NCBI GenBank assembly: GCA_022770525.1
Contig: JALEHN010000047.1
Span: 1 to 64,000 of the forward strand
Reading direction: 5' to 3'
Origin: Clostridiales bacterium
GTDB lineage: Bacteria; Bacillota; Clostridia; Lachnospirales; Lachnospiraceae
Length of the DNA: 64,000 bases
Below, one piece after another: positions 1-64,000 of the stretch. The translations under genes were made by a program, and so were the position numbers. Every line of letters starts with the position of its first letter. The first letter of the stretch is position 1. The notes below the pieces were generated by a model. It worked only from the letters and a program-made list of their open reading frames with translations. It did no database searches and was not told the origin of the DNA.

Positions 1-123
1 TATCTATCATTTCACCTTTTTCAGATAGAATAGCTTTAGCAGAGCAGTAGATTAAAGCATTAACGACATACTGCCATACAGTGCGTATTTTTTAGTATAA
101 CAGATAAAAAAGGATAATATCAA

Positions 124-182
124 TGCATAAATATTACAAAATTCATATGTTTAAATCAGATGAAAGTCGTAATATTTGTGCA
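124..182. repeat. Inverted repeat, 14-bp arms, in leading intergenic region
   Basis: Arms at 124-137 and 169-182 are complementary except for one position, around a 31-base spacer. The arms are AT-rich with no T-run beside them, so this is not a convincing terminator. The surrounding stretch 1-267 has no open reading frame I can support; it is the downstream region of the small minus-strand gene at 268-489 and would hold that gene's transcript end. The function of the repeat is unknown. Confidence 0.4.
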
Positions 183-267
183 TGATGTATAATATGTCCA
201 TGACATAAGAACATTTTAAAGAAGTGTGTTTAATAAGCGCACATATGCCTGTGGATTTGTGTAAACC

Positions 268-489
268 TTACAAATCTTTTAATTCTTCAAAAAGCGCCAT
301 ATCATCCGCACTTATTTTCATGTTGGAACAATAGTTCTGGCCGTCAGCCGTGGTCAGGCTTATTTCAATGACAGTACCTTCTTTAAGTGTTTTTTTTGGA
401 ACTTCCTGAATAAATTTTGCAAATTTCGGATGATGATTTTGAAATTGCTGCAAAGCCGCATTCATTTTCATAAGTTTCATTGGATTCAT
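268..489 (-). CDS. Small hypothetical protein, 73 aa
   Basis: I do not recognise the family. The product is a short soluble protein, with no signal peptide and no membrane segment, that starts with a Met/Lys-rich stretch (MNPMKLMKMN) and ends in an acidic tail (FEELKDL). The middle contains a threonine-rich beta-like segment. A ribosome binding site resembling AAAGGCGG lies about 8 bases before the ATG at 489, which supports translation. It stands alone: the next gene upstream on the chromosome is on the opposite strand and reads away. The size and lone position fit a lineage-specific small protein. That it is a real gene rests mainly on the ribosome binding site and clean start. Confidence 0.6.
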   Translation of the reverse strand: MNPMKLMKMNAALQQFQNHHPKFAKFIQEVPKKTLKEGTVIEISLTTADGQNYCSNMKISADDMALFEELKDL

Positions 490-693
490 TTGAATAACCG
501 CCTTTACTTATTATAGTTTAACACTTTAAATACCTGTGGTGTATGTTCATCAGCACAAAACATTTTATAACAGTGTGATGGAAATGTAAAGACGAAGACT
601 GTCTTTTGAGTATAAAATAAAGTATTTTAGACGGTTTGTTTGATTCGTAAAGCGTCGTGTGATATATTCTATTAAAGGAAGGAGCAGATGTAT

Positions 694-1599
694 ATGAATA
701 AAGCAAATAAAAAGAAAATGGCAGTGTATCTATTGATTGCCCTTGGCGGCGGATGGCTTTTGCAGCTTGCTGGTTTATTTTTAAATTATGGCATGTATTA
801 CAGTATAATGGTTACGGCATGTATGTTTACACCGCTTATAGGTACCGTGATCGCATGCAGGGGATTTCGCTTTAAGCGGACGGGGATATACTGGCACGTG
901 CCGATTAAGCGCCATTTCAAATGGTTTCTTATGGCACTCTGGATGCCGGCACTTATGACTTTTATTGGAGCGATTTTGTATTTTTGCATTTTCAGAAATC
1001 AGTTTGACAGTGGTCTGGGGTATTTTATCAGTATTTATAATGTGAATGGTGCTTATGATGCACAGGCAATGCCGGCGCATATGCTTGTTATGATTCAGCT
1101 TGTGACGGCGGTGACTCTGGCACCGTTTATGAACATGGTTTTTGCGCTTGGCGAGGAAGTCGGATGGCGGGGATTTATGACACCGATGTTAAAAGAATGG
1201 TTCGGATGCAAAAAAGCCATGGTGTTAAGCGGCATTATATGGGCTGCCTTTCATTATCCGCTCATTATTTTTGCGGGGTATGAGTATGGCGTCGGTTATT
1301 TTGGGGCACCGGCAACAGGTATGGTTGCGATGATTTTATTCACATTTTCACTTGGCACCCTGCTTTCATACAGTTACGAAAAAAGTCAGTCTATATGGGT
1401 ACCGGTGCTTGCCCATGGTGCGGTGAATGCCGTGGCAGGAGCACCGCTGTATTTTATGAAAGCGGGAACAACATCTTATATTCTCGGGCCTCATCTTCCG
1501 GGCGTTATTTCAGTCATTCCAACTTTTATACTGGCGCTTTTGTGTATCAGGAATATGTCAAAAAAGGAAATGTATAATAAAGCAGAAAAGTACACGTAA
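694..1599 (+). CDS. CPBP family intramembrane metalloprotease (CAAX protease / Abi type)
   Basis: Multi-pass membrane protein of about 301 residues. The family signatures are in order: the glutamate pair and arginine in EEVGWRGF, the first histidine motif in AAFHYPL, and the late HGAVNA histidine/asparagine motif. In the Rce1/CPBP family these residues form the active site in the membrane. Substrates of bacterial members are mostly unknown; some process peptides or confer bacteriocin immunity. Two in-frame ATGs exist, at 688 and 694. The AAGGAAGGAG site ends only 3 bases before 688 but about 9 before 694, so I prefer 694. The gene is monocistronic and is followed by a hairpin at 1620. A second, unrelated-looking CPBP gene lies at 54032. 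Confidence 0.88.
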   Translation: MNKANKKKMAVYLLIALGGGWLLQLAGLFLNYGMYYSIMVTACMFTPLIGTVIACRGFRFKRTGIYWHVPIKRHFKWFLMALWMPALMTFIGAILYFCIFRNQFDSGLGYFISIYNVNGAYDAQAMPAHMLVMIQLVTAVTLAPFMNMVFALGEEVGWRGFMTPMLKEWFGCKKAMVLSGIIWAAFHYPLIIFAGYEYGVGYFGAPATGMVAMILFTFSLGTLLSYSYEKSQSIWVPVLAHGAVNAVAGAPLYFMKAGTTSYILGPHLPGVISVIPTFILALLCIRNMSKKEMYNKAEKYT

Positions 1600-1619
1600 A
1601 ACATCTTTGTAATATAGAT

Positions 1620-1664
1620 AAATCCGGTATCTTCACAGTTAATGGATGCCGGATTTAAGATTTT
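1620..1664. terminator. Hairpin terminator between convergent genes
   Basis: A 12-bp stem (1620-1631 with 1645-1656, one G-T wobble) lies between the end of the CPBP gene and the convergent end of moaC. A short T-run follows on the + strand at 1661-1664. It probably ends transcription of the CPBP gene and may act in both directions. Confidence 0.6.
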
Positions 1665-1745
1665 ATCTTTGAACAGTTATTAAAGTTTTACATGATTCAG
1701 GTAATCGATTACCTGATTTTCCGGCTGTTTCCAGTCAATTTCAGG

Positions 1746-2222
1746 CTATTTCACGGCAATATAGTGCCCTGATTTACCGCCGTCTTTTTCAAGAAGGTAA
1801 ATATCATTAATGACCATGGCACGGTCAATGGCCTTGCACATGTCATAAATTGTAAGGGCTGCCGCGGTTGCCGATGTCAGCGCTTCCATTTCGATACCGG
1901 TTTTTCCGGTCGTTTTGACAGTGGCTATGATTTTTATAGAACTTGTAATTTCATCAGGTTCGTAAGTAATATCAACACCTGTTAACAAAAGCGGATGGCA
2001 CATCGGGATAATATCCGGTGTTTTTTTTGCTGCCATAATACCGGCAACCTGAGCTACGGCCAATACATCACCTTTTTTGATATCACCGTTCATAATCCGT
2101 TCATAAGTTTCAGGCAGCATGGAAATAGTAGCACAGGCGACACCTACACGCATCGTATCATTTTTTTCGGAAACATCAACCATTTTGGCATGACCCTGTT
2201 CGTTAATATGTGTTAAATTCAT
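1746..2222 (-). CDS. moaC: Cyclic pyranopterin monophosphate synthase MoaC
   Basis: MoaC catalyses the second step of molybdopterin synthesis, forming cyclic pyranopterin monophosphate from the MoaA product. The protein is 158 residues, the normal MoaC length. Family motifs are clear: [23 protein letters not shown], the DMCKA helix and [10 protein letters not shown] near the C-terminus. The reading frame stays open further upstream to 2459, but the ATG at 2222 begins with the expected [17 protein letters not shown] and has an AAAGGA site 8 bases before it, so I start there. No other molybdenum cofactor gene lies in the window, so its partners moaA, moaB, moeA and mogA must be elsewhere. Confidence 0.95.
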
Positions 2223-2289
2223 AAAAATTATCCTTTCAGTATAAGTTGTAAAATACGAAGTGACAAAAGCAATTTGCTGATTCAAGATA

Positions 2290-2318
2290 AGTATAGTATA
2301 GTCATAACGAAAAAGCAA
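2290..2318 (-). promoter_or_regulatory. Sigma-A type promoter for moaC
   Basis: On the minus strand, TTGCTT (2313-2318) and TATACT (2290-2295) are separated by exactly 17 bases, about 65 bases before the moaC start. This is inferred from consensus match only. There is no sign of a Moco riboswitch-sized structure in the short leader. Confidence 0.55.
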
Positions 2319-2415
2319 TGTGAAAGATAAAAAGGCGGCAAATCGGCAGCGATTGATTTTTGATTGAAAACTTATGGTTATTTTTACAAAAGATATGAAC
2401 ATCATGGGTGATTTA

Positions 2416-2444
2416 TTGCATTTTATCTGAAAATATGATATGAT
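2416..2444 (+). promoter_or_regulatory. Sigma-A type promoter for the DUF4867-like gene
   Basis: TTGCAT at 2416-2421 and TATGAT at 2439-2444 have a 17-base spacer, about 60 bases before the start at 2505. It reads away from the moaC promoter, so the 2223-2504 intergenic region is a divergent control region. Confidence 0.6.
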
Positions 2445-2504
2445 ACACCTGTAATGCATATTTAAATGCTATATTATTTTTGAATTTTTAAGGAGGGTTT
2501 CATC

Positions 2505-3170
2505 ATGTACAGTCAGTTAAAAGCGTTAAATCCCCATATTGATTTTTATAATGTCAGTGATGATGCGTTTAAACAATATGGAAAAGTTATTAAAAACTAC
2601 AATTTTACGGAGCTTATATCGATTATGAAAGATAAGGAGATACCGGCTGAAGGCAATAAATATGTTGCATGTGATCCGGATCTGATGCAGGCTAAAGAAG
2701 TTGCAAAGCTTTCACGTATTTTTTACGGTAATATGCCGATACAGGTCGGATTTTGCAACGGCAACAGCAGCAAGTTAAATGCACTGGAATATCATAAAGG
2801 ATCTGAAATTGATGTTGCTGTTACAGATATGGTTCTTCTGCTTTCAGATGTCCGCCTCATTGAGAACAATACACTTTCATCAGGTACGGTTAAAGCTTTT
2901 TATGTACCGGCGGGTACTGCATGTGAATTATACGGAACGACGCTTCACTATGCACCTTGTAAAGTTTCTGATGACGGATATAAGAGCATTGTTGTGCTTC
3001 CTGATTCAACAAACATTAATCTGTCAGAGATGCCTGAACCTGTTGATGAAGAAGATTTTCTACTTTGGAGACAGAATAAATGGCTTATCGCGCATCCTGA
3101 AAGTACACCGGCAGCCAATGGTGCGGTTGCAGGCATCACAGGTGAGAATATAGAAGTTTTCTATAAGTAG
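2505..3170 (+). CDS. DUF4867-like protein, cupin-like
   Basis: The product has 221 residues and is probably cytosolic, with no signal peptide or membrane segment. The beginning (MYSQLKALNPHIDFYNV) and the central segment KAFYVPAGTACELYGTTLHYAPC match what I remember of DUF4867, a family of Clostridia proteins with a cupin-like barrel often found near sugar or uronate metabolism. That assignment is from memory, not from a search. The AAGGAGGG site 7 bases before ATG is strong. The gene is single, with its own promoter at 2416. Neighbours give no pathway clue. A diverged copy of the three-hairpin repeat lies just downstream at 3202. Confidence 0.65.
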   Translation: MYSQLKALNPHIDFYNVSDDAFKQYGKVIKNYNFTELISIMKDKEIPAEGNKYVACDPDLMQAKEVAKLSRIFYGNMPIQVGFCNGNSSKLNALEYHKGSEIDVAVTDMVLLLSDVRLIENNTLSSGTVKAFYVPAGTACELYGTTLHYAPCKVSDDGYKSIVVLPDSTNINLSEMPEPVDEEDFLLWRQNKWLIAHPESTPAANGAVAGITGENIEVFYK

Positions 3171-3201
3171 ATTTTTATAAATTGAAAAAGGCGACAGCTG
3201 C

Positions 3202-3274
3202 GGTTTGGGCTTACATTTTAAATGCGCAGCATGGTCAAAATCAGTAACAGTACACACAAAGTGTGTACTGTTAC
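3202..3274 (+). repeat. Diverged partial copy (A) of the three-hairpin intergenic repeat
   Basis: This stretch matches hairpins 2 and 3 of the elements at 15358 and 53815: the core CATTTTAAATGCG is shared, then GCATGG and CAAAATCAG, then a final stem. Hairpin 3 is a perfect 14-bp stem here (3244-3257 with 3261-3274, three-base loop). Its third base pair is A-T, where the other copies have T-A, so both sides changed together. The leading palindrome of the full element is missing. The element sits between the end of the DUF4867-like gene and the tRNA-Glu promoter. Confidence 0.8.
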
Positions 3275-3309
3275 GTAATCTCTTATGCAAAAAACGGATA
3301 AGAAAACAC

Positions 3310-3338
3310 TTGCATTTTTTGAATAAATCAGATATACT
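3310..3338 (+). promoter_or_regulatory. Sigma-A promoter for tRNA-Glu
   Basis: TTGCAT at 3310-3315, a 17-base spacer, and TATACT at 3333-3338, about 19 bases before the mature tRNA 5' end. Confidence 0.7.
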
Positions 3339-3356
3339 ATGTAAGTCAGTTGTTAA

Positions 3357-3428
3357 GGCCTGTTGGTCAAGCGGTCAAGACGTCGCCCTCTCACGGCGAA
3401 AACAGGGGTTCGATTCCCCTACAGGCTG
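3357..3428 (+). tRNA. tRNA-Glu, anticodon CTC
   Basis: The 72-base cloverleaf has an acceptor stem GGCCTGT/ACAGGCT (first pair G-U, usual for Glu tRNAs). The anticodon stem TCGCC/GGCGA carries the loop CTCTCAC, anticodon CTC, and the T arm is CAGGG/GTTCGAT/CCCTA-like. Discriminator base is G. The 3' CCA is not encoded. It is a single-gene unit with its own promoter and a terminator at 3433. Confidence 0.93.
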
Positions 3429-3432
3429 TTAT

Positions 3433-3467
3433 AACCGGTAATTCATTGATGAATTACCGGTTTTTTT
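3433..3467 (+). terminator. Rho-independent terminator of tRNA-Glu
   Basis: The strong stem ACCGGTAATTC with GAATTACCGGT and a short loop is followed by seven T residues at 3461-3467, 5 bases after the tRNA. Confidence 0.9.
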
Positions 3468-3688
3468 GCGCTTTGACGTCGGTTAAAACTTTTTGAAGGT
3501 TAATTTATTGGATATTCAAAAAATATATGTTGCTATTGCACTAAAAAGAATCAATTTTCTTCTCCTTATTATGCGAATTATATATTAGACAAAAGGTGGG
3601 TCTGTTATTATAATATAAATATGAACAATTCTGCGTCGTAAAAAATGGGAATAGTTACATGAATTTTTATTAAGGGAGAGGAAATACA

Positions 3689-4564
3689 ATGGCAGATTTT
3701 AAATTTGAACCTATGAGAAGTTTTATTTACGTTAACTGCGCAAATGAAGATTACAGACCAAAATTACAGAGATGGCTTTATAAAACACATATTCCTGACA
3801 GCATCGGACAGTTTGAACCTTATGTTACAAAATATGCTTTTTATCCTTCATTTCCGACACCGCCGGAAGGTGAGCGTTTCGGTTATGCAAGTATGCAGCT
3901 TACCGAGCATCACTGGTTAGTCAGCGATTTTGACCCGAGACTGGGGATTAAAGCTATCGCTGAAACTTTCCCTCTGGATGTATTAGTATGGCAGGGTAAT
4001 CTTCCTGCATCAGTTCTTACCGCTGGTGCGGCAAAAGAAGAAAAAGAAAGCGAAATGGAAGATGGTGATATCGGGACAAATGCACGTCAGACAGGTGCTG
4101 ACGGCGGCGGTAATCCGTTTATTTTCTGCTTTGTACCTATGTGGTGGGAAAATGACCTTAAAGGTAAAGGAAGAAATATCGAGGACGGTGCAAACTATCG
4201 CTGGAATGTATCCATCGGATATCCTGAAGGCGTTTCAAAAGAAGAAGGCGACAAATGGCTGTATGAAGAAGTGCTGCCGATCTTTATGGAAGCACCTGAA
4301 GTTACACGTATTCTTGAAAGCAGAGTTAAAAAAGAAATCAATGACTGCGTGATGGATCATGTCCTTGAAATCTGGTTCGAAAATCAGTCTGCATGGTATA
4401 AAGTTGCAGTGGAAGCAACGAAAAAGCTTAAAAAACCGGCATGGGCTCAGCAGGATCAGTTCCCATTCCTTAAACCATATCACAACATCATCTGTGCATG
4501 TGTTGCTGACTTCACAATGAGCAATAATCTTGTGAATTATCACGGCTACATTCCGAGACGGTAA
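3689..4564 (+). CDS. Unknown protein, 291 aa, possibly two dimeric alpha/beta-barrel halves
   Basis: I do not recognise the family. The protein is soluble and rich in aromatic residues, with two similar-sized halves joined by an acidic, Gly-rich linker (residues about 112-148, KEEKESEMEDGD then GADGGG). Each half has a pattern (WLYKTHIPDSIGQF, then HHWLVSDF; WLYEEVLPIFMEAPEV, then HVLEIWFEN) that recalls EthD/NIPSNAP-type ferredoxin-like barrels, but this is a guess from texture. A GGGAGAGG ribosome binding site lies 8 bases before ATG. The gene is single and convergent with the LysR gene at 4671. A weak promoter (TAGACA, 17 bases, TATAAT at 3609-3614) lies about 75 bases upstream. Confidence 0.75.
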   Translation: MADFKFEPMRSFIYVNCANEDYRPKLQRWLYKTHIPDSIGQFEPYVTKYAFYPSFPTPPEGERFGYASMQLTEHHWLVSDFDPRLGIKAIAETFPLDVLVWQGNLPASVLTAGAAKEEKESEMEDGDIGTNARQTGADGGGNPFIFCFVPMWWENDLKGKGRNIEDGANYRWNVSIGYPEGVSKEEGDKWLYEEVLPIFMEAPEVTRILESRVKKEINDCVMDHVLEIWFENQSAWYKVAVEATKKLKKPAWAQQDQFPFLKPYHNIICACVADFTMSNNLVNYHGYIPRR

Positions 4565-4589
4565 ATTTAACAATTCTGATCGTATGAAT

Positions 4590-4620
4590 CTGCGGCGGGC
4601 AAAAGATAAGCCCGCCGCAG
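4590..4620. terminator. GC-rich hairpin between convergent genes
   Basis: An 11-bp perfect stem, CTGCGGCGGGC (4590-4600) with its complement (4610-4620), has a 9-base loop. It lies 26 bases after the stop of the unknown gene and before the end of the LysR gene. There is no good T-run on either side, so efficiency is uncertain. Confidence 0.6.
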
Positions 4621-4670
4621 TGCTGTTTATCACTGATGGCAGGCTTTTACTCATGGCGGGCTTGTATGCA

Positions 4671-5564
4671 TTAATTGACGCTTAAAGTCAGTGTATTGAC
4701 AAATAAAGGAATAGCCGGATTGAAATTACTTTTTTTCCAGACAGCAAGTGCGTAAAGACCAATATCATCAGCCGGCTGTATACAGCGCACAGAAGGATTC
4801 TGGCGGACTTTACAGTTTTCGTCCAGTACAGTAAATCCCATGCCGGCTTCGACCATAAGCATAATATCCTCAACGGAAGAAGCCGTTTTAATATGGCGGG
4901 GTGTAAAGCCGTGCCGCTTGCAGTAATCAATCAGATTGTTGTAACCGCCAAGCGATATATCCGGTGATATGGCAATGGCGGTCTCGTCCTTTAAATCAGT
5001 AAGTCTGAAATTTTCTTTATAGGCCAGCGGATGGTGTTTTGAGATAATACATTCGCCGGTGGAATGATAAATATTCTCGTATAAAACTTCTTGTTCTTCA
5101 TAGGACGGAAGATCGAAATTAAGGGTAATGGCAATATCAATCTGACCGTTTTTTAATGATTCCCGCAATGTTTTAAAATTTCCTCTGGACAGTTCGATAT
5201 TCATGGTCGGATACAGCGATTTTAAATGGCTGATGGCTGAAGGAAGAAAATGTTCGGATTCCTGAGCTTCAACAACACCGATGCGGAGATTGATATTTTC
5301 TCCGGTCTGGGCCTGTCTGGCGTTTTCAATTGCTTCGGAAATCTGATTTTCAAGCTTTGAAAATTCCTCAAATAATACGGCACCGGCCGGTGTCAGGCGG
5401 ACATACTTTTTATTCCTTGTAAACAGCTTTAAGCCTAGTTCTTCTTCAAGATTTGCAATATTGCGGCTCAATGATGACTGAGCGACAAACAGTTTTTTTG
5501 AAGCTTCTGTAAAATTCAGACACATAGCCACTGTTAAAAAATAATGAATCTGATCAGTGGTCAT
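4671..5564 (-). CDS. LysR family transcriptional regulator
   Basis: Typical LysR length of 297 residues. The N-terminal winged helix-turn-helix is clear: FLTVAMCLNFTEASKKLFVAQ, then SSLSRNIANLEEELG and KLFTRNKKYVRLTPAG. The remainder is a substrate-binding domain with the usual core (LRIGVVEAQES, DIAITLNFD, VEDIMLMVEAGMGFTVL). The effector cannot be read from sequence. A GTG at 5567 and an ATG at 5564 are both in frame; GGAGGG ends 6 bases before the ATG, which I prefer. The gene is divergent from 5715, and the intergenic region contains a palindrome overlapping the 5715 promoter. That makes 5715 the likely target, besides autoregulation. Confidence 0.93.
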   Translation of the reverse strand: MTTDQIHYFLTVAMCLNFTEASKKLFVAQSSLSRNIANLEEELGLKLFTRNKKYVRLTPAGAVLFEEFSKLENQISEAIENARQAQTGENINLRIGVVEAQESEHFLPSAISHLKSLYPTMNIELSRGNFKTLRESLKNGQIDIAITLNFDLPSYEEQEVLYENIYHSTGECIISKHHPLAYKENFRLTDLKDETAIAISPDISLGGYNNLIDYCKRHGFTPRHIKTASSVEDIMLMVEAGMGFTVLDENCKVRQNPSVRCIQPADDIGLYALAVWKKSNFNPAIPLFVNTLTLSVN

Positions 5565-5614
5565 CACAGGCCCTCCTTTGTATAATTTTACCTATATCTT
5601 AGCATTTTACAGCA

Positions 5615-5662
5615 AATTCGTCTACAGTTTTTATTGACGAATTGTGAAAAATTGTATATAGT
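5615..5662 (+). promoter_or_regulatory. Promoter of the DUF6076-like gene with overlapping LysR-type operator
   Basis: AATTCGTC (5615-5622) and GACGAATT (5636-5643) form a perfect interrupted palindrome. Its right arm overlaps the -35 box TTGACG (5634-5639); after a 17-base spacer comes TATAGT (5657-5662). LysR regulators typically bind interrupted palindromes of this T-N11-A type, so this is probably the control site between the divergent genes. Binding itself is inference. Confidence 0.6.
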
Positions 5663-5714
5663 AACATTAGAGCGTAAATCTGTAACTATATGATAAGAAA
5701 AGAGGCCGGTAGCG

Positions 5715-6479
5715 ATGTCGCAGGATAAAGTTTATGTGCATATTAAATTCGATTTAAATGACGATAGAGTATGTTTTGATGACGGAGAATTTAAAACCAT
5801 TGGCCGGTATCTTTTGGATTTTATTTATTTCGATTTTGATGCCGATGCCGAAAGTAAGGACAATGAGCATCTAAATATGCATCCCTATTTTAAACTGGTA
5901 GAAAAAAGCCTGTGGCCTGTCGATAAAGCAAAAAAGCTTCAGCGTATTTACAGAGCTTATTTTGACAGTACAGATCATGAGGAAAAATCATCCGATGAAA
6001 CTGTCAGCCCTCTTGAAAAATATCGCTGTATTGCGGCAATCCGCACGTATACCGAAGAAGGTATACAGACGGTGGAATATATGGTAACGGAATTGGAAGA
6101 TTGTCTGTATCTGGAATGGTTTGAAATGCGAAGAAGAATGTTACACGTGAAACTTTGCAAAAACTGTCATCGGTTATTTGTTCCTAAAAAAGGGAATATT
6201 GATTATTGCCAGCGCATATTTACAGACGACAATAAAACATGTGCTCAGGTCGGCTATGCGCAGACTTTTGCCAAGAATGTCAAAAATGATGAACTTTTGC
6301 AGGCGTACACAAGGGCTTACAAAGCCCATTATGCCCGGATGACAAAGCCCAGAAAGAGGACAGCCAATATGACAAAAGAAGAATTCGAAGCGTGGTATGC
6401 ACAGGCTAAAAATTATCTTTCCCTGGCGCGTCAGGGAAAAATCAATATTCCGGACTATTTGGAGTGGCTGAAGAAGTAA
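5715..6479 (+). CDS. DUF6076-like protein with C-terminal zinc-binding motif
   Basis: 254 residues. The N-terminal part is acidic and unfamiliar. The C-terminal part from about residue 145 has LCKNCHRLFVPKKG, then DYCQRI and TCAQVGYAQTFAK, a CxxC...C...C arrangement likely to bind zinc. A basic helical tail follows (AYKAHYARMTKPRKR). This is the pattern I associate with DUF6076, a family of unknown function in Clostridia; the link is from memory. The start has only a weak ribosome binding site (AGAGGCC). The gene is divergent from the LysR regulator, and the shared operator suggests it is that regulator's target. It could bind nucleic acid, but nothing shows this directly. Confidence 0.75.
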   Translation: MSQDKVYVHIKFDLNDDRVCFDDGEFKTIGRYLLDFIYFDFDADAESKDNEHLNMHPYFKLVEKSLWPVDKAKKLQRIYRAYFDSTDHEEKSSDETVSPLEKYRCIAAIRTYTEEGIQTVEYMVTELEDCLYLEWFEMRRRMLHVKLCKNCHRLFVPKKGNIDYCQRIFTDDNKTCAQVGYAQTFAKNVKNDELLQAYTRAYKAHYARMTKPRKRTANMTKEEFEAWYAQAKNYLSLARQGKINIPDYLEWLKK

Positions 6480-6583
6480 GAGACCTGTTGAAAGCTGAAA
6501 AAATAGAGCTTTAAGCGGTGCAAATGAAGCTATAAACCTTTGTGCGGCGGATAAAGATGACATCAAATATATTCAAAAAAGTA

Positions 6584-6612
6584 TTGACAATTTAGACAAT
6601 TAATGGTAGTAT
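6584..6612 (+). promoter_or_regulatory. Sigma-A promoter for tRNA-Leu
   Basis: TTGACA (6584-6589), a 17-base spacer and TAGTAT (6607-6612), 20 bases before the tRNA. Confidence 0.7.
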
Positions 6613-6631
6613 AGTTCTTGCGTTAAGCAAT

Positions 6632-6714
6632 GCCGGCGTGTCGGAATGGCAGACGAGGCAGACTCAAAATCTGTTGTGGGCAACCACGTGCGGGTTCAAG
6701 TCCCGCTGCCGGCA
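6632..6714 (+). tRNA. tRNA-Leu, anticodon CAA
   Basis: The 83-base class II tRNA has an acceptor stem GCCGGCG/TGCCGGC, an anticodon stem GCAGA/TCTGT with loop CTCAAAA (anticodon CAA), and a long variable arm (TGTGGGCAACCACG). The T arm is GCGGG-TTCAAGT-CCCGC, with discriminator A. No CCA is encoded. It is a single-gene unit with its own promoter and terminator. Confidence 0.93.
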
Positions 6715-6719
6715 GTAAC

Positions 6720-6765
6720 AAATCGCTAAAATCTTTGTGAACCAAGGACTTTAGCGATTTTTTTT
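6720..6765 (+). terminator. Rho-independent terminator of tRNA-Leu
   Basis: AAATCGCTAAA (6720-6730) pairs with TTTAGCGATTT (6750-6760), and the T-run continues to 6765. Confidence 0.88.
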
Positions 6766-6841
6766 ATGACAGAGGAAATTGTGATTTTCTCTGTCACAAC
6801 CACTTTGTTCTTGGCTGATATAAGACACAGGAGGTGTTTTT

Positions 6842-7360
6842 ATGGATTGCAGGGAAGCACAGTCACTGATTGTACCTTTTATAGAGAATCAATTGCAGGC
6901 TGAACAGGAAGAGGCTTTTATTAAACACATTGAGCAGTGCAGTGATTGCTATGACGAATTGGAGGTCTATTTTATCGTCTTTTCAGGTATACGCCAGCTT
7001 GATGGCGAAACACAGGATATTTCTGATTTTAAAGGCGAACTTAAAAAGTATATTCATGCACATAAGGAAGCGCTGAACCGGAGAAAAAGCAGGAATATGC
7101 GAAGGCGTGTGCTGACTGCGTTCACTGTTTTATTGATCCTTCTGGCAGGCGGAGGGGTTTACTGGATGTATCAGACAAACAGCGCCGGTGTACAAAATGT
7201 TGTGATTAAAGTGCAGTCGGCGTTTATTTATTCCCAGGGTGAGGCTGTTTCGAAAACTGTAGAAGACACGCTTGATATAGAGAACTGGAAAAAATCAGAT
7301 TATAAAAAAATAATCAGAAAAGTTGAGGAAGAATCGCATGAAGAAAATAGTACTGATTGA
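6842..7360 (+). CDS. Membrane protein with N-terminal anti-sigma-type zinc finger (zf-HC2)
   Basis: 172 residues. The first 45 residues resemble the zf-HC2 anti-sigma domain: DCREAQSLIVPFI, then HIEQCSDCYDELE with the HxxxCxxC zinc site. A basic segment (NRRKSRNMRRR) precedes one transmembrane helix (about residues 91-110), so the zinc finger should be cytosolic and the last 60 residues extracellular. No sigma factor gene is adjacent, so its partner is unknown. AGGAGGTG lies 7 bases before ATG. The 3' end overlaps the polA start by 23 bases, implying cotranscription with polA, an odd pairing for a putative anti-sigma factor. Confidence 0.85.
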   Translation: MDCREAQSLIVPFIENQLQAEQEEAFIKHIEQCSDCYDELEVYFIVFSGIRQLDGETQDISDFKGELKKYIHAHKEALNRRKSRNMRRRVLTAFTVLLILLAGGGVYWMYQTNSAGVQNVVIKVQSAFIYSQGEAVSKTVEDTLDIENWKKSDYKKIIRKVEEESHEENSTD

Positions 7361-9968
7361 TGGCCACAGCATATTAAACAGGGCGTTTTATGGTGTTCCT
7401 GATCTGACAAATTCTGAAGGACTGCATACCAATGCGGTTTATGGATTTTTAAATATTATGTTTAAAATACTTGATGAAGAAAAGGCTGAATATCTGGCTG
7501 TTGCTTTTGATGTTCATGCGCCGACATTCAGACATCAAATGTATGATGCCTATAAAGGCACAAGAAAAGCAATGCCTGATGAATTAAGACAGCAGGTTCC
7601 TCTGATGAAAGAGGTCTTAAATGCCATGGGGATTTCTATTATGGAGATGGAAGGCTTTGAGGCGGATGATATCCTTGGTACGGTGGCAAGGCAATGTGAG
7701 ACGGCAGGCTTTTTAGTTTCGGTCATATCCGGTGACAGAGACCTGCTGCAGCTGGCCACAGAATATACAAAAATCCGGATACCTAAAACAAAAATGTCCG
7801 GTACGGAGGTAGAAGATTACAACGCTTCGGATGTCATGGCAAAATATCAGGTCACACCGACAGAATTTATTGATATGAAGGCACTGATGGGGGATACGTC
7901 GGATAATATTCCGGGAGTGCCGGGTATTGGAGAGAAAACGGCAGCCAAAATTATCATGACATATCATTCAATTGAAAATGCCTATGCCCATGCGGCAGAG
8001 ATTAAACCTAAAAAGGCATCGGAAAATCTGAGCCGGTATTATGAACAGGCACAGATGAGCAAAGTCCTTGCCACAATTCATACCTCCTGTGGTTTTACAC
8101 TGGATGTCGATCAGGCTGAAATTAAAGATATGTATAATGAAAATGCATACCGTATTTTTAAGCGTCTTGAATTTAAAAATATATTGAACCGGTTTAATGT
8201 GGAGACGTCTGATGATGAGAATGTGGCAGATTGCGTCGTTGTTACAGATGATATGAATGAGGCGCTGGTGATATTTAATAAAGCCGAAAGTAAACCTTAT
8301 GTCGGTATTGCGCGGATATTTGATGAAGATACAGCCGGTGTCAGTCTGGCTATATCCGAACGCGAAATATATTTTATCGAAGAAAGCGGCTTCCTTACAG
8401 GAGAAATGCTTGGCGATATGATTCATAAGCTGACACAAAAAACAAAGGGTATTTTTATAAATTTAAAGGCTCATGTTCCGTTTGCGGATCTTGATGAGAC
8501 AGCCTGCGCATTTGATGCCGGTCTTGCGGCATATCTTTTAAATCCGCTTAAAGATTCTTATGACTATGATGATATTGCCAGGGATTATCTTGGACAGACG
8601 CTGCCGTCAGAATCCGACCTGTTCGGAAAGAAAAAGAAAGCCGAAGTGAGAAAGGCTTCACCGGAAGCATTTAAAAATTATGTCGGATATATGTCGCTAG
8701 TACCTTTAAAAGCCTATCCTGTTCTTTTGAACCGCCTTAAAGAAGATCAGATGGACAGGCTTTACAGTGACGTGGAACTTCCTCTTGTCTATGTTTTAAG
8801 CGATATGGAACAGTTTGGTATACGGGCGAACAGGGACGCTCTAAAGGCCTACGGCCAGAGTCTCGTGCAAAAAATTACGATGCTTGAAAATGAGATTTAT
8901 GAACGCGCCGGTGAAAAGTTTAATATCAATTCCCCAAAACAGCTGGGGGTGATATTATTTGAAAAATTGCACCTTCCATATGGCAAGAAAACAAAAACAG
9001 GCTATTCGACATCGGCTGAAGTCCTTGAAAAATTAAAAAATGAAGACCCGATTGTAAAAATGGTTCTGGAATATAGACAGCTGACAAAATTAAAGTCAAC
9101 TTATGCCGATGGACTGGAAGTTTATATCGGTGATGATGAGCGTATCCACGGCAAGTTTAATCAGACAATTACTGCCACAGGACGTATCAGCAGTACGGAA
9201 CCTAATCTCCAGAATATTCCGATTCGTATGGAACTTGGAAGACTGATCCGCAAGGTTTTCGTTCCTGAATCATCCTATATTTTTATGGATGCGGATTATT
9301 CACAGATCGAACTGCGTGTGCTGGCACATATGTCTGATGATGAGGCGCTCATTCAGGCTTACAGGGAGGACATGGATATCCACAAAATCACGGCTTCCCA
9401 GGTATTTCATGTACCGCTTGAAGAAGTGACACCGGCTTTAAGGAGCAATGCAAAGGCAGTCAATTTCGGTATTGTTTACGGCATCAGTTCCTTCGGACTT
9501 AGTCAGGATCTGAGTATTACAAGAAAAGAAGCGGAAAACTATATACAGCAGTATTTTAAAACTTATCCCAATGTGAAACAGTTTTTAGACAATGCTGTGG
9601 ATACGGCCAGGGAAAAGGGCTATTCTGTGACAATGCTTGGCAGGCGCAGACCGATACCCGAACTTAAATCAAGCAATTTCATGCAGCGTTCTTTTGGTGA
9701 ACGTATTGCCATGAACGCCCCGATTCAGGGGACGGCTGCAGATATTATTAAAATTGCCATGATCAATGTGTCACGTAAGCTTAAGGCGGGACATATGAAA
9801 TCCCGGCTGATTTTGCAGGTACACGATGAATTGCTGATTGAGACACATATCGATGAGGTGGAGCAGGTTCGCGCTATCCTTGAAAATGAGATGAAAAATG
9901 CGGTGGCTTTGCGTGTGCCCCTTGAAATTGATATCCATACGGGCAATAACTGGTATGAAGCTAAATAG
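7338..9968 (+). CDS. polA: DNA polymerase I
   Basis: 876 residues, acting in Okazaki fragment maturation and excision repair. The N-terminal 5'-3' exonuclease domain (residues 1 to about 290) is complete, with VLIDGHS, FEADDILGT and GDTSDNIPGVPGIGEKTA. The middle domain lacks the acidic DxE motif of a proofreading exonuclease (the aligned stretch is PYVGIARIFD), so 3'-5' activity is probably lost, as in Bacillus enzymes. The polymerase domain has motif A DYSQIELRVLAHMS, motif B RSNAKAVNFGIVYG and motif C QVHDELLIE. A longer TTG start at 7323 is possible, but the ATG at 7338 begins MKKIVLIDG and has GAGGAAG before it. It overlaps the previous gene and is followed 45 bases on by coaE. Confidence 0.97.
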   Translation: MKKIVLIDGHSILNRAFYGVPDLTNSEGLHTNAVYGFLNIMFKILDEEKAEYLAVAFDVHAPTFRHQMYDAYKGTRKAMPDELRQQVPLMKEVLNAMGISIMEMEGFEADDILGTVARQCETAGFLVSVISGDRDLLQLATEYTKIRIPKTKMSGTEVEDYNASDVMAKYQVTPTEFIDMKALMGDTSDNIPGVPGIGEKTAAKIIMTYHSIENAYAHAAEIKPKKASENLSRYYEQAQMSKVLATIHTSCGFTLDVDQAEIKDMYNENAYRIFKRLEFKNILNRFNVETSDDENVADCVVVTDDMNEALVIFNKAESKPYVGIARIFDEDTAGVSLAISEREIYFIEESGFLTGEMLGDMIHKLTQKTKGIFINLKAHVPFADLDETACAFDAGLAAYLLNPLKDSYDYDDIARDYLGQTLPSESDLFGKKKKAEVRKASPEAFKNYVGYMSLVPLKAYPVLLNRLKEDQMDRLYSDVELPLVYVLSDMEQFGIRANRDALKAYGQSLVQKITMLENEIYERAGEKFNINSPKQLGVILFEKLHLPYGKKTKTGYSTSAEVLEKLKNEDPIVKMVLEYRQLTKLKSTYADGLEVYIGDDERIHGKFNQTITATGRISSTEPNLQNIPIRMELGRLIRKVFVPESSYIFMDADYSQIELRVLAHMSDDEALIQAYREDMDIHKITASQVFHVPLEEVTPALRSNAKAVNFGIVYGISSFGLSQDLSITRKEAENYIQQYFKTYPNVKQFLDNAVDTAREKGYSVTMLGRRRPIPELKSSNFMQRSFGERIAMNAPIQGTAADIIKIAMINVSRKLKAGHMKSRLILQVHDELLIETHIDEVEQVRAILENEMKNAVALRVPLEIDIHTGNNWYEAK

Positions 9969-10013
9969 TGTAAATAAAGTTAAGGGAATTTTAATCTCTG
10001 TGAGGCGTATAAG

Positions 10014-10604
10014 ATGAAAGTAATTGGAATAACCGGCGGTGCCGGAAGCGGTAAATCCGAAGTGTTAAAAATACTTGCGCAGGACTTTGGGGCCTATGTC
10101 ATCATTGCCGATGATCTTGCAAGACATCTCAGTGAGAAAGGACAAATCTGTTATGAAAATATCGTCAGTGCTTTTGGCAGCGGTGTGATTGGCGATGACG
10201 GTGAGCTGGACAGGAAGAAGCTGGCTTCAATCGTATTTGGAGATGAGGCGAAGTTAAAGCTGCTCAATGAAATGACACATCCGTATGTCCGGCAGGCAAT
10301 CCTTTCGGATATCGATAAGCAAAGGGAAAAAAATACAGCATCATGTATCGTTATTGAAGCGGCACTCCTTATTGAAGCCGGATATCAGAATGTCTGTGAT
10401 GAAATGTGGTATGTGTATACGGATCCGGATATCCGCAGGCAGCGCATGAAGGAGACCAGAAATTATTCGGACGAAAAAATAGATGCCGTGATGGCCAGTC
10501 AGCTCAGTGACGAAGCATTCCGGGAGAATTGTGACAGAGTGATCGTCAATAATTCCACACTGGAAAATGTGAAAACTCAGTTAACCCGGATTTTTAAATT
10601 ATAG
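10014..10604 (+). CDS. coaE: Dephospho-CoA kinase
   Basis: 196 residues; phosphorylates dephospho-CoA in the last step of coenzyme A synthesis. The P-loop GITGGAGSGKSEV is at the N-terminus, followed by ADDLARHL (substrate contact), MTHPYVR, and EAALLIEAGYQNVCDEMWYVY, all family hallmarks. GAGGCG precedes the ATG. It follows polA in the same direction; the polA-coaE pairing is common in Firmicutes. Confidence 0.96.
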   Translation: MKVIGITGGAGSGKSEVLKILAQDFGAYVIIADDLARHLSEKGQICYENIVSAFGSGVIGDDGELDRKKLASIVFGDEAKLKLLNEMTHPYVRQAILSDIDKQREKNTASCIVIEAALLIEAGYQNVCDEMWYVYTDPDIRRQRMKETRNYSDEKIDAVMASQLSDEAFRENCDRVIVNNSTLENVKTQLTRIFKL

Positions 10605-10695
10605 TAATAAAGAATAAGTTGTATTCGGTTGTTTTTCGTATTATAATAGGCAACAGGCGTGAAGAACGCAAAATACAAAAGAAAAGGTGAAGTTA

Positions 10696-11523
10696 ATGCA
10701 GTTTGGAACGATTGCCAGCGGAAGCAGCGGCAACTGCCTTTATGCGGGAGACACAGACAGTCATCTGTTGATTGATGCGGGCATCAGCGGTAAACGAATT
10801 TGCTGCGGACTGGGCTCATTTGGTGTGGCGCCTGAAGCGATTGACGGAATTTTAGTAACACACGAACATATTGATCATATTTCAGGGCTCGGTGTGATGA
10901 TGAGAAAATTCGGCTGCAAAGTGTATGCCACTGAAGGTACGATTCATGAAATTTTAAAATCAAAGTCACTTGGCAAACTGCCCCAAAATTGCTTTGAAGC
11001 GGTCAAACCGCAGAAAAAGTTTAAAATCGGGCGTATTGAAGTGGAACCCTTTAAAATATCCCATGACGCAAAAGAGCCTGTTAGTTATGTGCTGCGCAGC
11101 GGTCAGCAAAAAATCGGTATGGTGACAGACCTTGGATATTATGATGATTATACGGTGGAATGTCTGAAAGATTCGGATGTCCTTTACATTGAGGCAAATC
11201 ATGATATAAAAATGCTTCAGGTGGGGCCATATCCGTATTATTTAAAGCAGCGTATCCTCGGCAACAGAGGCCATCTGTGCAATGAAATGGCCGGACGGCT
11301 GATTAAAGAATTGATGAATGATAAACTAAAGAAAGTCATTCTCGGTCATTTGAGCAAAGAAAACAATTTTCCGGAACTTGCACTGGAAACAGTACGTCTG
11401 GAAACAGGACTTTATGAAGGCGCCCAGTTATCGATGTTTGAGCCTCAAAGAAGTGAAGGGCTTCAATCTGAAGATATACTTGTGGCACCCCGGGACTGCG
11501 CGTCAGAATTAATTGCAATATAG
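10696..11523 (+). CDS. MBL-fold metallo-hydrolase, WalJ/YycJ-like
   Basis: 275 residues of a metallo-beta-lactamase fold. The start MQFGTIASGSSGNCLYAG is characteristic of the YycJ/WalJ group. The metal motif THEHIDHISG is intact, with a further aspartate in MVTDLGYY, NH in EANHDIKML and H in ILGHLSKENN. WalJ-type proteins are thought to be 5'-3' exonucleases linked to mismatch repair and cell-wall signalling, but here the walRK genes are not adjacent, so the exact role is inferred. A GTG at 10687 would add three residues; AAAGGTGA fits the ATG at 10696 better. Confidence 0.9.
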   Translation: MQFGTIASGSSGNCLYAGDTDSHLLIDAGISGKRICCGLGSFGVAPEAIDGILVTHEHIDHISGLGVMMRKFGCKVYATEGTIHEILKSKSLGKLPQNCFEAVKPQKKFKIGRIEVEPFKISHDAKEPVSYVLRSGQQKIGMVTDLGYYDDYTVECLKDSDVLYIEANHDIKMLQVGPYPYYLKQRILGNRGHLCNEMAGRLIKELMNDKLKKVILGHLSKENNFPELALETVRLETGLYEGAQLSMFEPQRSEGLQSEDILVAPRDCASELIAI

Positions 11524-11597
11524 AAAACAAATTTACCGAAAATCAATATGGCTTGAAAGCGATACGGCATACGGGCTTACTTAAGGAGGAAAACACA

Positions 11598-11870
11598 ATG
11601 AAAAAAACAATTATTACAGTTATTGGCAAGGATACAGTCGGTATTATCGCGAAGGTATGTACTTATCTTGCGGACAATCAGGTAAACATTCTGGATATTT
11701 CACAGACCATTGTTCAGGATTATTTTAATATGATGATGATTGTTGACAGAAACAAAACAACAAAACGTTTTGAACAGATGGCCTCAGAGCTGGAAGCACT
11801 TGGTGAAGAAATCGGTGTAAAAATAAAAATGCAGCATGAAGATATATTCAATTCAATGCACAGAATCTAA
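11598..11870 (+). CDS. ACT domain protein, UPF0237 family
   Basis: 90 residues consisting of one ACT domain: KKTIITVIGKDTVGIIAKVCTYL, then NILDISQTIVQDYFNMMMIVD. ACT domains bind small ligands, usually amino acids. An upstream in-frame start at 11553 lacks a ribosome binding site, while AAGGAGGA lies 7 bases before the ATG at 11598. It lies 19 bases before the UPF0210 gene. This ACT/UPF0210 pairing is widespread, and the two probably work together, the ACT protein perhaps sensing the ligand. The ligand is unknown. Confidence 0.92.
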   Translation: MKKTIITVIGKDTVGIIAKVCTYLADNQVNILDISQTIVQDYFNMMMIVDRNKTTKRFEQMASELEALGEEIGVKIKMQHEDIFNSMHRI

Positions 11871-11889
11871 AGAAAGGTGATAAAGCATC

Positions 11890-13254
11890 ATGATTAACTT
11901 ATTTGAAGTGACTGAAACAAATAAAATGATTGAAGAATCCAACCTTGATGTGCGTACAATCACACTGGGCATCAGCCTGTTGGACTGTGCAGATGCAGAT
12001 CTTAAAGTTACATGTGATAAAATTTATCATAAAATTACAACCGTTGCCAGAGATCTTGTGAAAACCGGTCGTGAAATTGAACTGAAATACGGTATTCCGA
12101 TTGTTAATAAACGTATATCTGTAACACCGATCGCACTTGTGGGAAGCAGCTGCTGCAAAACTGTCAAAGATTTTGTTGAAATCGGAAAAACACTGGACCG
12201 TGCGGCTAAGACAGTTGGTGTCAATTTTCTGGGTGGATTTTCCGCACTTGTGTCAAAGGGAATGACAAAGAGCGACAGACTTTTAATTGAGGCAATACCT
12301 GAGACGCTGGCATCAACAGACAGAGTGTGCAGTTCTGTGAATGTTGGCTCAACAAAGACGGGGATTGATATGGATGCTGTCAAGCTTTTGGGAGAGAAAA
12401 TTCTTGAAGCTGCAAAACTGACAGCCGCCCAGGATTCATGTGCATGTACAAAACTTGTTGTCTTTTGTAATGCACCGGATGATAATCCGTTTATGGCAGG
12501 TGCATTCCATGGCGTGACAGAGGGTGATGCGGTGATCAATGTCGGTGTCAGCGGACCGGGTGTTGTTAAGCGTGCTCTGGAAGCTGTGCGGGGACAGGAT
12601 TTTGAGGTGCTGTGCGAGACGATTAAAAAGACAGCATTTAAAGTGACACGTGTCGGACAGCTTGTTGCCAAAGAGGCTTCAAGACTTCTTAACATACCGT
12701 TTGGTATTATTGACCTTTCCCTTGCGCCTACACCGGCAGTGGGTGACAGTGTGGCTGAAATTCTTGAAGAGATCGGCCTTGAACGTGTCGGTGCCCCGGG
12801 TACGACAGCGGCCCTTGCGATGCTCAATGACCAGGTGAAAAAAGGCGGTGTCATGGCATCTTCCTATGTCGGCGGTCTTTCCGGTGCGTTTATACCTGTT
12901 TCAGAAGATCAGGGTATGATCGATGCTGTCAACGCCGGAGCGCTTACAGTTGAAAAACTGGAGGCAATGACATGTGTATGTTCTGTCGGCCTTGATATGA
13001 TCGCTATACCGGGTGATACGAAGGCATCGACAATTTCAGGTATTATTGCCGATGAAATGGCCATCGGTATGGTTAACCAGAAAACAACGGCTGTGAGAAT
13101 TATCCCTGTTCAGGGTAAAACTGTCGGAGATACGGCTGAATTTGGCGGCCTTCTCGGATATGGGCCGATTATGAAAGTCAATGATTTTGACTGTTCGGCT
13201 TTTGTCAACAGAGGCGGACGTATTCCGGCTCCGATTCACAGCTTTAAAAACTAA
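11890..13254 (+). CDS. PFL-fold protein, UPF0210 (DUF711) family
   Basis: 454 residues, the usual length of UPF0210. The protein begins [28 protein letters not shown] and has the typical conserved segments [40 protein letters not shown] and [21 protein letters not shown]. The fold is related to pyruvate formate-lyase, but without an activating enzyme or the C-terminal glycyl radical loop; the reaction is not known. AAAGGTGATAA precedes the ATG. It is in one operon with the ACT protein before it and with pepD after it (18-base gap). Confidence 0.93.
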
Positions 13255-13272
13255 TATAAAGAGGTGGGCGTT

Positions 13273-14730
13273 ATGCTTGAAAATTTAAAACCTAAAAAGG
13301 TCATGCATTATTTTGAGGAAATCTGCAGCATTCCTCACGGTTCCGGAAACATGGAGGCAATCAGTGCTTATTGTGTTGATTTTGCAGAGAAAAGAGGCTT
13401 AAAAGTACGCAGAGACGAGATGTATAACGTTGTCATTGTTAAAGAGGCTTCAGAAGGATATGAAGATGCGCCGACAGTGATTTTACAGGGGCATATGGAT
13501 ATGGTCTGTGAAAAGAACAATGACGTGGCATTTGATTTTGAAAAAGAGGGATTAAAGCTTGGCATAGACGGAGATTTTATTTATGCTGAAGGTACGACCC
13601 TTGGCGGTGATGACGGTATAGCTGTGGCTATGATTATGGCAATTCTTGATGATGATACGATCAAACATCCGCGTCTTGAGGCAATATTTACGACTGAAGA
13701 AGAACGGGGGATGGATGGTGCTCAGTTTCTTGATACATCAGATCTTTGCGGCAAATACATGATTAATCTGGACTCTGAAGAAGAAGGGTCGATTCTTACA
13801 AGCTGTGCCGGCGGTATACATTCCGAAGCAAGCTTTGACGTATCCTATACTGAGGCGGAGGGCATCTATACAAAGATTGAAGTTAAAGGACTTCTGGGCG
13901 GCCATTCAGGCGCTGAAATCCATAAAATGAGAGCAAATGCCAATGTTCTTATGGGACGGATTTTATTTGGTCTGATCCAGCAGCTGGATATATCCGTAAT
14001 TTCCATAAACGGCGGCATGAAGGATAATGCCATTCCGAGAGAAGCTGTGTTAGAACTTTGTGTGCCGGAAGAAGAAATGCAGACACTGAATGAAGTGCTT
14101 GATCAAATTGCTTCTGAAATAAAAAATGAGTTTAAAACATCGGATCCGGAGATTGTTGTTTCTAAGACTTTTGACAGTACTGTTAAAACAATGTCCGTGA
14201 TGCATATGAGTTCACTTCAGAGAATATTATTTGTTCTTTTCAATGCACCTAACGGTATCCAGACGATGAGCGCCGATATTCCGGGACTGGTAGAGAGCTC
14301 ACTTAACCTTGGTATTCTCAGAACCGATGGTGATACAGTAAGTCTTGGCTATGGTGTCCGCAGTTCGGTCAAGTCACTGAGAACCTTAATCAGTGACAAG
14401 CTTCAGTATATGACTGAAATGATGGGCGGCATTTATAACTGTGAAGGTGAATATCCTGCATGGGAATATAAAAAAGAATCTTCACTTCGTATACTTGCCG
14501 GTGATGTATTTGAAGAACTTTACGGGCGGCGTCCGGGAATGGGTGCAATCCATGCCGGTCTTGAGTGCGGCCTGATTTCTGAAAAAATACCGGGTATAGA
14601 TATTATCTCGATCGGTCCGGATATTTATGATATCCATACACCGGATGAAAAGCTGAGCATTTCTTCAACAGAAAGGACTTATCATTACGTTGTAAAAATG
14701 CTGGAAGAATTTCCGAAATATTGTAAATAG
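13273..14730 (+). CDS. pepD: Aminoacyl-histidine dipeptidase (PepD, M20 family)
   Basis: 485 residues; a cytosolic zinc dipeptidase that cleaves Xaa-His and other dipeptides. The first metal/catalytic motif is GHMDMVCEKN and the second GTTLGGDDGIAVA. The catalytic glutamate is in FTTEEERGMDGA, a metal aspartate in MINLDSEEEG, and GGHSGAEIHKMRANAN comes from the lid domain. GAGGTG fits the ATG at 13273; a GTG at 13264 would place the site inside the gene. It is the last gene of the ACT-PFL-pepD unit; a terminator follows at 14776. Confidence 0.95.
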   Translation: MLENLKPKKVMHYFEEICSIPHGSGNMEAISAYCVDFAEKRGLKVRRDEMYNVVIVKEASEGYEDAPTVILQGHMDMVCEKNNDVAFDFEKEGLKLGIDGDFIYAEGTTLGGDDGIAVAMIMAILDDDTIKHPRLEAIFTTEEERGMDGAQFLDTSDLCGKYMINLDSEEEGSILTSCAGGIHSEASFDVSYTEAEGIYTKIEVKGLLGGHSGAEIHKMRANANVLMGRILFGLIQQLDISVISINGGMKDNAIPREAVLELCVPEEEMQTLNEVLDQIASEIKNEFKTSDPEIVVSKTFDSTVKTMSVMHMSSLQRILFVLFNAPNGIQTMSADIPGLVESSLNLGILRTDGDTVSLGYGVRSSVKSLRTLISDKLQYMTEMMGGIYNCEGEYPAWEYKKESSLRILAGDVFEELYGRRPGMGAIHAGLECGLISEKIPGIDIISIGPDIYDIHTPDEKLSISSTERTYHYVVKMLEEFPKYCK

Positions 14731-14775
14731 ATGAAGTTACGAAATTTATAAAAGTATGCATATCGGCTGCAAAAC

Positions 14776-14813
14776 GGGCAGGCTCTTCAATTTTTGAGGG
14801 ACTTGCCCTTTTT
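14776..14813 (+). terminator. Rho-independent terminator after pepD
   Basis: GGGCAGGCTCTTC pairs imperfectly, with several G-T wobbles, with GAGGGACTTGCCC, followed by TTTTT. Confidence 0.75.
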
Positions 14814-14876
14814 GTACTCATATTGTTCACTGAATGCGGCATATAATACAACAAAAATATAGAAAGCTATATTTAA

Positions 14877-15335
14877 ATGAAAGATGATCTATATTTATTG
14901 AGAAGAAAATCAGATGCCATGTATGTAAAATCAGGAGGAACATTCTGCAAAAACAAAAATAGGATCTATAAAAACAGAAATATTGTCTATAAAAATGATG
15001 AAAGATATATAGATAAAAATAATACATTCTATAATAATGAAGAAAGTAGTATTAACAACAAAAATAGAATCTATCGGAATAGATATGATACATATACAAG
15101 AAGCCGATATGACGAACGTCAGCAAAAAGCTGAAAGCCGGCAGGCCGGATTTGCTGTGCGCTCAATCATCAGTTTGTGCTGTATCATTGCATTTGTGATG
15201 TGCAGACTGGGAAACACAGAACAGTCTGAATATGTATTTGCGCAAATTACTTCAGGTGTTTCAGTGAACCAGAGCCTTCACGAAATGAAAAATACGGTTG
15301 TTGAAAAAATACAGAATTTGTTTGATTTTAAGTAA
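14877..15335 (+). CDS. Unknown Asn/Tyr-rich repeat protein with one membrane segment
   Basis: 152 residues. The first 75 residues are low complexity, built around repeated NKNRIYKN / NRNIVYKN / NKNRIYRN motifs, and very AT-rich at DNA level. Next comes a short basic stretch, then one hydrophobic segment (about residues 93-110, SIISLCCIIAFVMC), then a 40-residue tail that would be outside the cell (YVFAQITSGVSVNQSLHEM). I do not recognise the family. The ribosome binding site is weak (AGAAAGC), so the true start may lie further in. The intact membrane segment and tail suggest a real gene. It is followed at once by a repeat element. Confidence 0.55.
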   Translation: MKDDLYLLRRKSDAMYVKSGGTFCKNKNRIYKNRNIVYKNDERYIDKNNTFYNNEESSINNKNRIYRNRYDTYTRSRYDERQQKAESRQAGFAVRSIISLCCIIAFVMCRLGNTEQSEYVFAQITSGVSVNQSLHEMKNTVVEKIQNLFDFK

Positions 15336-15357
15336 TGATATTTTGTTGTAGCTGTAC

Positions 15358-15480
15358 ACAGGCAGGTAATTTCGGTACCGAAATTACCGTATGAAAGTCT
15401 TTTGACTTCGGATTTTGGCCATTTTAAATGCGAAGCATGGCCAAAATCAGTTACAGTACGCACATGGTGTGTATTGTAAT
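15358..15480 (+). repeat. Three-hairpin intergenic repeat, copy B
   Basis: This 123-bp element starts with a perfect 24-bp palindrome (15365-15388, centred on GGTACC). A spacer follows, then hairpin 2 (GATTTTGGCCAT at 15411 with ATGGCCAAAATC at 15437), then hairpin 3 (15450-15463 with 15467-15480, 14 pairs including G-U). It differs from copy C at 53815 by about four bases, and the changes in hairpin 3 keep pairing. The whole gap 15336-15583 contains only this element and the promoter of the next gene. Confidence 0.9.
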
Positions 15481-15518
15481 ATTTTGATTGAAGATTTTGG
15501 CTAATATAGTTGATTCTA

Positions 15519-15548
15519 TTGACTTGCGTTTTTAATTTGTGTTATAGT
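15519..15548 (+). promoter_or_regulatory. Promoter of the radical SAM / RNase G operon
   Basis: TTGACT at 15519-15524 is followed after 18 bases by TATAGT (15543-15548), about 35 bases before the gene. Confidence 0.5.
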
Positions 15549-15583
15549 TCTTAATTGAAAATATGTAAATACGAGGATGAAGT

Positions 15584-17449
15584 ATGAGAAAACTTGCTTT
15601 AGATGATGAAATTTTATTAAAAGTAGACAAACCGGCAAGGTACCTTGGCAATGAAGTGAATGCTGTATATAAAGAGATTCATGAAGATACGATTCGGTTT
15701 GCGATGGCATTTCCTGATGTTTATGAAATCGGAATGTCTTATCTCGGCATTCAGATTATTTATGATATGTTAAATCGAAGAGATGATGTTTATTGCGAAC
15801 GTGTGTATTCGCCGTGGACAGATCTTGACGCGATCATGCGGGAAAAAAATATACCGTTATTTGCTTTGGAATCACAGGATCCTGTCAAAGATTTCGATTT
15901 TCTTGCGATTACAATTCAGTATGAAATGTGCTATACAAATATTTTGCAGCTGATTGATCTGAGTCATATACCGATGTTTGCAAAAGATAGAAAAGAAGGA
16001 GACCCGATTGTCATCGGCGGAGGCCCGTGTGCCTATAATCCTGAACCGCTGGCGGATTTCTTTGATATTTTCTATATCGGTGAAGGGGAAACTGTTTATT
16101 ATGAATTGATGGATCTGTATAAAAAATACAGACACAGTGATATGAGCCGTTATAGCTTTTTAAGAGAAGCTGCTAAAATTGAAGGCCTTTATGTGCCGAT
16201 GCTTTATGATGTTGCTTATAATGAAGATGGTACGATTGCGGATTTCGGGCCGAAGTACTCGGATATACCTGAAAAAATAAAAAAACAGGTCGTTACAGAC
16301 TTAAGCCATACGTATTATCCTTCAAAGCCGGTCGTACCATTTATCAAAGTCACACAGGACAGAGTTGTCCTTGAAATTCAGAGAGGATGTATCCGCGGAT
16401 GCAGATTTTGTCAGGCCGGCATGGTCTATCGTCCGAACCGTGAAAGAGATGTGGAATTTCTTAAATCTTATGCCGATCAAATGCTTGAAGCAAGCGGCCA
16501 TGAAGAAATCTCCCTAAGTTCCTTAAGCTCAAGCGATTATTCGAAGCTGCCGGAACTCATTGATTATCTGATTGATGTCTGCAGTAAAAAGAAAGTCAAT
16601 ATTTCACTGCCGTCGTTAAGAATTGACGCGTTTTCTCTTGATGTGATGAGTAAAGTACAGGATGTCAAAAAGAGCAGTCTGACATTTGCGCCGGAAGCAG
16701 GGACACAGCGCATGCGCAATGTGATTAATAAAGGGCTTACCGAGGAGGATATATTAAAAGGCGCCACGGAGGCTTTTGTAGGCGGATGGAACCGTGTGAA
16801 GCTTTATTTTATGCTTGGTCTTCCGACGGAGACATATGAAGATATTGAAGGTATTGCAGTTTTGTCAAATGAAATTGCCAAAGCATTCTATTCAATACCA
16901 AAGGAACAAAGACCAGGCAACGGCAGAGTGGATATTGTTACAAGTACATCATTTTTTGTACCAAAGCCATTCACGCCGTTTCAATGGGTTGCCCAAAACA
17001 GTAATGAACAGTTTCTGGATAAGCAGAGGTTCCTTAATCATAAAATTAAAGATCAGATCAACCATAAAAGCATTAAGTATAACTGGCATGATGTTGAACT
17101 TACAAGACTTGAAGGTATTCTTGCAAGAGGTGACAGAAAGCTTTGCCGTGTGCTTTTGGCGGCTTATGAAAACGGCTGTCTTTATGATTCGTGGTCTGAG
17201 AATTTTAAATATGATATGTGGCTGAAAGCTTTTGAGGATACCGGTGTTGATCCGGATTTCTATACATTAAGAGAACGAAGCACCGATGAAATTCTGCCGT
17301 GGGATTTTATCGATGCCGGTGTGAGCAAGCAGTTTTTAATCCGGGAATGGGAACGCGCCAAAGAAAACATCGTAACACCGAATTGCCGTCAGGGCTGCTC
17401 TGCCTGCGGATGCAAAGCATATGGTGGAGGTGTCTGCTATGAAAATTAG
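15584..17449 (+). CDS. B12-binding-domain radical SAM protein, TIGR03960 family
   Basis: 621 residues. The N-terminal half has a cobalamin-binding-like Rossmann region (FAMAFPDVYEIGMSYLGIQI; VIGGGPCAYNPEPLADFFD). The radical SAM core follows with the cluster motif IQRGCIRGCRFCQAG (CxxxCxxC). The C-terminus has another cysteine cluster (NCRQGCSACGCKAYGGGVC). The family is conserved in Clostridia together with the DUF2344 partner encoded next, which may represent a split form of one enzyme; the reaction is unknown. It overlaps the next gene by 11 bases. GAGGATG lies 6 bases before ATG. Confidence 0.93.
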   Translation: MRKLALDDEILLKVDKPARYLGNEVNAVYKEIHEDTIRFAMAFPDVYEIGMSYLGIQIIYDMLNRRDDVYCERVYSPWTDLDAIMREKNIPLFALESQDPVKDFDFLAITIQYEMCYTNILQLIDLSHIPMFAKDRKEGDPIVIGGGPCAYNPEPLADFFDIFYIGEGETVYYELMDLYKKYRHSDMSRYSFLREAAKIEGLYVPMLYDVAYNEDGTIADFGPKYSDIPEKIKKQVVTDLSHTYYPSKPVVPFIKVTQDRVVLEIQRGCIRGCRFCQAGMVYRPNRERDVEFLKSYADQMLEASGHEEISLSSLSSSDYSKLPELIDYLIDVCSKKKVNISLPSLRIDAFSLDVMSKVQDVKKSSLTFAPEAGTQRMRNVINKGLTEEDILKGATEAFVGGWNRVKLYFMLGLPTETYEDIEGIAVLSNEIAKAFYSIPKEQRPGNGRVDIVTSTSFFVPKPFTPFQWVAQNSNEQFLDKQRFLNHKIKDQINHKSIKYNWHDVELTRLEGILARGDRKLCRVLLAAYENGCLYDSWSENFKYDMWLKAFEDTGVDPDFYTLRERSTDEILPWDFIDAGVSKQFLIREWERAKENIVTPNCRQGCSACGCKAYGGGVCYEN

Positions 17450-18152
17450 AATACGTTTTAAAAAAGAAGGAACAATGAAGTTTATCGGCCATTTGGATAT
17501 GATGAGATATTTTCAGAAAGTATTCAGACGGGCGGATGTTGATATTGAATATTCACAGGGATTCAGCCCGCACCAGCTGATTTCTTTTGCATCACCGCTT
17601 GGTGTCGGACTTACAAGTGAAGGCGAATATATGGATATTTTCGTACACAGCTGTGATGACTCAAAAACAATGGTGGAAAGAATCAATCAGCATATGGTTG
17701 AAGGTGTATCTGTCTTAAGTTTTAAACAGATTTTGGACGAAACTAAAAATTCAAACGCAATGTCACTGATTGCTGCTGCGGATTATATTGTTTCATTTAG
17801 AGAAGGCAGATGTCCGGATTCATTAAATGAAGCGGCAATTTTACAGTTTATGTCTCTTAACGAAATTGTAGTGACGAAAAAAACGAAGAAAAGTGTTGCA
17901 AACACAGATATCAAACCGATGATTCACAGTCTGGCATTTGAAAACGGGCAGCTTAAAATGCGTGTAGCCACAGGGAGCGCGGCAAATTTAAAACCGGAGC
18001 TTTTAGTGTCAGCACTGTACAGGATGATGGGGCTTGAATTGAATGAATTTGACCTTTGCATTCATCGTCTGGATATGTTTGCAAAAGACAGTCAAACAGG
18101 GGGATTCATTTCCCTTGACGATCTCGGTGCTGATATATCAGGCAAACGCTGA
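17439..18152 (+). CDS. TIGR03936 / DUF2344 radical-SAM-associated protein
   Basis: 237 residues. It begins KIRIRFKKEGTMKFIGHLDMMRYFQKVFRRADVDIEYSQGFSPH, the hallmark of DUF2344. The family is found either fused to or directly after the radical SAM protein encoded upstream, so it is almost certainly its partner. GGAGGTG lies 7 bases before the ATG at 17439, inside the end of the upstream gene; an in-frame ATG at 17421 is less well placed. It is likely translationally coupled to the preceding gene. No catalytic residues are assigned. Confidence 0.92.
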   Translation: MKIRIRFKKEGTMKFIGHLDMMRYFQKVFRRADVDIEYSQGFSPHQLISFASPLGVGLTSEGEYMDIFVHSCDDSKTMVERINQHMVEGVSVLSFKQILDETKNSNAMSLIAAADYIVSFREGRCPDSLNEAAILQFMSLNEIVVTKKTKKSVANTDIKPMIHSLAFENGQLKMRVATGSAANLKPELLVSALYRMMGLELNEFDLCIHRLDMFAKDSQTGGFISLDDLGADISGKR

Positions 18153-18262
18153 AGGATGCGAAGAAAATTTGCGGGTACTTTTAAGTCAGGAGAATCGTGT
18201 GAAAACAGAGATTTTCATGACGCTTTATGCCGCCGGTCAAAGGCGGCGGAATGGAGATGAAC

Positions 18263-19465
18263 ATGCAAAAAAAAATATACATGACCTGTTATAAAGATGT
18301 ATGGATGACAGCTGTATATGAAAATGAGCATTTGACAGATCTGTATGCGGACAGGCCGGAGGCATCGGGGATTTTAGACCGGGTATATATCGGCAAGGTT
18401 AAAACAATTGTCAAAAATATACAGGCTGCTTTTGTAGATATCGGCGGTATTGAAGGTTATTATTCGCTTAAGGATAATGAAAGCCACCTGTATATGAATT
18501 CTAAAGATAAAAATATGATTCCCGTACCCGGAGATGAAATTCTTGTGCAGGTCTGCAAAGAAAATATTAAAACAAAAGCACCTGTGCTGACATCAAAGAT
18601 CAGCATTGCCGGTAAATATATGGTTTTAAAAGGTCAGAAGCCGTCTGTCGGTATTTCTGCAAGGATTACTGATGAAAATGAACGGGGCCGTCTGAAAAAG
18701 ATTTTCGAAAACCGGCTTGGTGATGATTTCGGGTTTATTGTGCGTACAAAGGCTCAGGGAGCTTCGGAGGCATCACTTATTGAAGAAATGGATCTGCTTG
18801 AGAAAAAGTATCTTGCCGTTTTGGAAAAAGGCCGGTATCTTAAATGTTTCAGTCAGGTTTATAAAGAACCTGATGAATATGTGCGGCGCATCATCTCGAT
18901 GGATGATGAACAGCTTGTTAAAATCTGTACGGATATCAGGGAAGTTTATGAAAATATTATACCTTATACGGATCCTTCAAAAACAGTTTTTTATGAAGAT
19001 GACCGGATGCCTCTGATTAAGCTTTTAGGTCTTGAAACGAAGATAGAAAGAGCTTTAAAAGAACAGGTGTGGCTTAAAAACGGAGGCTCCATTGTTATCA
19101 CACCGACAGAAGCAATGGTTGTCATTGATGTGAATACAGGAAAATATACCGGTAAAAAGAAGCTGGAAGATACTTATTTTGAGATTAATACGGAAGCTGC
19201 CAAAGAGATTGCAAGGCAGGTGCGTCTTAGAAATTTGTCGGGCATTATTATGATTGATTTTATTGATATGCAGGATCCGGATAAAAAAGCGCAGCTGCTT
19301 GATTGCTTAAAAGCGGCGGTATCCGCTGATCCGGTCAGGACTGTTGTTGTGGATATGACAAAGCTGAATCTTGTGGAGATGACAAGAAAGAAAGAGAAGC
19401 GCCCGCTGCATGAACAGCTGGGTGTCGTTTGTCATACATGTAAAGGCAGGGGATATATCTTTTAA
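18263..19465 (+). CDS. rng: Ribonuclease G/E family endoribonuclease
   Basis: About 400 residues. An S1-like RNA-binding domain (VYIGKVKTIVKNIQAAFVD) precedes the RNase E/G catalytic core, with metal-binding aspartates in VVIDVNTGKYTG and MIDFIDMQD and the zinc-link motif CHTCKGRGY at the C-terminus. The enzyme cuts single-stranded RNA in rRNA and mRNA processing. ATGs at 18251, 18257 and 18263 are all in frame; GGAG sits 6 bases before 18263, so I use it, with low certainty. It is third in the radical SAM-DUF2344-rng unit, an arrangement typical of Clostridia. The organism also has RNase Y at 50231. Confidence 0.93.
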   Translation: MQKKIYMTCYKDVWMTAVYENEHLTDLYADRPEASGILDRVYIGKVKTIVKNIQAAFVDIGGIEGYYSLKDNESHLYMNSKDKNMIPVPGDEILVQVCKENIKTKAPVLTSKISIAGKYMVLKGQKPSVGISARITDENERGRLKKIFENRLGDDFGFIVRTKAQGASEASLIEEMDLLEKKYLAVLEKGRYLKCFSQVYKEPDEYVRRIISMDDEQLVKICTDIREVYENIIPYTDPSKTVFYEDDRMPLIKLLGLETKIERALKEQVWLKNGGSIVITPTEAMVVIDVNTGKYTGKKKLEDTYFEINTEAAKEIARQVRLRNLSGIIMIDFIDMQDPDKKAQLLDCLKAAVSADPVRTVVVDMTKLNLVEMTRKKEKRPLHEQLGVVCHTCKGRGYIF

Positions 19466-19479
19466 AGGAGTTTAATCTG

Positions 19480-19980
19480 GTGAAAAAAGAGACTTACGAA
19501 AAAATCATTAGATACTTTGAAGCCTCAAAGATGCGCTCGCTGCTATTGGAAGGGGTTGCTGAAATTCTTCCGCTGACAATGGCGCTTATATATGGTTGTC
19601 TTTGCTTCGTGCTTCTGATTAATAAAAATCCGATTGTCTGGCGATTTGCGGCGGTACCTGCAATCGTTTTTATCTTCGTGACGGCTTTCAGAACTGTTGT
19701 TGACCGCAAGCGTCCTTATGCTAAACTCGGTTTTGTTCCTTTTCTTAAATATAAAGAAAAGAAGGGGAAAAGCTTTCCGAGCCGTCATACAGCAAGCGCC
19801 TTTATTATCGCTTTTGCCTGTTTTTATTTTAATGCGGCTGCAGGAATTGTGATGCTATTTGCGGCGGCTGCCGTAGCTGCATCGAGAGTTTTAACGGGTA
19901 TGCATTATATTTCTGATGTTATTGCAGGTATTGTCATCAGCATGGCGGCGGCATGGCTGGGATATTATGTTTTTATATAA
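19480..19980 (+). CDS. PAP2 family membrane phosphatase
   Basis: 166 residues with about five membrane segments. The three phosphatase motifs are present: DRKRPYAKLG, PSRHTASAFI (with PSRH in place of the usual PSGH) and SRVLTGMHYISDVIAG, with the catalytic histidines retained. Family members dephosphorylate lipid phosphates such as undecaprenyl pyrophosphate or phosphatidic acid. The start is GTG at 19480 with AAAGGAG 9 bases before it; it lies 14 bases after rng, so it is probably cotranscribed. Confidence 0.88.
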   Translation: MKKETYEKIIRYFEASKMRSLLLEGVAEILPLTMALIYGCLCFVLLINKNPIVWRFAAVPAIVFIFVTAFRTVVDRKRPYAKLGFVPFLKYKEKKGKSFPSRHTASAFIIAFACFYFNAAAGIVMLFAAAAVAASRVLTGMHYISDVIAGIVISMAAAWLGYYVFI

Positions 19981-20038
19981 TAGAAAATTATAAATTGTGT
20001 GAAAAAATAATGATATATATTAAAATTTTATTGCAATA

Positions 20039-20067
20039 TGTACAAAACGCTCAAAATGTGCTATAAT
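20039..20067 (+). promoter_or_regulatory. Promoter of the cytidylate-kinase-like gene
   Basis: A good -10 TATAAT (20062-20067) lies 17 bases after a weak -35 (TGTACA, 20039-20044), 45 bases before the start. Confidence 0.45.
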
Positions 20068-20112
20068 AGTATCAGAAACAAGGCAACAAAAGCTGAATAC
20101 GGGGGTGTATTT

Positions 20113-20739
20113 ATGAGCAGAAATATTGTTATAACTATCGGACGTGAAACAGGAAGCGGCGGTCGTGAAATTGCAAAAAAATTGTCACAGATTTTAAATA
20201 TCGGTTATTATGATAAAAACCTGATTGATCTGGCTTCCGAAAAAAGCGGTATGAATTCTGCTGTATTACATAAAGCAGATGAAAAAGCTTCCAATCCTTT
20301 CCTTAGCCCTTATATCACAAGTCCGGGGGAATATGGTACGGTCAATGACAGATTGTTCTGGATTCAGTCCTCACTGATTAAAGAACTTGCTGAAAAAGAA
20401 TCTTTTGTTATTGTCGGCCGCTGTGCGGATTACATTTTGTCAGAGAGAGAAGATTGTCTGAACATATTTGTCTATGCACCGCTGGAAGACAGAATTGAGC
20501 GTATTAAAGACCGGTACATGCTTGAATCTGATGAAGTGGCGAGAAAAGAAATCTTAAGAGAGGATAAGCAGCGCCGCAGTTATTATCAGTATTACACAGA
20601 CCAGAAATGGGGCAGCAGCGAAGGTAAAGATTTATGTATTAACAGCAGCTTCTTTGGTGTAAGCAAAACGGTTGAGCTTATTGCCGATATCGTACGTAAG
20701 CGTTGGCCGGATTATACACAGAAAAATGATGAGGAATAA
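20113..20739 (+). CDS. Cytidylate kinase-like family protein
   Basis: 208 residues. It begins NIVITIGRETGSGGREIAKKLSQIL, a P-loop-like segment typical of this AAA_26 family; VIVGRCADYIL and DRIERIKDRYML are also characteristic. It resembles Cmk but belongs to a separate clade common in gut Clostridia whose substrate has not been shown. GGGGGTG precedes the ATG at 20113; an earlier in-frame ATG at 20038 overlaps the promoter and is rejected. It appears monocistronic, before the L21 promoter. Confidence 0.88.
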   Translation: MSRNIVITIGRETGSGGREIAKKLSQILNIGYYDKNLIDLASEKSGMNSAVLHKADEKASNPFLSPYITSPGEYGTVNDRLFWIQSSLIKELAEKESFVIVGRCADYILSEREDCLNIFVYAPLEDRIERIKDRYMLESDEVARKEILREDKQRRSYYQYYTDQKWGSSEGKDLCINSSFFGVSKTVELIADIVRKRWPDYTQKNDEE

Positions 20740-20768
20740 ACATCGATACATAGAATAAAAAAAGAACA

Positions 20769-20804
20769 AAAAGTGTAAAAAAATCTAAAAGTGTAAAAAA
20801 ATCT
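20769..20804 (+). repeat. Tandem duplication of an 18-bp A-rich unit
   Basis: The unit AAAAGTGTAAAAAAATCT occurs twice without gap (20769-20786, 20787-20804), directly before the rplU -35 box. It could act as an A-rich UP element raising promoter strength, or may simply be slippage. Confidence 0.8.
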
Positions 20805-20813
20805 AAAATCTCC

Positions 20814-20842
20814 TTGACAGACCACAGACCTCATGCTATTAT
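20814..20842 (+). promoter_or_regulatory. Promoter of the rplU-prp-rpmA operon
   Basis: TTGACA (20814-20819), a 17-base spacer and TATTAT (20837-20842); a TATAAT overlaps at 20840. A-rich DNA lies just upstream. Confidence 0.7.
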
Positions 20843-20844
20843 AA

Positions 20845-20924
20845 TCTAGTGTGCCGCATAGTGAGGCTTAAGTGCATTTTATGCCGCCGTAACTAGCGAG
20901 TAATGATTAATAGGAGGTGTCCCT
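20845..20924 (+). promoter_or_regulatory. Probable ribosomal protein L21 leader
   Basis: About 75 bases of untranslated leader, from the predicted transcription start to the AGGAGGTG site, precede rplU. In Firmicutes this position usually holds the L21 leader, an autoregulatory RNA. The sequence contains conserved-looking blocks (TAACTAGCGAG, GTGAGGC with GCCGCC) but I cannot prove the fold by eye, so the call rests mostly on position. Confidence 0.5.
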
Positions 20925-21233
20925 ATGTACGCAATTATTGCAACAGGTGGTAAACAGTACAAAGTAGCTGAAGGCGATGTGATCAAAGTTGAAAAACTTG
21001 GTGCAGCTGCAGGTGAATCAGTTGTATTTGACAAAATTCTTGTTGTAGGCGGTGACGATGTTAAAGTTGGTAACCCTACAGTAGATGGCGCTAGTGTTAC
21101 AGCAAGCGTTGTTAAAGAAGGCAAAGCTAAAAAAGTTATCGTATACAAATATAAGAGAAAAACAGGCTATCACAAAAAGAACGGTCACAGACAGCAGTAT
21201 ACACAGGTTAAGATTGAAAAAATCAACGCTTAA
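20925..21233 (+). CDS. rplU: 50S ribosomal protein L21
   Basis: 102 residues, the normal length. It starts [25 protein letters not shown] and ends with the basic RNA-binding tail [20 protein letters not shown]. It binds 23S rRNA in the large subunit. It is the first gene of rplU-prp-rpmA, with a strong AGGAGGTG site. Confidence 0.98.
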
Positions 21234-21248
21234 TCATGAGACGGTGTC

Positions 21249-21575
21249 ATGATCAGGATAGCGATTTATAAGAACAGCCAGGGTATCTACAGGGGCTTTA
21301 AATCATTAGGACATGCAGGTTATGGAGCGTATGGCAGTGATATCGTATGCAGTGCGGTGTCAGTGCTTGTGCTTAATACAATAAATTCCATTGAGACTTT
21401 TACAAAAGACTCCATGAAGGTAAAACAGCGCGAAGATGATGGTATGATCGAAGTTCGCTTCGGCGGCCAGATCAGCGACAGTACCCGATTGCTTATGGAT
21501 GCAATGGTTCTTGGTTTGAAAACGATACAAAACGAATATCAGAAATATATACTCTTGAAAATCAAGGAGGTGTAG
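21249..21575 (+). CDS. prp: Ribosomal-processing cysteine protease Prp
   Basis: 108 residues (YsxB family). The catalytic histidine and cysteine are in [18 protein letters not shown]. Prp removes the N-terminal extension of ribosomal protein L27 in Firmicutes, an essential maturation step. The L27 encoded 5 bases downstream does carry that extension, so enzyme and substrate are paired here. The gene begins 16 bases after rplU. Confidence 0.94.
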
Positions 21576-21579
21576 ACAA

Positions 21580-21870
21580 ATGTTGAGAATGAACCTTCAA
21601 TTTTTCGCTCATAAAAAAGGTGTTGGTTCTACAAAGAACGGCCGTGACTCTGAATCAAAGAGACTTGGCGCTAAGAGAGCTGACGGACAGTTTGTAAAAG
21701 CTGGAAACATTCTTTACAGACAGCGTGGTACTAAAATCCACCCGGGTGTTAATGTTGGACGCGGTGGTGACGATACATTGTTCGCATTAGTAGACGGTGT
21801 TTTAAGATTTGAAAGAAAAGGCAGAGATAAAAAACAGGCATCTGTATATCCTGTATCTGTAAACGAATAA
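21580..21870 (+). CDS. rpmA: 50S ribosomal protein L27, with Prp-cleaved N-terminal extension
   Basis: 96 residues. The protein begins [21 protein letters not shown]; the first nine residues, ending FF, are the Firmicutes extension cut by Prp, so mature L27 should begin AHKKG. The rest is standard L27 ([35 protein letters not shown]). The N-terminus reaches towards the peptidyl transferase centre. AAGGAGGTG overlaps the end of prp. It is followed by a terminator. Confidence 0.97.
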
Positions 21871-21878
21871 GATTTGAC

Positions 21879-21911
21879 AAACGGCTTCAGATTTAATTTG
21901 AAGTCGTTTTT
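21879..21911 (+). terminator. Terminator after rpmA
   Basis: AAACGGCTTCA pairs with TGAAGTCGTTT (one G-U) and runs into a T-stretch at 21907-21911. It separates the ribosomal operon from obgE. Confidence 0.75.
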
Positions 21912-21972
21912 CTGTATATGATGATGTTAATAACCTAAATGATGACAGTATACCAGAGAAATGAGGTGGCAT

Positions 21973-23262
21973 ATGTTTGTAGATAAGGCAAAAATATATA
22001 TCCGTTCGGGTAAAGGCGGCGATGGACATGTAAGCTTCAGACGAGAGATGTATGTTCCGGCCGGCGGACCTGACGGCGGTGACGGCGGCAAAGGCGGCGA
22101 TGTCATTTTTGAAGTGGATCCGGGCTTAAATACACTGATGGATTTCAGACACATACGTAAATATTGTGCCGGAGATGGCCAGCCGGGCGGTAAAAAGCGC
22201 TGCCACGGCGCTGATGGTGATGATGTGATCATCAAAGTTCCGGAAGGAACAGTGATTAAAGACGCAAAGACAGGGCTTGTTATTGCGGATATGTCCCACG
22301 GCAATACAAGGGAAATTATTTTAAAAGGCGGCAGAGGCGGCAAAGGCAATATGAACTATGCCACACCGACAATGCAGGCACCAAAATATGCTCAGCCGGG
22401 TCAGAAAGCTTTGGAACTGGAAGTGACCCTTGAACTTAAGGTAATTGCTGATGTCGGTCTTGTCGGTTTTCCGAATGTCGGAAAGTCAACTTTCCTTTCG
22501 AGAGTTACCAATGCAAAACCAAAGATTGCAAATTATCATTTTACGACGCTGAACCCGAATCTTGGTGTTGTTGATCTTGACGGCGGCAAAGGATTTGTTA
22601 TAGCAGATATTCCGGGAATTATCGAAGGAGCGTCGGAAGGCGTCGGTTTAGGACATGAGTTTTTGCGTCATATTGAACGTACAAAGGTGATTATTCATAT
22701 TGTCGATGCGGCAAGCGTTGAAGGCAGAGATCCGATTGTGGATATCCGCACGATTAATCATGAGTTGTCTCAGTATAATCCTGAACTTTTAAAAAGACCG
22801 CAGGTGATCGCCGCAAACAAAATAGATGCTTTGTATGAACAGGAAAACGATGATGCAATTACTCTTTTAAAAGATGAATTTGAGCCCGAGGGTATCAGGG
22901 TATTTCCGATTTCTGCCGTCAGCGGCAAAGGCGTCAAAGAGCTTTTATATGCTGTGGCCGGGATGCTTTCTGAAATTGATGAAAAACCTGTTGTATTTGA
23001 ACGGGAATTTTTCCCTGAAAATGTGGTCAGCAATGAACCGTTTACTGTTTGTAAATCCGAGGAGGAAGACGGTGTATATATTGTTGAAGGTCCGAGAATT
23101 GAGAGAATGCTTGGTTATACAAATCTTGATTCGGAAAAAGGTTTTGATTTCTTCCAGAAGTTTTTAAAAACAAACGGTATTTTAGATCAGCTGGAAGAAC
23201 TTGGTATACACGAAGGCGATACAGTGCGTATGTATCATCTTGAATTTGATTATTATAAATGA
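21973..23262 (+). CDS. obgE: GTPase Obg
   Basis: 429 residues; an essential GTPase in 50S assembly and stress control. The N-terminal glycine-rich Obg fold (SGKGGDGHVSFRRE, GGPDGGDGGKGGDV) is followed by the G domain, with GFPNVGKST (G1), DIPGIIEGA (G3) and NKID (G4). A C-terminal OCT domain of about 90 residues completes it. I start at the ATG at 21973 (MFVDKAKIY), matching other Obg proteins, with AGGTGG just before it. An ATG at 21961 would add four residues. Confidence 0.97.
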   Translation: MFVDKAKIYIRSGKGGDGHVSFRREMYVPAGGPDGGDGGKGGDVIFEVDPGLNTLMDFRHIRKYCAGDGQPGGKKRCHGADGDDVIIKVPEGTVIKDAKTGLVIADMSHGNTREIILKGGRGGKGNMNYATPTMQAPKYAQPGQKALELEVTLELKVIADVGLVGFPNVGKSTFLSRVTNAKPKIANYHFTTLNPNLGVVDLDGGKGFVIADIPGIIEGASEGVGLGHEFLRHIERTKVIIHIVDAASVEGRDPIVDIRTINHELSQYNPELLKRPQVIAANKIDALYEQENDDAITLLKDEFEPEGIRVFPISAVSGKGVKELLYAVAGMLSEIDEKPVVFEREFFPENVVSNEPFTVCKSEEEDGVYIVEGPRIERMLGYTNLDSEKGFDFFQKFLKTNGILDQLEELGIHEGDTVRMYHLEFDYYK

Positions 23263-23281
23263 TGTAATGTTGGAGGACTTT

Positions 23282-23581
23282 ATGATAAAGACAAGTAAAC
23301 AGCGGGCGTATTTAAAAGGACTTGCTATGAATATGACACCGATTTTTCAGATTGGTAAAAGCTCCCTGACACCGGAGCTGACACAGGCTGTTGCACAAGC
23401 TCTTGAAGCACGTGAGCTGGTTAAAATTTCGGTATTACAAAACTGCAGTGATGACCCGAAGGTGATCGCTTCTTATCTTGCGGAACGTACACGCTCAGAA
23501 GTTGTTCAGGTCATCGGAAAGAAGATTGTCCTTTATAAAGAAGGCAAAGGCAATAAAAAGAAAATCGAACTTCCGCAGTAA
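23282..23581 (+). CDS. yhbY: YhbY family RNA-binding protein (CRM domain)
   Basis: 99 residues. A CRS1-YhbY (CRM) domain is clear: SKQRAYLKGLAMNMTPIFQIGKSSLTPEL and VKISVLQNCSDDP. It binds pre-50S particles and probably helps ribosome assembly, which fits its position between obgE and nadD. GGAGGAC lies 6 bases before the ATG at 23282; an earlier open frame runs into obgE and is not used. Confidence 0.95.
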   Translation: MIKTSKQRAYLKGLAMNMTPIFQIGKSSLTPELTQAVAQALEARELVKISVLQNCSDDPKVIASYLAERTRSEVVQVIGKKIVLYKEGKGNKKKIELPQ

Positions 23582-23623
23582 TCAATTCTAAAGTTTGACC
23601 GAAATCTGCAAAAGGAGCGGGTT

Positions 23624-24247
23624 ATGACTGGTAATAAACAAAAAAGAAAAACAGGAATTTTAGGCGGCACTTTTAATCCTGTGCATACCGGACATCTGAT
23701 GATTGCCGAAAACGCTTATGATGAATGCGGGTTAGATGAGGTCTGGCTGATGCCGGCGCATATTCCGCCGCATAAGAAATCGGCACATATTCTTGATGAT
23801 GCTCTGCGGCTTGAGATGGTCAGATGTGCGGTTGCCGGTCAGAGTTACCTTACGGCATCGGATTTTGAAATCCGGCGCGGCAGTGTTTCTTACACATCAG
23901 AAACATTAAAAGCTTTAAACCGGATGTATCCTGAAAACGAATTTTATTTTATTATGGGTGCGGATTCACTTTATTCAATTGAAGAGTGGCACCATCCGGC
24001 TGAAATTTTTAAATTAGCAAATATCCTTGTGGCTGCAAGAGATGAAGCAGGCTACAGAGATCTGAAACAAAGGGCAGAGGTACTGGGGCAGATTTACCAT
24101 GCAAAAATTCATATTATGTCAGTGCCGAAATTTGAAATTTCATCGACAATGATTCGTGAACGTGTAGCTGCCGGCCGTACTATTAAATACTTTGTCCCGG
24201 AACAGGTCAGAGAGTTTATATATAAAAACAATATATATCAAAAGTAA
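23624..24247 (+). CDS. nadD: Nicotinate-nucleotide adenylyltransferase
   Basis: 207 residues; adenylates nicotinate mononucleotide in NAD synthesis. The nucleotidyltransferase motif GILGGTFNPVHTGHL is at the start and the C-terminal signature ISSTMIRERV is present. AAAAGGAGCGGG precedes the ATG. It is in the usual block with yqeK and rsfS. Confidence 0.96.
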   Translation: MTGNKQKRKTGILGGTFNPVHTGHLMIAENAYDECGLDEVWLMPAHIPPHKKSAHILDDALRLEMVRCAVAGQSYLTASDFEIRRGSVSYTSETLKALNRMYPENEFYFIMGADSLYSIEEWHHPAEIFKLANILVAARDEAGYRDLKQRAEVLGQIYHAKIHIMSVPKFEISSTMIRERVAAGRTIKYFVPEQVREFIYKNNIYQK

Positions 24248-24316
24248 ATCATGACCGCCTGTTTGGCGGTAAGCAAATCATTAAAGCGGATGAGTATACG
24301 AACGGGCGGTGGATCA

Positions 24317-24913
24317 ATGAATACGAGCATGGATGTTGTTGAAATACAGAATCATTTAAAGAAAAAACAGAGTGAGAGACGTTTTATTCATACGATAGGC
24401 GTACAGTATACGAGTATGTGTCTTGCCATGAAGTATAGTTATGATTTAAAAAAAGCCGAGCTTGCAGGGCTTCTTCATGACTGCGCAAAATATCTCGATG
24501 CAGATAAATTACTAAAAACCTGTCACAAGAATAATATAGAGATTACACAAGTCGAGCAGAAAAGCCCGTATTTGCTTCACGGGAAAGTCGGCGCTTTGTT
24601 TGCAAAGAAAAAATACGGCATTGATGATGAAGAAATTTTAAGCGCAATCCGTTATCATACAACAGGAAAACCGGATATGACAATGCTTGAAAAAATTGTT
24701 TTTGTGGCTGATTATATTGAACCCAGCAGAAACAGTGCGCCAAATCTTGAAGACCTTAGAAAATTAAGCTTTGAAAATATTGATGAGGCGGTCTATGCTA
24801 TTTTGAAACAGACATTATTTTATTTGAAAAAGAAAAATCAGAATATTGACCAGCATACGGTTGTAACATGCAATTTTTACAGAGATTTATTAGGGAGGAA
24901 AGATGATGAGTAA
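24317..24913 (+). CDS. yqeK: HD-domain hydrolase YqeK (Ap4A hydrolase)
   Basis: 198 residues. The HD metal site is in ELAGLLHDCAKYLD, with the RRFIHTIGVQ helix before it and YHTTGKPDMTMLEKIVFVADYIEPSR after it, all typical of YqeK. The family cleaves diadenosine tetraphosphate symmetrically into two ADP. The open frame extends to 24251, but the ATG at 24317 has GGCGGTGG before it and gives the usual length. It overlaps rsfS by 8 bases. Confidence 0.94.
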   Translation: MNTSMDVVEIQNHLKKKQSERRFIHTIGVQYTSMCLAMKYSYDLKKAELAGLLHDCAKYLDADKLLKTCHKNNIEITQVEQKSPYLLHGKVGALFAKKKYGIDDEEILSAIRYHTTGKPDMTMLEKIVFVADYIEPSRNSAPNLEDLRKLSFENIDEAVYAILKQTLFYLKKKNQNIDQHTVVTCNFYRDLLGRKDDE

Positions 24914-25256
24914 TTCTAAAGAAGCAGCAAAAATCGCTGTGGAAGCTTTGAAAGATAAAAAAGCTCAGGATGTAAAAATTATTGATATAAAAAATGTGAC
25001 TGTGATTGCAGATTACTTTATCATTGCCAGCGGTACAAATAAAAACCAGGTTCAGGCGATGGCAGATAATGTTGAAGAAATGATGGGAAAAGCAGGATTC
25101 ACACCAAGACAGGTTGAAGGTTATCATGCGGCCAACTGGATCCTGATGGATTACAATGATGTCATTGTCCATATTTTCTCAGAAGAAAATCGCCTTTTCT
25201 ATGATATAGAAAGAATCTGGCGCGACGGTGTTACAGTAGCTGAAGACGAGCTGTAA
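24906..25256 (+). CDS. rsfS: Ribosome silencing factor RsfS
   Basis: 116 residues; binds L14 on the free 50S subunit and blocks subunit joining when nutrients are scarce. The family pattern is clear: VTVIADYFIIASGTNKNQVQAMADNVEE and ANWILMDYNDVIVHIF. ATGs at 24903 and 24906 are adjacent; GGGAGG is 7 bases from the second. It is the last gene of the + strand block; a terminator follows and the next gene is convergent. Confidence 0.96.
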   Translation: MSNSKEAAKIAVEALKDKKAQDVKIIDIKNVTVIADYFIIASGTNKNQVQAMADNVEEMMGKAGFTPRQVEGYHAANWILMDYNDVIVHIFSEENRLFYDIERIWRDGVTVAEDEL

Positions 25257-25266
25257 AATCATGAAT

Positions 25267-25315
25267 AAAGCAGATATATTTTTCCTTAAAATCAGGTGAG
25301 ATATATCTGCTTTTT
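25267..25315. terminator. Bidirectional terminator between rsfS and pfp
   Basis: AAAGCAGATATAT (25267-25279) pairs with ATATATCTGCTTT (25301-25313), with a T-run to 25315 on the + strand and an A/T-rich tail on the other side. It sits where the two blocks of genes collide. Confidence 0.82.
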
Positions 25316-25361
25316 ATGATACAGCATTCAGGTGTCAATGGTCTTTAGTCAGTATCAACCG

Positions 25362-26582
25362 TTATTTTCTGTATACAAATGCAGGAAGTCCGTCTTTGAC
25401 CGGAACGGTTACGTTTCCTTGAATGAGAGGTCGGGTATATGTGATGAATTCTTCTGTCACATCCGCGTGGTTTTCTGAAATCCACTGAATCGGTACAGTT
25501 TTTTCCTGATTACATATATCATCAACATTTTGCAGGGTGCATACGACTTTATAAGGTGATTCGCTGATTCTTCTGAATGCAACCATTTCACCGGTATGAC
25601 CGTGCAGGGCACTGATCACAGCGTAGCTTCCGGCTTCAATGGCTTCATTTAAATCTGTCATTGATATCTGGGCTGTACATGAACGCTGGGTGACATTAAG
25701 TTCCACAGAACGGACTTTGATACCGAGTTTTGACCTTAGCAGGTTTTCAAGATATTTTCCGCAGCCTGCAAGCATCTTATGACCAAAGTTATCTGTGCCG
25801 ATACTATTACCGTATTCACAGATGAATTTTTGGTCAGAATCGTGTATACCTTCAGAAACACAAACAACAAGATTCTTTTTAGTTTCAAATGCTTTTTCAA
25901 TTTGTTTTATGAATGTATTTTCATCAAAATCTGTTTCAGGAAGATAAATAAGCACCGGATTATCTCCTTCAAACTGTCGTGCGAGAGCAGAAGCTCCGGT
26001 AAGCCATCCTGCATGACGCCCCATGATTTCAACGATAGTGACAGATTTGGTATTATATATAGATGCATCAATGGCTATTTCACGGACAGTCGATGCAACA
26101 TATTTTGCAGCACTGCCAAAGCCGGGCGTATGATCTGTAAGTGTAAGATCGTTATCAATGGTCTTTGGTACACCGATAAAGCGGATTGGACTGTTGATAC
26201 GGCTGCCGTATCTTGAAAGCTTGCTCACAGTATCCATAGAATCATTGCCGCCAATATATAAGACGTATCCGATATTCATTTGGTTAAGGCGTGCAAAGAG
26301 TTTTGAATAGACAATATCATCGAGAGAATCAGGAAGCTTGTATCTGCATGAGCCAAGATAGGCTGCAGGTGTCGTTTTAAGCTGTTCCAGAGTTTCTGTC
26401 GAAAACTCTTTTTCCATATCAAGATAATCGCCGCGGATAAATCCTTCGATACCATTAACCATACCATATACATGCTCAATATGTTCGTCACGGTAGAGAA
26501 AGCCCTGTTTGATGACTCCGTAAAGGCTGCTGTTAATCACTGCTGTTGGACCGCCGGATTGCCCGACAAGTATATTTTTCAT
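25362..26582 (-). CDS. pfp: Phosphofructokinase, probably pyrophosphate-dependent
   Basis: 406 residues; phosphorylates fructose 6-phosphate in glycolysis. The N-terminus GQSGGPTAVINSS is the phosphodonor loop. The donor-specificity motif is GGNDSMDT (ATP enzymes have GGDGS, PPi enzymes usually GGDDS), and the catalytic loop reads PKTIDNDL with lysine where ATP enzymes have glycine. Both point to PPi use, which spares ATP in anaerobes, although the Asn variant is unusual. AAAGGAG lies before the ATG. It is monocistronic, convergent with rsfS. Confidence 0.9.
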   Translation of the reverse strand: MKNILVGQSGGPTAVINSSLYGVIKQGFLYRDEHIEHVYGMVNGIEGFIRGDYLDMEKEFSTETLEQLKTTPAAYLGSCRYKLPDSLDDIVYSKLFARLNQMNIGYVLYIGGNDSMDTVSKLSRYGSRINSPIRFIGVPKTIDNDLTLTDHTPGFGSAAKYVASTVREIAIDASIYNTKSVTIVEIMGRHAGWLTGASALARQFEGDNPVLIYLPETDFDENTFIKQIEKAFETKKNLVVCVSEGIHDSDQKFICEYGNSIGTDNFGHKMLAGCGKYLENLLRSKLGIKVRSVELNVTQRSCTAQISMTDLNEAIEAGSYAVISALHGHTGEMVAFRRISESPYKVVCTLQNVDDICNQEKTVPIQWISENHADVTEEFITYTRPLIQGNVTVPVKDGLPAFVYRK

Positions 26583-26646
26583 GAATATAATCTCCTTTAT
26601 TTAAGTAAAAATATTGCAATGCGGATTTATTGAGTTATATCAATGA

Positions 26647-26680
26647 TATCAGAACTGCAATTCCACAGAAAGTTCTGATA
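26647..26680. repeat. Inverted repeat upstream of pfp
   Basis: TATCAGAACT (26647-26656) and AGTTCTGATA (26671-26680) are perfect 10-bp arms about 65 bases before the pfp start. They could form an operator or a leader hairpin. The 26583-26944 gap holds no gene; it contains only this repeat, presumed pfp promoter elements, and the hairpin at 26852. Confidence 0.6.
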
Positions 26681-26851
26681 AGGCATATACATAATACTAT
26701 ATATTATTTTTCTCTGTTTGAAAAGAGGATGCGGATTATTTAAAACTGTTAATAAATATGATTTAAATAATAGACATAAGATTTGCAAAGATAACAGGAA
26801 ATGCAGAACAATATTTATTAAAAGTATTTGAACGGTTATATGAAAATATGC

Positions 26852-26901
26852 GGTTTTTATGACATAGGATCGTTCGATAACTTTCTTATGTCATAAAAAC
26901 C
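26852..26901 (-). terminator. Long hairpin downstream of lexA
   Basis: GGTTTTTATGACATA (26852-26866) and its exact complement (26887-26901) form a 15-bp stem with a 20-base loop. A third partial copy of the left arm, ATATGCG-TTTTTATGAC, occurs at 26914-26930, so alternative pairings are possible. It lies 44 bases after the lexA stop and may end lexA transcription, though the T-tract is poor. Confidence 0.55.
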
Positions 26902-26944
26902 ATGATGACAGACATATGCGTTTTTATGACCTGACAAAAGACAA

Positions 26945-27562
26945 TTACATACCAAGACGCATAAGTCCGATAACTTTTCCGAGAATTTCAACTTTTTCTA
27001 CGATAATCGGTGACATCGTATCGTTTTCCGGCTGGAGGCGATAAACATTGTTTTCCTTATAGAAACGCTTAACTGTAGCACTGTCATCAATAAGAGCGAC
27101 GACGATATCGCCGTTATCCGCAGTGGACTGCTGAGCCACAATGACCTGATCGCCGCTGTAAATGCCGGCATTGATCATGCTGTCCCCACGGACTTTTAGC
27201 ATGAAAATCTCATTATTCGGGAGCATTTCCACAGGAATCGGAAAATAAGCCTGTATATTTTCTGTGGCCAGAATAGGTTCTCCGGCAGTAATCGTACCTA
27301 CAATAGGAACATTGACAACTTCACGTCTTGAAAGTGAAAAATCATCATCCATAATCTCAATGGCACGGGGTTTTGTAGGGTCGCGTCGGATATAGCCGTT
27401 CTTTTCCAGTGTCTCCAGATGGGAATGGACAGACGATGTTGATTTTAAGTGAACAGCCTCGCAAATCTCACGAACTGCCGGCGGATAGCCTTTGGATAAT
27501 ATACAGTTTTTTATGTAGTCAAGGATTTCCTGCTGTTTAGCTGTAATCTTACCTTTGCTCAT
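26945..27562 (-). CDS. lexA: SOS repressor LexA
   Basis: 205 residues. The N-terminal winged helix ([43 protein letters not shown]) binds SOS boxes. The autocleavage site is Ala93-Gly94 in TITAGEPI. The catalytic dyad is Ser128 (RGDSMINAG) and Lys165 (SATVKRFY). RecA bound to single-stranded DNA triggers self-cleavage. AGGAGG lies 8 bases before ATG. It is divergent from a yneA-like gene, with SOS boxes in both promoters, so it should repress itself as well. The partner recA is at 52534. Confidence 0.98.
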
Positions 27563-27625
27563 ATGGTTAAACCTCCTGATATGTAATTTGGCTTTGATGC
27601 GTACATCGGTAAATTTATATACTTA

Positions 27626-27665
27626 ATAATAACACAACGAACATATTTTTGCAAACATTTGTTTG
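27626..27665 (-). promoter_or_regulatory. lexA promoter with overlapping LexA boxes
   Basis: On the minus strand, TTGCAA (27649-27654) and TATTAT (27626-27631) are 17 bases apart. A near-consensus box CGAACATATTTTTG (27638-27651) lies within the spacer and a second, CAAACATTTGTTTG (27652-27665), lies over the -35. Each has one mismatch to CGAAC-N4-GTTYG. Confidence 0.78.
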
Positions 27666-27686
27666 TAAAAAGAAAAATAAAAGATA

Positions 27687-27750
27687 TTGACAAGCGAATA
27701 AATGTTCGATATAATACATCTACAAAACAAATGTTCGCAACAAGTGTTCG
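27687..27750 (+). promoter_or_regulatory. Consensus promoter of the yneA-like gene with LexA boxes
   Basis: TTGACA (27687-27692), 17 bases, TATAAT (27710-27715): a perfect sigma-A promoter. The spacer is filled by the box CGAATAAATGTTCG (27695-27708). Two weaker boxes ending in GTTCG follow at 27724-27737 and 27737-27750, sharing a base. Strong promoter plus strong repression is the expected layout for an SOS division inhibitor. Confidence 0.85.
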
Positions 27751-27772
27751 ATTTTGATAAAGGGGTGTTTTT

Positions 27773-28108
27773 ATGAATTACAAATTGAGAAAAGCATTGG
27801 TTATGGTTGTTATATTTGCTGTTTTCACTACGACATTTATGAAGTTTATCATGGGTACTTCTTCATCAGCCAGTACGGATATGAGAGTCAATGAGAGAAA
27901 GTATTTTAAAAGTTATGTCGTTCAGAAGGGAGATACCCTATGGTCTATTGCGGAATGCTATATGACAGACGAGTATGACAGCTATGAAAGCTATATTGAT
28001 GAAGTCATTGATTCCAATCATCTCGGTTCGGATTATTTGAGAGAGGGACAGCTGATCGTGATTCCATATTATTCGGACAGTCCGGAAGTATGCAGCAGCA
28101 CGAGATGA
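27773..28108 (+). CDS. yneA: LysM-domain SOS cell-division inhibitor, YneA-like
   Basis: 111 residues: a basic N-terminus, one membrane helix (about residues 9-26) and a LysM domain (YVVQKGDTLWSIAECY, then YLREGQLIVIPYY). In B. subtilis, YneA has the same architecture and the same place, divergent from lexA; it halts division during DNA damage and acts outside the membrane. The sequence similarity I can judge is in architecture only. AAAGGGGTG precedes the ATG at 27773. Four or five LexA-type half or full sites surround its promoter. Confidence 0.88.
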   Translation: MNYKLRKALVMVVIFAVFTTTFMKFIMGTSSSASTDMRVNERKYFKSYVVQKGDTLWSIAECYMTDEYDSYESYIDEVIDSNHLGSDYLREGQLIVIPYYSDSPEVCSSTR

Positions 28109-28122
28109 TGTAAGACAGAATA

Positions 28123-28182
28123 CCGATACAACGGTTCGTCATTCAATCGGATCATGAAGTTATTTACGAACCGTTGTACCGG
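28123..28182. terminator. Hairpin between convergent yneA-like and ttcA-like genes
   Basis: A 17-bp stem with one mismatch (28123-28139 with 28166-28182, core ACAACGGTTCGT) lies in the 81-base gap. It is likely a bidirectional terminator, although T-runs are weak. Confidence 0.72.
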
Positions 28183-28189
28183 ATTAAAA

Positions 28190-28912
28190 TTAATGTTTCT
28201 TTGGCCAATTTGGCAGGTTTCCGTTGATAATTGCTGAAAACATTCTGTCGATTGCGCCGGGGTGATCTCTGTTGAGCTGTTTTGCAAGATTTTTTGCGTA
28301 TTCACGTTTGGTGACGCCATCGGCCGGGCATGGGTTTTTAGATACCGGAAGATTGTATTTATGCTGAAAACCGATGATATCGGCTTCTTCTACATATAAA
28401 AGCGGCCGTATCAGTGTGATGTCCATACGGTCTAGGTAAGTCATCGGGGAGAAGGAATAAAAATGCCCTTCAAATATCAGTGAGAGCAGCATCGTTTCAA
28501 CAAGATCATCTCTGTGATGCCCATAGGCAAGTTTATTGCAGCCAAGTTCTTTGGCTTTTTGGTTAAAAGCGCCTTTGCGCATTTTAGAACACAGGGAACA
28601 CGGATTTTTTTCTTTACGGTCTTCAAATATGATATGACCTATATCTGTTTTAACGATGGTATAGTTGACATTTAATTCATCACATAGTTTTTTTATATCT
28701 GTCAGGTCAAAATTGTCATAGCCTAGATCAACTGTGATTGCTTCAAGGTCAAAGTGTTTTGGATAAAAGCGGCGAAGACCGCTTAAGGCATATAAAAGAG
28801 CGAGACTGTCTTTACCGCCGGAAATACCGACAGCGATTTTATCGCCTTCCTCAATCATATGATAATCATCAACGGCACGTCGGGTATAGCTTAATAATTG
28901 CTGTAATTTCAT
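28190..28912 (-). CDS. TtcA-like PP-loop tRNA thiolation protein
   Basis: 240 residues. The PP-loop ATPase motif GISGGKDSLALLY is at residues about 30-42. A CSLCSKMRKG cysteine pair and AYGHHRDDLVETMLLSLIFEG follow, then NPCPADG near the C-terminus. In TtcA these cysteines hold an iron-sulfur cluster for 2-thiocytidine formation at tRNA position 32. This is shorter than E. coli TtcA, as usual for Clostridia; related TtuA/Ncs6 proteins cannot be excluded. GAGGTGAC lies before the ATG. The dif-like palindrome lies 45 bases upstream of its start. Confidence 0.86.
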   Translation of the reverse strand: MKLQQLLSYTRRAVDDYHMIEEGDKIAVGISGGKDSLALLYALSGLRRFYPKHFDLEAITVDLGYDNFDLTDIKKLCDELNVNYTIVKTDIGHIIFEDRKEKNPCSLCSKMRKGAFNQKAKELGCNKLAYGHHRDDLVETMLLSLIFEGHFYSFSPMTYLDRMDITLIRPLLYVEEADIIGFQHKYNLPVSKNPCPADGVTKREYAKNLAKQLNRDHPGAIDRMFSAIINGNLPNWPKKH

Positions 28913-28956
28913 GACTAAGTCACCTCGTTAAAGTTTTTATGTTTTACTGTAATCCA

Positions 28957-28997
28957 CCCATAAAGTTAACATAAGTATATTATGTTAACTTTATGGG
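28957..28997. other. dif-like recombination site candidate: 18-bp arms, 5-bp spacer
   Basis: A perfect inverted repeat: arm 28957-28974 (CCCATAAAGTTAACATAA), spacer GTATA, arm 28980-28997. The inner 27 bases have 11-bp arms AGTTAACATAA and TTATGTTAACT around the short core. The right arm differs by one base from the XerD arm of E. coli dif (TTATGTTAAAT), and the core resembles its TGTATA. The repeat ends at the base next to the stop codon of the XerS-like recombinase. There is no T-run on either side and the stem is AT-rich, so it is a poor terminator. Function as a Xer site is inference from these matches and position. Confidence 0.65.
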
Positions 28998-30053
28998 CTA
29001 TGATTCACGAAGCCGGACAGCAGTGGCGGCCAGGCGTCTGCGGTCATCACCGATGGCTGCATAATGTTTCTTTGTTGTGTTTATATCTTTATGGCCAAGG
29101 ACATCTGCAACAAGATAAATATCACCTGTTTCTTTATATAGGTTCGTGCCATAAGTACTCCGAAGTTTATGAGGGGTAATATGTTTGTTCGGTGTAACCT
29201 GGACTGTGTATTTATGGACAAGGTCTTCAACAGCGCGGACACTGATCCGTTTGCGCTGCATTGAAAGAAAAAGAGCATTTTCGTGACCTTCATGCGGTAC
29301 GATGCGGTTTCTGTCATTGTTCAGATAATCATAAAGCGCAATTTCCACCTCATTGCCGAAGAAAACGTACATCTGGCTGCCGCCTTTTCGGGTAACTTTG
29401 ATGGAGTTGTTTTTAAAATCGACATCATTAAGGTCAAGACCGACACATTCCGAGACACGGATACCTGTACCCAGTAAAAGTGTGATGAGGGCAAGATCAC
29501 GGAATTTTGTCTTTTCATAATAAGCTTTTTTCTGACCGGTCAATTGTTCACCGCATGATTCAATATAATCCAAAAGACTTGCAACCTCATCAATATCAAG
29601 CCTTATGATCGCTTTTTCATGGAGTTTCGGCATATTGACAAGCATGGCAGGATTTGTATGAATCACCTGGCGTTTATAATAATAGTTGTAAAAGCTTCGC
29701 AGGGAGGACATCTTACGGGCAAGACCTTTTTCGGTGTTCGTAATGATTTTATCATTACCGTCATAAAGCTTTAAGTAATCCTGATATTCTTCAATATCTA
29801 CCGGATGTAAACGGTCAAGATCGGCAGAAGTAAAATCTTTCATATGGTAGTCTTTGAAATCCGGCTTTTTTTCAATGAGAAAATTAAAGAAAATTCTTAA
29901 ATCATATGCATATGAAATCCGTGTTTTGGGCTGCGTTGATGACTCAATGGCTCTGAAAAAATCTTTGCAGAAATCCGGAAGCTGCGAAAGAATTTCACGA
30001 AGATGGATAGTATTATCAAGATTCATTTGTTCATGATAAGTTAATTCACGCAT
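28998..30053 (-). CDS. XerS/XerC-like tyrosine recombinase
   Basis: 351 residues. The N-terminal SAM-like DNA-binding domain is long (residues 1-150). The catalytic set is complete: Arg199 (GTGIRVSE), Lys223 (TRKGGSQ), His295 and Arg298 (TPHKLRSTYGT), His321 (LGHKDINTT) and Tyr331 (KKHYAAI). Length and the extra linker SCGEQLTGQKKAYYEKTKFRDLALI resemble streptococcal XerS, which acts alone in chromosome dimer resolution next to its own site, more than XerC or XerD. No other phage gene is nearby. The dif-like palindrome abuts its 3' end. Resemblance to XerS is judged from memory. Confidence 0.85.
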   Translation of the reverse strand: MRELTYHEQMNLDNTIHLREILSQLPDFCKDFFRAIESSTQPKTRISYAYDLRIFFNFLIEKKPDFKDYHMKDFTSADLDRLHPVDIEEYQDYLKLYDGNDKIITNTEKGLARKMSSLRSFYNYYYKRQVIHTNPAMLVNMPKLHEKAIIRLDIDEVASLLDYIESCGEQLTGQKKAYYEKTKFRDLALITLLLGTGIRVSECVGLDLNDVDFKNNSIKVTRKGGSQMYVFFGNEVEIALYDYLNNDRNRIVPHEGHENALFLSMQRKRISVRAVEDLVHKYTVQVTPNKHITPHKLRSTYGTNLYKETGDIYLVADVLGHKDINTTKKHYAAIGDDRRRLAATAVRLRES

Positions 30054-30165
30054 ATTTATGTACCTCGGTTTTTTCTGATAAATGAATTATAACGCGGACG
30101 ATCCGCTTTTGTCAATGCAATCTTCGCAATAAACCTGTATTTAGCGCATAGATTGAAAAGCCGGT

Positions 30166-30204
30166 TAAAAACCCCTTCTGCCGTCACAGACGATGTCCGG
30201 GGTT
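30166..30204 (-). terminator. Terminator after rluD
   Basis: On the minus strand, AACCCC...GGGGTT closes a hairpin followed by TTTTTAACC, 38 bases after the rluD stop. Confidence 0.65.
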
Positions 30205-30241
30205 AATGATTAAAGTTTTCGTAATGTCTAAATGATTATAT

Positions 30242-31165
30242 TTATAGTTTTTCAAGAAGCTGTATAAAATATTCCGGTAACGGTGCTTCAAATTCCATGT
30301 ACTTTCCGCTGGCAGGATGAACAAATCCAAGCACTTTGGCATGAAGCGTCTGCCCCTGCAGATGATACGGACATTTTGCGGGTCCGTATACAGAATCTCC
30401 AAGCAAAGGATGTCCGATACTTGCCATATGCACGCGAATCTGATGTGTACGGCCTGTTTCCAGTGTACATTCTATATATGTGAAATTTCCAAACCGCTTA
30501 AGCACTTTATAATGTGTAACAGCCGGCTTTCCGTTTTTATAATTGACAGCCATTTTTTTCCGGTCATTTGGTGAACGTCCAATGGGAGCCTCTATGGTGC
30601 CTTCATCATCTGTAAAGTTGTTATAACAAATGGCGTGATATTTACGGGTAATTGAATGTACCTTCAGCTGTTCGGCAAGAAAATTATGTGCATGGTCGTT
30701 TTTGCATATGACAATGACTCCGGTCGTATCTTTATCGATCCGGTGAACAATTCCCGGCCGCATGACACCATTGATCGTAGATAAATGATCTTTGCAGTGG
30801 TATAAAACGGCGTTGACAATGGTATGGTTTTCGTGACCGGCACTGGGGTGCACGACCATATCTTTCGGTTTATTGATTAATATAACGTCATCATCTTCAT
30901 AGATGATATCCAGAGGAATGTTTTCCGGCTCAATATCAAGGCTGACAGGCTCAGGAAGGTGTACTTCTATCCTCTGACCATCAGAAACCTTATAATTGGC
31001 TTTAACGGGCTTTAAATCGGCAAATACAGCCTCAGACTTAATAAGCTTCTGCAAATATGAACGGGACTGATCCGGCATCATTTCGCTCAGATATTTGTCA
31101 ATACGCAAGTTATTGAAAGTTTCATCAACAATAAATTCAAAAATATCCAGGTTCATATTATTCAT
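30242..31165 (-). CDS. rluD: RluA/RluD family 23S rRNA pseudouridine synthase
   Basis: 307 residues. An N-terminal S4 domain (LRIDKYLSEMMPDQSRSYLQKLIKS) precedes the synthase domain, with the catalytic aspartate in GIVHRIDKDTTGVIVI and the later LETGRTHQIRVHMA motif. It modifies uridines in large-subunit rRNA; the exact site is not readable. AAAGGCAG lies before the ATG at 31165, which sits within the last codons of lspA (8-base overlap). It is third in aroB-lspA-rluD. Confidence 0.93.
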   Translation of the reverse strand: MNNMNLDIFEFIVDETFNNLRIDKYLSEMMPDQSRSYLQKLIKSEAVFADLKPVKANYKVSDGQRIEVHLPEPVSLDIEPENIPLDIIYEDDDVILINKPKDMVVHPSAGHENHTIVNAVLYHCKDHLSTINGVMRPGIVHRIDKDTTGVIVICKNDHAHNFLAEQLKVHSITRKYHAICYNNFTDDEGTIEAPIGRSPNDRKKMAVNYKNGKPAVTHYKVLKRFGNFTYIECTLETGRTHQIRVHMASIGHPLLGDSVYGPAKCPYHLQGQTLHAKVLGFVHPASGKYMEFEAPLPEYFIQLLEKL

Positions 31166-31670
31166 GTGCTGCCTTTTCTTTTCTGTTTAAAAATTTAAAA
31201 TCATCATCTTTATAGTAAAATATAAAAAGAATAATAAAGATAACTGCCGATACAGTTACATAAATGTCTGCAACGTTAAAAATCGGAAAATCTATCAGCC
31301 GAAAATAAAGAAAATCTACAACATAGCTGTTGAGAATTCTGTCAATCAGATTGCCGATGGCACCGGAAATCACAGCAACTGATATGATTCTCAGCGGAAG
31401 CATACGTTTTGTTTCAGGCATTTTTATATATAACCATATCACTGCGGCAACAATGATAAGTGTCAATAAAATAAACATCCATTGACGGTTTTGAAAAATG
31501 CCAAAGGCGGCACCTCTGTTTTCAAGATACCTCAGTTCAAAGACACCATCAATGATTGATATCGGACCGCCGGGAAGCAGGTATTTAACTGCAAGCCATT
31601 TCGTAAGCTGATCAAATGCGACAAGGATGACGATGCTTACGACTGCTTTAAAGTATTTCACATATTTCAT
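31158..31670 (-). CDS. lspA: Lipoprotein signal peptidase (signal peptidase II)
   Basis: 170 residues with four membrane segments. The catalytic aspartates are in GNLIDRI and FNVADIYV; FDQLTKWLA and ENRGAAFGIF are also conserved. It cleaves signal peptides of lipoproteins at the lipobox; the carboxypeptidase encoded at 39073 is a likely substrate. GAGGAG lies before ATG, 4 bases after the aroB stop. Confidence 0.95.
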   Translation of the reverse strand: MKYVKYFKAVVSIVILVAFDQLTKWLAVKYLLPGGPISIIDGVFELRYLENRGAAFGIFQNRQWMFILLTLIIVAAVIWLYIKMPETKRMLPLRIISVAVISGAIGNLIDRILNSYVVDFLYFRLIDFPIFNVADIYVTVSAVIFIILFIFYYKDDDFKFLNRKEKAAHE

Positions 31671-31673
31671 AGT

Positions 31674-32786
31674 TTACTCCTCTGCTTCTTTATCACAATC
31701 ACAGGATAAAATGTATCCAATAGCCTCTGATAACATATCATCAGTAATGGACATATCAATGACAGCCCGACCTTCCGGTTTTAAGACAATAAATTTAATA
31801 CGTCCGGCATCCATTTTCTTATCATGTTTTGTAGCTGTCAGTACATCACTTAAGCTTAAGCCCGAAACTGAAACAGGAAGCCCAAATAAGCGTATTGTTT
31901 CAAGGATATCATCAAGGCTTTCTTTTGTAATAAACTTAAGTCTGTATGAAAGATATGCTGCCGAAGCCATTCCGACACTGACACATTCACCGTGGAGCAT
32001 AGAAAAATTTTTTAGCTTTTCTACAGCATGACCGATGGTATGACCAAAGTTTAACAGCGCTCGCTCGCCCTGCTCTTTAGGGTCATTTTCAACGACAATC
32101 CGTTTAATGTTTACACTCCTGTAAATCAGTTCCTCCAGAACAGACAGATCACGGGACATAATCTCTTCATGATGAAGCTTCATCCAATGATAATAATCTG
32201 CATCTTTAATAAGTCCGTGTTTGATAATTTCACCCATACCGGATAAATATTCATTATCTTTTAATGTCATTAAGGTGGAAAGATTAATATAAACAAGGGC
32301 AGGCTGATGAAAAGCGCCGACCATGTTTTTATATGCATTAAAATCAACACCTGTTTTGCCGCCGATACTGCTGTCCACCTGGGACAGAAGGCTTGTAGGC
32401 ATCTGTATAAAAGCGATACCCCTCAAATAGGTGGCAGCCGCATAACCTGTAAGGTCGCCGGTGACACCGCCGCCAAGAGCCACAAGAAAATCTTTTCTGT
32501 CAAAACCGGAAAGAATAAGATGTTCGTAAAGATTTTCTACTGTTTTGAGATTTTTCTGTGCCTCTCCGGCGTTAAAAACAAAGGTTGTGACCATGGATGC
32601 CTCTTTTGAAAAAATGGTTTCCACTTCCGTAAGATAATGAGGTGCAACATTGGTCTCGGTAACAATACATACTTTGCGTCCGCTGATATTTAATGGCTTA
32701 ACGGCAGCGGACAGATCTCTGTAATCTTTTGAAAAAACAATGTCATAGACAGGTGTCTCATGATCATGTACAGTCATTGTTTTCAT
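31674..32786 (-). CDS. aroB: 3-dehydroquinate synthase
   Basis: 370 residues; second step of the shikimate pathway. The NAD-binding motif GGGVTGDLTGYAAATYLRGI and the QMPTSLLSQVDSSIGGKTGVDF segment are typical, and the metal ligands lie in GEIIKHG, NFGHTIGHAVE and HGECVSVGM. It is the first gene of aroB-lspA-rluD; a terminator of the upstream divIVA unit lies between. Confidence 0.96.
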   Translation of the reverse strand: MKTMTVHDHETPVYDIVFSKDYRDLSAAVKPLNISGRKVCIVTETNVAPHYLTEVETIFSKEASMVTTFVFNAGEAQKNLKTVENLYEHLILSGFDRKDFLVALGGGVTGDLTGYAAATYLRGIAFIQMPTSLLSQVDSSIGGKTGVDFNAYKNMVGAFHQPALVYINLSTLMTLKDNEYLSGMGEIIKHGLIKDADYYHWMKLHHEEIMSRDLSVLEELIYRSVNIKRIVVENDPKEQGERALLNFGHTIGHAVEKLKNFSMLHGECVSVGMASAAYLSYRLKFITKESLDDILETIRLFGLPVSVSGLSLSDVLTATKHDKKMDAGRIKFIVLKPEGRAVIDMSITDDMLSEAIGYILSCDCDKEAEE

Positions 32787-32808
32787 GTGAAATCCTCCAT
32801 ATTAAGAG

Positions 32809-32835
32809 TGCCCCAAAAAAGGACTTTTTGGGGCA
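32809..32835 (-). terminator. Terminator after divIVA
   Basis: TGCCCCAAAAA (32809-32819) pairs with TTTTTGGGGCA (32825-32835), a compact A/T-topped stem with loop AGGAC, 18 bases after the divIVA stop. Confidence 0.8.
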
Positions 32836-32852
32836 GATGAATTCTCTTTGAA

Positions 32853-33503
32853 TCAGTCTTCTTCAGAATCGAAAATACTTGCCAGATCATTGATCTGGAT
32901 ATCATCATCACTTAATGTTTCATCAAGATCCTCTTCATCAGAAGTGTTAACAATCTTAACCGGTTCAACATTCTGGTACTGAGGCTTTGATTTTATATCG
33001 CCATAGTTTTCAGTCGCTGTGTCCTGAAGCTTCTGGAAAGCTTCCAGAGAGGCAACTTCAATATTAAAGGCATCGCTTTCAAGAAGTTCAGCCTGAGCTT
33101 TTGCAAGCGCTTTGTACTGTGTTCTGTATTTTTCATACTGCTGAATCAGTTCAATTGTTTTACTATGAATATGATCCAGTTCAATCTTTGCGTCAGCAAC
33201 GATTGACTGTGCTTTTAAAATGGCTTCCTGTTCAATCACTGTTGCATTTGACTTTGCGGAATTGATTGTTTCTTCAGCTGTCTGTTCAGCCAGAACAAGT
33301 GCTTTCTGAAGTGATTTTTCGATGCTTTTATAATGGTTGATGCCATCATTTAAAATACTGATTTTATCTTTCAGTTCAAGATTTTCTCTGTAAAGAGACT
33401 CAAAGTCTGATGCTACTGTCTGAAAAAAACTATCGACATCGGCTTTAGAATATCCCATACCGGTTTTAAAACTTCTTGACTGAATATCAATTGGTGTAAT
33501 CAC
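32853..33503 (-). CDS. divIVA: DivIVA domain protein
   Basis: 216 residues. The conserved N-terminus ITPIDIQSRSFKTGMGYSKADVDSFF is the membrane-binding DivIVA segment; a long coiled coil follows (about residues 30-150), then an acidic tail (NTSDEEDLDETLSDDD). DivIVA marks poles and septa by sensing negative membrane curvature. It is last in the yggS-sepF-ylmH-divIVA unit. Because minD and minE are encoded elsewhere, its link to Min is uncertain here. Confidence 0.93.
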   Translation of the reverse strand: MITPIDIQSRSFKTGMGYSKADVDSFFQTVASDFESLYRENLELKDKISILNDGINHYKSIEKSLQKALVLAEQTAEETINSAKSNATVIEQEAILKAQSIVADAKIELDHIHSKTIELIQQYEKYRTQYKALAKAQAELLESDAFNIEVASLEAFQKLQDTATENYGDIKSKPQYQNVEPVKIVNTSDEEDLDETLSDDDIQINDLASIFDSEED

Positions 33504-33515
33504 GTTAAATCCCTC

Positions 33516-34268
33516 CTAAATATAGACATGTATTTTAACAATGAATTTGTCTTTTTTTGATTTTAAATCTGTTGTTTCAAGCTTAAAACGTCCCAGTGTA
33601 CGCACTGATATGATATCATTATTTCTAGGTATTGTATGATTGCCGGTGACCAGTTTTCCATTAATAAAGACAAGACCCTGGGCAATATATCTGACAGCAT
33701 TGTTTCTTGACAAATTAAAAGCAAGTGATATAAGGCTGTCTATTCTTATCGAAGATACAGTACCCTGTTTTGTTTTAAACTTTGGTGAAACGGCTGCCTG
33801 CGGTATTTCGCTCAAAACTGCAGTAACTTTTGTATGCTTAACTTTTTCAAGGGAATCACATATATACTGTGATATCGGTTCAGAAACAAACATATAGGCT
33901 TTATTGTCCTCAATAATCATATCACCGATTTTACTACGGGAAATACCAAGATTTAATACGGCACCCAAAAAATCACGATGTGTAAAGCGGTCACTGAACT
34001 TTTCCGAAACAGCCTGTATCTTTATACAGACAATCGGATATGACAGCGCACTGCAATAATCATTGAAAAACTTAATCATACGGCGTTCAGCACATTCACA
34101 GCCACCGGACATTTCAAATGAAACATGTAAAAACTTATCTCTATTTTCAAAAAATACAGACTGTTCATTCAAATTCAGAAAATCTGAAAAAGTACAATAG
34201 TATTGAAATGCTGTCTCATCGGCAAGGTCTGATAAATGACTTATTAAAAGCTGTGATTCTTTATCCAT
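33516..34268 (-). CDS. ylmH: YlmH-like S4 domain RNA-binding protein
   Basis: About 250 residues. The N-terminal domain contains the CECAERRMIKFF pattern and HRDFLGAVLNLGISRSKIGDM, the C-terminal part an S4 domain (RIDSLISLAFNLSRNNAVRYIAQGLVFING). YlmH is encoded in division clusters of Firmicutes and is linked to ribosome rescue. The frame could begin at TTG 34274, overlapping sepF; the ATG at 34268 is preferred. The ribosome binding site is weak, suggesting coupling to sepF translation. Confidence 0.92.
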   Translation of the reverse strand: MDKESQLLISHLSDLADETAFQYYCTFSDFLNLNEQSVFFENRDKFLHVSFEMSGGCECAERRMIKFFNDYCSALSYPIVCIKIQAVSEKFSDRFTHRDFLGAVLNLGISRSKIGDMIIEDNKAYMFVSEPISQYICDSLEKVKHTKVTAVLSEIPQAAVSPKFKTKQGTVSSIRIDSLISLAFNLSRNNAVRYIAQGLVFINGKLVTGNHTIPRNNDIISVRTLGRFKLETTDLKSKKDKFIVKIHVYI

Positions 34269-34274
34269 GGACAA

Positions 34275-34841
34275 TTATCTGGCCTGATAGTTTAAAGGTG
34301 AATCGTAGGTCTTTTTATTAAGCGCCTGTATATCACCGGTAATTTCAAGACCATTCGGTGTAATGATTAGAATATAATCATTAACTTTCTGAATATTTCC
34401 ATCAAGGGCATAGCAGCCGCCAAAAATGAAATCTGTAATCTTTTCTGACAGTTCGTAAGAAATGCCTTCAAGGTTTACAATGGCTGCCTGACCTTCAAGT
34501 AATACATCAATAATTTCTCTAGCAGTATCATAGTTCCCAGGACGTACAACACGTACCTCCTGAATATTTTGTGTAGTTTTAATAGGCACGATATTATTGC
34601 TCCTTCCTGATGAATTGCGTGTAGATTTTGTTGATTTTTCTCTGGCTGCGGTAAAGCTTGTTGTTTCTGTTTTCTTTACAGCTGTCTTTTTTCGCGGTGC
34701 AGGCTGTTCTTCAACTTCATCTTCATATGTATCATCGTCATCGTATTCTGCGTCGTCATAAGCAGGATCGTCATACTCTTCCTCGTAATCATCTCCGTTT
34801 AAACGCATTGTATTCATTAATTTATCAAACATTTTACCCAT
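34275..34841 (-). CDS. sepF: Cell division protein SepF
   Basis: 188 residues. A short membrane-targeting helix (MGKMFDKLMNTMRL) is followed by an acidic linker and a basic one, and then the SepF domain (VRPGNYDTAREIIDVLLEGQAAIVNLEGI, FIFGGCYALDGNIQKVNDYILIITP). It anchors FtsZ to the membrane and shapes the septum. AGGAGA lies before the ATG. The linker is longer than in B. subtilis. Confidence 0.94.
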   Translation of the reverse strand: MGKMFDKLMNTMRLNGDDYEEEYDDPAYDDAEYDDDDTYEDEVEEQPAPRKKTAVKKTETTSFTAAREKSTKSTRNSSGRSNNIVPIKTTQNIQEVRVVRPGNYDTAREIIDVLLEGQAAIVNLEGISYELSEKITDFIFGGCYALDGNIQKVNDYILIITPNGLEITGDIQALNKKTYDSPLNYQAR

Positions 34842-34867
34842 ATTAAAAAATCTCCTATCATCTTTTT

Positions 34868-35560
34868 TTATCGATTGTAATTTCTCTCACCAAAAATACC
34901 GGTTCCGACGCGAACCATCGTTGCGCCTTCTTCAATGGCAACTTCATAATCCCCCGTCATGCCCATAGATAAAATATTCATATCAACATTATCAATGTTT
35001 TTGCCTTTTATGTCAACAGACAATTGTTTCATTTCACGGAAAATTTGTCGATTATCTTCCGGATCATCAACAAACGGCGCAATTGTCATGAGTCCCTGAA
35101 TATGAACATTCGGAAGTTTGGCAATCTGTTCAATCATATCAATGGTTTCATCCGTTGAAAGACCGAATTTTGTAGTTTCATTGGCAACATTTACCTGCAC
35201 AAGGATATCTGCATGGACATTCTTCTTAGCGGCTTCATCCTGAATTTTTTCAGCAAGATGAAGGGAATCCACAGAATGTATCAGACAAGTTCTGCCAATA
35301 ATATATTTTACTTTGTTCGTCTGAAGATGGCCGATCAGATGCCAGTTCAGAGGCTCATTGATCGTTTCTATTTTGTCGCACATTTCCTGTACTTTGTTTT
35401 CGCCAAAATCTTTCATGCCACAGGCCATAGCTTCATAAATAGCTTCAATAGGTTTTGTTTTGCTGACAGCGATCAGTGTCACTTCAGAAACATCTCTGCC
35501 GCTTTTTATACAGGCATTTTTAATATTTTCCTGAACTTTGGCAATATTTTCTTTAATCAT
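34868..35560 (-). CDS. yggS: PLP homeostasis protein YggS (PLPBP)
   Basis: 230 residues, single TIM-barrel domain. The PLP-binding lysine is in LIAVSKTKPIE; HLIGHLQTNKVKYI and LSMGMTGDYEVAIEEGATMVRVG are hallmarks. It balances vitamin B6 pools. It sits directly before sepF, as in many Firmicutes (YlmE-SepF). Confidence 0.95.
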   Translation of the reverse strand: MIKENIAKVQENIKNACIKSGRDVSEVTLIAVSKTKPIEAIYEAMACGMKDFGENKVQEMCDKIETINEPLNWHLIGHLQTNKVKYIIGRTCLIHSVDSLHLAEKIQDEAAKKNVHADILVQVNVANETTKFGLSTDETIDMIEQIAKLPNVHIQGLMTIAPFVDDPEDNRQIFREMKQLSVDIKGKNIDNVDMNILSMGMTGDYEVAIEEGATMVRVGTGIFGERNYNR

Positions 35561-35571
35561 AGCAAAGTCTC

Positions 35572-36954
35572 CTAATAAATAATTTCTTCCTCATCTACTG
35601 CGTCAGCGTTGAGCACAATGTGGTCATACAGGGAAATACCATAAGAAGTGTTTTGCTCAATAATACAGTAGTCATCATTTTGATAAGATATATTAATAAT
35701 GCGGAATACCGCATAACCCTGATTCATGTTATATACGCCGGTAACGGTATCTGTTGCTCCGATACGGTACTGTCCTTCATGGGAAACACCGTCACCGATA
35801 TAGTCACCCAGTTCAAATTCATTTAAGTCAACATAGCACATATCATTTTTTGTCTGGTAGACTGTAGGTTTAACAAAATCAATCTGCAGTTCATTATTCT
35901 GGCTGTACGTATATTTGTAAAATCCCTTTTCATTTGAGGCAGGATCTGTGATCAGGTATTGTGAAGGTATTGTGTAAAAATCCTTTGTAACAATAGACGA
36001 AGTCGGTATTTTAAGTCCTTCTTTTTCGGCTGTCACAAGCTCAATTTCAAGATAGCGGTCATTAATATAACGGATCATGTATCTTGACATATCAAGCTTG
36101 GCGTAAGTACTTTCACCGTTTGAAAAAATCGTAACGTAAGCCCATGTTGATATATCGTCTTTTGTAAACTTGACTTTAATTACTTTTTCTTTACTCAGAA
36201 TAGATGCCTGTGTGTTATTTAATTTAATGACTACAGACCAGTTGGCATCTTTTGTCAGCTTGAAAGCCGGTGTACCTGCTTTAATCTGTTCACTTGATGT
36301 CAGCTGAAATGTTTCATAAGCTGCATAGTTAAATAAATCATCAGTGATATCTTCCTGCTTAAGACTTTCCATACCATCATAGGCATAGGAAATAATACCG
36401 CTTGACGGTGCCGTAATCTTTCTTATTGCAAAGCTGTTTTCAGGTGCGTTTTCAGCGCTTGTAATAGACTGACTGCTGATGATTTCCGTAATTTTATTTT
36501 GCAGGTTATATTTGAAAGAATAGATATCCGAAAATTTACTGTTGGAGTATGAATTTTTATATACGGATATAATATCTTTGATGTCACTGTAGTCTTTTTC
36601 CGAAAACTGTATCTGGTTATCTGCATCTATACCTGCCGTATAAGCGCCGTAAGTATCGATCATGCAAACATTGGAGCCTTTAGCGGCTTTTTCGCCGTCA
36701 TGAATGTAATAATTTAAATATCCGTCAGCCGGACTGTTAACAACTTCCTCGTCTCTTAGGACAATACCTGTAAAAATACTGCTGTCAACAATTTTACCAT
36801 ATTCCACTTCCGTATAAGAAACAGGCTCTTTGATTATGGAACGAACGACTAAAATCGCAATGTAAATAACGATAATAAAAAATATAATCATGCCGACATT
36901 GATATTGCCGGGCTGTTTGAATTTTTTAATTTTATTGTCTGTTTTATCAGCCAT
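35572..36954 (-). CDS. HlyD-like membrane-anchored adaptor protein
   Basis: 460 residues. A basic N-terminus leads into one transmembrane helix (about residues 18-38, VGMIIFFIIVIYIAILVV). A large extracellular part follows with a biotinyl-lipoyl-like segment (VLRDEEVVNSPADGYLNYYIHDGEKAAKGSNVCMID) of HlyD type. The rest has no motif I recognise. There is no adjacent transporter, so a secretion role is uncertain. It lies 11 bases before yggS in the division cluster, and co-inheritance there suggests an envelope or septum role. Confidence 0.82.
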   Translation of the reverse strand: MADKTDNKIKKFKQPGNINVGMIIFFIIVIYIAILVVRSIIKEPVSYTEVEYGKIVDSSIFTGIVLRDEEVVNSPADGYLNYYIHDGEKAAKGSNVCMIDTYGAYTAGIDADNQIQFSEKDYSDIKDIISVYKNSYSNSKFSDIYSFKYNLQNKITEIISSQSITSAENAPENSFAIRKITAPSSGIISYAYDGMESLKQEDITDDLFNYAAYETFQLTSSEQIKAGTPAFKLTKDANWSVVIKLNNTQASILSKEKVIKVKFTKDDISTWAYVTIFSNGESTYAKLDMSRYMIRYINDRYLEIELVTAEKEGLKIPTSSIVTKDFYTIPSQYLITDPASNEKGFYKYTYSQNNELQIDFVKPTVYQTKNDMCYVDLNEFELGDYIGDGVSHEGQYRIGATDTVTGVYNMNQGYAVFRIINISYQNDDYCIIEQNTSYGISLYDHIVLNADAVDEEEIIY

Positions 36955-37041
36955 AGAACTCTCCTTTTGTATAACATTAAGCCGTACTGATCAGAAACAG
37001 AGGCTGCCGGTAATGACGATTTTCCGTTTGGTTAAGCCGCC

Positions 37042-37980
37042 TTAAAAACGTATTCGGGGACCATTCGTGTAATTATATTTGCATCCCTGAACACTCCCTG
37101 ATACAGACATCAGCTGATTTAGCATTTCATTAAGTTTCCACCAGCTTGTCTCCCAGTTTGAGAAAATGGCATCATTTTCAGGAATTCTGGAAAACAGCCG
37201 TTCTACGGCTATATCAGGTTTTAAGTATTCAAGAAAAGTTTTGACACGTTCCAGATACTCCTCCTTACTGCAGACAGAAAATTCATGAGCCAGATATTGT
37301 CCGGCCATAACAGAATTTCTGGCAATATATAATGAGTGGAGTTTCACAATATCCGTCGGCAAAACTGAAATAAACTTTGACATTTCAATGACATCATCCA
37401 TTGTATCCCATGGCAGATTTAAAATTAAATGTGTGCACAGTGTCATAGGATATTTTTTAATTCTCAGTACACTGTCGATATACTCAGCAAGCCCGTGTCC
37501 GCGGTTTATTTTTTTCAGTGTATGATAATTGACGGTCTGAAGCCCAAGTTCAATATTAATCCCAATATGATTTTTGTCGCCAAATTCTGCGAGAAACTCA
37601 AGATAGTCATCGCAGATACAGTCAGGCCGGGTTGAAATGGAAATCTCAACAATATCGGGTACTGAGAGTACCTGAGAAATATAATTTTTAAATTGATCAA
37701 AGGGCATATATGTGTTTGTGTAGTTTTGAAAATAGGCGATGAACTGATGCGCATGATATCTCCTGCCAATATAATCCCGGTTTTTCTCAAGCTGTTCCCG
37801 GACTGTCAGACGGTTATCCTGTGATTCAAATCCGGTGGCAATATCTGCGCAAAAAGTGCAGCCTGTGCCGTTTTCACGGTTTGGGCAGGAAATAGGCAAA
37901 TTAATAGGCAGCTTGTACACCTTGCTGCCATATTTATTTTTAAGATAATCAGAATATTTATAATAAAAAGAGTGTTCCAA
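37042..37980 (-). CDS. TIGR01212 family radical SAM protein (YhcC-like)
   Basis: 312 residues. The unusual radical SAM cluster CPNRENGTGCTFCADIATGF places it in TIGR01212. Other family segments are HQFIAYFQNYTNTYMP, EISISTRPDCICDDYL and LGLQTVNYHTLKKINRGH. The reaction is not established. It is encoded first in a long minus-strand run towards divIVA, with an 87-base gap to the HlyD-like gene. Confidence 0.92.
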   Translation of the reverse strand: MEHSFYYKYSDYLKNKYGSKVYKLPINLPISCPNRENGTGCTFCADIATGFESQDNRLTVREQLEKNRDYIGRRYHAHQFIAYFQNYTNTYMPFDQFKNYISQVLSVPDIVEISISTRPDCICDDYLEFLAEFGDKNHIGINIELGLQTVNYHTLKKINRGHGLAEYIDSVLRIKKYPMTLCTHLILNLPWDTMDDVIEMSKFISVLPTDIVKLHSLYIARNSVMAGQYLAHEFSVCSKEEYLERVKTFLEYLKPDIAVERLFSRIPENDAIFSNWETSWWKLNEMLNQLMSVSGSVQGCKYNYTNGPRIRF

Positions 37981-38006
37981 TGTATTACCTCAGTTTTATC
38001 CGGTTC

Positions 38007-38049
38007 AAAAATTACACAAGCTCATTGTTATGCTTAAAAAATTACACAA
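38007..38049. repeat. Direct repeat of AAAAATTACACAA
   Basis: The 13-base sequence occurs at 38007-38019 and 38037-38049, 30 bases apart (about three helical turns), just upstream of the radical SAM gene and on the far side of the DUF378 gene. Such spacing would suit a regulator bound as a dimer, but nothing else supports it. Confidence 0.5.
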
Positions 38050-38184
38050 CCCCTATTATATACTTTTTTCCCTTGTAATGAAAGAGTAAAATGTGTTTTT
38101 TTTCTGAATTTTATTTAAAGATACATAATTTTCAGGCTTCAGGTTCATAATAAAGCCTATAAGAAACGGACAGGAGGTAATAAA

Positions 38185-38394
38185 ATGAGTCGAAATTGGT
38201 TGGATGTTGTAGCCCTTATTTTGGTTATTATCGGCGGCATTAACTGGGGACTGATTGGTTTCTTTAATTTTAATCTGGTTACATTTATCTTCGGTAATGC
38301 TTCGATCATTGCCAGAATCATATTCGCAGTTATTGGTATTGCAGCAGTTTATGCCTGTGTACTTTTCTGGAAACTCCGAACAGATGAGGAATAA
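38185..38394 (+). CDS. DUF378 small membrane protein
   Basis: 69 residues with two membrane helices: LDVVALILVIIGGINWGLIGF, then ASIIARIIFAVIGIAAVYACVLFW. The NWGL motif is the signature of DUF378, whose function is unknown. AGGAGGTAA lies before the ATG. It is one of few + strand genes in this half, with its own terminator. Confidence 0.92.
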   Translation: MSRNWLDVVALILVIIGGINWGLIGFFNFNLVTFIFGNASIIARIIFAVIGIAAVYACVLFWKLRTDEE

Positions 38395-38443
38395 ATCAAA
38401 ACAGAGTGTATTAAACCGTAAAAGTCAATACCGGTTTAATCAT

Positions 38444-38476
38444 AAAAGTCCCCATGCAATTCCATGGGGACTTTTT
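38444..38476 (+). terminator. Rho-independent terminator after DUF378 gene
   Basis: AAAAGTCCCCATG pairs perfectly with CATGGGGACTTTT, followed by one more T; the stem is strong. A smaller hairpin (TTAAACCG/CGGTTTAA, 38411-38439) precedes it. Confidence 0.88.
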
Positions 38477-38518
38477 CAAGCGTAAAATGTATGCACCAAA
38501 TAAAATGCAGATTATATT

Positions 38519-38938
38519 TTAGAGAGAAATAATAATGTTATCCTTAAATTCATCAGGAAGATCTACAGAATCAATGGAGATACTAAGTACAAAATCAACA
38601 TTGAATGTTTTGGAGATTTTGTCAAGCTGTGTCAGTACATAGCCTACATAATCATCTGTTACACATGAAATACTTAAAAAGCTGTCAAGATACATAGCCT
38701 CAAGGTCGTGATCCTGAGAAATCAGACCACAGATGAAACCTAAAAAGCTGTCATAGTTGTCAATCGGAAAATCTTTTACGTTAATCAGACGGATTTTATT
38801 GCTCAACTCATACATATGTTTGTTGTTTTTATCAAGGTATACAATATTACCTGAAGCACCTTTTACAGCGTCATTTACTTTCTGAATAAGATATTTAGTT
38901 TTTCCTTTTCCTTTTACACCTGAAATAATTTGTATCAT
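38519..38938 (-). CDS. Small P-loop protein of unknown function
   Basis: 139 residues. The N-terminus IISGVKGKGKTKYLIQKVND is a Walker A motif. The next half has YLDKNNKHMYEL and a possible Walker B-like stretch (LEAMYLDSFLSI), then VDFVLSISIDS. It is too small for a typical ATPase and resembles a trimmed thymidine-kinase-like or DnaA-like fold, without a clear match. AGGAGGAG lies before the ATG, and a good promoter with a palindrome stands upstream, so it is a real, regulated gene. Confidence 0.83.
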   Translation of the reverse strand: MIQIISGVKGKGKTKYLIQKVNDAVKGASGNIVYLDKNNKHMYELSNKIRLINVKDFPIDNYDSFLGFICGLISQDHDLEAMYLDSFLSISCVTDDYVGYVLTQLDKISKTFNVDFVLSISIDSVDLPDEFKDNIIISL

Positions 38939-38971
38939 TGTACTCTCCTCCTAGTGTTTACATTTATATTT

Positions 38972-39003
38972 TGATAACAAATCTTCTGGCTTATTTGTTA
39001 TCA
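38972..39003. repeat. Palindrome in the leader of the small P-loop gene
   Basis: TGATAACAAAT (38972-38982) and ATTTGTTATCA (38993-39003) are perfect 11-bp arms between the promoter (39041) and start (38938). This could be an operator or a transcript hairpin. Confidence 0.65.
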
Positions 39004-39040
39004 TAATTCCCTGAGTATTAAGGAACTTATTGATAGATTT

Positions 39041-39069
39041 ATTATAGTATAATATATACAAAAATTCAA
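39041..39069 (-). promoter_or_regulatory. Promoter of the small P-loop gene
   Basis: On the minus strand, TTGAAT (39064-39069), a 17-base spacer and TATAAT (39041-39046). The gap from the preceding carboxypeptidase stop is zero, so the -35 lies at the end of that gene. Confidence 0.62.
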
Positions 39070-39072
39070 TGA

Positions 39073-40209
39073 CTAATTCTGAATTTTTGACAATATTTTA
39101 TTCATTTGTGAATACAATTCGTCTTTGCTTTGATTTCCCATGGATACAGCAATATATTCATTGCCGTAGGTATCCAGAGCATAGCAGATCAGACATGCAC
39201 CGGCATTGTCAGTCGTTCCTGTTTTGCCGCCGTAAACGGTAACACCTTCCGGGCTTACTGCCTGGCCTTTTAAATAATAATTGGTTGTCGGGAAATAAGC
39301 TGTACGCGAGTTATTGCTGCTGTCTGTATAGGTAATTTCCAGCTCGGCAGTTTCCATGGCTTTGACAAATATATCATATTTCATGCATTCATTAAAAATA
39401 AGATAAAGGTCATAAACACTTGAATAATGATTGTCAATATCGAGTCCGTTTGTATTAGAAAAATGTGTATTCACAGCACCGAGTCTGGCCGCTTCGTTAT
39501 TCATCATTTCAACAAAATGACTGATATTGCCGCCGACATGAACGGCAATGGCATTTGCTGTCTCATTACCGGAATATACGATCATGGATCTGAGCAGTGT
39601 TTCCAGGGTAACTTTATCCCCGGCTAAAAAACCGCATGTCTGTGCTGCCGGGGTAATGTCATAATTCATTTCTGCAGTTAGTGTGACTTCATCTGACATA
39701 ACACCGTATTTTAAAGCAACGAGTGCCGTCATAAGTTTTGTAAGGCTAGCCGGCGCAATTTCTTTGAAAGCATCATTGTAATAAATGACTTCATTTGTTG
39801 ATTTGCAGACAAGAAGCGCCGGTGTATCGCTTAAAGCATTTGGGTCAGGAACATCTTGAACTGTACTATGATCCGCAGTACTACCGTCAGCGGTATTGTC
39901 AGCGGATGGGGTATCAAAAGTATCGTCTGAAGCTGTACTTTCATCGGTGGCTGAATCTTCGGTGTCTGATTCTGAAGATATAACATGACTTGCCTTTGTA
40001 CCGCCGTTTGTGCCGTCACCGCTGATCACAGCGATATTTTTTGTAAAGGCATCTGCCTTTGTGGCAGACACAACATCCTGTACATCAGAGCTTTTCAGAA
40101 GATTTATATCGCTGTAACTGATAAATATGCCATTTTGTGAACTGCACCCGCCAAGAATCATTACGGAGGCACAGCATACTGCTAAAAGGTTTCTTTTAAA
40201 ATTCATCAT
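39073..40209 (-). CDS. D-alanyl-D-alanine carboxypeptidase, lipoprotein type (peptidase S11)
   Basis: 378 residues. The N-terminus has a lipobox (VMILGGCSS), so it is a lipid-anchored extracellular protein. A Ser/Thr/Asp-rich linker (residues about 65-125) follows. The catalytic domain has SxxK as SLTKLM, SxN as YSGNETANA and KTG as GGKTGTTD. It removes the terminal D-Ala of peptidoglycan stem peptides. The usual C-terminal beta domain of PBP5 seems absent. I start at ATG 40209; the ribosome binding site is weak. The start overlaps no gene but lies 26 bases after mgsA. Confidence 0.93.
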   Translation of the reverse strand: MMNFKRNLLAVCCASVMILGGCSSQNGIFISYSDINLLKSSDVQDVVSATKADAFTKNIAVISGDGTNGGTKASHVISSESDTEDSATDESTASDDTFDTPSADNTADGSTADHSTVQDVPDPNALSDTPALLVCKSTNEVIYYNDAFKEIAPASLTKLMTALVALKYGVMSDEVTLTAEMNYDITPAAQTCGFLAGDKVTLETLLRSMIVYSGNETANAIAVHVGGNISHFVEMMNNEAARLGAVNTHFSNTNGLDIDNHYSSVYDLYLIFNECMKYDIFVKAMETAELEITYTDSSNNSRTAYFPTTNYYLKGQAVSPEGVTVYGGKTGTTDNAGACLICYALDTYGNEYIAVSMGNQSKDELYSQMNKILSKIQN

Positions 40210-40234
40210 ATCATCTCTTAAAATAAGGGTACTA

Positions 40235-40630
40235 TTATTTATAGAATTCACGCCAGTCAAGGTCACCGCGGTCCAGTGCTTTAATCAGCAGTTCTGCCGT
40301 AGCAAGATTTGTGGCAATCGGAATATTATGAGCATCACAGAGACGTACAATTGTGTGCACATCAGGTTCATGACGTTTCGGCGCAACCGGGTCACGAAGG
40401 AAAATAATAAGGTCAATATCATTATGTTCGATCTGAGCACCAAGCTGCTGCTCTCCGCCTAAATGACCGGCAAGGAACTTGTGTATATTCAGATTTGTGA
40501 CTTCCTCAATCAGTCTTCCCGTTGTTCCTGTGGCATATAATTCATTTTTGGCTAAAATGCCTCTATATGCAATGCAGAAGTTCTGCATTAATTTCTTTTT
40601 AGTGTCATGTGCGATTAATCCGATATTCAT
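40235..40630 (-). CDS. mgsA: Methylglyoxal synthase
   Basis: 131 residues; converts dihydroxyacetone phosphate to methylglyoxal, a bypass under phosphate limitation. LIAHDTKKKLM, ATGTTGRLIEE, FLAGHLGGEQQLGAQI and IIFLRDPVAPKRHEPDV are hallmarks, including the catalytic aspartate and histidine. AGGAGGG lies before the ATG. In Lachnospiraceae it normally follows minE and rodA; here rodA is missing. Confidence 0.96.
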   Translation of the reverse strand: MNIGLIAHDTKKKLMQNFCIAYRGILAKNELYATGTTGRLIEEVTNLNIHKFLAGHLGGEQQLGAQIEHNDIDLIIFLRDPVAPKRHEPDVHTIVRLCDAHNIPIATNLATAELLIKALDRGDLDWREFYK

Positions 40631-40845
40631 ATAAAAAACCCTCCTGTTTTTGTAATCTTATGTTAAACAATCATAAATCTTTAAACGACTTAGCATGTCC
40701 GAAACATGTAAAATCCCTATATTAATAATATACAAAATCGAAAAGAATTTTGCAATAAAATTATAAATAATTAATGAAAAAGTTATATTTTTCAGTATCG
40801 GGCGACCATTGCCTTAAGAAAGCGCAAAGTATGAACATTTGCGGT

Positions 40846-41124
40846 TCAGGCATCTTTTACCGTGTTTTCTGCCTGGCCAAACGGAATATACGCAATTAAA
40901 ACAGGCTGTTTGCTGTGAACGCCATTACCGTTTTTTATGATGATCTTATAGTCTGTATGTTTTGTATCAACTTCAACGTATTTTGAAAGGACATGATTCA
41001 TATCACTTCGAATGTTTTCAAGTGTAGACGCACTGCAGCCGACACGATCCGCAATCAGTACATTTTGAAGCCGTTCTCTTGCAACGTTACCGGATTTTCT
41101 GCTGAAAATTTTAAAAAATTTCAT
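40846..41124 (-). CDS. minE: Cell division topological specificity factor MinE
   Basis: 92 residues. The N-terminal anti-MinCD segment (FFKIFSRKSGNVARERLQNVLIADR) and the dimerisation domain (MNHVLSKYVEVD) are present. MinE drives MinD oscillation off the membrane. ATGs at 41124 and 41130 are possible; GGGGG at 41132 fits 41124. It lies 15 bases after minD. Confidence 0.92.
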   Translation of the reverse strand: MKFFKIFSRKSGNVARERLQNVLIADRVGCSASTLENIRSDMNHVLSKYVEVDTKHTDYKIIIKNGNGVHSKQPVLIAYIPFGQAENTVKDA

Positions 41125-41138
41125 GGACATACCCCCGC

Positions 41139-41930
41139 TCAGCTTATTTTTAACAGCCTTCCAAGGCGGTTAAGCAATCCTCTGCGGTAATTGTGATAAG
41201 AGACTTCATCTTCATCTCCGGTCAGTCTTCTGCAAATATCCCCGAAGGCAGCGCCTGCCGGAGATTTAATGTCAATGACAGGATATCCGTGATTCGTTGA
41301 AATTACGACCTGTTCATCATCCGGTATACATCCGAGAAGAGACAGACCAAGAATATCAACAACATCATCGACAGACATCATATCTCCTTTTTTTATCAGA
41401 TCCCACCTTAGCCTGTTGACAATCAGATGAATATCTTCAATGCCTCTGCTGCTTAAAAGACCGCTGACTCTGTCGGCATCACGGATGGCTGAAACTTCCG
41501 GTGTCGTTACGATAATCGCATGTTCTGCTCCGGCGACGGCATTTGAAAATCCCTGTTCTATGCCTGCGGGACAATCCAGCAGAATATAATCATAATCCGA
41601 CTTCAGCTGTTCAATCAGTTTTCTCATCTGATACGGTGTAACAGCTGTTTTGTCCTTGGCCTGAGATGAAGGAAGAAGGGAAAGATTCGGAAATCTTGAA
41701 TCCTTAATAACAGCCTGTTTAATACGGCATTTACCTTCAATGACATCAACAAGATTATAAATAATTCTGTTTTCCAGACCGAGAACGACATCAAGATTTC
41801 TTAAACCGATATCCGTATCGATCAAAATGACTTTCTTATCCAGTTCGGCCAGCCCAGCACCGATATTTGCCGAAGTGGTTGTCTTGCCGACACCGCCTTT
41901 TCCTGACGTAATGACATAAACTTCACTCAT
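41139..41930 (-). CDS. minD: Septum site-determining protein MinD
   Basis: 263 residues. The deviant Walker A SGKGGVGKTT, switch LIDTDIGLRNLDVVLGLENR and YILLDCPAGIEQGF are typical. The C-terminal amphipathic helix (GLLNRLGRLLKIS) anchors it to the membrane. The ATG at 41930 has GGAGG upstream; a TTG at 41945 is less likely. No minC precedes it; the next upstream gene is radC. Confidence 0.96.
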   Translation of the reverse strand: MSEVYVITSGKGGVGKTTTSANIGAGLAELDKKVILIDTDIGLRNLDVVLGLENRIIYNLVDVIEGKCRIKQAVIKDSRFPNLSLLPSSQAKDKTAVTPYQMRKLIEQLKSDYDYILLDCPAGIEQGFSNAVAGAEHAIIVTTPEVSAIRDADRVSGLLSSRGIEDIHLIVNRLRWDLIKKGDMMSVDDVVDILGLSLLGCIPDDEQVVISTNHGYPVIDIKSPAGAAFGDICRRLTGDEDEVSYHNYRRGLLNRLGRLLKIS

Positions 41931-41973
41931 ACATAAATCCTCCAATGTATGAATAAATTAAGAAAGCATCATA

Positions 41974-42002
41974 AATATACAATATTTTGACCTAATTGTC
42001 AA
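41974..42002 (-). promoter_or_regulatory. Promoter of minD-minE
   Basis: On the minus strand, TTGACA (41997-42002), 17 bases, TATATT (41974-41979). This shows that minDE starts its own transcript after radC rather than being a remnant of a longer operon. Confidence 0.65.
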
Positions 42003-42118
42003 ACAACAGACTTAATTTATTCTATTTTTCGTCAACCTGAAATAATTTTTTAATTACAATGATGATATCGGGAAATTCTGCGTCAAATACAAAGTACTTT
42101 TGAATTTCCATGCGGCAG

Positions 42119-42844
42119 TCATCTCTCATCGGATATATAACAGCTTAGGCTTTCATATATATTATCTCCGATAATCACATGGTCAATCAGCGGAATACCG
42201 ATCATATCTCCGATTTTAGCAACTTGTCTGGTCATTTGTATATCAGCCTTGCTGGGTGTAGGATCGCCGCTTGGGTGATTATGAACCAGTATAATATTTA
42301 CGGCTTCATGTTTCAGGGCTTCAATAAAAATTTCTCTTGGGTGCATAATGGTAGAATTAATCGTACCTTTCGTAATCAGTATATCTTTGATGCGCCTGTT
42401 TTTTGTATCCAGCATTAATAAAATCAAATGCTCCTGTGTGAAGTGGCGAAGATCCTCCATATAAAAAGATGCAACAGCTTCGGGACTGGTAAAACTAATG
42501 TCTTGTGAGGCACTGGATTTGGCAATCCGTTTCGACAGTTCCGCTGCGCAGACGATCTGTATGGCCTTAACTTTTCCGATACCTTTTATTTTTGTTAATT
42601 CATGGATAGAGAGCCGGCTGAGAAATCCAATACCGCCCTTTTTTTCACACAGGTTTAAAATATGCGAAGCTAAATCGGTACTTCGCATATTTTTTGTACC
42701 TGTCTTTATGATCACTGCAAGCAACTCGGCATCAGAAAGTGAACTGACACCGAGTTTTAAACACTTTTCGTAAGGCCGTTCGGATTCCGGCATATTTTTG
42801 ATTTGTAATATAGAGTTGTCCATCATAAGCTCCTTTGCATTCAT
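42119..42844 (-). CDS. radC: DNA repair protein RadC (JAMM domain)
   Basis: 241 residues. A helix-hairpin-helix-like N-terminal region (IHELTKIKGIGKVKAIQIVCA) precedes the JAMM metalloprotease-like domain with HNHPSGDPTPSKAD. The biochemical role is still unclear despite the name. CGGAGAG lies before the ATG. In related genomes radC commonly precedes mreB; here minD follows instead. Confidence 0.94.
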   Translation of the reverse strand: MNAKELMMDNSILQIKNMPESERPYEKCLKLGVSSLSDAELLAVIIKTGTKNMRSTDLASHILNLCEKKGGIGFLSRLSIHELTKIKGIGKVKAIQIVCAAELSKRIAKSSASQDISFTSPEAVASFYMEDLRHFTQEHLILLMLDTKNRRIKDILITKGTINSTIMHPREIFIEALKHEAVNIILVHNHPSGDPTPSKADIQMTRQVAKIGDMIGIPLIDHVIIGDNIYESLSCYISDER

Positions 42845-42968
42845 GTATCTCTCCGTATATGCAGAAGCTTAAATATATATTAGCACAATAGCTTTATCAT
42901 GTATAGTGAAATAGTTAATGAAAATAACTTAAAAAATTCTATAATACTACAGTTTTGCGAGGTATTTT

Positions 42969-44252
42969 CTACAAATCAACGAGATTTGCTTCGAACAGTT
43001 TTTGTAATGACATCATTATGCCGAATTTTGAATGATACCATGTCAATCCGCCCTGAAAATATACGGAGTAAGGCGGTTTGATCGGTGCATCGGCACTCAG
43101 TTCAATGGAAGAACCCTGGATGAAAGCGCCTGCTGCCATGATGACATCACTGTCATATCCCGGCATTGCCCACGGTTCCGGAACAACATGACTGTCCACA
43201 GGTGCTGCGGCCTGTATGCCTTTGCAGAAGTTAATGACACCTTCAGGCGAATTAAGAACGACTGCCTGAATAATATCATGACGACTTTCATCTTTATCAG
43301 GAACAACCTTAAATCCGAGATTTTCATAGATATTTGCCGCAAAAATTGCCCCTTTGACAGCACCGCCTACAACCTGGGGTGCCAGAAACAAGCCCTGGAA
43401 AAAGCTGCGGTTGACGCCAAGACTGGCACCGACTTCCTTTCCGAGGCCCGGTGTTGTCAGTCGATATGCGGCATTTTCCACATATTCTTTTTTGCCTGCA
43501 ATATAGCCGCCGATCGGTGCAAGGCCGCCGCCCGGATTTTTGATGAGAGATCCGACACAAAGATCTGCGCCCACATCTGACGGTTCTATTGTTTCAACAA
43601 ATTCGCCGTAGCAGTTATCGACCATACAGATAATGTCCGGATTAATGGATTTGATAAATGCGATCAGTTCTCCGATTTGTTTGACCGAGAAAGTCGGTCT
43701 TGTCTGATAGCCTTTGGAACGCTGGATGTGGGCAAGCTTTGTGTTTTTATGAATGGCCTGCCTGATTTTATCATAGTCAAACGTGCCGTCAGGCTTTAAT
43801 TCTACCTGACGGTATGTGATGCCATATTCTGCCAGAGAACCTTTTGAAGGACGGATACCGATGACTTCTTCAAGTGTATCATAAGGTTTTCCTGCCGGTG
43901 CAAGCAATTCATCTCCCGGTCTTAAATTGCCGGCCAGTGCCAGCGAAAGCGCATGGGTACCGCACGTGATATGCGGTCTGACAAGTGCGGACTCCGTATG
44001 AAAAACATCGGCATAAACATTTTCCAGCGCGTCACGGCCGTCATCGTTATAGCCGTAACCCGTCCCTGTATTAAAATGATAATCACTGATTTTATTTTTC
44101 TGCATTGCGCTGATGACCTTAAGCTGATTGTATTCGATAATTTCATCAATGGCTAAAAAGCGTTCATTCAGTTTTTTTGCTGCGGCATCACAGTAATCAA
44201 AGACTTTTTCTGAGATGCCAAGACTTTTATAATAGTTTTTTAAATCACTCAT
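42969..44252 (-). CDS. Methionine gamma-lyase / aluminium-resistance family PLP enzyme
   Basis: 427 residues, PLP-dependent fold type I. The PLP-binding lysine lies in GSLIKNPGGGLAPIGGYIAG; ICMVDNCYGEFVE supplies the aspartate. The family (YnbB) is widely annotated for aluminium resistance or as a C-S lyase, with no firm substrate. GCAGGATT lies before the ATG. It is last in the mutS-mutL-miaA unit, an arrangement common in Firmicutes. Confidence 0.92.
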   Translation of the reverse strand: MSDLKNYYKSLGISEKVFDYCDAAAKKLNERFLAIDEIIEYNQLKVISAMQKNKISDYHFNTGTGYGYNDDGRDALENVYADVFHTESALVRPHITCGTHALSLALAGNLRPGDELLAPAGKPYDTLEEVIGIRPSKGSLAEYGITYRQVELKPDGTFDYDKIRQAIHKNTKLAHIQRSKGYQTRPTFSVKQIGELIAFIKSINPDIICMVDNCYGEFVETIEPSDVGADLCVGSLIKNPGGGLAPIGGYIAGKKEYVENAAYRLTTPGLGKEVGASLGVNRSFFQGLFLAPQVVGGAVKGAIFAANIYENLGFKVVPDKDESRHDIIQAVVLNSPEGVINFCKGIQAAAPVDSHVVPEPWAMPGYDSDVIMAAGAFIQGSSIELSADAPIKPPYSVYFQGGLTWYHSKFGIMMSLQKLFEANLVDL

Positions 44253-44280
44253 GTTAATCCTGCTTTCAATTATTTTCTAA

Positions 44281-45240
44281 CTATGATTTGCTAATGATGC
44301 CCTTATCGGACAAAATAGCCAGCATGGACTGCAAAATCATAGTTTCATCGTTAAATTCATTTTTATTGATCCAGATAACTTCCCGTTCACGCCGAAACCA
44401 TGTCAGCTGGCGTTTTGCAAAATGACGTGTATCCCGCTTTAATATAGCGACGGCTTCTTCAAGCGTTGTTCTTCCCTGAAGGTAATCAATGATTTCTTTG
44501 TAGCCAAGGCCCTGCATAGATACCATATTTTTTGTATATCCCATATCTAAAAGCTTCTGAACTTCGAAAACAAGCCCTTCATCAAGCATTTGGTCAATTC
44601 TTTTCTCAATCCGATCATATAAAACGGCTCTGTCATTATTTAAAACAAAATACGCAAAGTTATATGGCGACTGATTTTGCCGCTGCAGGGCATTATGTTC
44701 GGATATTTTTTTGCCGGTCTGGTGGTAAAACTCCAATGCCCGTATGATTTTTTTGGTATTATTAAAATGAATTTGTTCTGCAGCTTCAAAATCGACCCCG
44801 GCAAGCATTTCATGAAGATAAAGACTGCCCTTTTCTCTTGCCAGTGCCTCAAGATTTTCACGGTAAGAAGTCTGGTCATCGGTTTCATCAAAATCTATGT
44901 CATAAAGTACAGCCTGGATATAAAACCCGGTGCCGCCGACAAGAATCGGTATTTTACCGCGGGACCAAATATCGGCCATCGCCGCTTTTGCCGCATGCTG
45001 AAATACAACGACATTAAACGGTTCGTCAGGCATATAGGCATCAATCAGATAATGTCTGATGCCCATCATTTCTTCTTTTTTTATTTTGGCAGTACCGATA
45101 TCCATGTATTTATATACCTGCATGGAATCGGCAGAAATAATTTCTCCGTCAACAGCCTTTGCAAGACTGATGGACAGATGCGTTTTTCCGACCGCTGTAG
45201 GACCCGTCAGGACAATCAGCGGTTTCTTACATAAATTCAT
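44281..45240 (-). CDS. miaA: tRNA dimethylallyltransferase MiaA
   Basis: 319 residues; adds the isopentenyl group to A37 of tRNAs reading UNN codons. The P-loop LTGPTAVGKTHLS, DSMQVYKYMDIGTAK and VGGTGFYIQAVLY are typical; the C-terminal RRDTRHFAKRQLTWFRRE-type segment is present. It is encoded 37 bases after mutL. Confidence 0.96.
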   Translation of the reverse strand: MNLCKKPLIVLTGPTAVGKTHLSISLAKAVDGEIISADSMQVYKYMDIGTAKIKKEEMMGIRHYLIDAYMPDEPFNVVVFQHAAKAAMADIWSRGKIPILVGGTGFYIQAVLYDIDFDETDDQTSYRENLEALAREKGSLYLHEMLAGVDFEAAEQIHFNNTKKIIRALEFYHQTGKKISEHNALQRQNQSPYNFAYFVLNNDRAVLYDRIEKRIDQMLDEGLVFEVQKLLDMGYTKNMVSMQGLGYKEIIDYLQGRTTLEEAVAILKRDTRHFAKRQLTWFRREREVIWINKNEFNDETMILQSMLAILSDKGIISKS

Positions 45241-45277
45241 AAATCATCCTCAATTCTGCGTTGTGTTTTTAAACGAA

Positions 45278-47392
45278 TCAGTTTTGTATCCGTTTAAATT
45301 TTCTTTCAAGATCATACTGACTCATTGATATAATTGTCGGTCGTCCGTGAGGGCAGGTATATGGATTTTGTGCCTGCAAAAGCTGTTCGATCAACGCATC
45401 GGCTTCTTTAAAAGACATTTTGTGATTACCTTTCACTGCGGCTTTACATGCACTAGTTGCAAGGCGGTCAATGATCATATCTTCTTTTTCTGTATAATTA
45501 TCTGTGGAAAGACTGTCAATCATCATAATCAGAAGATCTTTTTCATAAAAACCATACATCTCCATCGGAACAGCACGCACAGCATATTCATTACCGCCAA
45601 AAGGTTCGATTTCAAAACCGAAGTTTTTAAAATAGTCCATATAAGTATGAATGATGTTTTCTTCACGCAGTGACAAAGACAGTATCACAGGCGGACTTAA
45701 ATATTGTGAAGCCGGTTTCCTTGATTTGTAGTTTATGACAAGTTTCTCATATAATACTTTTTCGTGGGCGGCATGCTGGTCGATAATAAACATTTTTCCG
45801 TCATATTCAACAATCCAGTATGTGTCGAAAACCTGTCCGATCAGCTTGTGGCGGATACGTGCCTCTTTTGTAAGAAGACGGTCATCAAAAAGCTCCAGCT
45901 GTTTGGGTTTATTTACGGCATGATCTAAAGCCGGTGTGGCAGAATCATCTTTCTTTTTTGTATCAGATATGTCAACTGACGGATCATATTTCCTTTTTGT
46001 ATCAGATATGTCAGCTGACGGATCATCTTTCGTTTTTATATCGAACCTGTCGGCCGACTGATGCTCTTTGTTTATATGATCCGGCATATCATCCGGCTGC
46101 TGCTGTTCTTTGACTTTAATATCCTGACTGTAAAGAGGCTGCCGTTCTTTAACTTTGATGTCCTGCCTGTAAAGAGACTTTTGTTCTTTGGCTTTGATGT
46201 CCTGACTGTAAAAAGGCTTTTGTTCTTTGATATTTGTGACAGGTTGTGCGGTTTCAGCTGATTTATAAGCTTCCAGCCGCTTTTCTTCAAAGGGTTCAGG
46301 TATGTGCTGCTGATTTTTTGATGCTTTGGCTTCCTGGGAGTGCTCCAATGCTTTTTTCTTTTGAAGCTCTTTTTCACTGTCAAAGCCAACGTCGGGAATC
46401 AGTTCCCTGCCTTCAAGTGCACTGCGAACGGCATGGTAAACAAGACGGTAGACTTCTTCGTTGTTATTGAAGCGTATTTCCATTTTTGTCGGATGGACAT
46501 TGACATCAATTAATTCAGGATTCACATTCAGATGCAGCGCAGTAAAAGGATACTTATGAACCATAATGAATGTTTTATAGGCTTCCTCAATAGCTTTTGT
46601 AATAATATTGCTTTTGATATAGCGGCCGTTAATAAAGTAATTTTCATAAGAACGGTTGCCCCTGTTGATGACCGGTTTACCGATAAAACCGCTGATTTTG
46701 ATGTACTCATTAAAGGCACTGACAGGAAGAATATTTGCTGTAATATCTCTGCCGAAAATGTTATAAATAATATCTTTTAGCTGATGATTGCCCATTGTGT
46801 GCAGCTTTGTCTGATTGTTGTTTGTAAACTTAAATGAAATCTCGGGATGAGAAAGTGCAAGTCTCTGTACAAGATCGCTGATATAGCCTGCTTCTGTCAT
46901 ATTTGTTTTTAAAAATTTACGCCGGGCAGGCGTATTGTAAAAAAGGTTTCTGACGATAAATGTCGTGCCTGCCGGGCAGCCGATATCTTCACATGATTTT
47001 TCAACACCGCCGTCAATCAGATAACGGACACCAAGCAAAGCCGAACGGGTTTTTGTAACGAGTTCAATCTGTCCGACAGCGGCTATACTTGATAATGCTT
47101 CACCGCGAAAGCCGAGGGAGGAAACTGACAGTAAATCTTCAACCGATTTAATCTTACTGGTTGAATGTCTGAGAAAAGCGGTCGGTATATCTTCTTTCTC
47201 AATTCCGGTACCATTATCGGTAATACGGATCATGCCCGTACCGCCCTCTTTAATTTCGATAGTGATTGCGGATGCTTTGGCATCGATTGCATTTTCCACA
47301 AGCTCCTTGACAACTGAAGAAGGTCTTTCCACAACTTCTCCGGCGGCTATTTTATTAATTGTATCTGTATCTAATAAATTAATCGCAGACAA
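45278..47392 (-). CDS. mutL: DNA mismatch repair protein MutL
   Basis: 704 residues. The N-terminal GHKL ATPase (IAAGEVVERPSSVVKELVENAIDA, GFRGEALSSI) is complete. The C-terminal domain has the endonuclease motif DQHAAHEKVLYE, with ACKAAVKGN and CPHGRP, so it should nick DNA as in organisms without MutH. The linker between them (residues about 390-483) contains two 13-residue tandem repeat arrays. It lies 16 bases after mutS. MutL couples mismatch recognition to strand removal. Confidence 0.96.
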   Translation of the reverse strand: MSAINLLDTDTINKIAAGEVVERPSSVVKELVENAIDAKASAITIEIKEGGTGMIRITDNGTGIEKEDIPTAFLRHSTSKIKSVEDLLSVSSLGFRGEALSSIAAVGQIELVTKTRSALLGVRYLIDGGVEKSCEDIGCPAGTTFIVRNLFYNTPARRKFLKTNMTEAGYISDLVQRLALSHPEISFKFTNNNQTKLHTMGNHQLKDIIYNIFGRDITANILPVSAFNEYIKISGFIGKPVINRGNRSYENYFINGRYIKSNIITKAIEEAYKTFIMVHKYPFTALHLNVNPELIDVNVHPTKMEIRFNNNEEVYRLVYHAVRSALEGRELIPDVGFDSEKELQKKKALEHSQEAKASKNQQHIPEPFEEKRLEAYKSAETAQPVTNIKEQKPFYSQDIKAKEQKSLYRQDIKVKERQPLYSQDIKVKEQQQPDDMPDHINKEHQSADRFDIKTKDDPSADISDTKRKYDPSVDISDTKKKDDSATPALDHAVNKPKQLELFDDRLLTKEARIRHKLIGQVFDTYWIVEYDGKMFIIDQHAAHEKVLYEKLVINYKSRKPASQYLSPPVILSLSLREENIIHTYMDYFKNFGFEIEPFGGNEYAVRAVPMEMYGFYEKDLLIMMIDSLSTDNYTEKEDMIIDRLATSACKAAVKGNHKMSFKEADALIEQLLQAQNPYTCPHGRPTIISMSQYDLERKFKRIQN
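45942..46221 (-). repeat. Two in-frame 39-bp tandem arrays in the mutL linker
   Basis: Three units of 39 bp occupy 46105-46221 (protein units like KEQKPFYSQDIKA, KEQKSLYRQDIKV, KERQPLYSQDIKV). Three further units of a second family with the same length occupy 45942-46058 (core DPSADISDT). The spacing keeps the reading frame. The number of units probably varies between strains by slippage or recombination. Confidence 0.88.
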
Positions 47393-47408
47393 AATTTCAC
47401 CTTAACTT

Positions 47409-50117
47409 TCATTGATGCTCTTTGATATCTTTTTGCAGTTGATATAAAAGATTCATTGCTTCCATCGGCGTGATCGATGTTATATCAAGATTAATAATGC
47501 GCTCGCATATTTCTTTTTGCTTTCTGGCGGACTGGGATTCTTTTTGGGTTCTTTCAGTGACACTGTCTGGTTTTGACGTTTCTGTATCAAATAAAGAATA
47601 CTGGCCCATGTCTTCATAAGTTTTGTTTTTATGCCGTACATTTCTTTGCGGTTTAAGATCGGCGATTTCTATTTCTTTAGCTCTGTAAGAAATATCTGCG
47701 TTGCTAAGCTCCTCCACAAGATCCTTCGCCCTTTCAATGACGGAATCAGGAACACCGGCAAGTTTTGCAACCTGTATACCATAGCTTTTATCTGCGCCGC
47801 CGCGAATGATTTTACGCAGGAAAATGATATCGTCCCCCTGTTCGGATACGGCAATACAATAATTATGGACACCGCTAAGTTTGCCTTCCAGCTCAGTCAG
47901 TTCGTGATAATGTGTGGCAAACAGTGTTTTTGCACCGAGAAGTTTTGGATGACTTATGTATTCCACCACTGCCCATGCAATGCTTAAGCCGTCAAATGTA
48001 CTTGTACCGCGTCCGATTTCATCAAGTACAAGAAGGCTGTTTTTCGTTGCGTTTCTTAATATGTTGGCGACTTCTGTCATTTCAACCATAAATGTACTTT
48101 GACCGCTTGCAAGATCATCTGAAGCGCCGACACGGGTAAAAATTCTGTCGACGATACCGATATCAGCACTTTGCGCAGGCACAAAACTGCCGATCTGAGC
48201 CATAAGGACGATGAGTGCCGTCTGACGCATGTAGGTCGATTTTCCGGCCATATTCGGCCCGGTAATGATTGAAATGCGATTGTCATTATTATCGAGATAA
48301 GTATCATTTTCGATAAACATGTTATTTTCAGTCATCTTTTCGACGACCGGATGACGGCCGCCTTTGATATCAATGACACCCCTGGTATTGATTTTCGGGC
48401 GCACATAATTGCCTGCAGAGGCGACATAGGCAAGGGATGCATAGACATCGATTTTTGCCAGTGCCCGGGCCGTCCTTTGAATGCGTCTGACTTCTGCGGC
48501 AATTTGATCCCGGATATTTGAAAAGACATTATATTCAAGCGAAAACAGCTTATCTTCAGCACCGAGAATCATATCTTCCAGTTCTTTAAGTTCAGGTGTA
48601 ATATAACGTTCTGCATTAGCAAGTGTCTGCTTCCTTGTCCATGTTTCGGGCACCAGGTCTTTATAGGAATTTGTTACTTCAAGATAATAACCAAAAACTT
48701 TGTTATATTTGATTTTCAGATTTTTAATGCCTGTTTTTTCTTTTTCTTTGGATTCAAGTTCGGAAAGCCATTGCTTGCCTTCGGTTTTTGCATGTCGGTA
48801 TTTATCAATGTTTTCATCAAAACCGTCTTTGATGATACCGCCGTCTTTAATGGAAATCGGCGGATCGTCATTAATTGAGCTATCAATCAGCCGGCAGATA
48901 TCTTCAAGTTCGTCCATATGATTGTAGATATCGACAATATCTTCGGACTTAAATGTTTTAAGCAGATATCTGACATGGGGTATCATGGAAAGAGAGTTTT
49001 TAAAAGCAATCAGGTCTCTTGGATTTGCTGATTTGTAACTGATGCGGCTGATCAGACGCTCCAGGTCATAAATAGGATTTAAATACTCTCTGATTTCTTC
49101 GCGGGTGATCATATCGCCGTTTAATTCTTCAATGGCATCGAAACGTCGTTCAATCTGGTCCTTATCAATAAACGGCTGTTCAATGAAGCTGCGAAGCATA
49201 CGGGCGCCCATTGCTGTTTTTGTCTTATCAAGAACCCATAAAAGGGAACCCCGCTTCTGCTTTTCCCTGAGTGTTTCAAGCAGTTCAAGATTTCTTCTTG
49301 TTGAACTGTCAATAATCATAAACTTGCCGGTTTCATAAGGTATGAGCCGTGTTAAATGATCCAGCGAGTTTTTCTGTGTTTCATATAAATATTGCAGCAG
49401 GGTACCTGCGGCAATTGTTCCGGCAGGATAATCTTTGATACCCAGTCCGTCAAGCACAGAAACATGAAAGTGTTCTTTTAACTTTTTGATACATAGTTCT
49501 TCGTCTGTGTACCAGCGTTCCAGTTCTGAACACGAAATATTTAAACGATGACAAAGGTCTGTGATATCAACTCCGCTCATGACAAATAATTCATTATATA
49601 TAATCTCAGCCGGTGTGTATTTGTTGATTTCATCAAAAAGCTTTTTATCGCTGTCAACTTCTGTCATATAATAATCCCCAGTGGAAACATCGGCCACAGA
49701 AATACCGAAAGCATCGCCGATATAAACAATACACATTAAATAATTGTTTTTTGATTCGTCAAGCGCCTGCATATTCAGGTTGGTCCCCGGTGTGACAATC
49801 CGGATGACTTCACGTTTAACGATACCTTTGGCAAGATGGGGATCTTCCATCTGTTCGCATATAGCGACTTTATAGCCATTTGCGATCAGCTTGTTTAAAT
49901 ACGTATCAACGGCATGATAAGGAACTCCGCACATCGGTGCCCGTTCCTCCTGCCCGCAGTCTCTGCCTGTCAGCGTAATTTCAAGAACCTTGGATGCTGT
50001 CAGGGCATCATCAAAAAACATTTCATAAAAATCGCCAAGGCGGTAAAAAAGAATGCAGTCTTTGTATTGATTTTTGATTTCCATGTACTGCTTCATCATT
50101 GGTGTTAAAGGAGCCAT
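47409..50117 (-). CDS. mutS: DNA mismatch repair protein MutS
   Basis: 902 residues. The mismatch-contacting Phe-x-Glu is in RLGDFYEMFFDDA. The ATPase has GPNMAGKSTYMRQTA (Walker A), LVLDEIGRGTSTFDGLS (Walker B) and ATHYHELTELE. The protein scans for mismatches and recruits MutL. CGGAGGT precedes the ATG. It is the first gene of the mutS-mutL-miaA-C-S-lyase unit. Confidence 0.98.
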   Translation of the reverse strand: MAPLTPMMKQYMEIKNQYKDCILFYRLGDFYEMFFDDALTASKVLEITLTGRDCGQEERAPMCGVPYHAVDTYLNKLIANGYKVAICEQMEDPHLAKGIVKREVIRIVTPGTNLNMQALDESKNNYLMCIVYIGDAFGISVADVSTGDYYMTEVDSDKKLFDEINKYTPAEIIYNELFVMSGVDITDLCHRLNISCSELERWYTDEELCIKKLKEHFHVSVLDGLGIKDYPAGTIAAGTLLQYLYETQKNSLDHLTRLIPYETGKFMIIDSSTRRNLELLETLREKQKRGSLLWVLDKTKTAMGARMLRSFIEQPFIDKDQIERRFDAIEELNGDMITREEIREYLNPIYDLERLISRISYKSANPRDLIAFKNSLSMIPHVRYLLKTFKSEDIVDIYNHMDELEDICRLIDSSINDDPPISIKDGGIIKDGFDENIDKYRHAKTEGKQWLSELESKEKEKTGIKNLKIKYNKVFGYYLEVTNSYKDLVPETWTRKQTLANAERYITPELKELEDMILGAEDKLFSLEYNVFSNIRDQIAAEVRRIQRTARALAKIDVYASLAYVASAGNYVRPKINTRGVIDIKGGRHPVVEKMTENNMFIENDTYLDNNDNRISIITGPNMAGKSTYMRQTALIVLMAQIGSFVPAQSADIGIVDRIFTRVGASDDLASGQSTFMVEMTEVANILRNATKNSLLVLDEIGRGTSTFDGLSIAWAVVEYISHPKLLGAKTLFATHYHELTELEGKLSGVHNYCIAVSEQGDDIIFLRKIIRGGADKSYGIQVAKLAGVPDSVIERAKDLVEELSNADISYRAKEIEIADLKPQRNVRHKNKTYEDMGQYSLFDTETSKPDSVTERTQKESQSARKQKEICERIINLDITSITPMEAMNLLYQLQKDIKEHQ

Positions 50118-50166
50118 GGTCTACCTCCGATTATTAATTATAAATTAAGTCAGTTTTTAAAGAAAA

Positions 50167-50200
50167 GCCTTACAAACTGATTTTACACAGTCTGTAAGGC
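50167..50200 (-). terminator. Terminator after rny
   Basis: On the minus strand, GCCTTACAGACTG pairs with CAGTTTGTAAGGC (one mismatch), followed by TTTTCTTT, about 30 bases after the rny stop. Confidence 0.85.
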
Positions 50201-50230
50201 ATCATTCTCTAATTCATCATGTTATTGCTC

Positions 50231-51784
50231 TTATTTGGCATACTCTGTGACTCGAGATTCTCTGATAACATTGACTTTAATCTGACCAGGATATTCAAGT
50301 TCAGCCTCAATCTGCTTTGCAATATCTCTTGCCAGTAAAATCATGTCTGCATCACTGACATGTTCTGGAACAACCATCACACGGATTTCTCTACCTGCCT
50401 GTATAGCAAAAGATTTATCAACACCTTTGAATTGATTTGCAATATCTTCTAATTGTTTTAATCTGTTAGTATAAGTTTCAAGGGTTTCTCTGCGGGCACC
50501 CGGACGTGCTGCAGAAATTGTGTCTGCGGCCTGTACAATGCAGGCGATCAGCGAAGTAGGTTCCACATCACCGTGATGGGATTCTACCGCATTGATAACA
50601 ATCGCTGATTCTTTGTATTTTTTACAAAGGTCAACACCAATCTGAATATGTGAACCTTCCATTTCATGATCCACAGATTTACCAATATCGTGCAAAAGAC
50701 CGGCACGTTTGGCAAGTCTTACATCTACGCCGATTTCAGCAGCAAGCAGTCCCGAAAGCTGAGCGACTTCGATGGAATGCTTTAATGCATTCTGACCATA
50801 ACTTGTTCTGAACTTCATCTTTCCGAGGAGTCTGACAAGTTCCGGATGGATACCATGTACGCCGACTTCAAGCGTTGCGGCTTCGCCTTCTTCGCGAATC
50901 ATAGTTTCCACTTCTTTTTGGGCTTTTTCAACCATTTCTTCAATTCTTGCCGGATGAATACGTCCGTCAATAATTAATTTTTCCAGTGCAATTCTTGCCA
51001 CTTCACGACGGATTGGATCAAAGCTGGATAAAATCACAGCTTCAGGCGTATCGTCAATGATAAGGTCAATACCTGTCATCGTTTCAAGGGTACGGATATT
51101 ACGACCTTCGCGTCCGATAATTCTTCCTTTCATTTCGTCGTTTGGTAATGGCACAACAGAAATTGTTGTTTCGGCAACATGGTCTGCGGCACACTTCTGA
51201 ATCGCTGTGACCACATATTCCTTTGCCTTTTTATTAGCCTCTTCTTTTGCCTTGTTTTCAAGGTCTTTTACTAACATAGCTGTTTCATGTTTTACTTCAT
51301 CTTCAACAGTCTTTAAAAGATATTCTTTTGCTTGTTCGGAGGTTAATCCGGAGATTCTCTCGAGTTCCTGTACTCTTTGTTCGTTGAGCGCTTCAACTTC
51401 AAGCTTCATTTTATTCAGCTTGTCTTCACGTGAAGCCAACTGGCTTTCTTTCTTTTCAAGAGCATCGGACTTTCTGTCCAAGGCTTCTTCTTTGGCCAGT
51501 ACTCTTTTCTCGTACTTTTGTAACTCATTTCTGCGTTCTTTGCTTTCACGTTCCAGTTCATTCTTGTTTTTCAAAGCTTCTTCTTTGACTTCAAGCAAAC
51601 CTTCCCGTTTTTTGGTTTCAGCTGTTTTCATAGCTTCGTCGATAATTTCGCGGGCTTTTTCCTCAGCTGTACCAATCTTGGCTTCTACAACTTTCTTTCT
51701 ATAAGAAATTGCCACATTCCAGACAATAACCGCAGTAATGGCTATAGCAATAACAATAAGTAATATTGCTATCCACAGTTGCAC
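50231..51784 (-). CDS. rny: Ribonuclease Y
   Basis: 517 residues; the membrane-bound endoribonuclease that starts mRNA decay. One N-terminal membrane helix ([19 protein letters not shown]), a long coiled coil, a KH domain ([26 protein letters not shown]) and an HD domain ([14 protein letters not shown]) are in order. The start is GTG at 51784, with GGGAGGTG before it. It is monocistronic. Confidence 0.97.
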
Positions 51785-51913
51785 AGGAGCACCTCCCTAT
51801 TTAGTTTTCGTTGTATTTTCATACAACATATAAATTCTATACTTTTTTTTGAATTATGTCAAGTGGCATGAAGATTATTTTTATACAATCTTACTAAAAA
51901 AAGATGACCTCAA

Positions 51914-52534
51914 CTATTCATTTGTGTCAAAATCTTTGATAACTGTGCGGATATCACTGTAAGAATATCCCTTGCGAAGAAGAAAATTTAAAATTTTCTG
52001 TCGTTTTTGAGGTGTTGCCTGACTATAATCGCCAAATTTTTTAGTGATGATATCAAGAATCTGCTGTTTTTCGTCAGCAGGGTTTTCATCAAGAACCGTA
52101 TTGATCATATCATCAGATATACCCTTTGAACGAAGTTTTTGTATAAGTATCCGGCGGCTGTCGCCTGCGGCATGATATGTCACATAATTCCTTGCATACC
52201 GCATATCATCGATATAATGATAAGATTTGACATAATCAACGGCGCTGTCTGCAAGCGCCGCCGAAGAAAACTCTCTCTGTATTTTTGCGTGAAGTTCAAA
52301 TTCACTGTAATCTCTCATTTTCAATAGGTTTAATGCTTTCAATCTGGCCTGTTTCAGAAGAACATTTTCATAAAGGTCAGTGTAAGCTTCCAAAGAAAGT
52401 GCATGTCCTTCTTTTAAATCATAGGCTTTGATATCCGCTGCTTTTAATATAAAAGCAGCTTCTTCATCAAGATAAATTCTCGCTTTTGTTTTTGTAATCC
52501 ACTCAATCTGAGTAATCTGCATTGTATCGGACAT
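51914..52534 (-). CDS. recX: Regulatory protein RecX
   Basis: 206 residues, three helical RecX repeats (LLKMRDYSEFELHAKIQREFSSAALADSAVDYVKSYHYIDDMRYARNYV condensed in the middle). It modulates RecA filaments. The ATG overlaps the recA stop by one base (TAATG), so the two are translationally coupled and under the same SOS promoter. Confidence 0.93.
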   Translation of the reverse strand: MSDTMQITQIEWITKTKARIYLDEEAAFILKAADIKAYDLKEGHALSLEAYTDLYENVLLKQARLKALNLLKMRDYSEFELHAKIQREFSSAALADSAVDYVKSYHYIDDMRYARNYVTYHAAGDSRRILIQKLRSKGISDDMINTVLDENPADEKQQILDIITKKFGDYSQATPQKRQKILNFLLRKGYSYSDIRTVIKDFDTNE

Positions 52535-53613
52535 TATTGATTACCATCTGCCTGTGCGGTGTCCGGTTTTTGTCCTGAAGATTTCTCGTCTTCATTCTTT
52601 TTCGCGTCACCGATACCGTAATATGCTCTGACTTTGCTGTCAAGTTCTGCCATCAGTTCAGGCCGCTCACTGATATACTGTTTTGCGTTTTCACGACCCT
52701 GGCCGATTTTTGCATCATTATAGGAGTACCATGCCCCGCTCTTGTTAATGATACCGACATTTGCCGCAAGGTCAAGAATATCGCCGACAGCAGAAATACC
52801 CTGGCCGAACATGATATCAAACTCAGCTTCCTTAAACGGCGGAGCAATTTTATTTTTAACAATTTTGACACGGGTACGGTTGCCGATAATCTCGCCGCCC
52901 TGTTTAATGGCTTCAATGCGTCGTATATCCATACGTACAGAGGAATAAAACTTTAACGCGCGTCCGCCGGTGGTTGTTTCAGGATTGCCATACATGACTC
53001 CGACCTTTTCACGAAGCTGGTTAATAAAGATAACGATACAGTTCGACTTACTGATGACTGCTGTCAGTTTTCTAAGTGCCTGTGACATAAGACGTGCCTG
53101 CAGACCTACGTGTGAATCGCCCATATCGCCTTCAATCTCTGCTTTCGGTACAAGTGCGGCAACAGAATCCACAACGATAATGTCTATAGCTCCTGAACGA
53201 ACCATCGTTTCAGTAATTTCAAGCGCCTGTTCGCCGTTATCAGGCTGTGATATGTAAAGATTGTCAATGTCTACGCCGATTTTTTTGGCATACACAGGAT
53301 CAAGTGCATGTTCTGCATCGATAAATCCTGCGATGCCGCCTCTTTTTTGAACTTCGGCAACCATATGAAGTGTGACGGTTGTCTTTCCTGAAGATTCAGG
53401 TCCGTAGATTTCGATGATTCTTCCTTTCGGAACGCCGCCAAGACCAAGAGCAAGGTCAAGACTTAAAGAACCGGTAGGTACTGTTTCCACATCAATGGAG
53501 GCACCTTTGTCGCCCAGCTTCATCACGGAGCCTTTACCGAAATCTTTTTCAATTTTTGAGATTGCCGCATCGAGTGCTTTGAGTTTATCTGTGTTGCTGA
53601 CTGTTTTTTCCAT
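52534..53613 (-). CDS. recA: Recombinase A
   Basis: 359 residues. Walker [14 protein letters not shown], Walker [14 protein letters not shown], and the L2 loop region [26 protein letters not shown] are all standard. RecA carries out strand exchange and triggers LexA cleavage. A second ATG at 53625 would add four residues but leaves no room for the AAAAGG site, so 53613 is preferred. LexA boxes lie over its promoter. Confidence 0.98.
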
Positions 53614-53708
53614 ATGTTTTTCCATCCTTTTAATAATATAATGCCGTCCTGAAATGTATGAACGCCCGTCTGAAGACTTAAAAATCAGATGATTTTATTT
53701 TATAAACA

Positions 53709-53765
53709 CGAACATCTGTTTGATTTAACTGGTTTTATCATATCGCATGTATGTTCGAAAGTCAA
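53709..53765 (-). promoter_or_regulatory. recA promoter with LexA boxes
   Basis: On the minus strand, TTGACT (53760-53765), 17 bases, TATGAT (53737-53742). The spacer contains the box-like CGCATGTATGTTCG (53744-53757), and a closer match CGAACATCTGTTTG lies downstream at 53709-53722. This is the expected arrangement for LexA repression. The 53614-54031 gap holds this promoter, the repeat at 53815, and nothing else I can support. Confidence 0.85.
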
Positions 53766-53814
53766 GTCTTTTTTATGGGAAATTCAAAGAGTCATAGAAA
53801 AAATGTTATTGTAA

Positions 53815-53937
53815 ACAGGCAGGTAATTTCGGTACCGAAATTACCGTATAAAAGTCTTTTGGCTTCGGATTTTGGCCATTTTAAATGCGAAGCATGGCCA
53901 AAATCAGTTACAGTACGCACATGGTGTGTACTGTAAC
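53815..53937 (+). repeat. Three-hairpin intergenic repeat, copy C
   Basis: 123 bp, near-identical to copy B: perfect 24-bp palindrome (53822-53845), hairpin 2 (53868-53879 with 53894-53905) and hairpin 3 (53907-53920 with 53924-53937). It lies 50 bases upstream of the recA -35 box and 95 bases after the end of the CPBP gene. Confidence 0.9.
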
Positions 53938-54031
53938 GAAAGAGTGTTAAAGAAAATCCGGTATTTTCTATAAACCATGACATGGGTTGTTATAGTTATA
54001 TTATAATCGAACAGCTAAAGCTTGTAAATCA

Positions 54032-54883
54032 TTATCGTTTTGCAAAATTCGACATGATACGATCCGGGGTGAACCTCCTTTGAAAAAGGTACACGATAAA
54101 TAAAGTGATTGCAAGGCATGCTGCGGCTGTAATCATCATGACATCTGTATTCAGTGTGAAATTCATGTACTGCATCAGGATACCCGGGAGATTAAAGCAT
54201 ATATGAAAAATCACAGGTGCAAATAAGCTTCCGGATTTTTCGTAAATATAGCTGATCAGTATGCCGGCCGCCGCCGCCGCTGTTGCCTGAACAATATTTT
54301 CATGGAAAATACCAAAAAATATCCCTGTTAAAATAATGGCCTTAAATCCGCTGCCTGTACAGGTGCGTATACGGTTCTGGATTAACCCTCTGAAGATAAG
54401 TTCTTCTGTGACAGGGACAATAAGTCCGGTACCGATCAGCTGTATCACAAGAGGTTCATTAAACAAAATATCATTGACATGCCTGTAGCTTTCTATTTTA
54501 TCGCTTAAAGATAATAATGTAGTGATAAAACTCAGGGTAATGCTTGAGCAGACAGCTGCCAAAATGACAAAAATATACTGCCATGACAGGTGTTTATTTT
54601 TTAATACGATAATCCTGCTTTTTTTTCTGTCTGACAAATAAAAAGTCAATAATAACGGAAGGGCAATGACAGCAGACAAGGTTGTCAGAGCCACTGTATG
54701 TGTGTTTAAATAGTTTTGCACAGTCATTTGGAGTGCAGACAAAGACGCATCAGAAGACTCAGCTATTGTATATCTGAAGTATAACGGAACAATCAGTGAC
54801 AGTACCAGCTGCTGCGCCAATATATATATGAGCACCGGATAAAGACAGCGCCAGATTTTAATCAGTTGCTGCTGAATATACAA
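54032..54883 (-). CDS. CPBP family intramembrane metalloprotease
   Basis: 283 residues with about seven membrane segments. The active-site motifs are EELIFRGLIQNR, GIFFGIFHENIVQA and PVIFHICFNLP. It ends a tight operon with an ABC transporter (3-base gap to the permease gene). It may process a peptide handled by that transporter or provide immunity; the substrate is unknown. Confidence 0.9.
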   Translation of the reverse strand: MYIQQQLIKIWRCLYPVLIYILAQQLVLSLIVPLYFRYTIAESSDASLSALQMTVQNYLNTHTVALTTLSAVIALPLLLTFYLSDRKKSRIIVLKNKHLSWQYIFVILAAVCSSITLSFITTLLSLSDKIESYRHVNDILFNEPLVIQLIGTGLIVPVTEELIFRGLIQNRIRTCTGSGFKAIILTGIFFGIFHENIVQATAAAAAGILISYIYEKSGSLFAPVIFHICFNLPGILMQYMNFTLNTDVMMITAAACLAITLFIVYLFQRRFTPDRIMSNFAKR

Positions 54884-54886
54884 TTT

Positions 54887-55789
54887 TTACCGCTCCTTTT
54901 TGTTATTAAATCTGTAACGATTTTTAATCCTACGGTGTTTGTGGTCTTTTAAATAATATACTGCCAGTGCGGTAAAAATGCAAATAAAAATAACCTGTAC
55001 CGTAATACTGAGCGGTACAAAATGTTTGACTGCAAATTCCGGCATGCCAAGTCTTAAAAACCATGAACTGACATTCGAGACAGCCGCTACCTGATTCATA
55101 AGAATGCAGGCAAACGTAACACCCGGACTAAAAAGGAGAATCAGTGACAAAATACCGATATCCGATGAAATAAAGTCGGTGTTAATGCGTCTGATATAGG
55201 ATCCGAAATATACAATAAAAAATGAACCGAAAATCAGAATGATTTCAATGCCGTAAGTTAAAAGCGAAGCAAAGGTCGTCTTTTTAAATAAGGATGAGCA
55301 GAAAATACCGATGCTGCCGATGAAAAATATGGCAAAGATAAGAAAACACAGGGTGATCAGAATGTTTTCAAAACTGATGCCGCCGTAAATTAATGCTAAT
55401 CCGATAACAGGAAGTCCGGATACGATAATCAATAATATACTGGCTGCAGCAGACATCAATTTTCCCGAAATAATCTGATAAGGTTTCATACCTGAAGTCA
55501 TCAATATATCAAGCGTCTGCTTTTCTCTCTCGCTGGAAATCAGTCCTGCGGTGATTGTCGGTACGATAAACAGCAATAAAATGAATTCTATCACTGACAT
55601 AAAAATGTACATATAAATATTGTATCGAAAATGAATTCTCCCATTCCAGGCCGATGTTTCCTTCATATAAAAAACAAAACCTATGCCGATCAAAGATAAT
55701 ACAGTATTAAAAATAACAAGCAGAACAGATGAACGCGGGGTTCTGACAGACAGTTTCAGTTCTTTATTAAGCATGGGATTTATTCTCAT
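54887..55789 (-). CDS. ABC-2 type transporter permease
   Basis: 300 residues, six membrane segments. The cytosolic coupling segment SSEREKQTLDILMTSGMKPYQIISGK is typical of ABC-2 permeases. Its start overlaps the ATPase gene by 23 bases. With the ATPase it forms an export or membrane-remodelling transporter of the gliding/YtrEF/NatAB type; the cargo is unknown. Confidence 0.9.
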   Translation of the reverse strand: MRINPMLNKELKLSVRTPRSSVLLVIFNTVLSLIGIGFVFYMKETSAWNGRIHFRYNIYMYIFMSVIEFILLLFIVPTITAGLISSEREKQTLDILMTSGMKPYQIISGKLMSAAASILLIIVSGLPVIGLALIYGGISFENILITLCFLIFAIFFIGSIGIFCSSLFKKTTFASLLTYGIEIILIFGSFFIVYFGSYIRRINTDFISSDIGILSLILLFSPGVTFACILMNQVAAVSNVSSWFLRLGMPEFAVKHFVPLSITVQVIFICIFTALAVYYLKDHKHRRIKNRYRFNNKKER

Positions 55790-56714
55790 ATTCCGCCTCC
55801 TGACTTGTTAATTCGAGAAAGAGTGATTCAAGTGTTCCGTGTTCACGCCTGAATTCTGTGACAATGATATCATTTGCCAAAAGAATTTTTAATATTTCCG
55901 AAGCCTCCTTATCTGTACCTGTAAAGCTGATGCGTATTTCATTACCAATGTAGGAAAGATTTTTCACATTTTCATTAAATCTGAGCATTTCAGCTGCCCG
56001 GACAGTATCGGAGGCAACATTGACAATCAGCGTTCGTGCCTCATTTTCAAGACCAAGAATATGGCTGACACTGTCTTTAATGACCATGCGGCCGTTTTTG
56101 ATAATGCCAAGGTGCGTGCACATCTGAGAAAGCTCGGATAAAATATGTGAGCTTATGATGATGGTCATCCCCTGTTGATTCAGCTTCTGAAGAATCTGTT
56201 TCATTTCAATCCGTGCTTTCGGATCAAGACCGGATGCGGGTTCGTCAAGAATCAAAAGTTTCGGCTGATGAATCAGACACCTGGCAAGGCAGAGCTTTTG
56301 CTTAAGCCCCCGCGAAAGACTGTCAACATACTGATTCTTCCTGTCTTCCATATGGACAAGGCGAAGCAGCCGCTCACAGATGGCGTTAAAACGGGTACCT
56401 GTAATATTGTGAATAGAAGCAAAAAATGCCATATATTCAGAAACTTTTAAATTGTCATAAACACCGAAAAAATCAGGCATATAGCCGATATGCTTCAGAT
56501 AGTCGTACATATTGTCATAAATACTTTTGTTTTCAAATAAAACTGAACCGGACGCAGGACGATGAAGTCCCGCAAGTATTTTTAAAGTTGTTGTTTTGCC
56601 GGCACCGTTGGCACCGACAAATCCAAGCATTTCCCCCTGATCGATGGAGAAATTTAAATCATCAAGGGCGCAGAAAGAGTCATAATATTTATATACATTT
56701 TTAACCGTTATCAT
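55767..56714 (-). CDS. ABC transporter ATP-binding protein
   Basis: 315 residues. Walker A GANGAGKTTTLK, the signature LSRGLKQKLCLARCL, Walker B LLILDEPASGLD and the H-loop SSHIL are intact, with a CcmA/NatA-like C-terminal extension. It overlaps the 830-residue protein's stop by 4 bases. Confidence 0.95.
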   Translation of the reverse strand: MITVKNVYKYYDSFCALDDLNFSIDQGEMLGFVGANGAGKTTTLKILAGLHRPASGSVLFENKSIYDNMYDYLKHIGYMPDFFGVYDNLKVSEYMAFFASIHNITGTRFNAICERLLRLVHMEDRKNQYVDSLSRGLKQKLCLARCLIHQPKLLILDEPASGLDPKARIEMKQILQKLNQQGMTIIISSHILSELSQMCTHLGIIKNGRMVIKDSVSHILGLENEARTLIVNVASDTVRAAEMLRFNENVKNLSYIGNEIRISFTGTDKEASEILKILLANDIIVTEFRREHGTLESLFLELTSQEAEYENKSHA

Positions 56715-59203
56715 TGCTGCGCTTCTCCTTTCAGTGAAATCACCGGCATCAGTGTCATTTTATCAAAAGATATGTTTTTGTTATTAAGCAGAATTTTCAG
56801 ACGATGGTCTTTTGTATACGCTGTCAGCATTTCACTGTCAGCATCGGTCAGCAAATCAAACGCATCGTAAGCTTCCGTTTCATAATTATACACCATAATG
56901 GTAATATTCTCGTCTGCATCTGCAAAAATAGATGTAACAGCCATGTTTTTCGGCAGCTGATAAGTAATTTCCAGCTGATCTGAATAAAAATAAGTGTAAT
57001 CAAAGGTTTCCCTGCATTCACACGGCAGTGCGGAAATATCCGGTATGAATATTTCCGGATTTTTTGTGCCGTACATAATTTGGGCGGTTTTAGTGACAAC
57101 AAGGCTGCCTTGCTGTTCCCAGTCGGTATAGCGAAGTGCATCACTGGCATATGAGTTTTTAACACCTGCAAAATAGACAGGGCGCCTCTGAGGGCTTTCA
57201 ATATAGCGTTCGTTAAAAATTGCATTAAACAGCTGGTTTTGCAAACCGTTTCTCTGATCGTTATCTTCAATATTCAGAAGCTTCATTATACTTTCATATT
57301 CCCTGCTGCTTCTTTCAGCTGAATCATAGCTTTCCACATCGGCATTTTCAAGATGCACCGTTTCACCGGATTTAATGGCACCGGTAAGAATGATACGGTC
57401 ACCGATGAAAATACCGGAATAATCAAGGTCGTTTTCTGTATGATTTGTAATGTCTATCGTATATTTTCCGGCATCGGAAGTGATACTTATATCAAAATTA
57501 TCAGATGTCGCATAAGATTTTGCACCGTTAAAATACCATTCTGAAAAAGAGGCATTATTGTTAATAGTAATATCTGTTTCATGATTTCCCGGAGCATAAC
57601 CGATATCATATGGACCGAAATGATGGTATTCTTCTGAAAAAGTGTAATCAAAAAAATAATCATAATATATATTGCTGTCGGTATATAAATACCGGAGCCT
57701 GTACATATCAGGTATCTTCAGCTGATAGTTTCCTTTTTCAGGCAGTGTCAAAGAGATGTTTACATCTTCAAAAGCATCAGATTCATTGTACCTGATGATC
57801 GTTGATTGATTTAAAAAAGGTCTGTCTTTTCTTGTTTCGGAAGAAACCAGTAAAATCACACATAAAAAAATAAGTGACATGCACGGTATAACCACCCAGA
57901 ACCATTGCCGTTTATCAAATTTTTTTAATAACAGATAGGCCGCAGGACCGATGATTATGATATAAATGATTAACAAAACAATATATTTGACCAGACTGAA
58001 ACTTTTTACAGAGACTGTATTTGGAAGCATTGCCTGAATCGTATAATATGAAGGATAATCATCATATTCGTTTAAGTTAATGGCGTTATTAGTACGGATC
58101 TGCCTGTTAAGAATTTCGGAGATCACGGCCCCGGCACCTTCCCATGATGAAAATTCTTCAGAATCAAAGTAAAAATTCAGAGAAATGATATTTCCCCGTC
58201 CGTAAGTGCAGTGCTGAAGCATTGTATCTAAATTAAAATCGCTGTTACTTACAGTGTCACCCTCATATATATCAACAGTTACGGGGTCGCAATAAATCGT
58301 TTGATTATCAACGATCAGAGAAGAACGGGTATTGCGCGCATTGATAATCTGATCATTGGTCGGATTTGTATGAAGGCGTTCATTTTTTAACGGCGATTTC
58401 AGATAATTATATGCTGTACCGGATATTTGAAAATCTGTTGAAACAGATGTTCCTTTTGATTCCATATATTGCGGCATTACATGAAAGGCATTCCAAAGCT
58501 GACTGTAATTGCATGCCGGTCCTGTAATCAGTGTGCCTCCGTCACGAACCCATTCTTTAATGGCATCCGTCTGCTCCTGTGAAAGCTTTGTAACATCGAA
58601 AGAACCGATAAAAATAATATCCAGCGGCTTTAAAGCTGACGGGGCTTCAATGGCCGGTAAAGCCGAAAGGTCATTTAAACGCATAGCATAGTAAGAAGCA
58701 TAATTTTCTGAATACAGGACAATTTTGTCAAGATAATCTGTGCGTTCGATATGATTTGTTAAAATACCTGTAAAAATATCATTTGTATTGTAATTTAATG
58801 TAAGCTCTGTATTCGAATAGATGACCCGGTCATCAGAATCGATGACTTCTATGAGCATTTCTGTATATGAAGGGATAAATCCCGCGCTGATGATCACGGT
58901 ATCCGAGCTGCCTGATGCAAGTGAAAAATGCTGTGCATAGGCAGATTTTTTCTGATCCTCGCCGGTATAAGTCAGACGTATCATGCCGGACACGGCCGGA
59001 CCGTTATTGGTCATACTGACAAACACCGGTGTCTGCCTGTAATATTTTGAGTAATTATTGTAGCCGTAAGTCACTTCAATATGAATATCGCCTTCGGTGT
59101 CTTTAACTTCTGACGCGAACACAGACGATGCCATCAGCATGTAAATAAAACATATATTTAAAAGAAGCAATAAGCATTTTTTGAATTTGCTTTTCATAGG
59201 CAT
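56711..59203 (-). CDS. Unknown 830-aa exported protein with two membrane segments
   Basis: A signal peptide (residues 1-30, ending SSVFA) is followed by a beta-rich region of about 140 residues. Next is a segment like a class I glutamine-amidotransferase fold (PLDIIFIGSFDVTKLS, WVRDGGTLITGPA), and then two membrane helices (about 405-426 and 434-454). The remaining 370 residues are beta-rich and extracellular. I know similar proteins next to ABC-2 transporters (often annotated as DUF4350-like), but cannot place this one. It is coupled to the kinase gene upstream and the ATPase downstream. Confidence 0.82.
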   Translation of the reverse strand: MPMKSKFKKCLLLLLNICFIYMLMASSVFASEVKDTEGDIHIEVTYGYNNYSKYYRQTPVFVSMTNNGPAVSGMIRLTYTGEDQKKSAYAQHFSLASGSSDTVIISAGFIPSYTEMLIEVIDSDDRVIYSNTELTLNYNTNDIFTGILTNHIERTDYLDKIVLYSENYASYYAMRLNDLSALPAIEAPSALKPLDIIFIGSFDVTKLSQEQTDAIKEWVRDGGTLITGPACNYSQLWNAFHVMPQYMESKGTSVSTDFQISGTAYNYLKSPLKNERLHTNPTNDQIINARNTRSSLIVDNQTIYCDPVTVDIYEGDTVSNSDFNLDTMLQHCTYGRGNIISLNFYFDSEEFSSWEGAGAVISEILNRQIRTNNAINLNEYDDYPSYYTIQAMLPNTVSVKSFSLVKYIVLLIIYIIIIGPAAYLLLKKFDKRQWFWVVIPCMSLIFLCVILLVSSETRKDRPFLNQSTIIRYNESDAFEDVNISLTLPEKGNYQLKIPDMYRLRYLYTDSNIYYDYFFDYTFSEEYHHFGPYDIGYAPGNHETDITINNNASFSEWYFNGAKSYATSDNFDISITSDAGKYTIDITNHTENDLDYSGIFIGDRIILTGAIKSGETVHLENADVESYDSAERSSREYESIMKLLNIEDNDQRNGLQNQLFNAIFNERYIESPQRRPVYFAGVKNSYASDALRYTDWEQQGSLVVTKTAQIMYGTKNPEIFIPDISALPCECRETFDYTYFYSDQLEITYQLPKNMAVTSIFADADENITIMVYNYETEAYDAFDLLTDADSEMLTAYTKDHRLKILLNNKNISFDKMTLMPVISLKGEAQQ

Positions 59204-60417
59204 TAACCTTTCAGATTGGTTTCTTTGGATATAAGCGGAAGGCTTACTTTAAAAACAGTACCCTCCAGAGAACTCTGGGCTGTAATGATTCCTTTGTGAC
59301 TTTCAACAATCGCTTTGGCGATGGACAAGCCAAGACCGGTGCCGCCCAGGGTTTCTTCTCTCGAATGCTCAACTCTGTAAAACTTGTCAAATATCAGCGG
59401 CAGATCTTTTTGAGGAATGACAAGACCGTAATTTTTAATGGCAGCGGTAACAAAGGTTTCATCATGACTGATATCTACATAAACAATCTTGCCGTCTTTG
59501 CCATATTTGATTGCATTGCTGATCAGATTTTCAAAGGCTCTGGCAAGAAGGGTGCTGTCGGCCATGACAGGCGCTGCAGGCGTATCTGTATGTAATTCAC
59601 ATACAAGATGGTTTTCTGTAAAATAAGGATAAAATTCATCAATCTCCTGCTCAAGCAGTTTTACAAGGTCGATCTTTGAAAATTTTAATGGCATCTGGCC
59701 ATAAGTGAGCTTCGTAAAACTGAACAGATCTTCAATTAATGTTTTTAGCTTTTCTGCTTTATTATAAGCAATTTGTATATAGGTTTTCTTTTTTTCTTCT
59801 GTCAGTTCCGGATGTGTATTTAAAATATCGAGATAACCAATGATTGAGGTTAACGGTGTTCGAAGGTCATGGGCAACATTGGTTATCAGTTCATTTTTCT
59901 TTTTTTCCGCGGCCTGTTCAGATTTTTTCAAATACTCAAGATCCATCGTCATGCAGTTAATATTATCTGCGATGATTGAAAATTCATCATTATATCTGAC
60001 AGGAACTCTTGTTTCAAAGTGACCTTCTGATATTTTCTCAAGGGCACCGGATATTTCCTGAAGGTAAAGGACCGTTTTTCTCGTCAGCAGCAGGAAAACG
60101 GTTAAAAAAATAGTAATTGAAAGAATAATCAATACCGCATAAAACAGGACCCCAAGATAATTAAAAGCTTCTGCACCGCCCTTTGAAGGCATAATAGACG
60201 GATAATTATTCATATTATTTTCTGCGGGAGGCACATAGCTGCCGTTTGCTTCAATAACAGATAACTCACGGTTTTGGGGGCGCTTCCGATAAAAAATATT
60301 AAAAGCATATATTGCTGCAAAATCAAAACAGAATGTAATGACCATGGATAAAATAGTATACAGCATCATCTTGATGCGGTAACTTGTATGTAATTTAGCT
60401 TTCAATTTTATATCCAA
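59203..60417 (-). CDS. Sensor histidine kinase, VanS-like
   Basis: 404 residues. Two membrane helices (about 17-38 and 89-112) flank an extracellular loop of 50 residues; HAMP follows, then the phosphoacceptor His183 in NVAHDLRTPLTSI. The ATPase has NLISNAIKYG, GGTGLGLSIA and a DKFYRVEHSREE F-box. It overlaps the response regulator gene by 23 bases. VanS-like describes similarity in arrangement only; there are no vancomycin resistance genes here. Confidence 0.92.
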   Translation of the reverse strand: MDIKLKAKLHTSYRIKMMLYTILSMVITFCFDFAAIYAFNIFYRKRPQNRELSVIEANGSYVPPAENNMNNYPSIMPSKGGAEAFNYLGVLFYAVLIILSITIFLTVFLLLTRKTVLYLQEISGALEKISEGHFETRVPVRYNDEFSIIADNINCMTMDLEYLKKSEQAAEKKKNELITNVAHDLRTPLTSIIGYLDILNTHPELTEEKKKTYIQIAYNKAEKLKTLIEDLFSFTKLTYGQMPLKFSKIDLVKLLEQEIDEFYPYFTENHLVCELHTDTPAAPVMADSTLLARAFENLISNAIKYGKDGKIVYVDISHDETFVTAAIKNYGLVIPQKDLPLIFDKFYRVEHSREETLGGTGLGLSIAKAIVESHKGIITAQSSLEGTVFKVSLPLISKETNLKG

Positions 60418-61096
60418 CCCCCCAAACCGTCAGAATAATCTGCGGGCTTTTCGGATCATACTCAATTTTTTCGCGAAGCCGCCGTATATGTACCATCACC
60501 GTATTATTTGCTTCATAAATTTTTTCGTTCCATACTTTTTCAAATATTTCGTCAGTTGAAAAAACTCTGTCCGGATGACTTGCCAAAAGCTTAAGAATTT
60601 CAAATTCAATCGGTGTTAAAGCAACATCCCTGTCTCCGACAGTCACTTTATGCCTTGACACATCAATGGTAATATCTTTAATACATATCAGGCTGTCAGC
60701 TGATTTACTGACATTCGGATTTAATTCCATATAACGCCTCAGCTGGGATTTAACCCGCGCAGTCAGCTCAAGGGGATTAAAAGGTTTGGTCATATAATCA
60801 TCCGCACCTGCACTTAAGCCCACAATTTTATCAAGATCTGCGGATTTGGCACTGAGCATAATGATCGGTATATTCTTTTTTTGCCTGATACGCCTGCACA
60901 TTTCAATGCCGTCGATTACCGGCATCATAATATCAATAATTGCCAGTTTGATATCATGCTTTTCTAAAAGTGCCAGCCCGTCTCTGGCATTAAATGCTTT
61001 GTGTACAACATAATCTGCGCTGCAAAGATATATTTCAACCAGATCAGCAATTTCAACATCATCATCCACTACAAGTATTTCTATAGAATTTCCCAT
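60395..61096 (-). CDS. Response regulator, OmpR/VanR family
   Basis: 233 residues. Receiver domain with Asp11-12 and phosphoacceptor Asp55 (LAIIDIMMP), Lys in MTKPFNPLEL, then a winged-helix effector (FEILKLLASHPDRVFSTDEIFEKVWN, VMVHIRRLREKIE). AGGAGG is 8 bases from the ATG at 61096; upstream starts are not used. It is the first gene of the regulator-kinase-830 aa-ABC-CPBP operon. Confidence 0.95.
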   Translation of the reverse strand: MGNSIEILVVDDDVEIADLVEIYLCSADYVVHKAFNARDGLALLEKHDIKLAIIDIMMPVIDGIEMCRRIRQKKNIPIIMLSAKSADLDKIVGLSAGADDYMTKPFNPLELTARVKSQLRRYMELNPNVSKSADSLICIKDITIDVSRHKVTVGDRDVALTPIEFEILKLLASHPDRVFSTDEIFEKVWNEKIYEANNTVMVHIRRLREKIEYDPKSPQIILTVWGVGYKIES

Positions 61097-61123
61097 GATC
61101 ATACCTCCTGTTTTAAAATCAGC

Positions 61124-61169
61124 GGGGGATTTGCAAAGAAACAATTTGATAGCTTTACTAAAATCCCCC
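61124..61169 (-). repeat. Inverted repeat in the leader of the two-component operon
   Basis: GGGGGATTT (61124-61132) and AAATCCCCC (61161-61169) are perfect 9-bp arms. They lie 28 bases before the regulator start, within the presumed 5' leader, downstream of a TATACT-like -10 element. It may be a regulatory hairpin. Confidence 0.6.
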
Positions 61170-61293
61170 ACATATATTGAATACAGTATAACATATCAAA
61201 AAAAAATAGTCCTTACATTTTTCTTGCTTTTACAAAGCATTTCTTAAATCACAATAAACTCAGTTTCATGTGCATTCCCGCATCCTCGCGGAT

Positions 61294-61380
61294 CTTTTTT
61301 ATGATACATGAAACGCTCCTGTATCATAAAAAAGTGTACACAAAAAATGCTTTCTAAAAAAACATTTTTTGTGTACACTT
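61294..61380 (-). terminator. Tandem terminators after rnpB
   Basis: Two consecutive long hairpins: 61332-61349 with 61363-61380 (18 bp, core AAGTGTACACAAAAAATG) and 61294-61308 with 61320-61334 (15 bp, core TTTTTTATGATACA). On the minus strand the first ends in TTTTTTATG, 6 bases after RNase P RNA. Confidence 0.85.
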
Positions 61381-61385
61381 TAAAA

Positions 61386-61726
61386 CAAGTCTGCCTGTAA
61401 GCCGGGTTATGTCGAGAATAATCATCTATCTAGCCTTACTGTCGCCAGTAAGATCAAGCGACCTACCCTGAAACACGACGGGCCGCCGTATTGTTTCATA
61501 TGTGGTCTTGCTTCGGATGGGGTTTACATGGCTTGCCCTGTTACCAGGACAACGGTGGTCTCTTACACCGCCTTTCCACCCTTACCGGTCACAGACCGGC
61601 GGTATATTTCTGTTGCACTTTCCTTGAAGTCACCTTCACCGGACGTTATCCGGCATCCTGCCCTGTGAAGCCCGGACTTTCCTCACCCGGCACTTTCGTG
61701 CCGGCCGCGATTATTCAGCAAACTTG
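61386..61726 (-). ncRNA. rnpB: RNase P RNA (bacterial type A-like)
   Basis: About 341 bases. P1 forms between GCAAACTTG (61718-61726, + strand) and CAAGTCTGC (61386-61394). On the minus strand the conserved core GAGGAAAGTCCGGGCT follows the 5' stem, ACAGAAATATACCGCC is in the middle, and the end has CCGGCTTACAGGCAGAC. It is the catalytic RNA that matures tRNA 5' ends. It lies between its own promoter (61734) and tandem terminators. Confidence 0.96.
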
Positions 61727-61733
61727 CCTGTTT

Positions 61734-61762
61734 ATGATATCACTGCAGTTTTTAAATGTCAA
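61734..61762 (-). promoter_or_regulatory. Promoter of rnpB
   Basis: On the minus strand, TTGACA (61757-61762), 17 bases, TATCAT (61734-61739); start predicted near 61727, matching the RNA's P1 stem. Confidence 0.8.
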
Positions 61763-61773
61763 CAGAGATTTAA

Positions 61774-61813
61774 AAAACAGCCTCAAAAATTCAGGCATTT
61801 TCAAAGCTGTTTT
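61774..61813 (-). terminator. Terminator after the nucleoside kinase gene
   Basis: AAAACAGC and GCTGTTTT (61774-61781, 61806-61813) close a hairpin on the minus strand followed by T residues. Confidence 0.7.
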
Positions 61814-61841
61814 GTAGATTTTCCCTACGCTTAACATTTTT

Positions 61842-63506
61842 TTATACTTTAAAGCAGCTGCCGCCGATGAATTCTCTGAGAATCGAATTTTTTGGTACAT
61901 TTTCACTGCTTACACCGAGGAAGTAGTCAAGAAACTTTAAAAGTCTTTTTGCTTCATCGTATTGAGGACTGTCCTGCGGCACACTAAAAAGCAGCGGTTC
62001 CGCAAATTGTTTAAGAACAGATAATTCATAAATCAGTGCGGAATTAAACATAATATCCGCTCCTTCCTGATAAGGGAAAATATTCTCTTCTTCGCCCCGC
62101 CGCACAGAATCCCACATGGCAATGGTTTGCTGCGCATTAGCGCCTCTTGTGGCGGCATCACGCACGATACGGCGAATGAGCCGGCCGTCCGTTGTCGGAA
62201 TGCGGTTATGCTCGTCAACATTAAGCTGGGTCAATGCGCTGATGTAAATTTTAAACTTTGAATCTTTGTGGAGGCTGTAGGTCATCTGGTCATTCAGCGC
62301 ATGAATGCCTTCAATAACGAGAATATCCTTTGGTCCGATTTTTTTCTTATGCCCTTTATACTCCCGTCTTCCGGTGACAAAATTAAACACCGGAAGTTCA
62401 ACTTCCATGCCCTCAAGCAGTGCGCTCATATGTTCATTGAAAAGATCAATATCCAGTGCACCAAGACATTCGTAATTCGGTTTTCCGTATTCGTCAAGCG
62501 GTGTATCTTCGCGATTCACAAAATAATCATCAACCGGGATCGGATGCGGCATAAGACCGTGGGTCTGAAGCTGAATCGATAACCGGTGTGAAAATGTCGT
62601 TTTTCCCGAAGATGACGGGCCGGCAATCAGTATCACCCTTTTTGACGGTGATGCGGCGATCGTGTCAGCGATTTTGGCAATCTTTTTTTCCTGGAGTGCT
62701 TCCTGAACAAGAATAAGATCGTTCATATCCTGGGCTGTGATCAGATTATTCAGTTCTCCGACAGTGGAAACGCCCATCATATCGGACCATTTAGCAGATT
62801 CCCACAGTACATTAAATAATTTGTCTGAAGGCGCAAACGGTTCGAGGATATCCGGTTGAATCTCATCGGGAAGAACAAGGACAAAGCCGTTATTGTAAAG
62901 CTGAAGGTCAAAAAGACGGATGCAGCCTGTGGAAGGCGCCATATAACCATAGTTATAATCAACAAAATCATCAATCATATAGACATTGACAGATGAAGCC
63001 CGGCGATATTTAAAAAGCTGGCATTTGTCATACATTTTGGCATTTTCAAACATGTCGACAGCATCTTTTAAAGGTAATGTCTTTTTAATAATCGGGACAT
63101 CAGAGTCGATGATCTCACACATACGTGCTCTGATTTTGTTCAGAAGTATTTCATCCGGTGTTACGTCACCTTTGATTTCACAAAAGTAACCATTCCCTAT
63201 AGAATAATGGATAAAAAGCTTCCTGAATTTGTCAGCGCCGATGACATCACGAACAGCCTTTGTCAGTATAAAAGTGGCTGTCCGTACATAAACTTTATGA
63301 CCGATTTTATCAGACGTTGTAACAAAATCAATATTCCCCTGTTTTTTTATCTTTTTATAAAGCTCTTTTAACTTGCCGTTGATACGGGCCAGTATGATCG
63401 GTGAATCAAACCTGTCCTGGTACTTGCCGGCAAGCTCAAGAAAAGTTGTCGTTTTGTCTATAGTCAGCGTTTCACCGCATACATGAATCTGTATCATGTC
63501 ACTCAT
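61842..63506 (-). CDS. Nucleoside (uridine) kinase with N-terminal TGS-like domain
   Basis: 554 residues. The N-terminal 60 residues resemble a TGS domain (MIQIHVCGETLTIDKTTTFLEL); a segment related to the threonyl-tRNA synthetase second additional domain follows (IHYSIGNGYFCEI). The C-terminal half is a uridine kinase/phosphoribulokinase domain with P-loop ILIAGPSSSGKTTFSHRL and VVIEGIHALND-like motif LVIEGIHALN. Such fusions are common in Clostridia; the domain role is unclear. AGGAGG fits the ATG at 63506. Confidence 0.92.
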   Translation of the reverse strand: MSDMIQIHVCGETLTIDKTTTFLELAGKYQDRFDSPIILARINGKLKELYKKIKKQGNIDFVTTSDKIGHKVYVRTATFILTKAVRDVIGADKFRKLFIHYSIGNGYFCEIKGDVTPDEILLNKIRARMCEIIDSDVPIIKKTLPLKDAVDMFENAKMYDKCQLFKYRRASSVNVYMIDDFVDYNYGYMAPSTGCIRLFDLQLYNNGFVLVLPDEIQPDILEPFAPSDKLFNVLWESAKWSDMMGVSTVGELNNLITAQDMNDLILVQEALQEKKIAKIADTIAASPSKRVILIAGPSSSGKTTFSHRLSIQLQTHGLMPHPIPVDDYFVNREDTPLDEYGKPNYECLGALDIDLFNEHMSALLEGMEVELPVFNFVTGRREYKGHKKKIGPKDILVIEGIHALNDQMTYSLHKDSKFKIYISALTQLNVDEHNRIPTTDGRLIRRIVRDAATRGANAQQTIAMWDSVRRGEEENIFPYQEGADIMFNSALIYELSVLKQFAEPLLFSVPQDSPQYDEAKRLLKFLDYFLGVSSENVPKNSILREFIGGSCFKV

Positions 63507-63527
63507 TTTGCTGCCTCCTTTCATCAC

Positions 63528-64000
63528 TTAAATGGTTATAAACGGCGCACAGCTTTTTTCGGTGCAGACATCAATATCTTCGCAATGTTCTTCAATATAT
63601 GTCTTCATATAATCTATAAAAATATGTTCGATACCCTGATGACCGGCATCAATGACAAGAATACCGTCTTCGTTGGCATCAATACCGTTATGATGACCGA
63701 AATCGCCGGATATATAAACATCGGCGCGGGTACGTTTGACGTCATCAATTAAATCTTTGCCTGAACCGGGGCAGATGGCCACCGTGCGCACAGATGCATC
63801 GGGATTTCCGAAAATCCGTACATTCGGGATATCAAAAGTCCTTTTGACAAGCTGTGCACACTCAGCAAGAGACATTGCATGCGGCAAAACACCTGTTCGG
63901 CCGATGCCGTATTCAACAAGTTCAGATACAACAAAATCTTTTCTTGTTACCTGAAGCACACCCTGGTCTGACAGTCCAAGCATATCAGCCGCAAGTGTTC
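63528..64000 (-). CDS. Nif3-like dinuclear metal centre protein, N-terminus beyond the window
   Basis: The C-terminal part of a Nif3/YbgI family protein: the frame runs open to the window end (…LAADMLGLSDQGV) so the start lies outside. The dinuclear metal site includes VYISGDFGHHNGIDAN and GHQGIEH, and AICPGSGKDLI is typical. The family has no agreed activity. It lies 21 bases before the nucleoside kinase gene and is probably cotranscribed with it. Confidence 0.9.
   Translation of the reverse strand, partial: TLAADMLGLSDQGVLQVTRKDFVVSELVEYGIGRTGVLPHAMSLAECAQLVKRTFDIPNVRIFGNPDASVRTVAICPGSGKDLIDDVKRTRADVYISGDFGHHNGIDANEDGILVIDAGHQGIEHIFIDYMKTYIEEHCEDIDVCTEKSCAPFITI

Follow-up and report, generated by a model that had tools for sequence, protein, structure and literature searches.

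Xer systems that depend on a single recombinase have been described in two settings. The XerS/difSL system of streptococci and lactococci consists of one recombinase and a site linked to its gene (PMC5357621); XerS itself has been described in these bacteria (PMC9765430) and, besides them, in one Lactobacillus genome (PMC3025954). In Campylobacter and Helicobacter, XerH, a protein of 353–363 aa, is paired with difH, a site of the TGAAAAC-N-TTTTCAAA type that usually lies beside the gene (PMC2731167). For the Lachnospiraceae, a major gut family, no description of a dimer-resolution system was found in the literature searched, nor was any paper joining XerS, dif and Lachnospiraceae.

A second activity relevant here is the unloading of SMC complexes by XerD, on which the primary paper is reportedly that of Karaboja 2021. 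Passages in three papers name XerD, not XerC, as the key protein for SMC unloading at the Bacillus subtilis terminus (PMC8242196, PMC12322038, PMC13342612), and one of these passages calls XerD a ‘sequence-specific unloader’ of SMC in that organism (PMC12322038; also cited in PMC8242196). Phages, too, make use of Xer recombination, as exemplified by XacF1, which integrates at dif through the host Xer (PMC5666396).

We have analysed a stretch of 64,000 nucleotides from a Lachnospiraceae draft genome (GenBank contig JALEHN010000047.1, positions 1 to 64,000), referred to as the window. A preliminary description of this DNA joined an XerS-like gene and the palindrome that abuts it into a one-recombinase dimer-resolution system. 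We conclude that gene and palindrome have probably been paired wrongly, and consider it rather probable that the XerS-like recombinase serves dimer resolution together with a different, 34-bp site, while a separate, XerC-less XerD acts on palindromes of the terminus. The features of the locus are as follows.

28957..28997, no strand assigned: perfect palindrome with 18-bp arms and a 5-bp core, CCCATAAAGTTAACATAA-GTATA-TTATGTTAACTTTATGGG
28964-28990: conserved part of the palindrome, two inverted XerD arms, AGTTAACATAA-N5-TTATGTTAACT
28998..30053, minus strand: gene for an XerS-like tyrosine recombinase of 351 aa (ORF and NCBIfam profile)
30086..30115, minus strand: sigma-70-type promoter match, TTGACA-18-TATAAT, 12/12 to consensus, between the 34-bp site and xerS
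30120..30153, minus strand: 34-bp imperfect dyad, ATCTATGCGCTAAATACAGGTTTATTGCGAAGAT, 66 bp upstream of the start codon, proposed dif of the XerS-like recombinase

An XerS-like recombinase encoded at the terminus

The top NCBIfam model for the 351-aa recombinase is XerS, with 197.1 bits; because the score does not reach the cut-off of 267, we name the protein XerS-like, and in this form its earlier identification as a homologue of the single-recombinase protein stands. Its translation contains the catalytic motifs GTGIR, KGG, HKLR, LGH and HY. An E-value threshold of 0.001 gave orthologues in 60 of the 61 related genomes, and most of these proteins are 45–73% identical to it over the full length. 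Two genomes carry two xerS-like genes each: in G003 they are merely 4 kb apart (G003:C2, 103222 and 107061), and in G417 they are on contigs C12 and C24.

A GC-skew switch at the locus had been anticipated, and was found. The cumulative skew of the window (whole-genome skew being sampled by region) peaks at 30961, ∼2 kb from the palindrome, which places the palindrome and xerS at the terminus. In the complete genome G109 the skew peak falls within xerS, with a palindrome 7 kb off, and in the complete genome G289 it lies 12–14 kb from two palindromes and 58 kb from xerS.

The expectation that separate xerC and xerD genes would be absent was borne out only for the former. Profile searches of the window-genome assembly did not find XerC, but did find XerD (TIGR02225; 357.6 bits, cut-off 329.6), so that the XerS-like protein is not the sole Xer recombinase of this genome.

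The palindrome at the end of the gene

Coordinates confirm that a 41-bp palindrome with perfect 18-bp arms and a GTATA core begins at the very next base after the stop codon of the ORF at 28998-30053 (−). Its inner arm, TTATGTTAACT, is indeed one base different from the XerD arm of Escherichia coli dif, TTATGTTAAAT (dif sequence quoted in PMC3025954). When up to three mismatches were allowed, the 11-5-11 core had a single match in the window and none in 100 shuffles; in the 3.2-Mb draft genome the palindrome is essentially unique, the one other match being a half-site with three mismatches. A classic XerCD/dif pair was considered and rejected, as no XerC was found and the palindrome is symmetric (11-5-11) rather than asymmetric (11-6-11).

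Relatives keep the inner 11-bp arms and their 5-bp spacing only, and not the outer 7 bp of each arm. The family motif is RGTTWACATAA-N5-TTATGTWAACY, and the consensus arm derived from the family palindromes, TTATGTAAACT, matches the XerD arm in the dif of B. subtilis at 11/11 positions (ACTTCCTAGAATATATATTATGTAAACT; PMC3025954). When the gap was left free between 0 and 14 bp, the spacer was 5 bp in nearly every match (∼58 matches, with 2 exceptions). Across 1.43 Mb surrounding xerS, 18 sites scored 18 bits or more at gap 5 and 4 did so at gap 0, with none at gaps 1–4 or 6–11; gap-5 sites were found neither in 400 kb of sequence distant from the terminus nor in Markov-simulated sequence. At 47 of 57 loci no ORF of 100 aa runs over the palindrome, as compared with ∼20% of random positions.

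The strict motif is present in 67 of 397 family genomes, at 1–3 copies per genome and often at 2 or 3. Where xerS could be located in the genome, 66 of 84 palindromes are on the xerS contig and 61 of 84 are within 50 kb of the gene, where 2.5 would be expected; most lie kilobases from xerS, on either side, at distances of up to ∼90 kb and once 145 kb. In multi-copy cases the cores are unlike one another in 26 of 27, and such non-matching 5-bp cores argue against recombination between palindrome copies. Some palindromes occur in tandem, 50–60 bp apart (G606:C21 291053/291111; G288:C64 133882/133942; L108; L112).

These distributions bear directly on the model of the preliminary description, in which the XerS-like recombinase works as a homotetramer and takes the palindrome next to its gene as dif. 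The palindrome does abut the gene here, it lies within 170 bp downstream of xerS in five other genomes (G261, G150, G013, G361 and G091), its symmetric arms fit a single protein and its position is at the terminus. It is missing near xerS in most relatives, however, and instead of the one conserved copy per chromosome beside xerS that had been predicted, we find 1–3 copies with differing cores, mostly kilobases away, whose presence tracks XerD rather than XerS (see below). Copy number and poor conservation thus disqualify the palindrome as a one-per-chromosome dif for XerS, a role that suits the element upstream of the gene, which is better conserved, single-copy and has phages beside it. We therefore regard the homotetramer model as very unlikely.

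Equally little credence, in our estimation, is due to the palindrome being an operator or transcription terminator of xerS. It directly follows the stop codon, and as RNA would fold into a hairpin of −25 kcal/mol (z = −7.1), but there is no U-tract and no terminator call at the palindrome, homologous sites occur among other genes as far as ∼90 kb from xerS, and both the fixed 5-bp spacer and the XerD-arm identity would be left unexplained. The outer, non-conserved parts of the arms may nevertheless act as a hairpin here.

A conserved dyad upstream of xerS

The 34-bp dyad, ATCTATGCGCTAAATACAGGTTTATTGCGAAGAT, is present in one copy in the window genome. Alignment of the xerS flanks of relatives yielded the dyad consensus ATCTATACGACAAATACCGATTTTTCCAAAAGAT, and a second type of dyad upstream of xerS reads AACTATTCGCGAAAN6TTTAACGAATAGTT. 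At a matrix threshold of 20 bits, 116 of 132 related loci have a dyad no more than 1.6 kb from xerS, upstream every time, as against 0 of 80 equal-size control windows, in which the highest score was 9.4 bits; since the matrix was trained partly on the scored xerS loci, the weight of the 116/132 rests on these controls. A stringent pattern for the dyad matched 34 of 299 genomes, with a maximum of one copy each, and in 22 of these 34 carriers the site is present without XerD, on which it therefore does not depend.

Among 63 distinct sequences, the arms of the dyad are equal, the pairs 1-34, 2-33, 3-32, 4-31, 6-29, 9-26 and 12-23 to 15-20 are conserved, and the centre (positions 16–19) is variable. 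Conserved pairs about a variable centre are the layout of a tyrosine-recombinase site. It is well supported that the 34-bp dyad, and not the abutting palindrome, is the better dif candidate for the XerS-like recombinase; it would be here that strand exchange takes place. The earlier proposal of a dif-like site linked to the gene thus survives for the upstream dyad and fails for the palindrome. The promoter, which is a consensus match only, lies 5 bp from the 34-bp site, an arrangement that suggests autoregulation of xerS.

The pair resembles XerS/difSL in having a recombinase of ∼350 aa, an adjoining imperfect dyad at the terminus and XerS as best-scoring NCBIfam model. In contrast to the 31-bp difSL, with its unequal arms and 11-bp centre, the site is 34 bp long and has equal arms; in addition, the protein falls under the XerS equivalog cut-off, and XerD coexists with it in about half of genomes. 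With XerH/difH it shares a single recombinase and a site by the recombinase's own gene, but the arm sequence is another, and the match to the XerH structure is weak (E = 1.5e-5).

Phages beside the 34-bp site

On three IMG/VR contigs the 34-bp site is adjoined by phage genes.

L335, 1833-1866: 34-bp site adjoined by phage genes
L334, 5183-5216: 34-bp site adjoined by phage genes
L337, 8588-8621: 34-bp site adjoined by phage genes

On L335, xerS is followed by a TtcA-like gene, then by the 34-bp site and by filamentous-phage genes, which include those for a Zot/M13 pI ATPase and a Rep_trans replication protein. In both L334 and L337 the 34-bp site apparently marks the end of a phage with a weak Zot match, and the palindrome and xerS lie beyond. 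These elements are likely to be mobile and to exploit XerS for putative integration. In G013, a full 34-bp site is contained within the 3′ end of an ORF for a G2P-type Rep protein (L282 = G013:C2, 10777-11742), which adjoins a LysM gene resembling one near xerS in the window; xerS of the same genome, on another contig (L283 = G013:C24, 5422), has an altered upstream copy, TCACTTACGACAAACACCTATTTTTCAAATAGAT. The full and the altered copies resemble the pair of ends expected of an integrated phage.

The situation is similar to that of the inoviruses at dif (XacF1 and CTXphi), in which filamentous phages integrate by way of the dimer-resolution site of the host (PMC5666396); it differs in that site and recombinase are here an XerS-like pair, with no XerCD. 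By analogy with XacF1 at dif, the inoviruses at the 34-bp site suggest that this element is a working recombination site.

Viral contigs scanned for the Mediterraneibacter/Dorea-type site contained none, and a shorter pattern of it matched one tailed-phage contig. Sites of the AACTATTCG type, with the pattern AACTATTCGNNAAAN6TTTNNCGAATAGTT, were found on more than 120 viral contigs (L295-L374 and further); these belong mostly to tailed phages, and the sites adjoin terminase genes (47 contigs, median 637 bp). Integrase-less integration and phage dimer resolution are both possible roles for these XerS-type sites.

The palindromes follow XerD

XerD was found in 206 of 397 family genomes and not in the other 191. 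It is present in 63 of the 67 palindrome genomes, the exceptions without detectable XerD being G033, G197, G353 and G411; of the 330 genomes without a palindrome, 143 have it (Fisher p = 4.6e-16). A second set, of 50 named genomes, overlaps the 397 partly, and its palindrome status is known within 10 kb of xerS only; here XerD is encoded in 11 of 13 genomes with a palindrome and in 2 of 37 without. L102 and L108 are the palindrome genomes of this set that have no XerD, and among the 11 XerD genes one is partial and contains an internal stop. The presence of the palindrome therefore follows XerD, not XerS.

Shared ancestry accounts for part of this link. There are only ∼15 changes of XerD along the XerS tree; of 10 edge-disjoint contrasting pairs, 8 are in accord with an XerD–palindrome link, and the strictest pair test gave 5:0 with 9 ties (p = 0.06). 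The strict palindrome is lacking in 143 of the 206 XerD genomes, which implies either degenerate sites in those genomes or another role of XerD.

XerD arms on both sides, association with XerD and position at the terminus would also be expected of a symmetric dif used by XerD alone, making up a second, XerD-only resolution system, and long uninterrupted arms have a precedent in the dif/XerL of Legionella (PMC9765430). Such a function is difficult to reconcile with several copies per terminus, some of them 50–60 bp apart, and with non-matching 5-bp cores, which would block strand exchange between copies; moreover, XerS with its own site is found in nearly all palindrome genomes. We consider a XerD-only dif unlikely. 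Clustering at the terminus, multiple copies and tandem pairs might instead recall the binding sites of some other terminus protein, such as a Tus/RTP-like fork-arrest or MatP-like macrodomain protein, but the arm is that of B. subtilis XerD and the presence of palindromes follows the xerD gene, so that a protein other than XerD is a highly improbable occupant.

Two proposed systems at one terminus

In the reading that we favour, with XerS and XerD each having sites of its own, chromosome dimers would be resolved by the XerS-like recombinase alone, acting at the 34-bp dyad (30120-30153), a site that filamentous phages would exploit as well. This role is consistent with the computed link between xerS and the 34-bp site and with the phages beside that site. 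The palindrome abutting the gene is a predicted binding site for an XerD dimer, its two inverted arms being separated by 5 bp. XerD, whose gene is located elsewhere and which has no XerC partner, would occupy the 1–3 palindromes near the terminus; binding there is suggested by the motif identity, the fixed spacing, the terminus clustering and the co-occurrence with XerD that we have computed, together with the differing cores. At the palindromes, XerD would remove SMC complexes arriving at the terminus, independently of XerC and of recombination, as in B. subtilis.

The likeness to XerD/SMC in B. subtilis, judged from the dif arm, lies in the clustering of XerD-arm sites at the terminus and in XerD, rather than XerC, being the protein that would act there. 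The sites here are unlike those of B. subtilis in being inverted pairs of XerD arms with a 5-bp spacer, dimer resolution would be the task of XerS, and the window genome is without XerC. SMC unloading by XerD at the palindromes is thus put forward by analogy with the B. subtilis protein.

More tentatively, and with a little less than even confidence, we propose that the Lachnospiraceae have split the jobs of XerD, such that an XerS-type recombinase with a 34-bp dif resolves dimers and the orphan XerD is an SMC unloader at palindromes only. The arrangement would be a variant of known Xer systems, and what is new in it is that XerS and an orphan XerD may divide the labour between them. The evidence supplies dimer resolution in the Lachnospiraceae with a candidate recombinase and site, along with phages located there. 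If the proposal is correct, the split is a natural separation of XerD function, one that could be lost together with the sites in many lineages. The separate palindromes would make it possible to test whether XerD has a role in chromosome organization without one in recombination, and also to ask how SMC is removed in genomes that have lost XerD. One relative, G164, whose assembly is 99% complete, has the palindrome and XerD and no XerS match; a reversal or a replacement of the dimer-resolution system is possible there.
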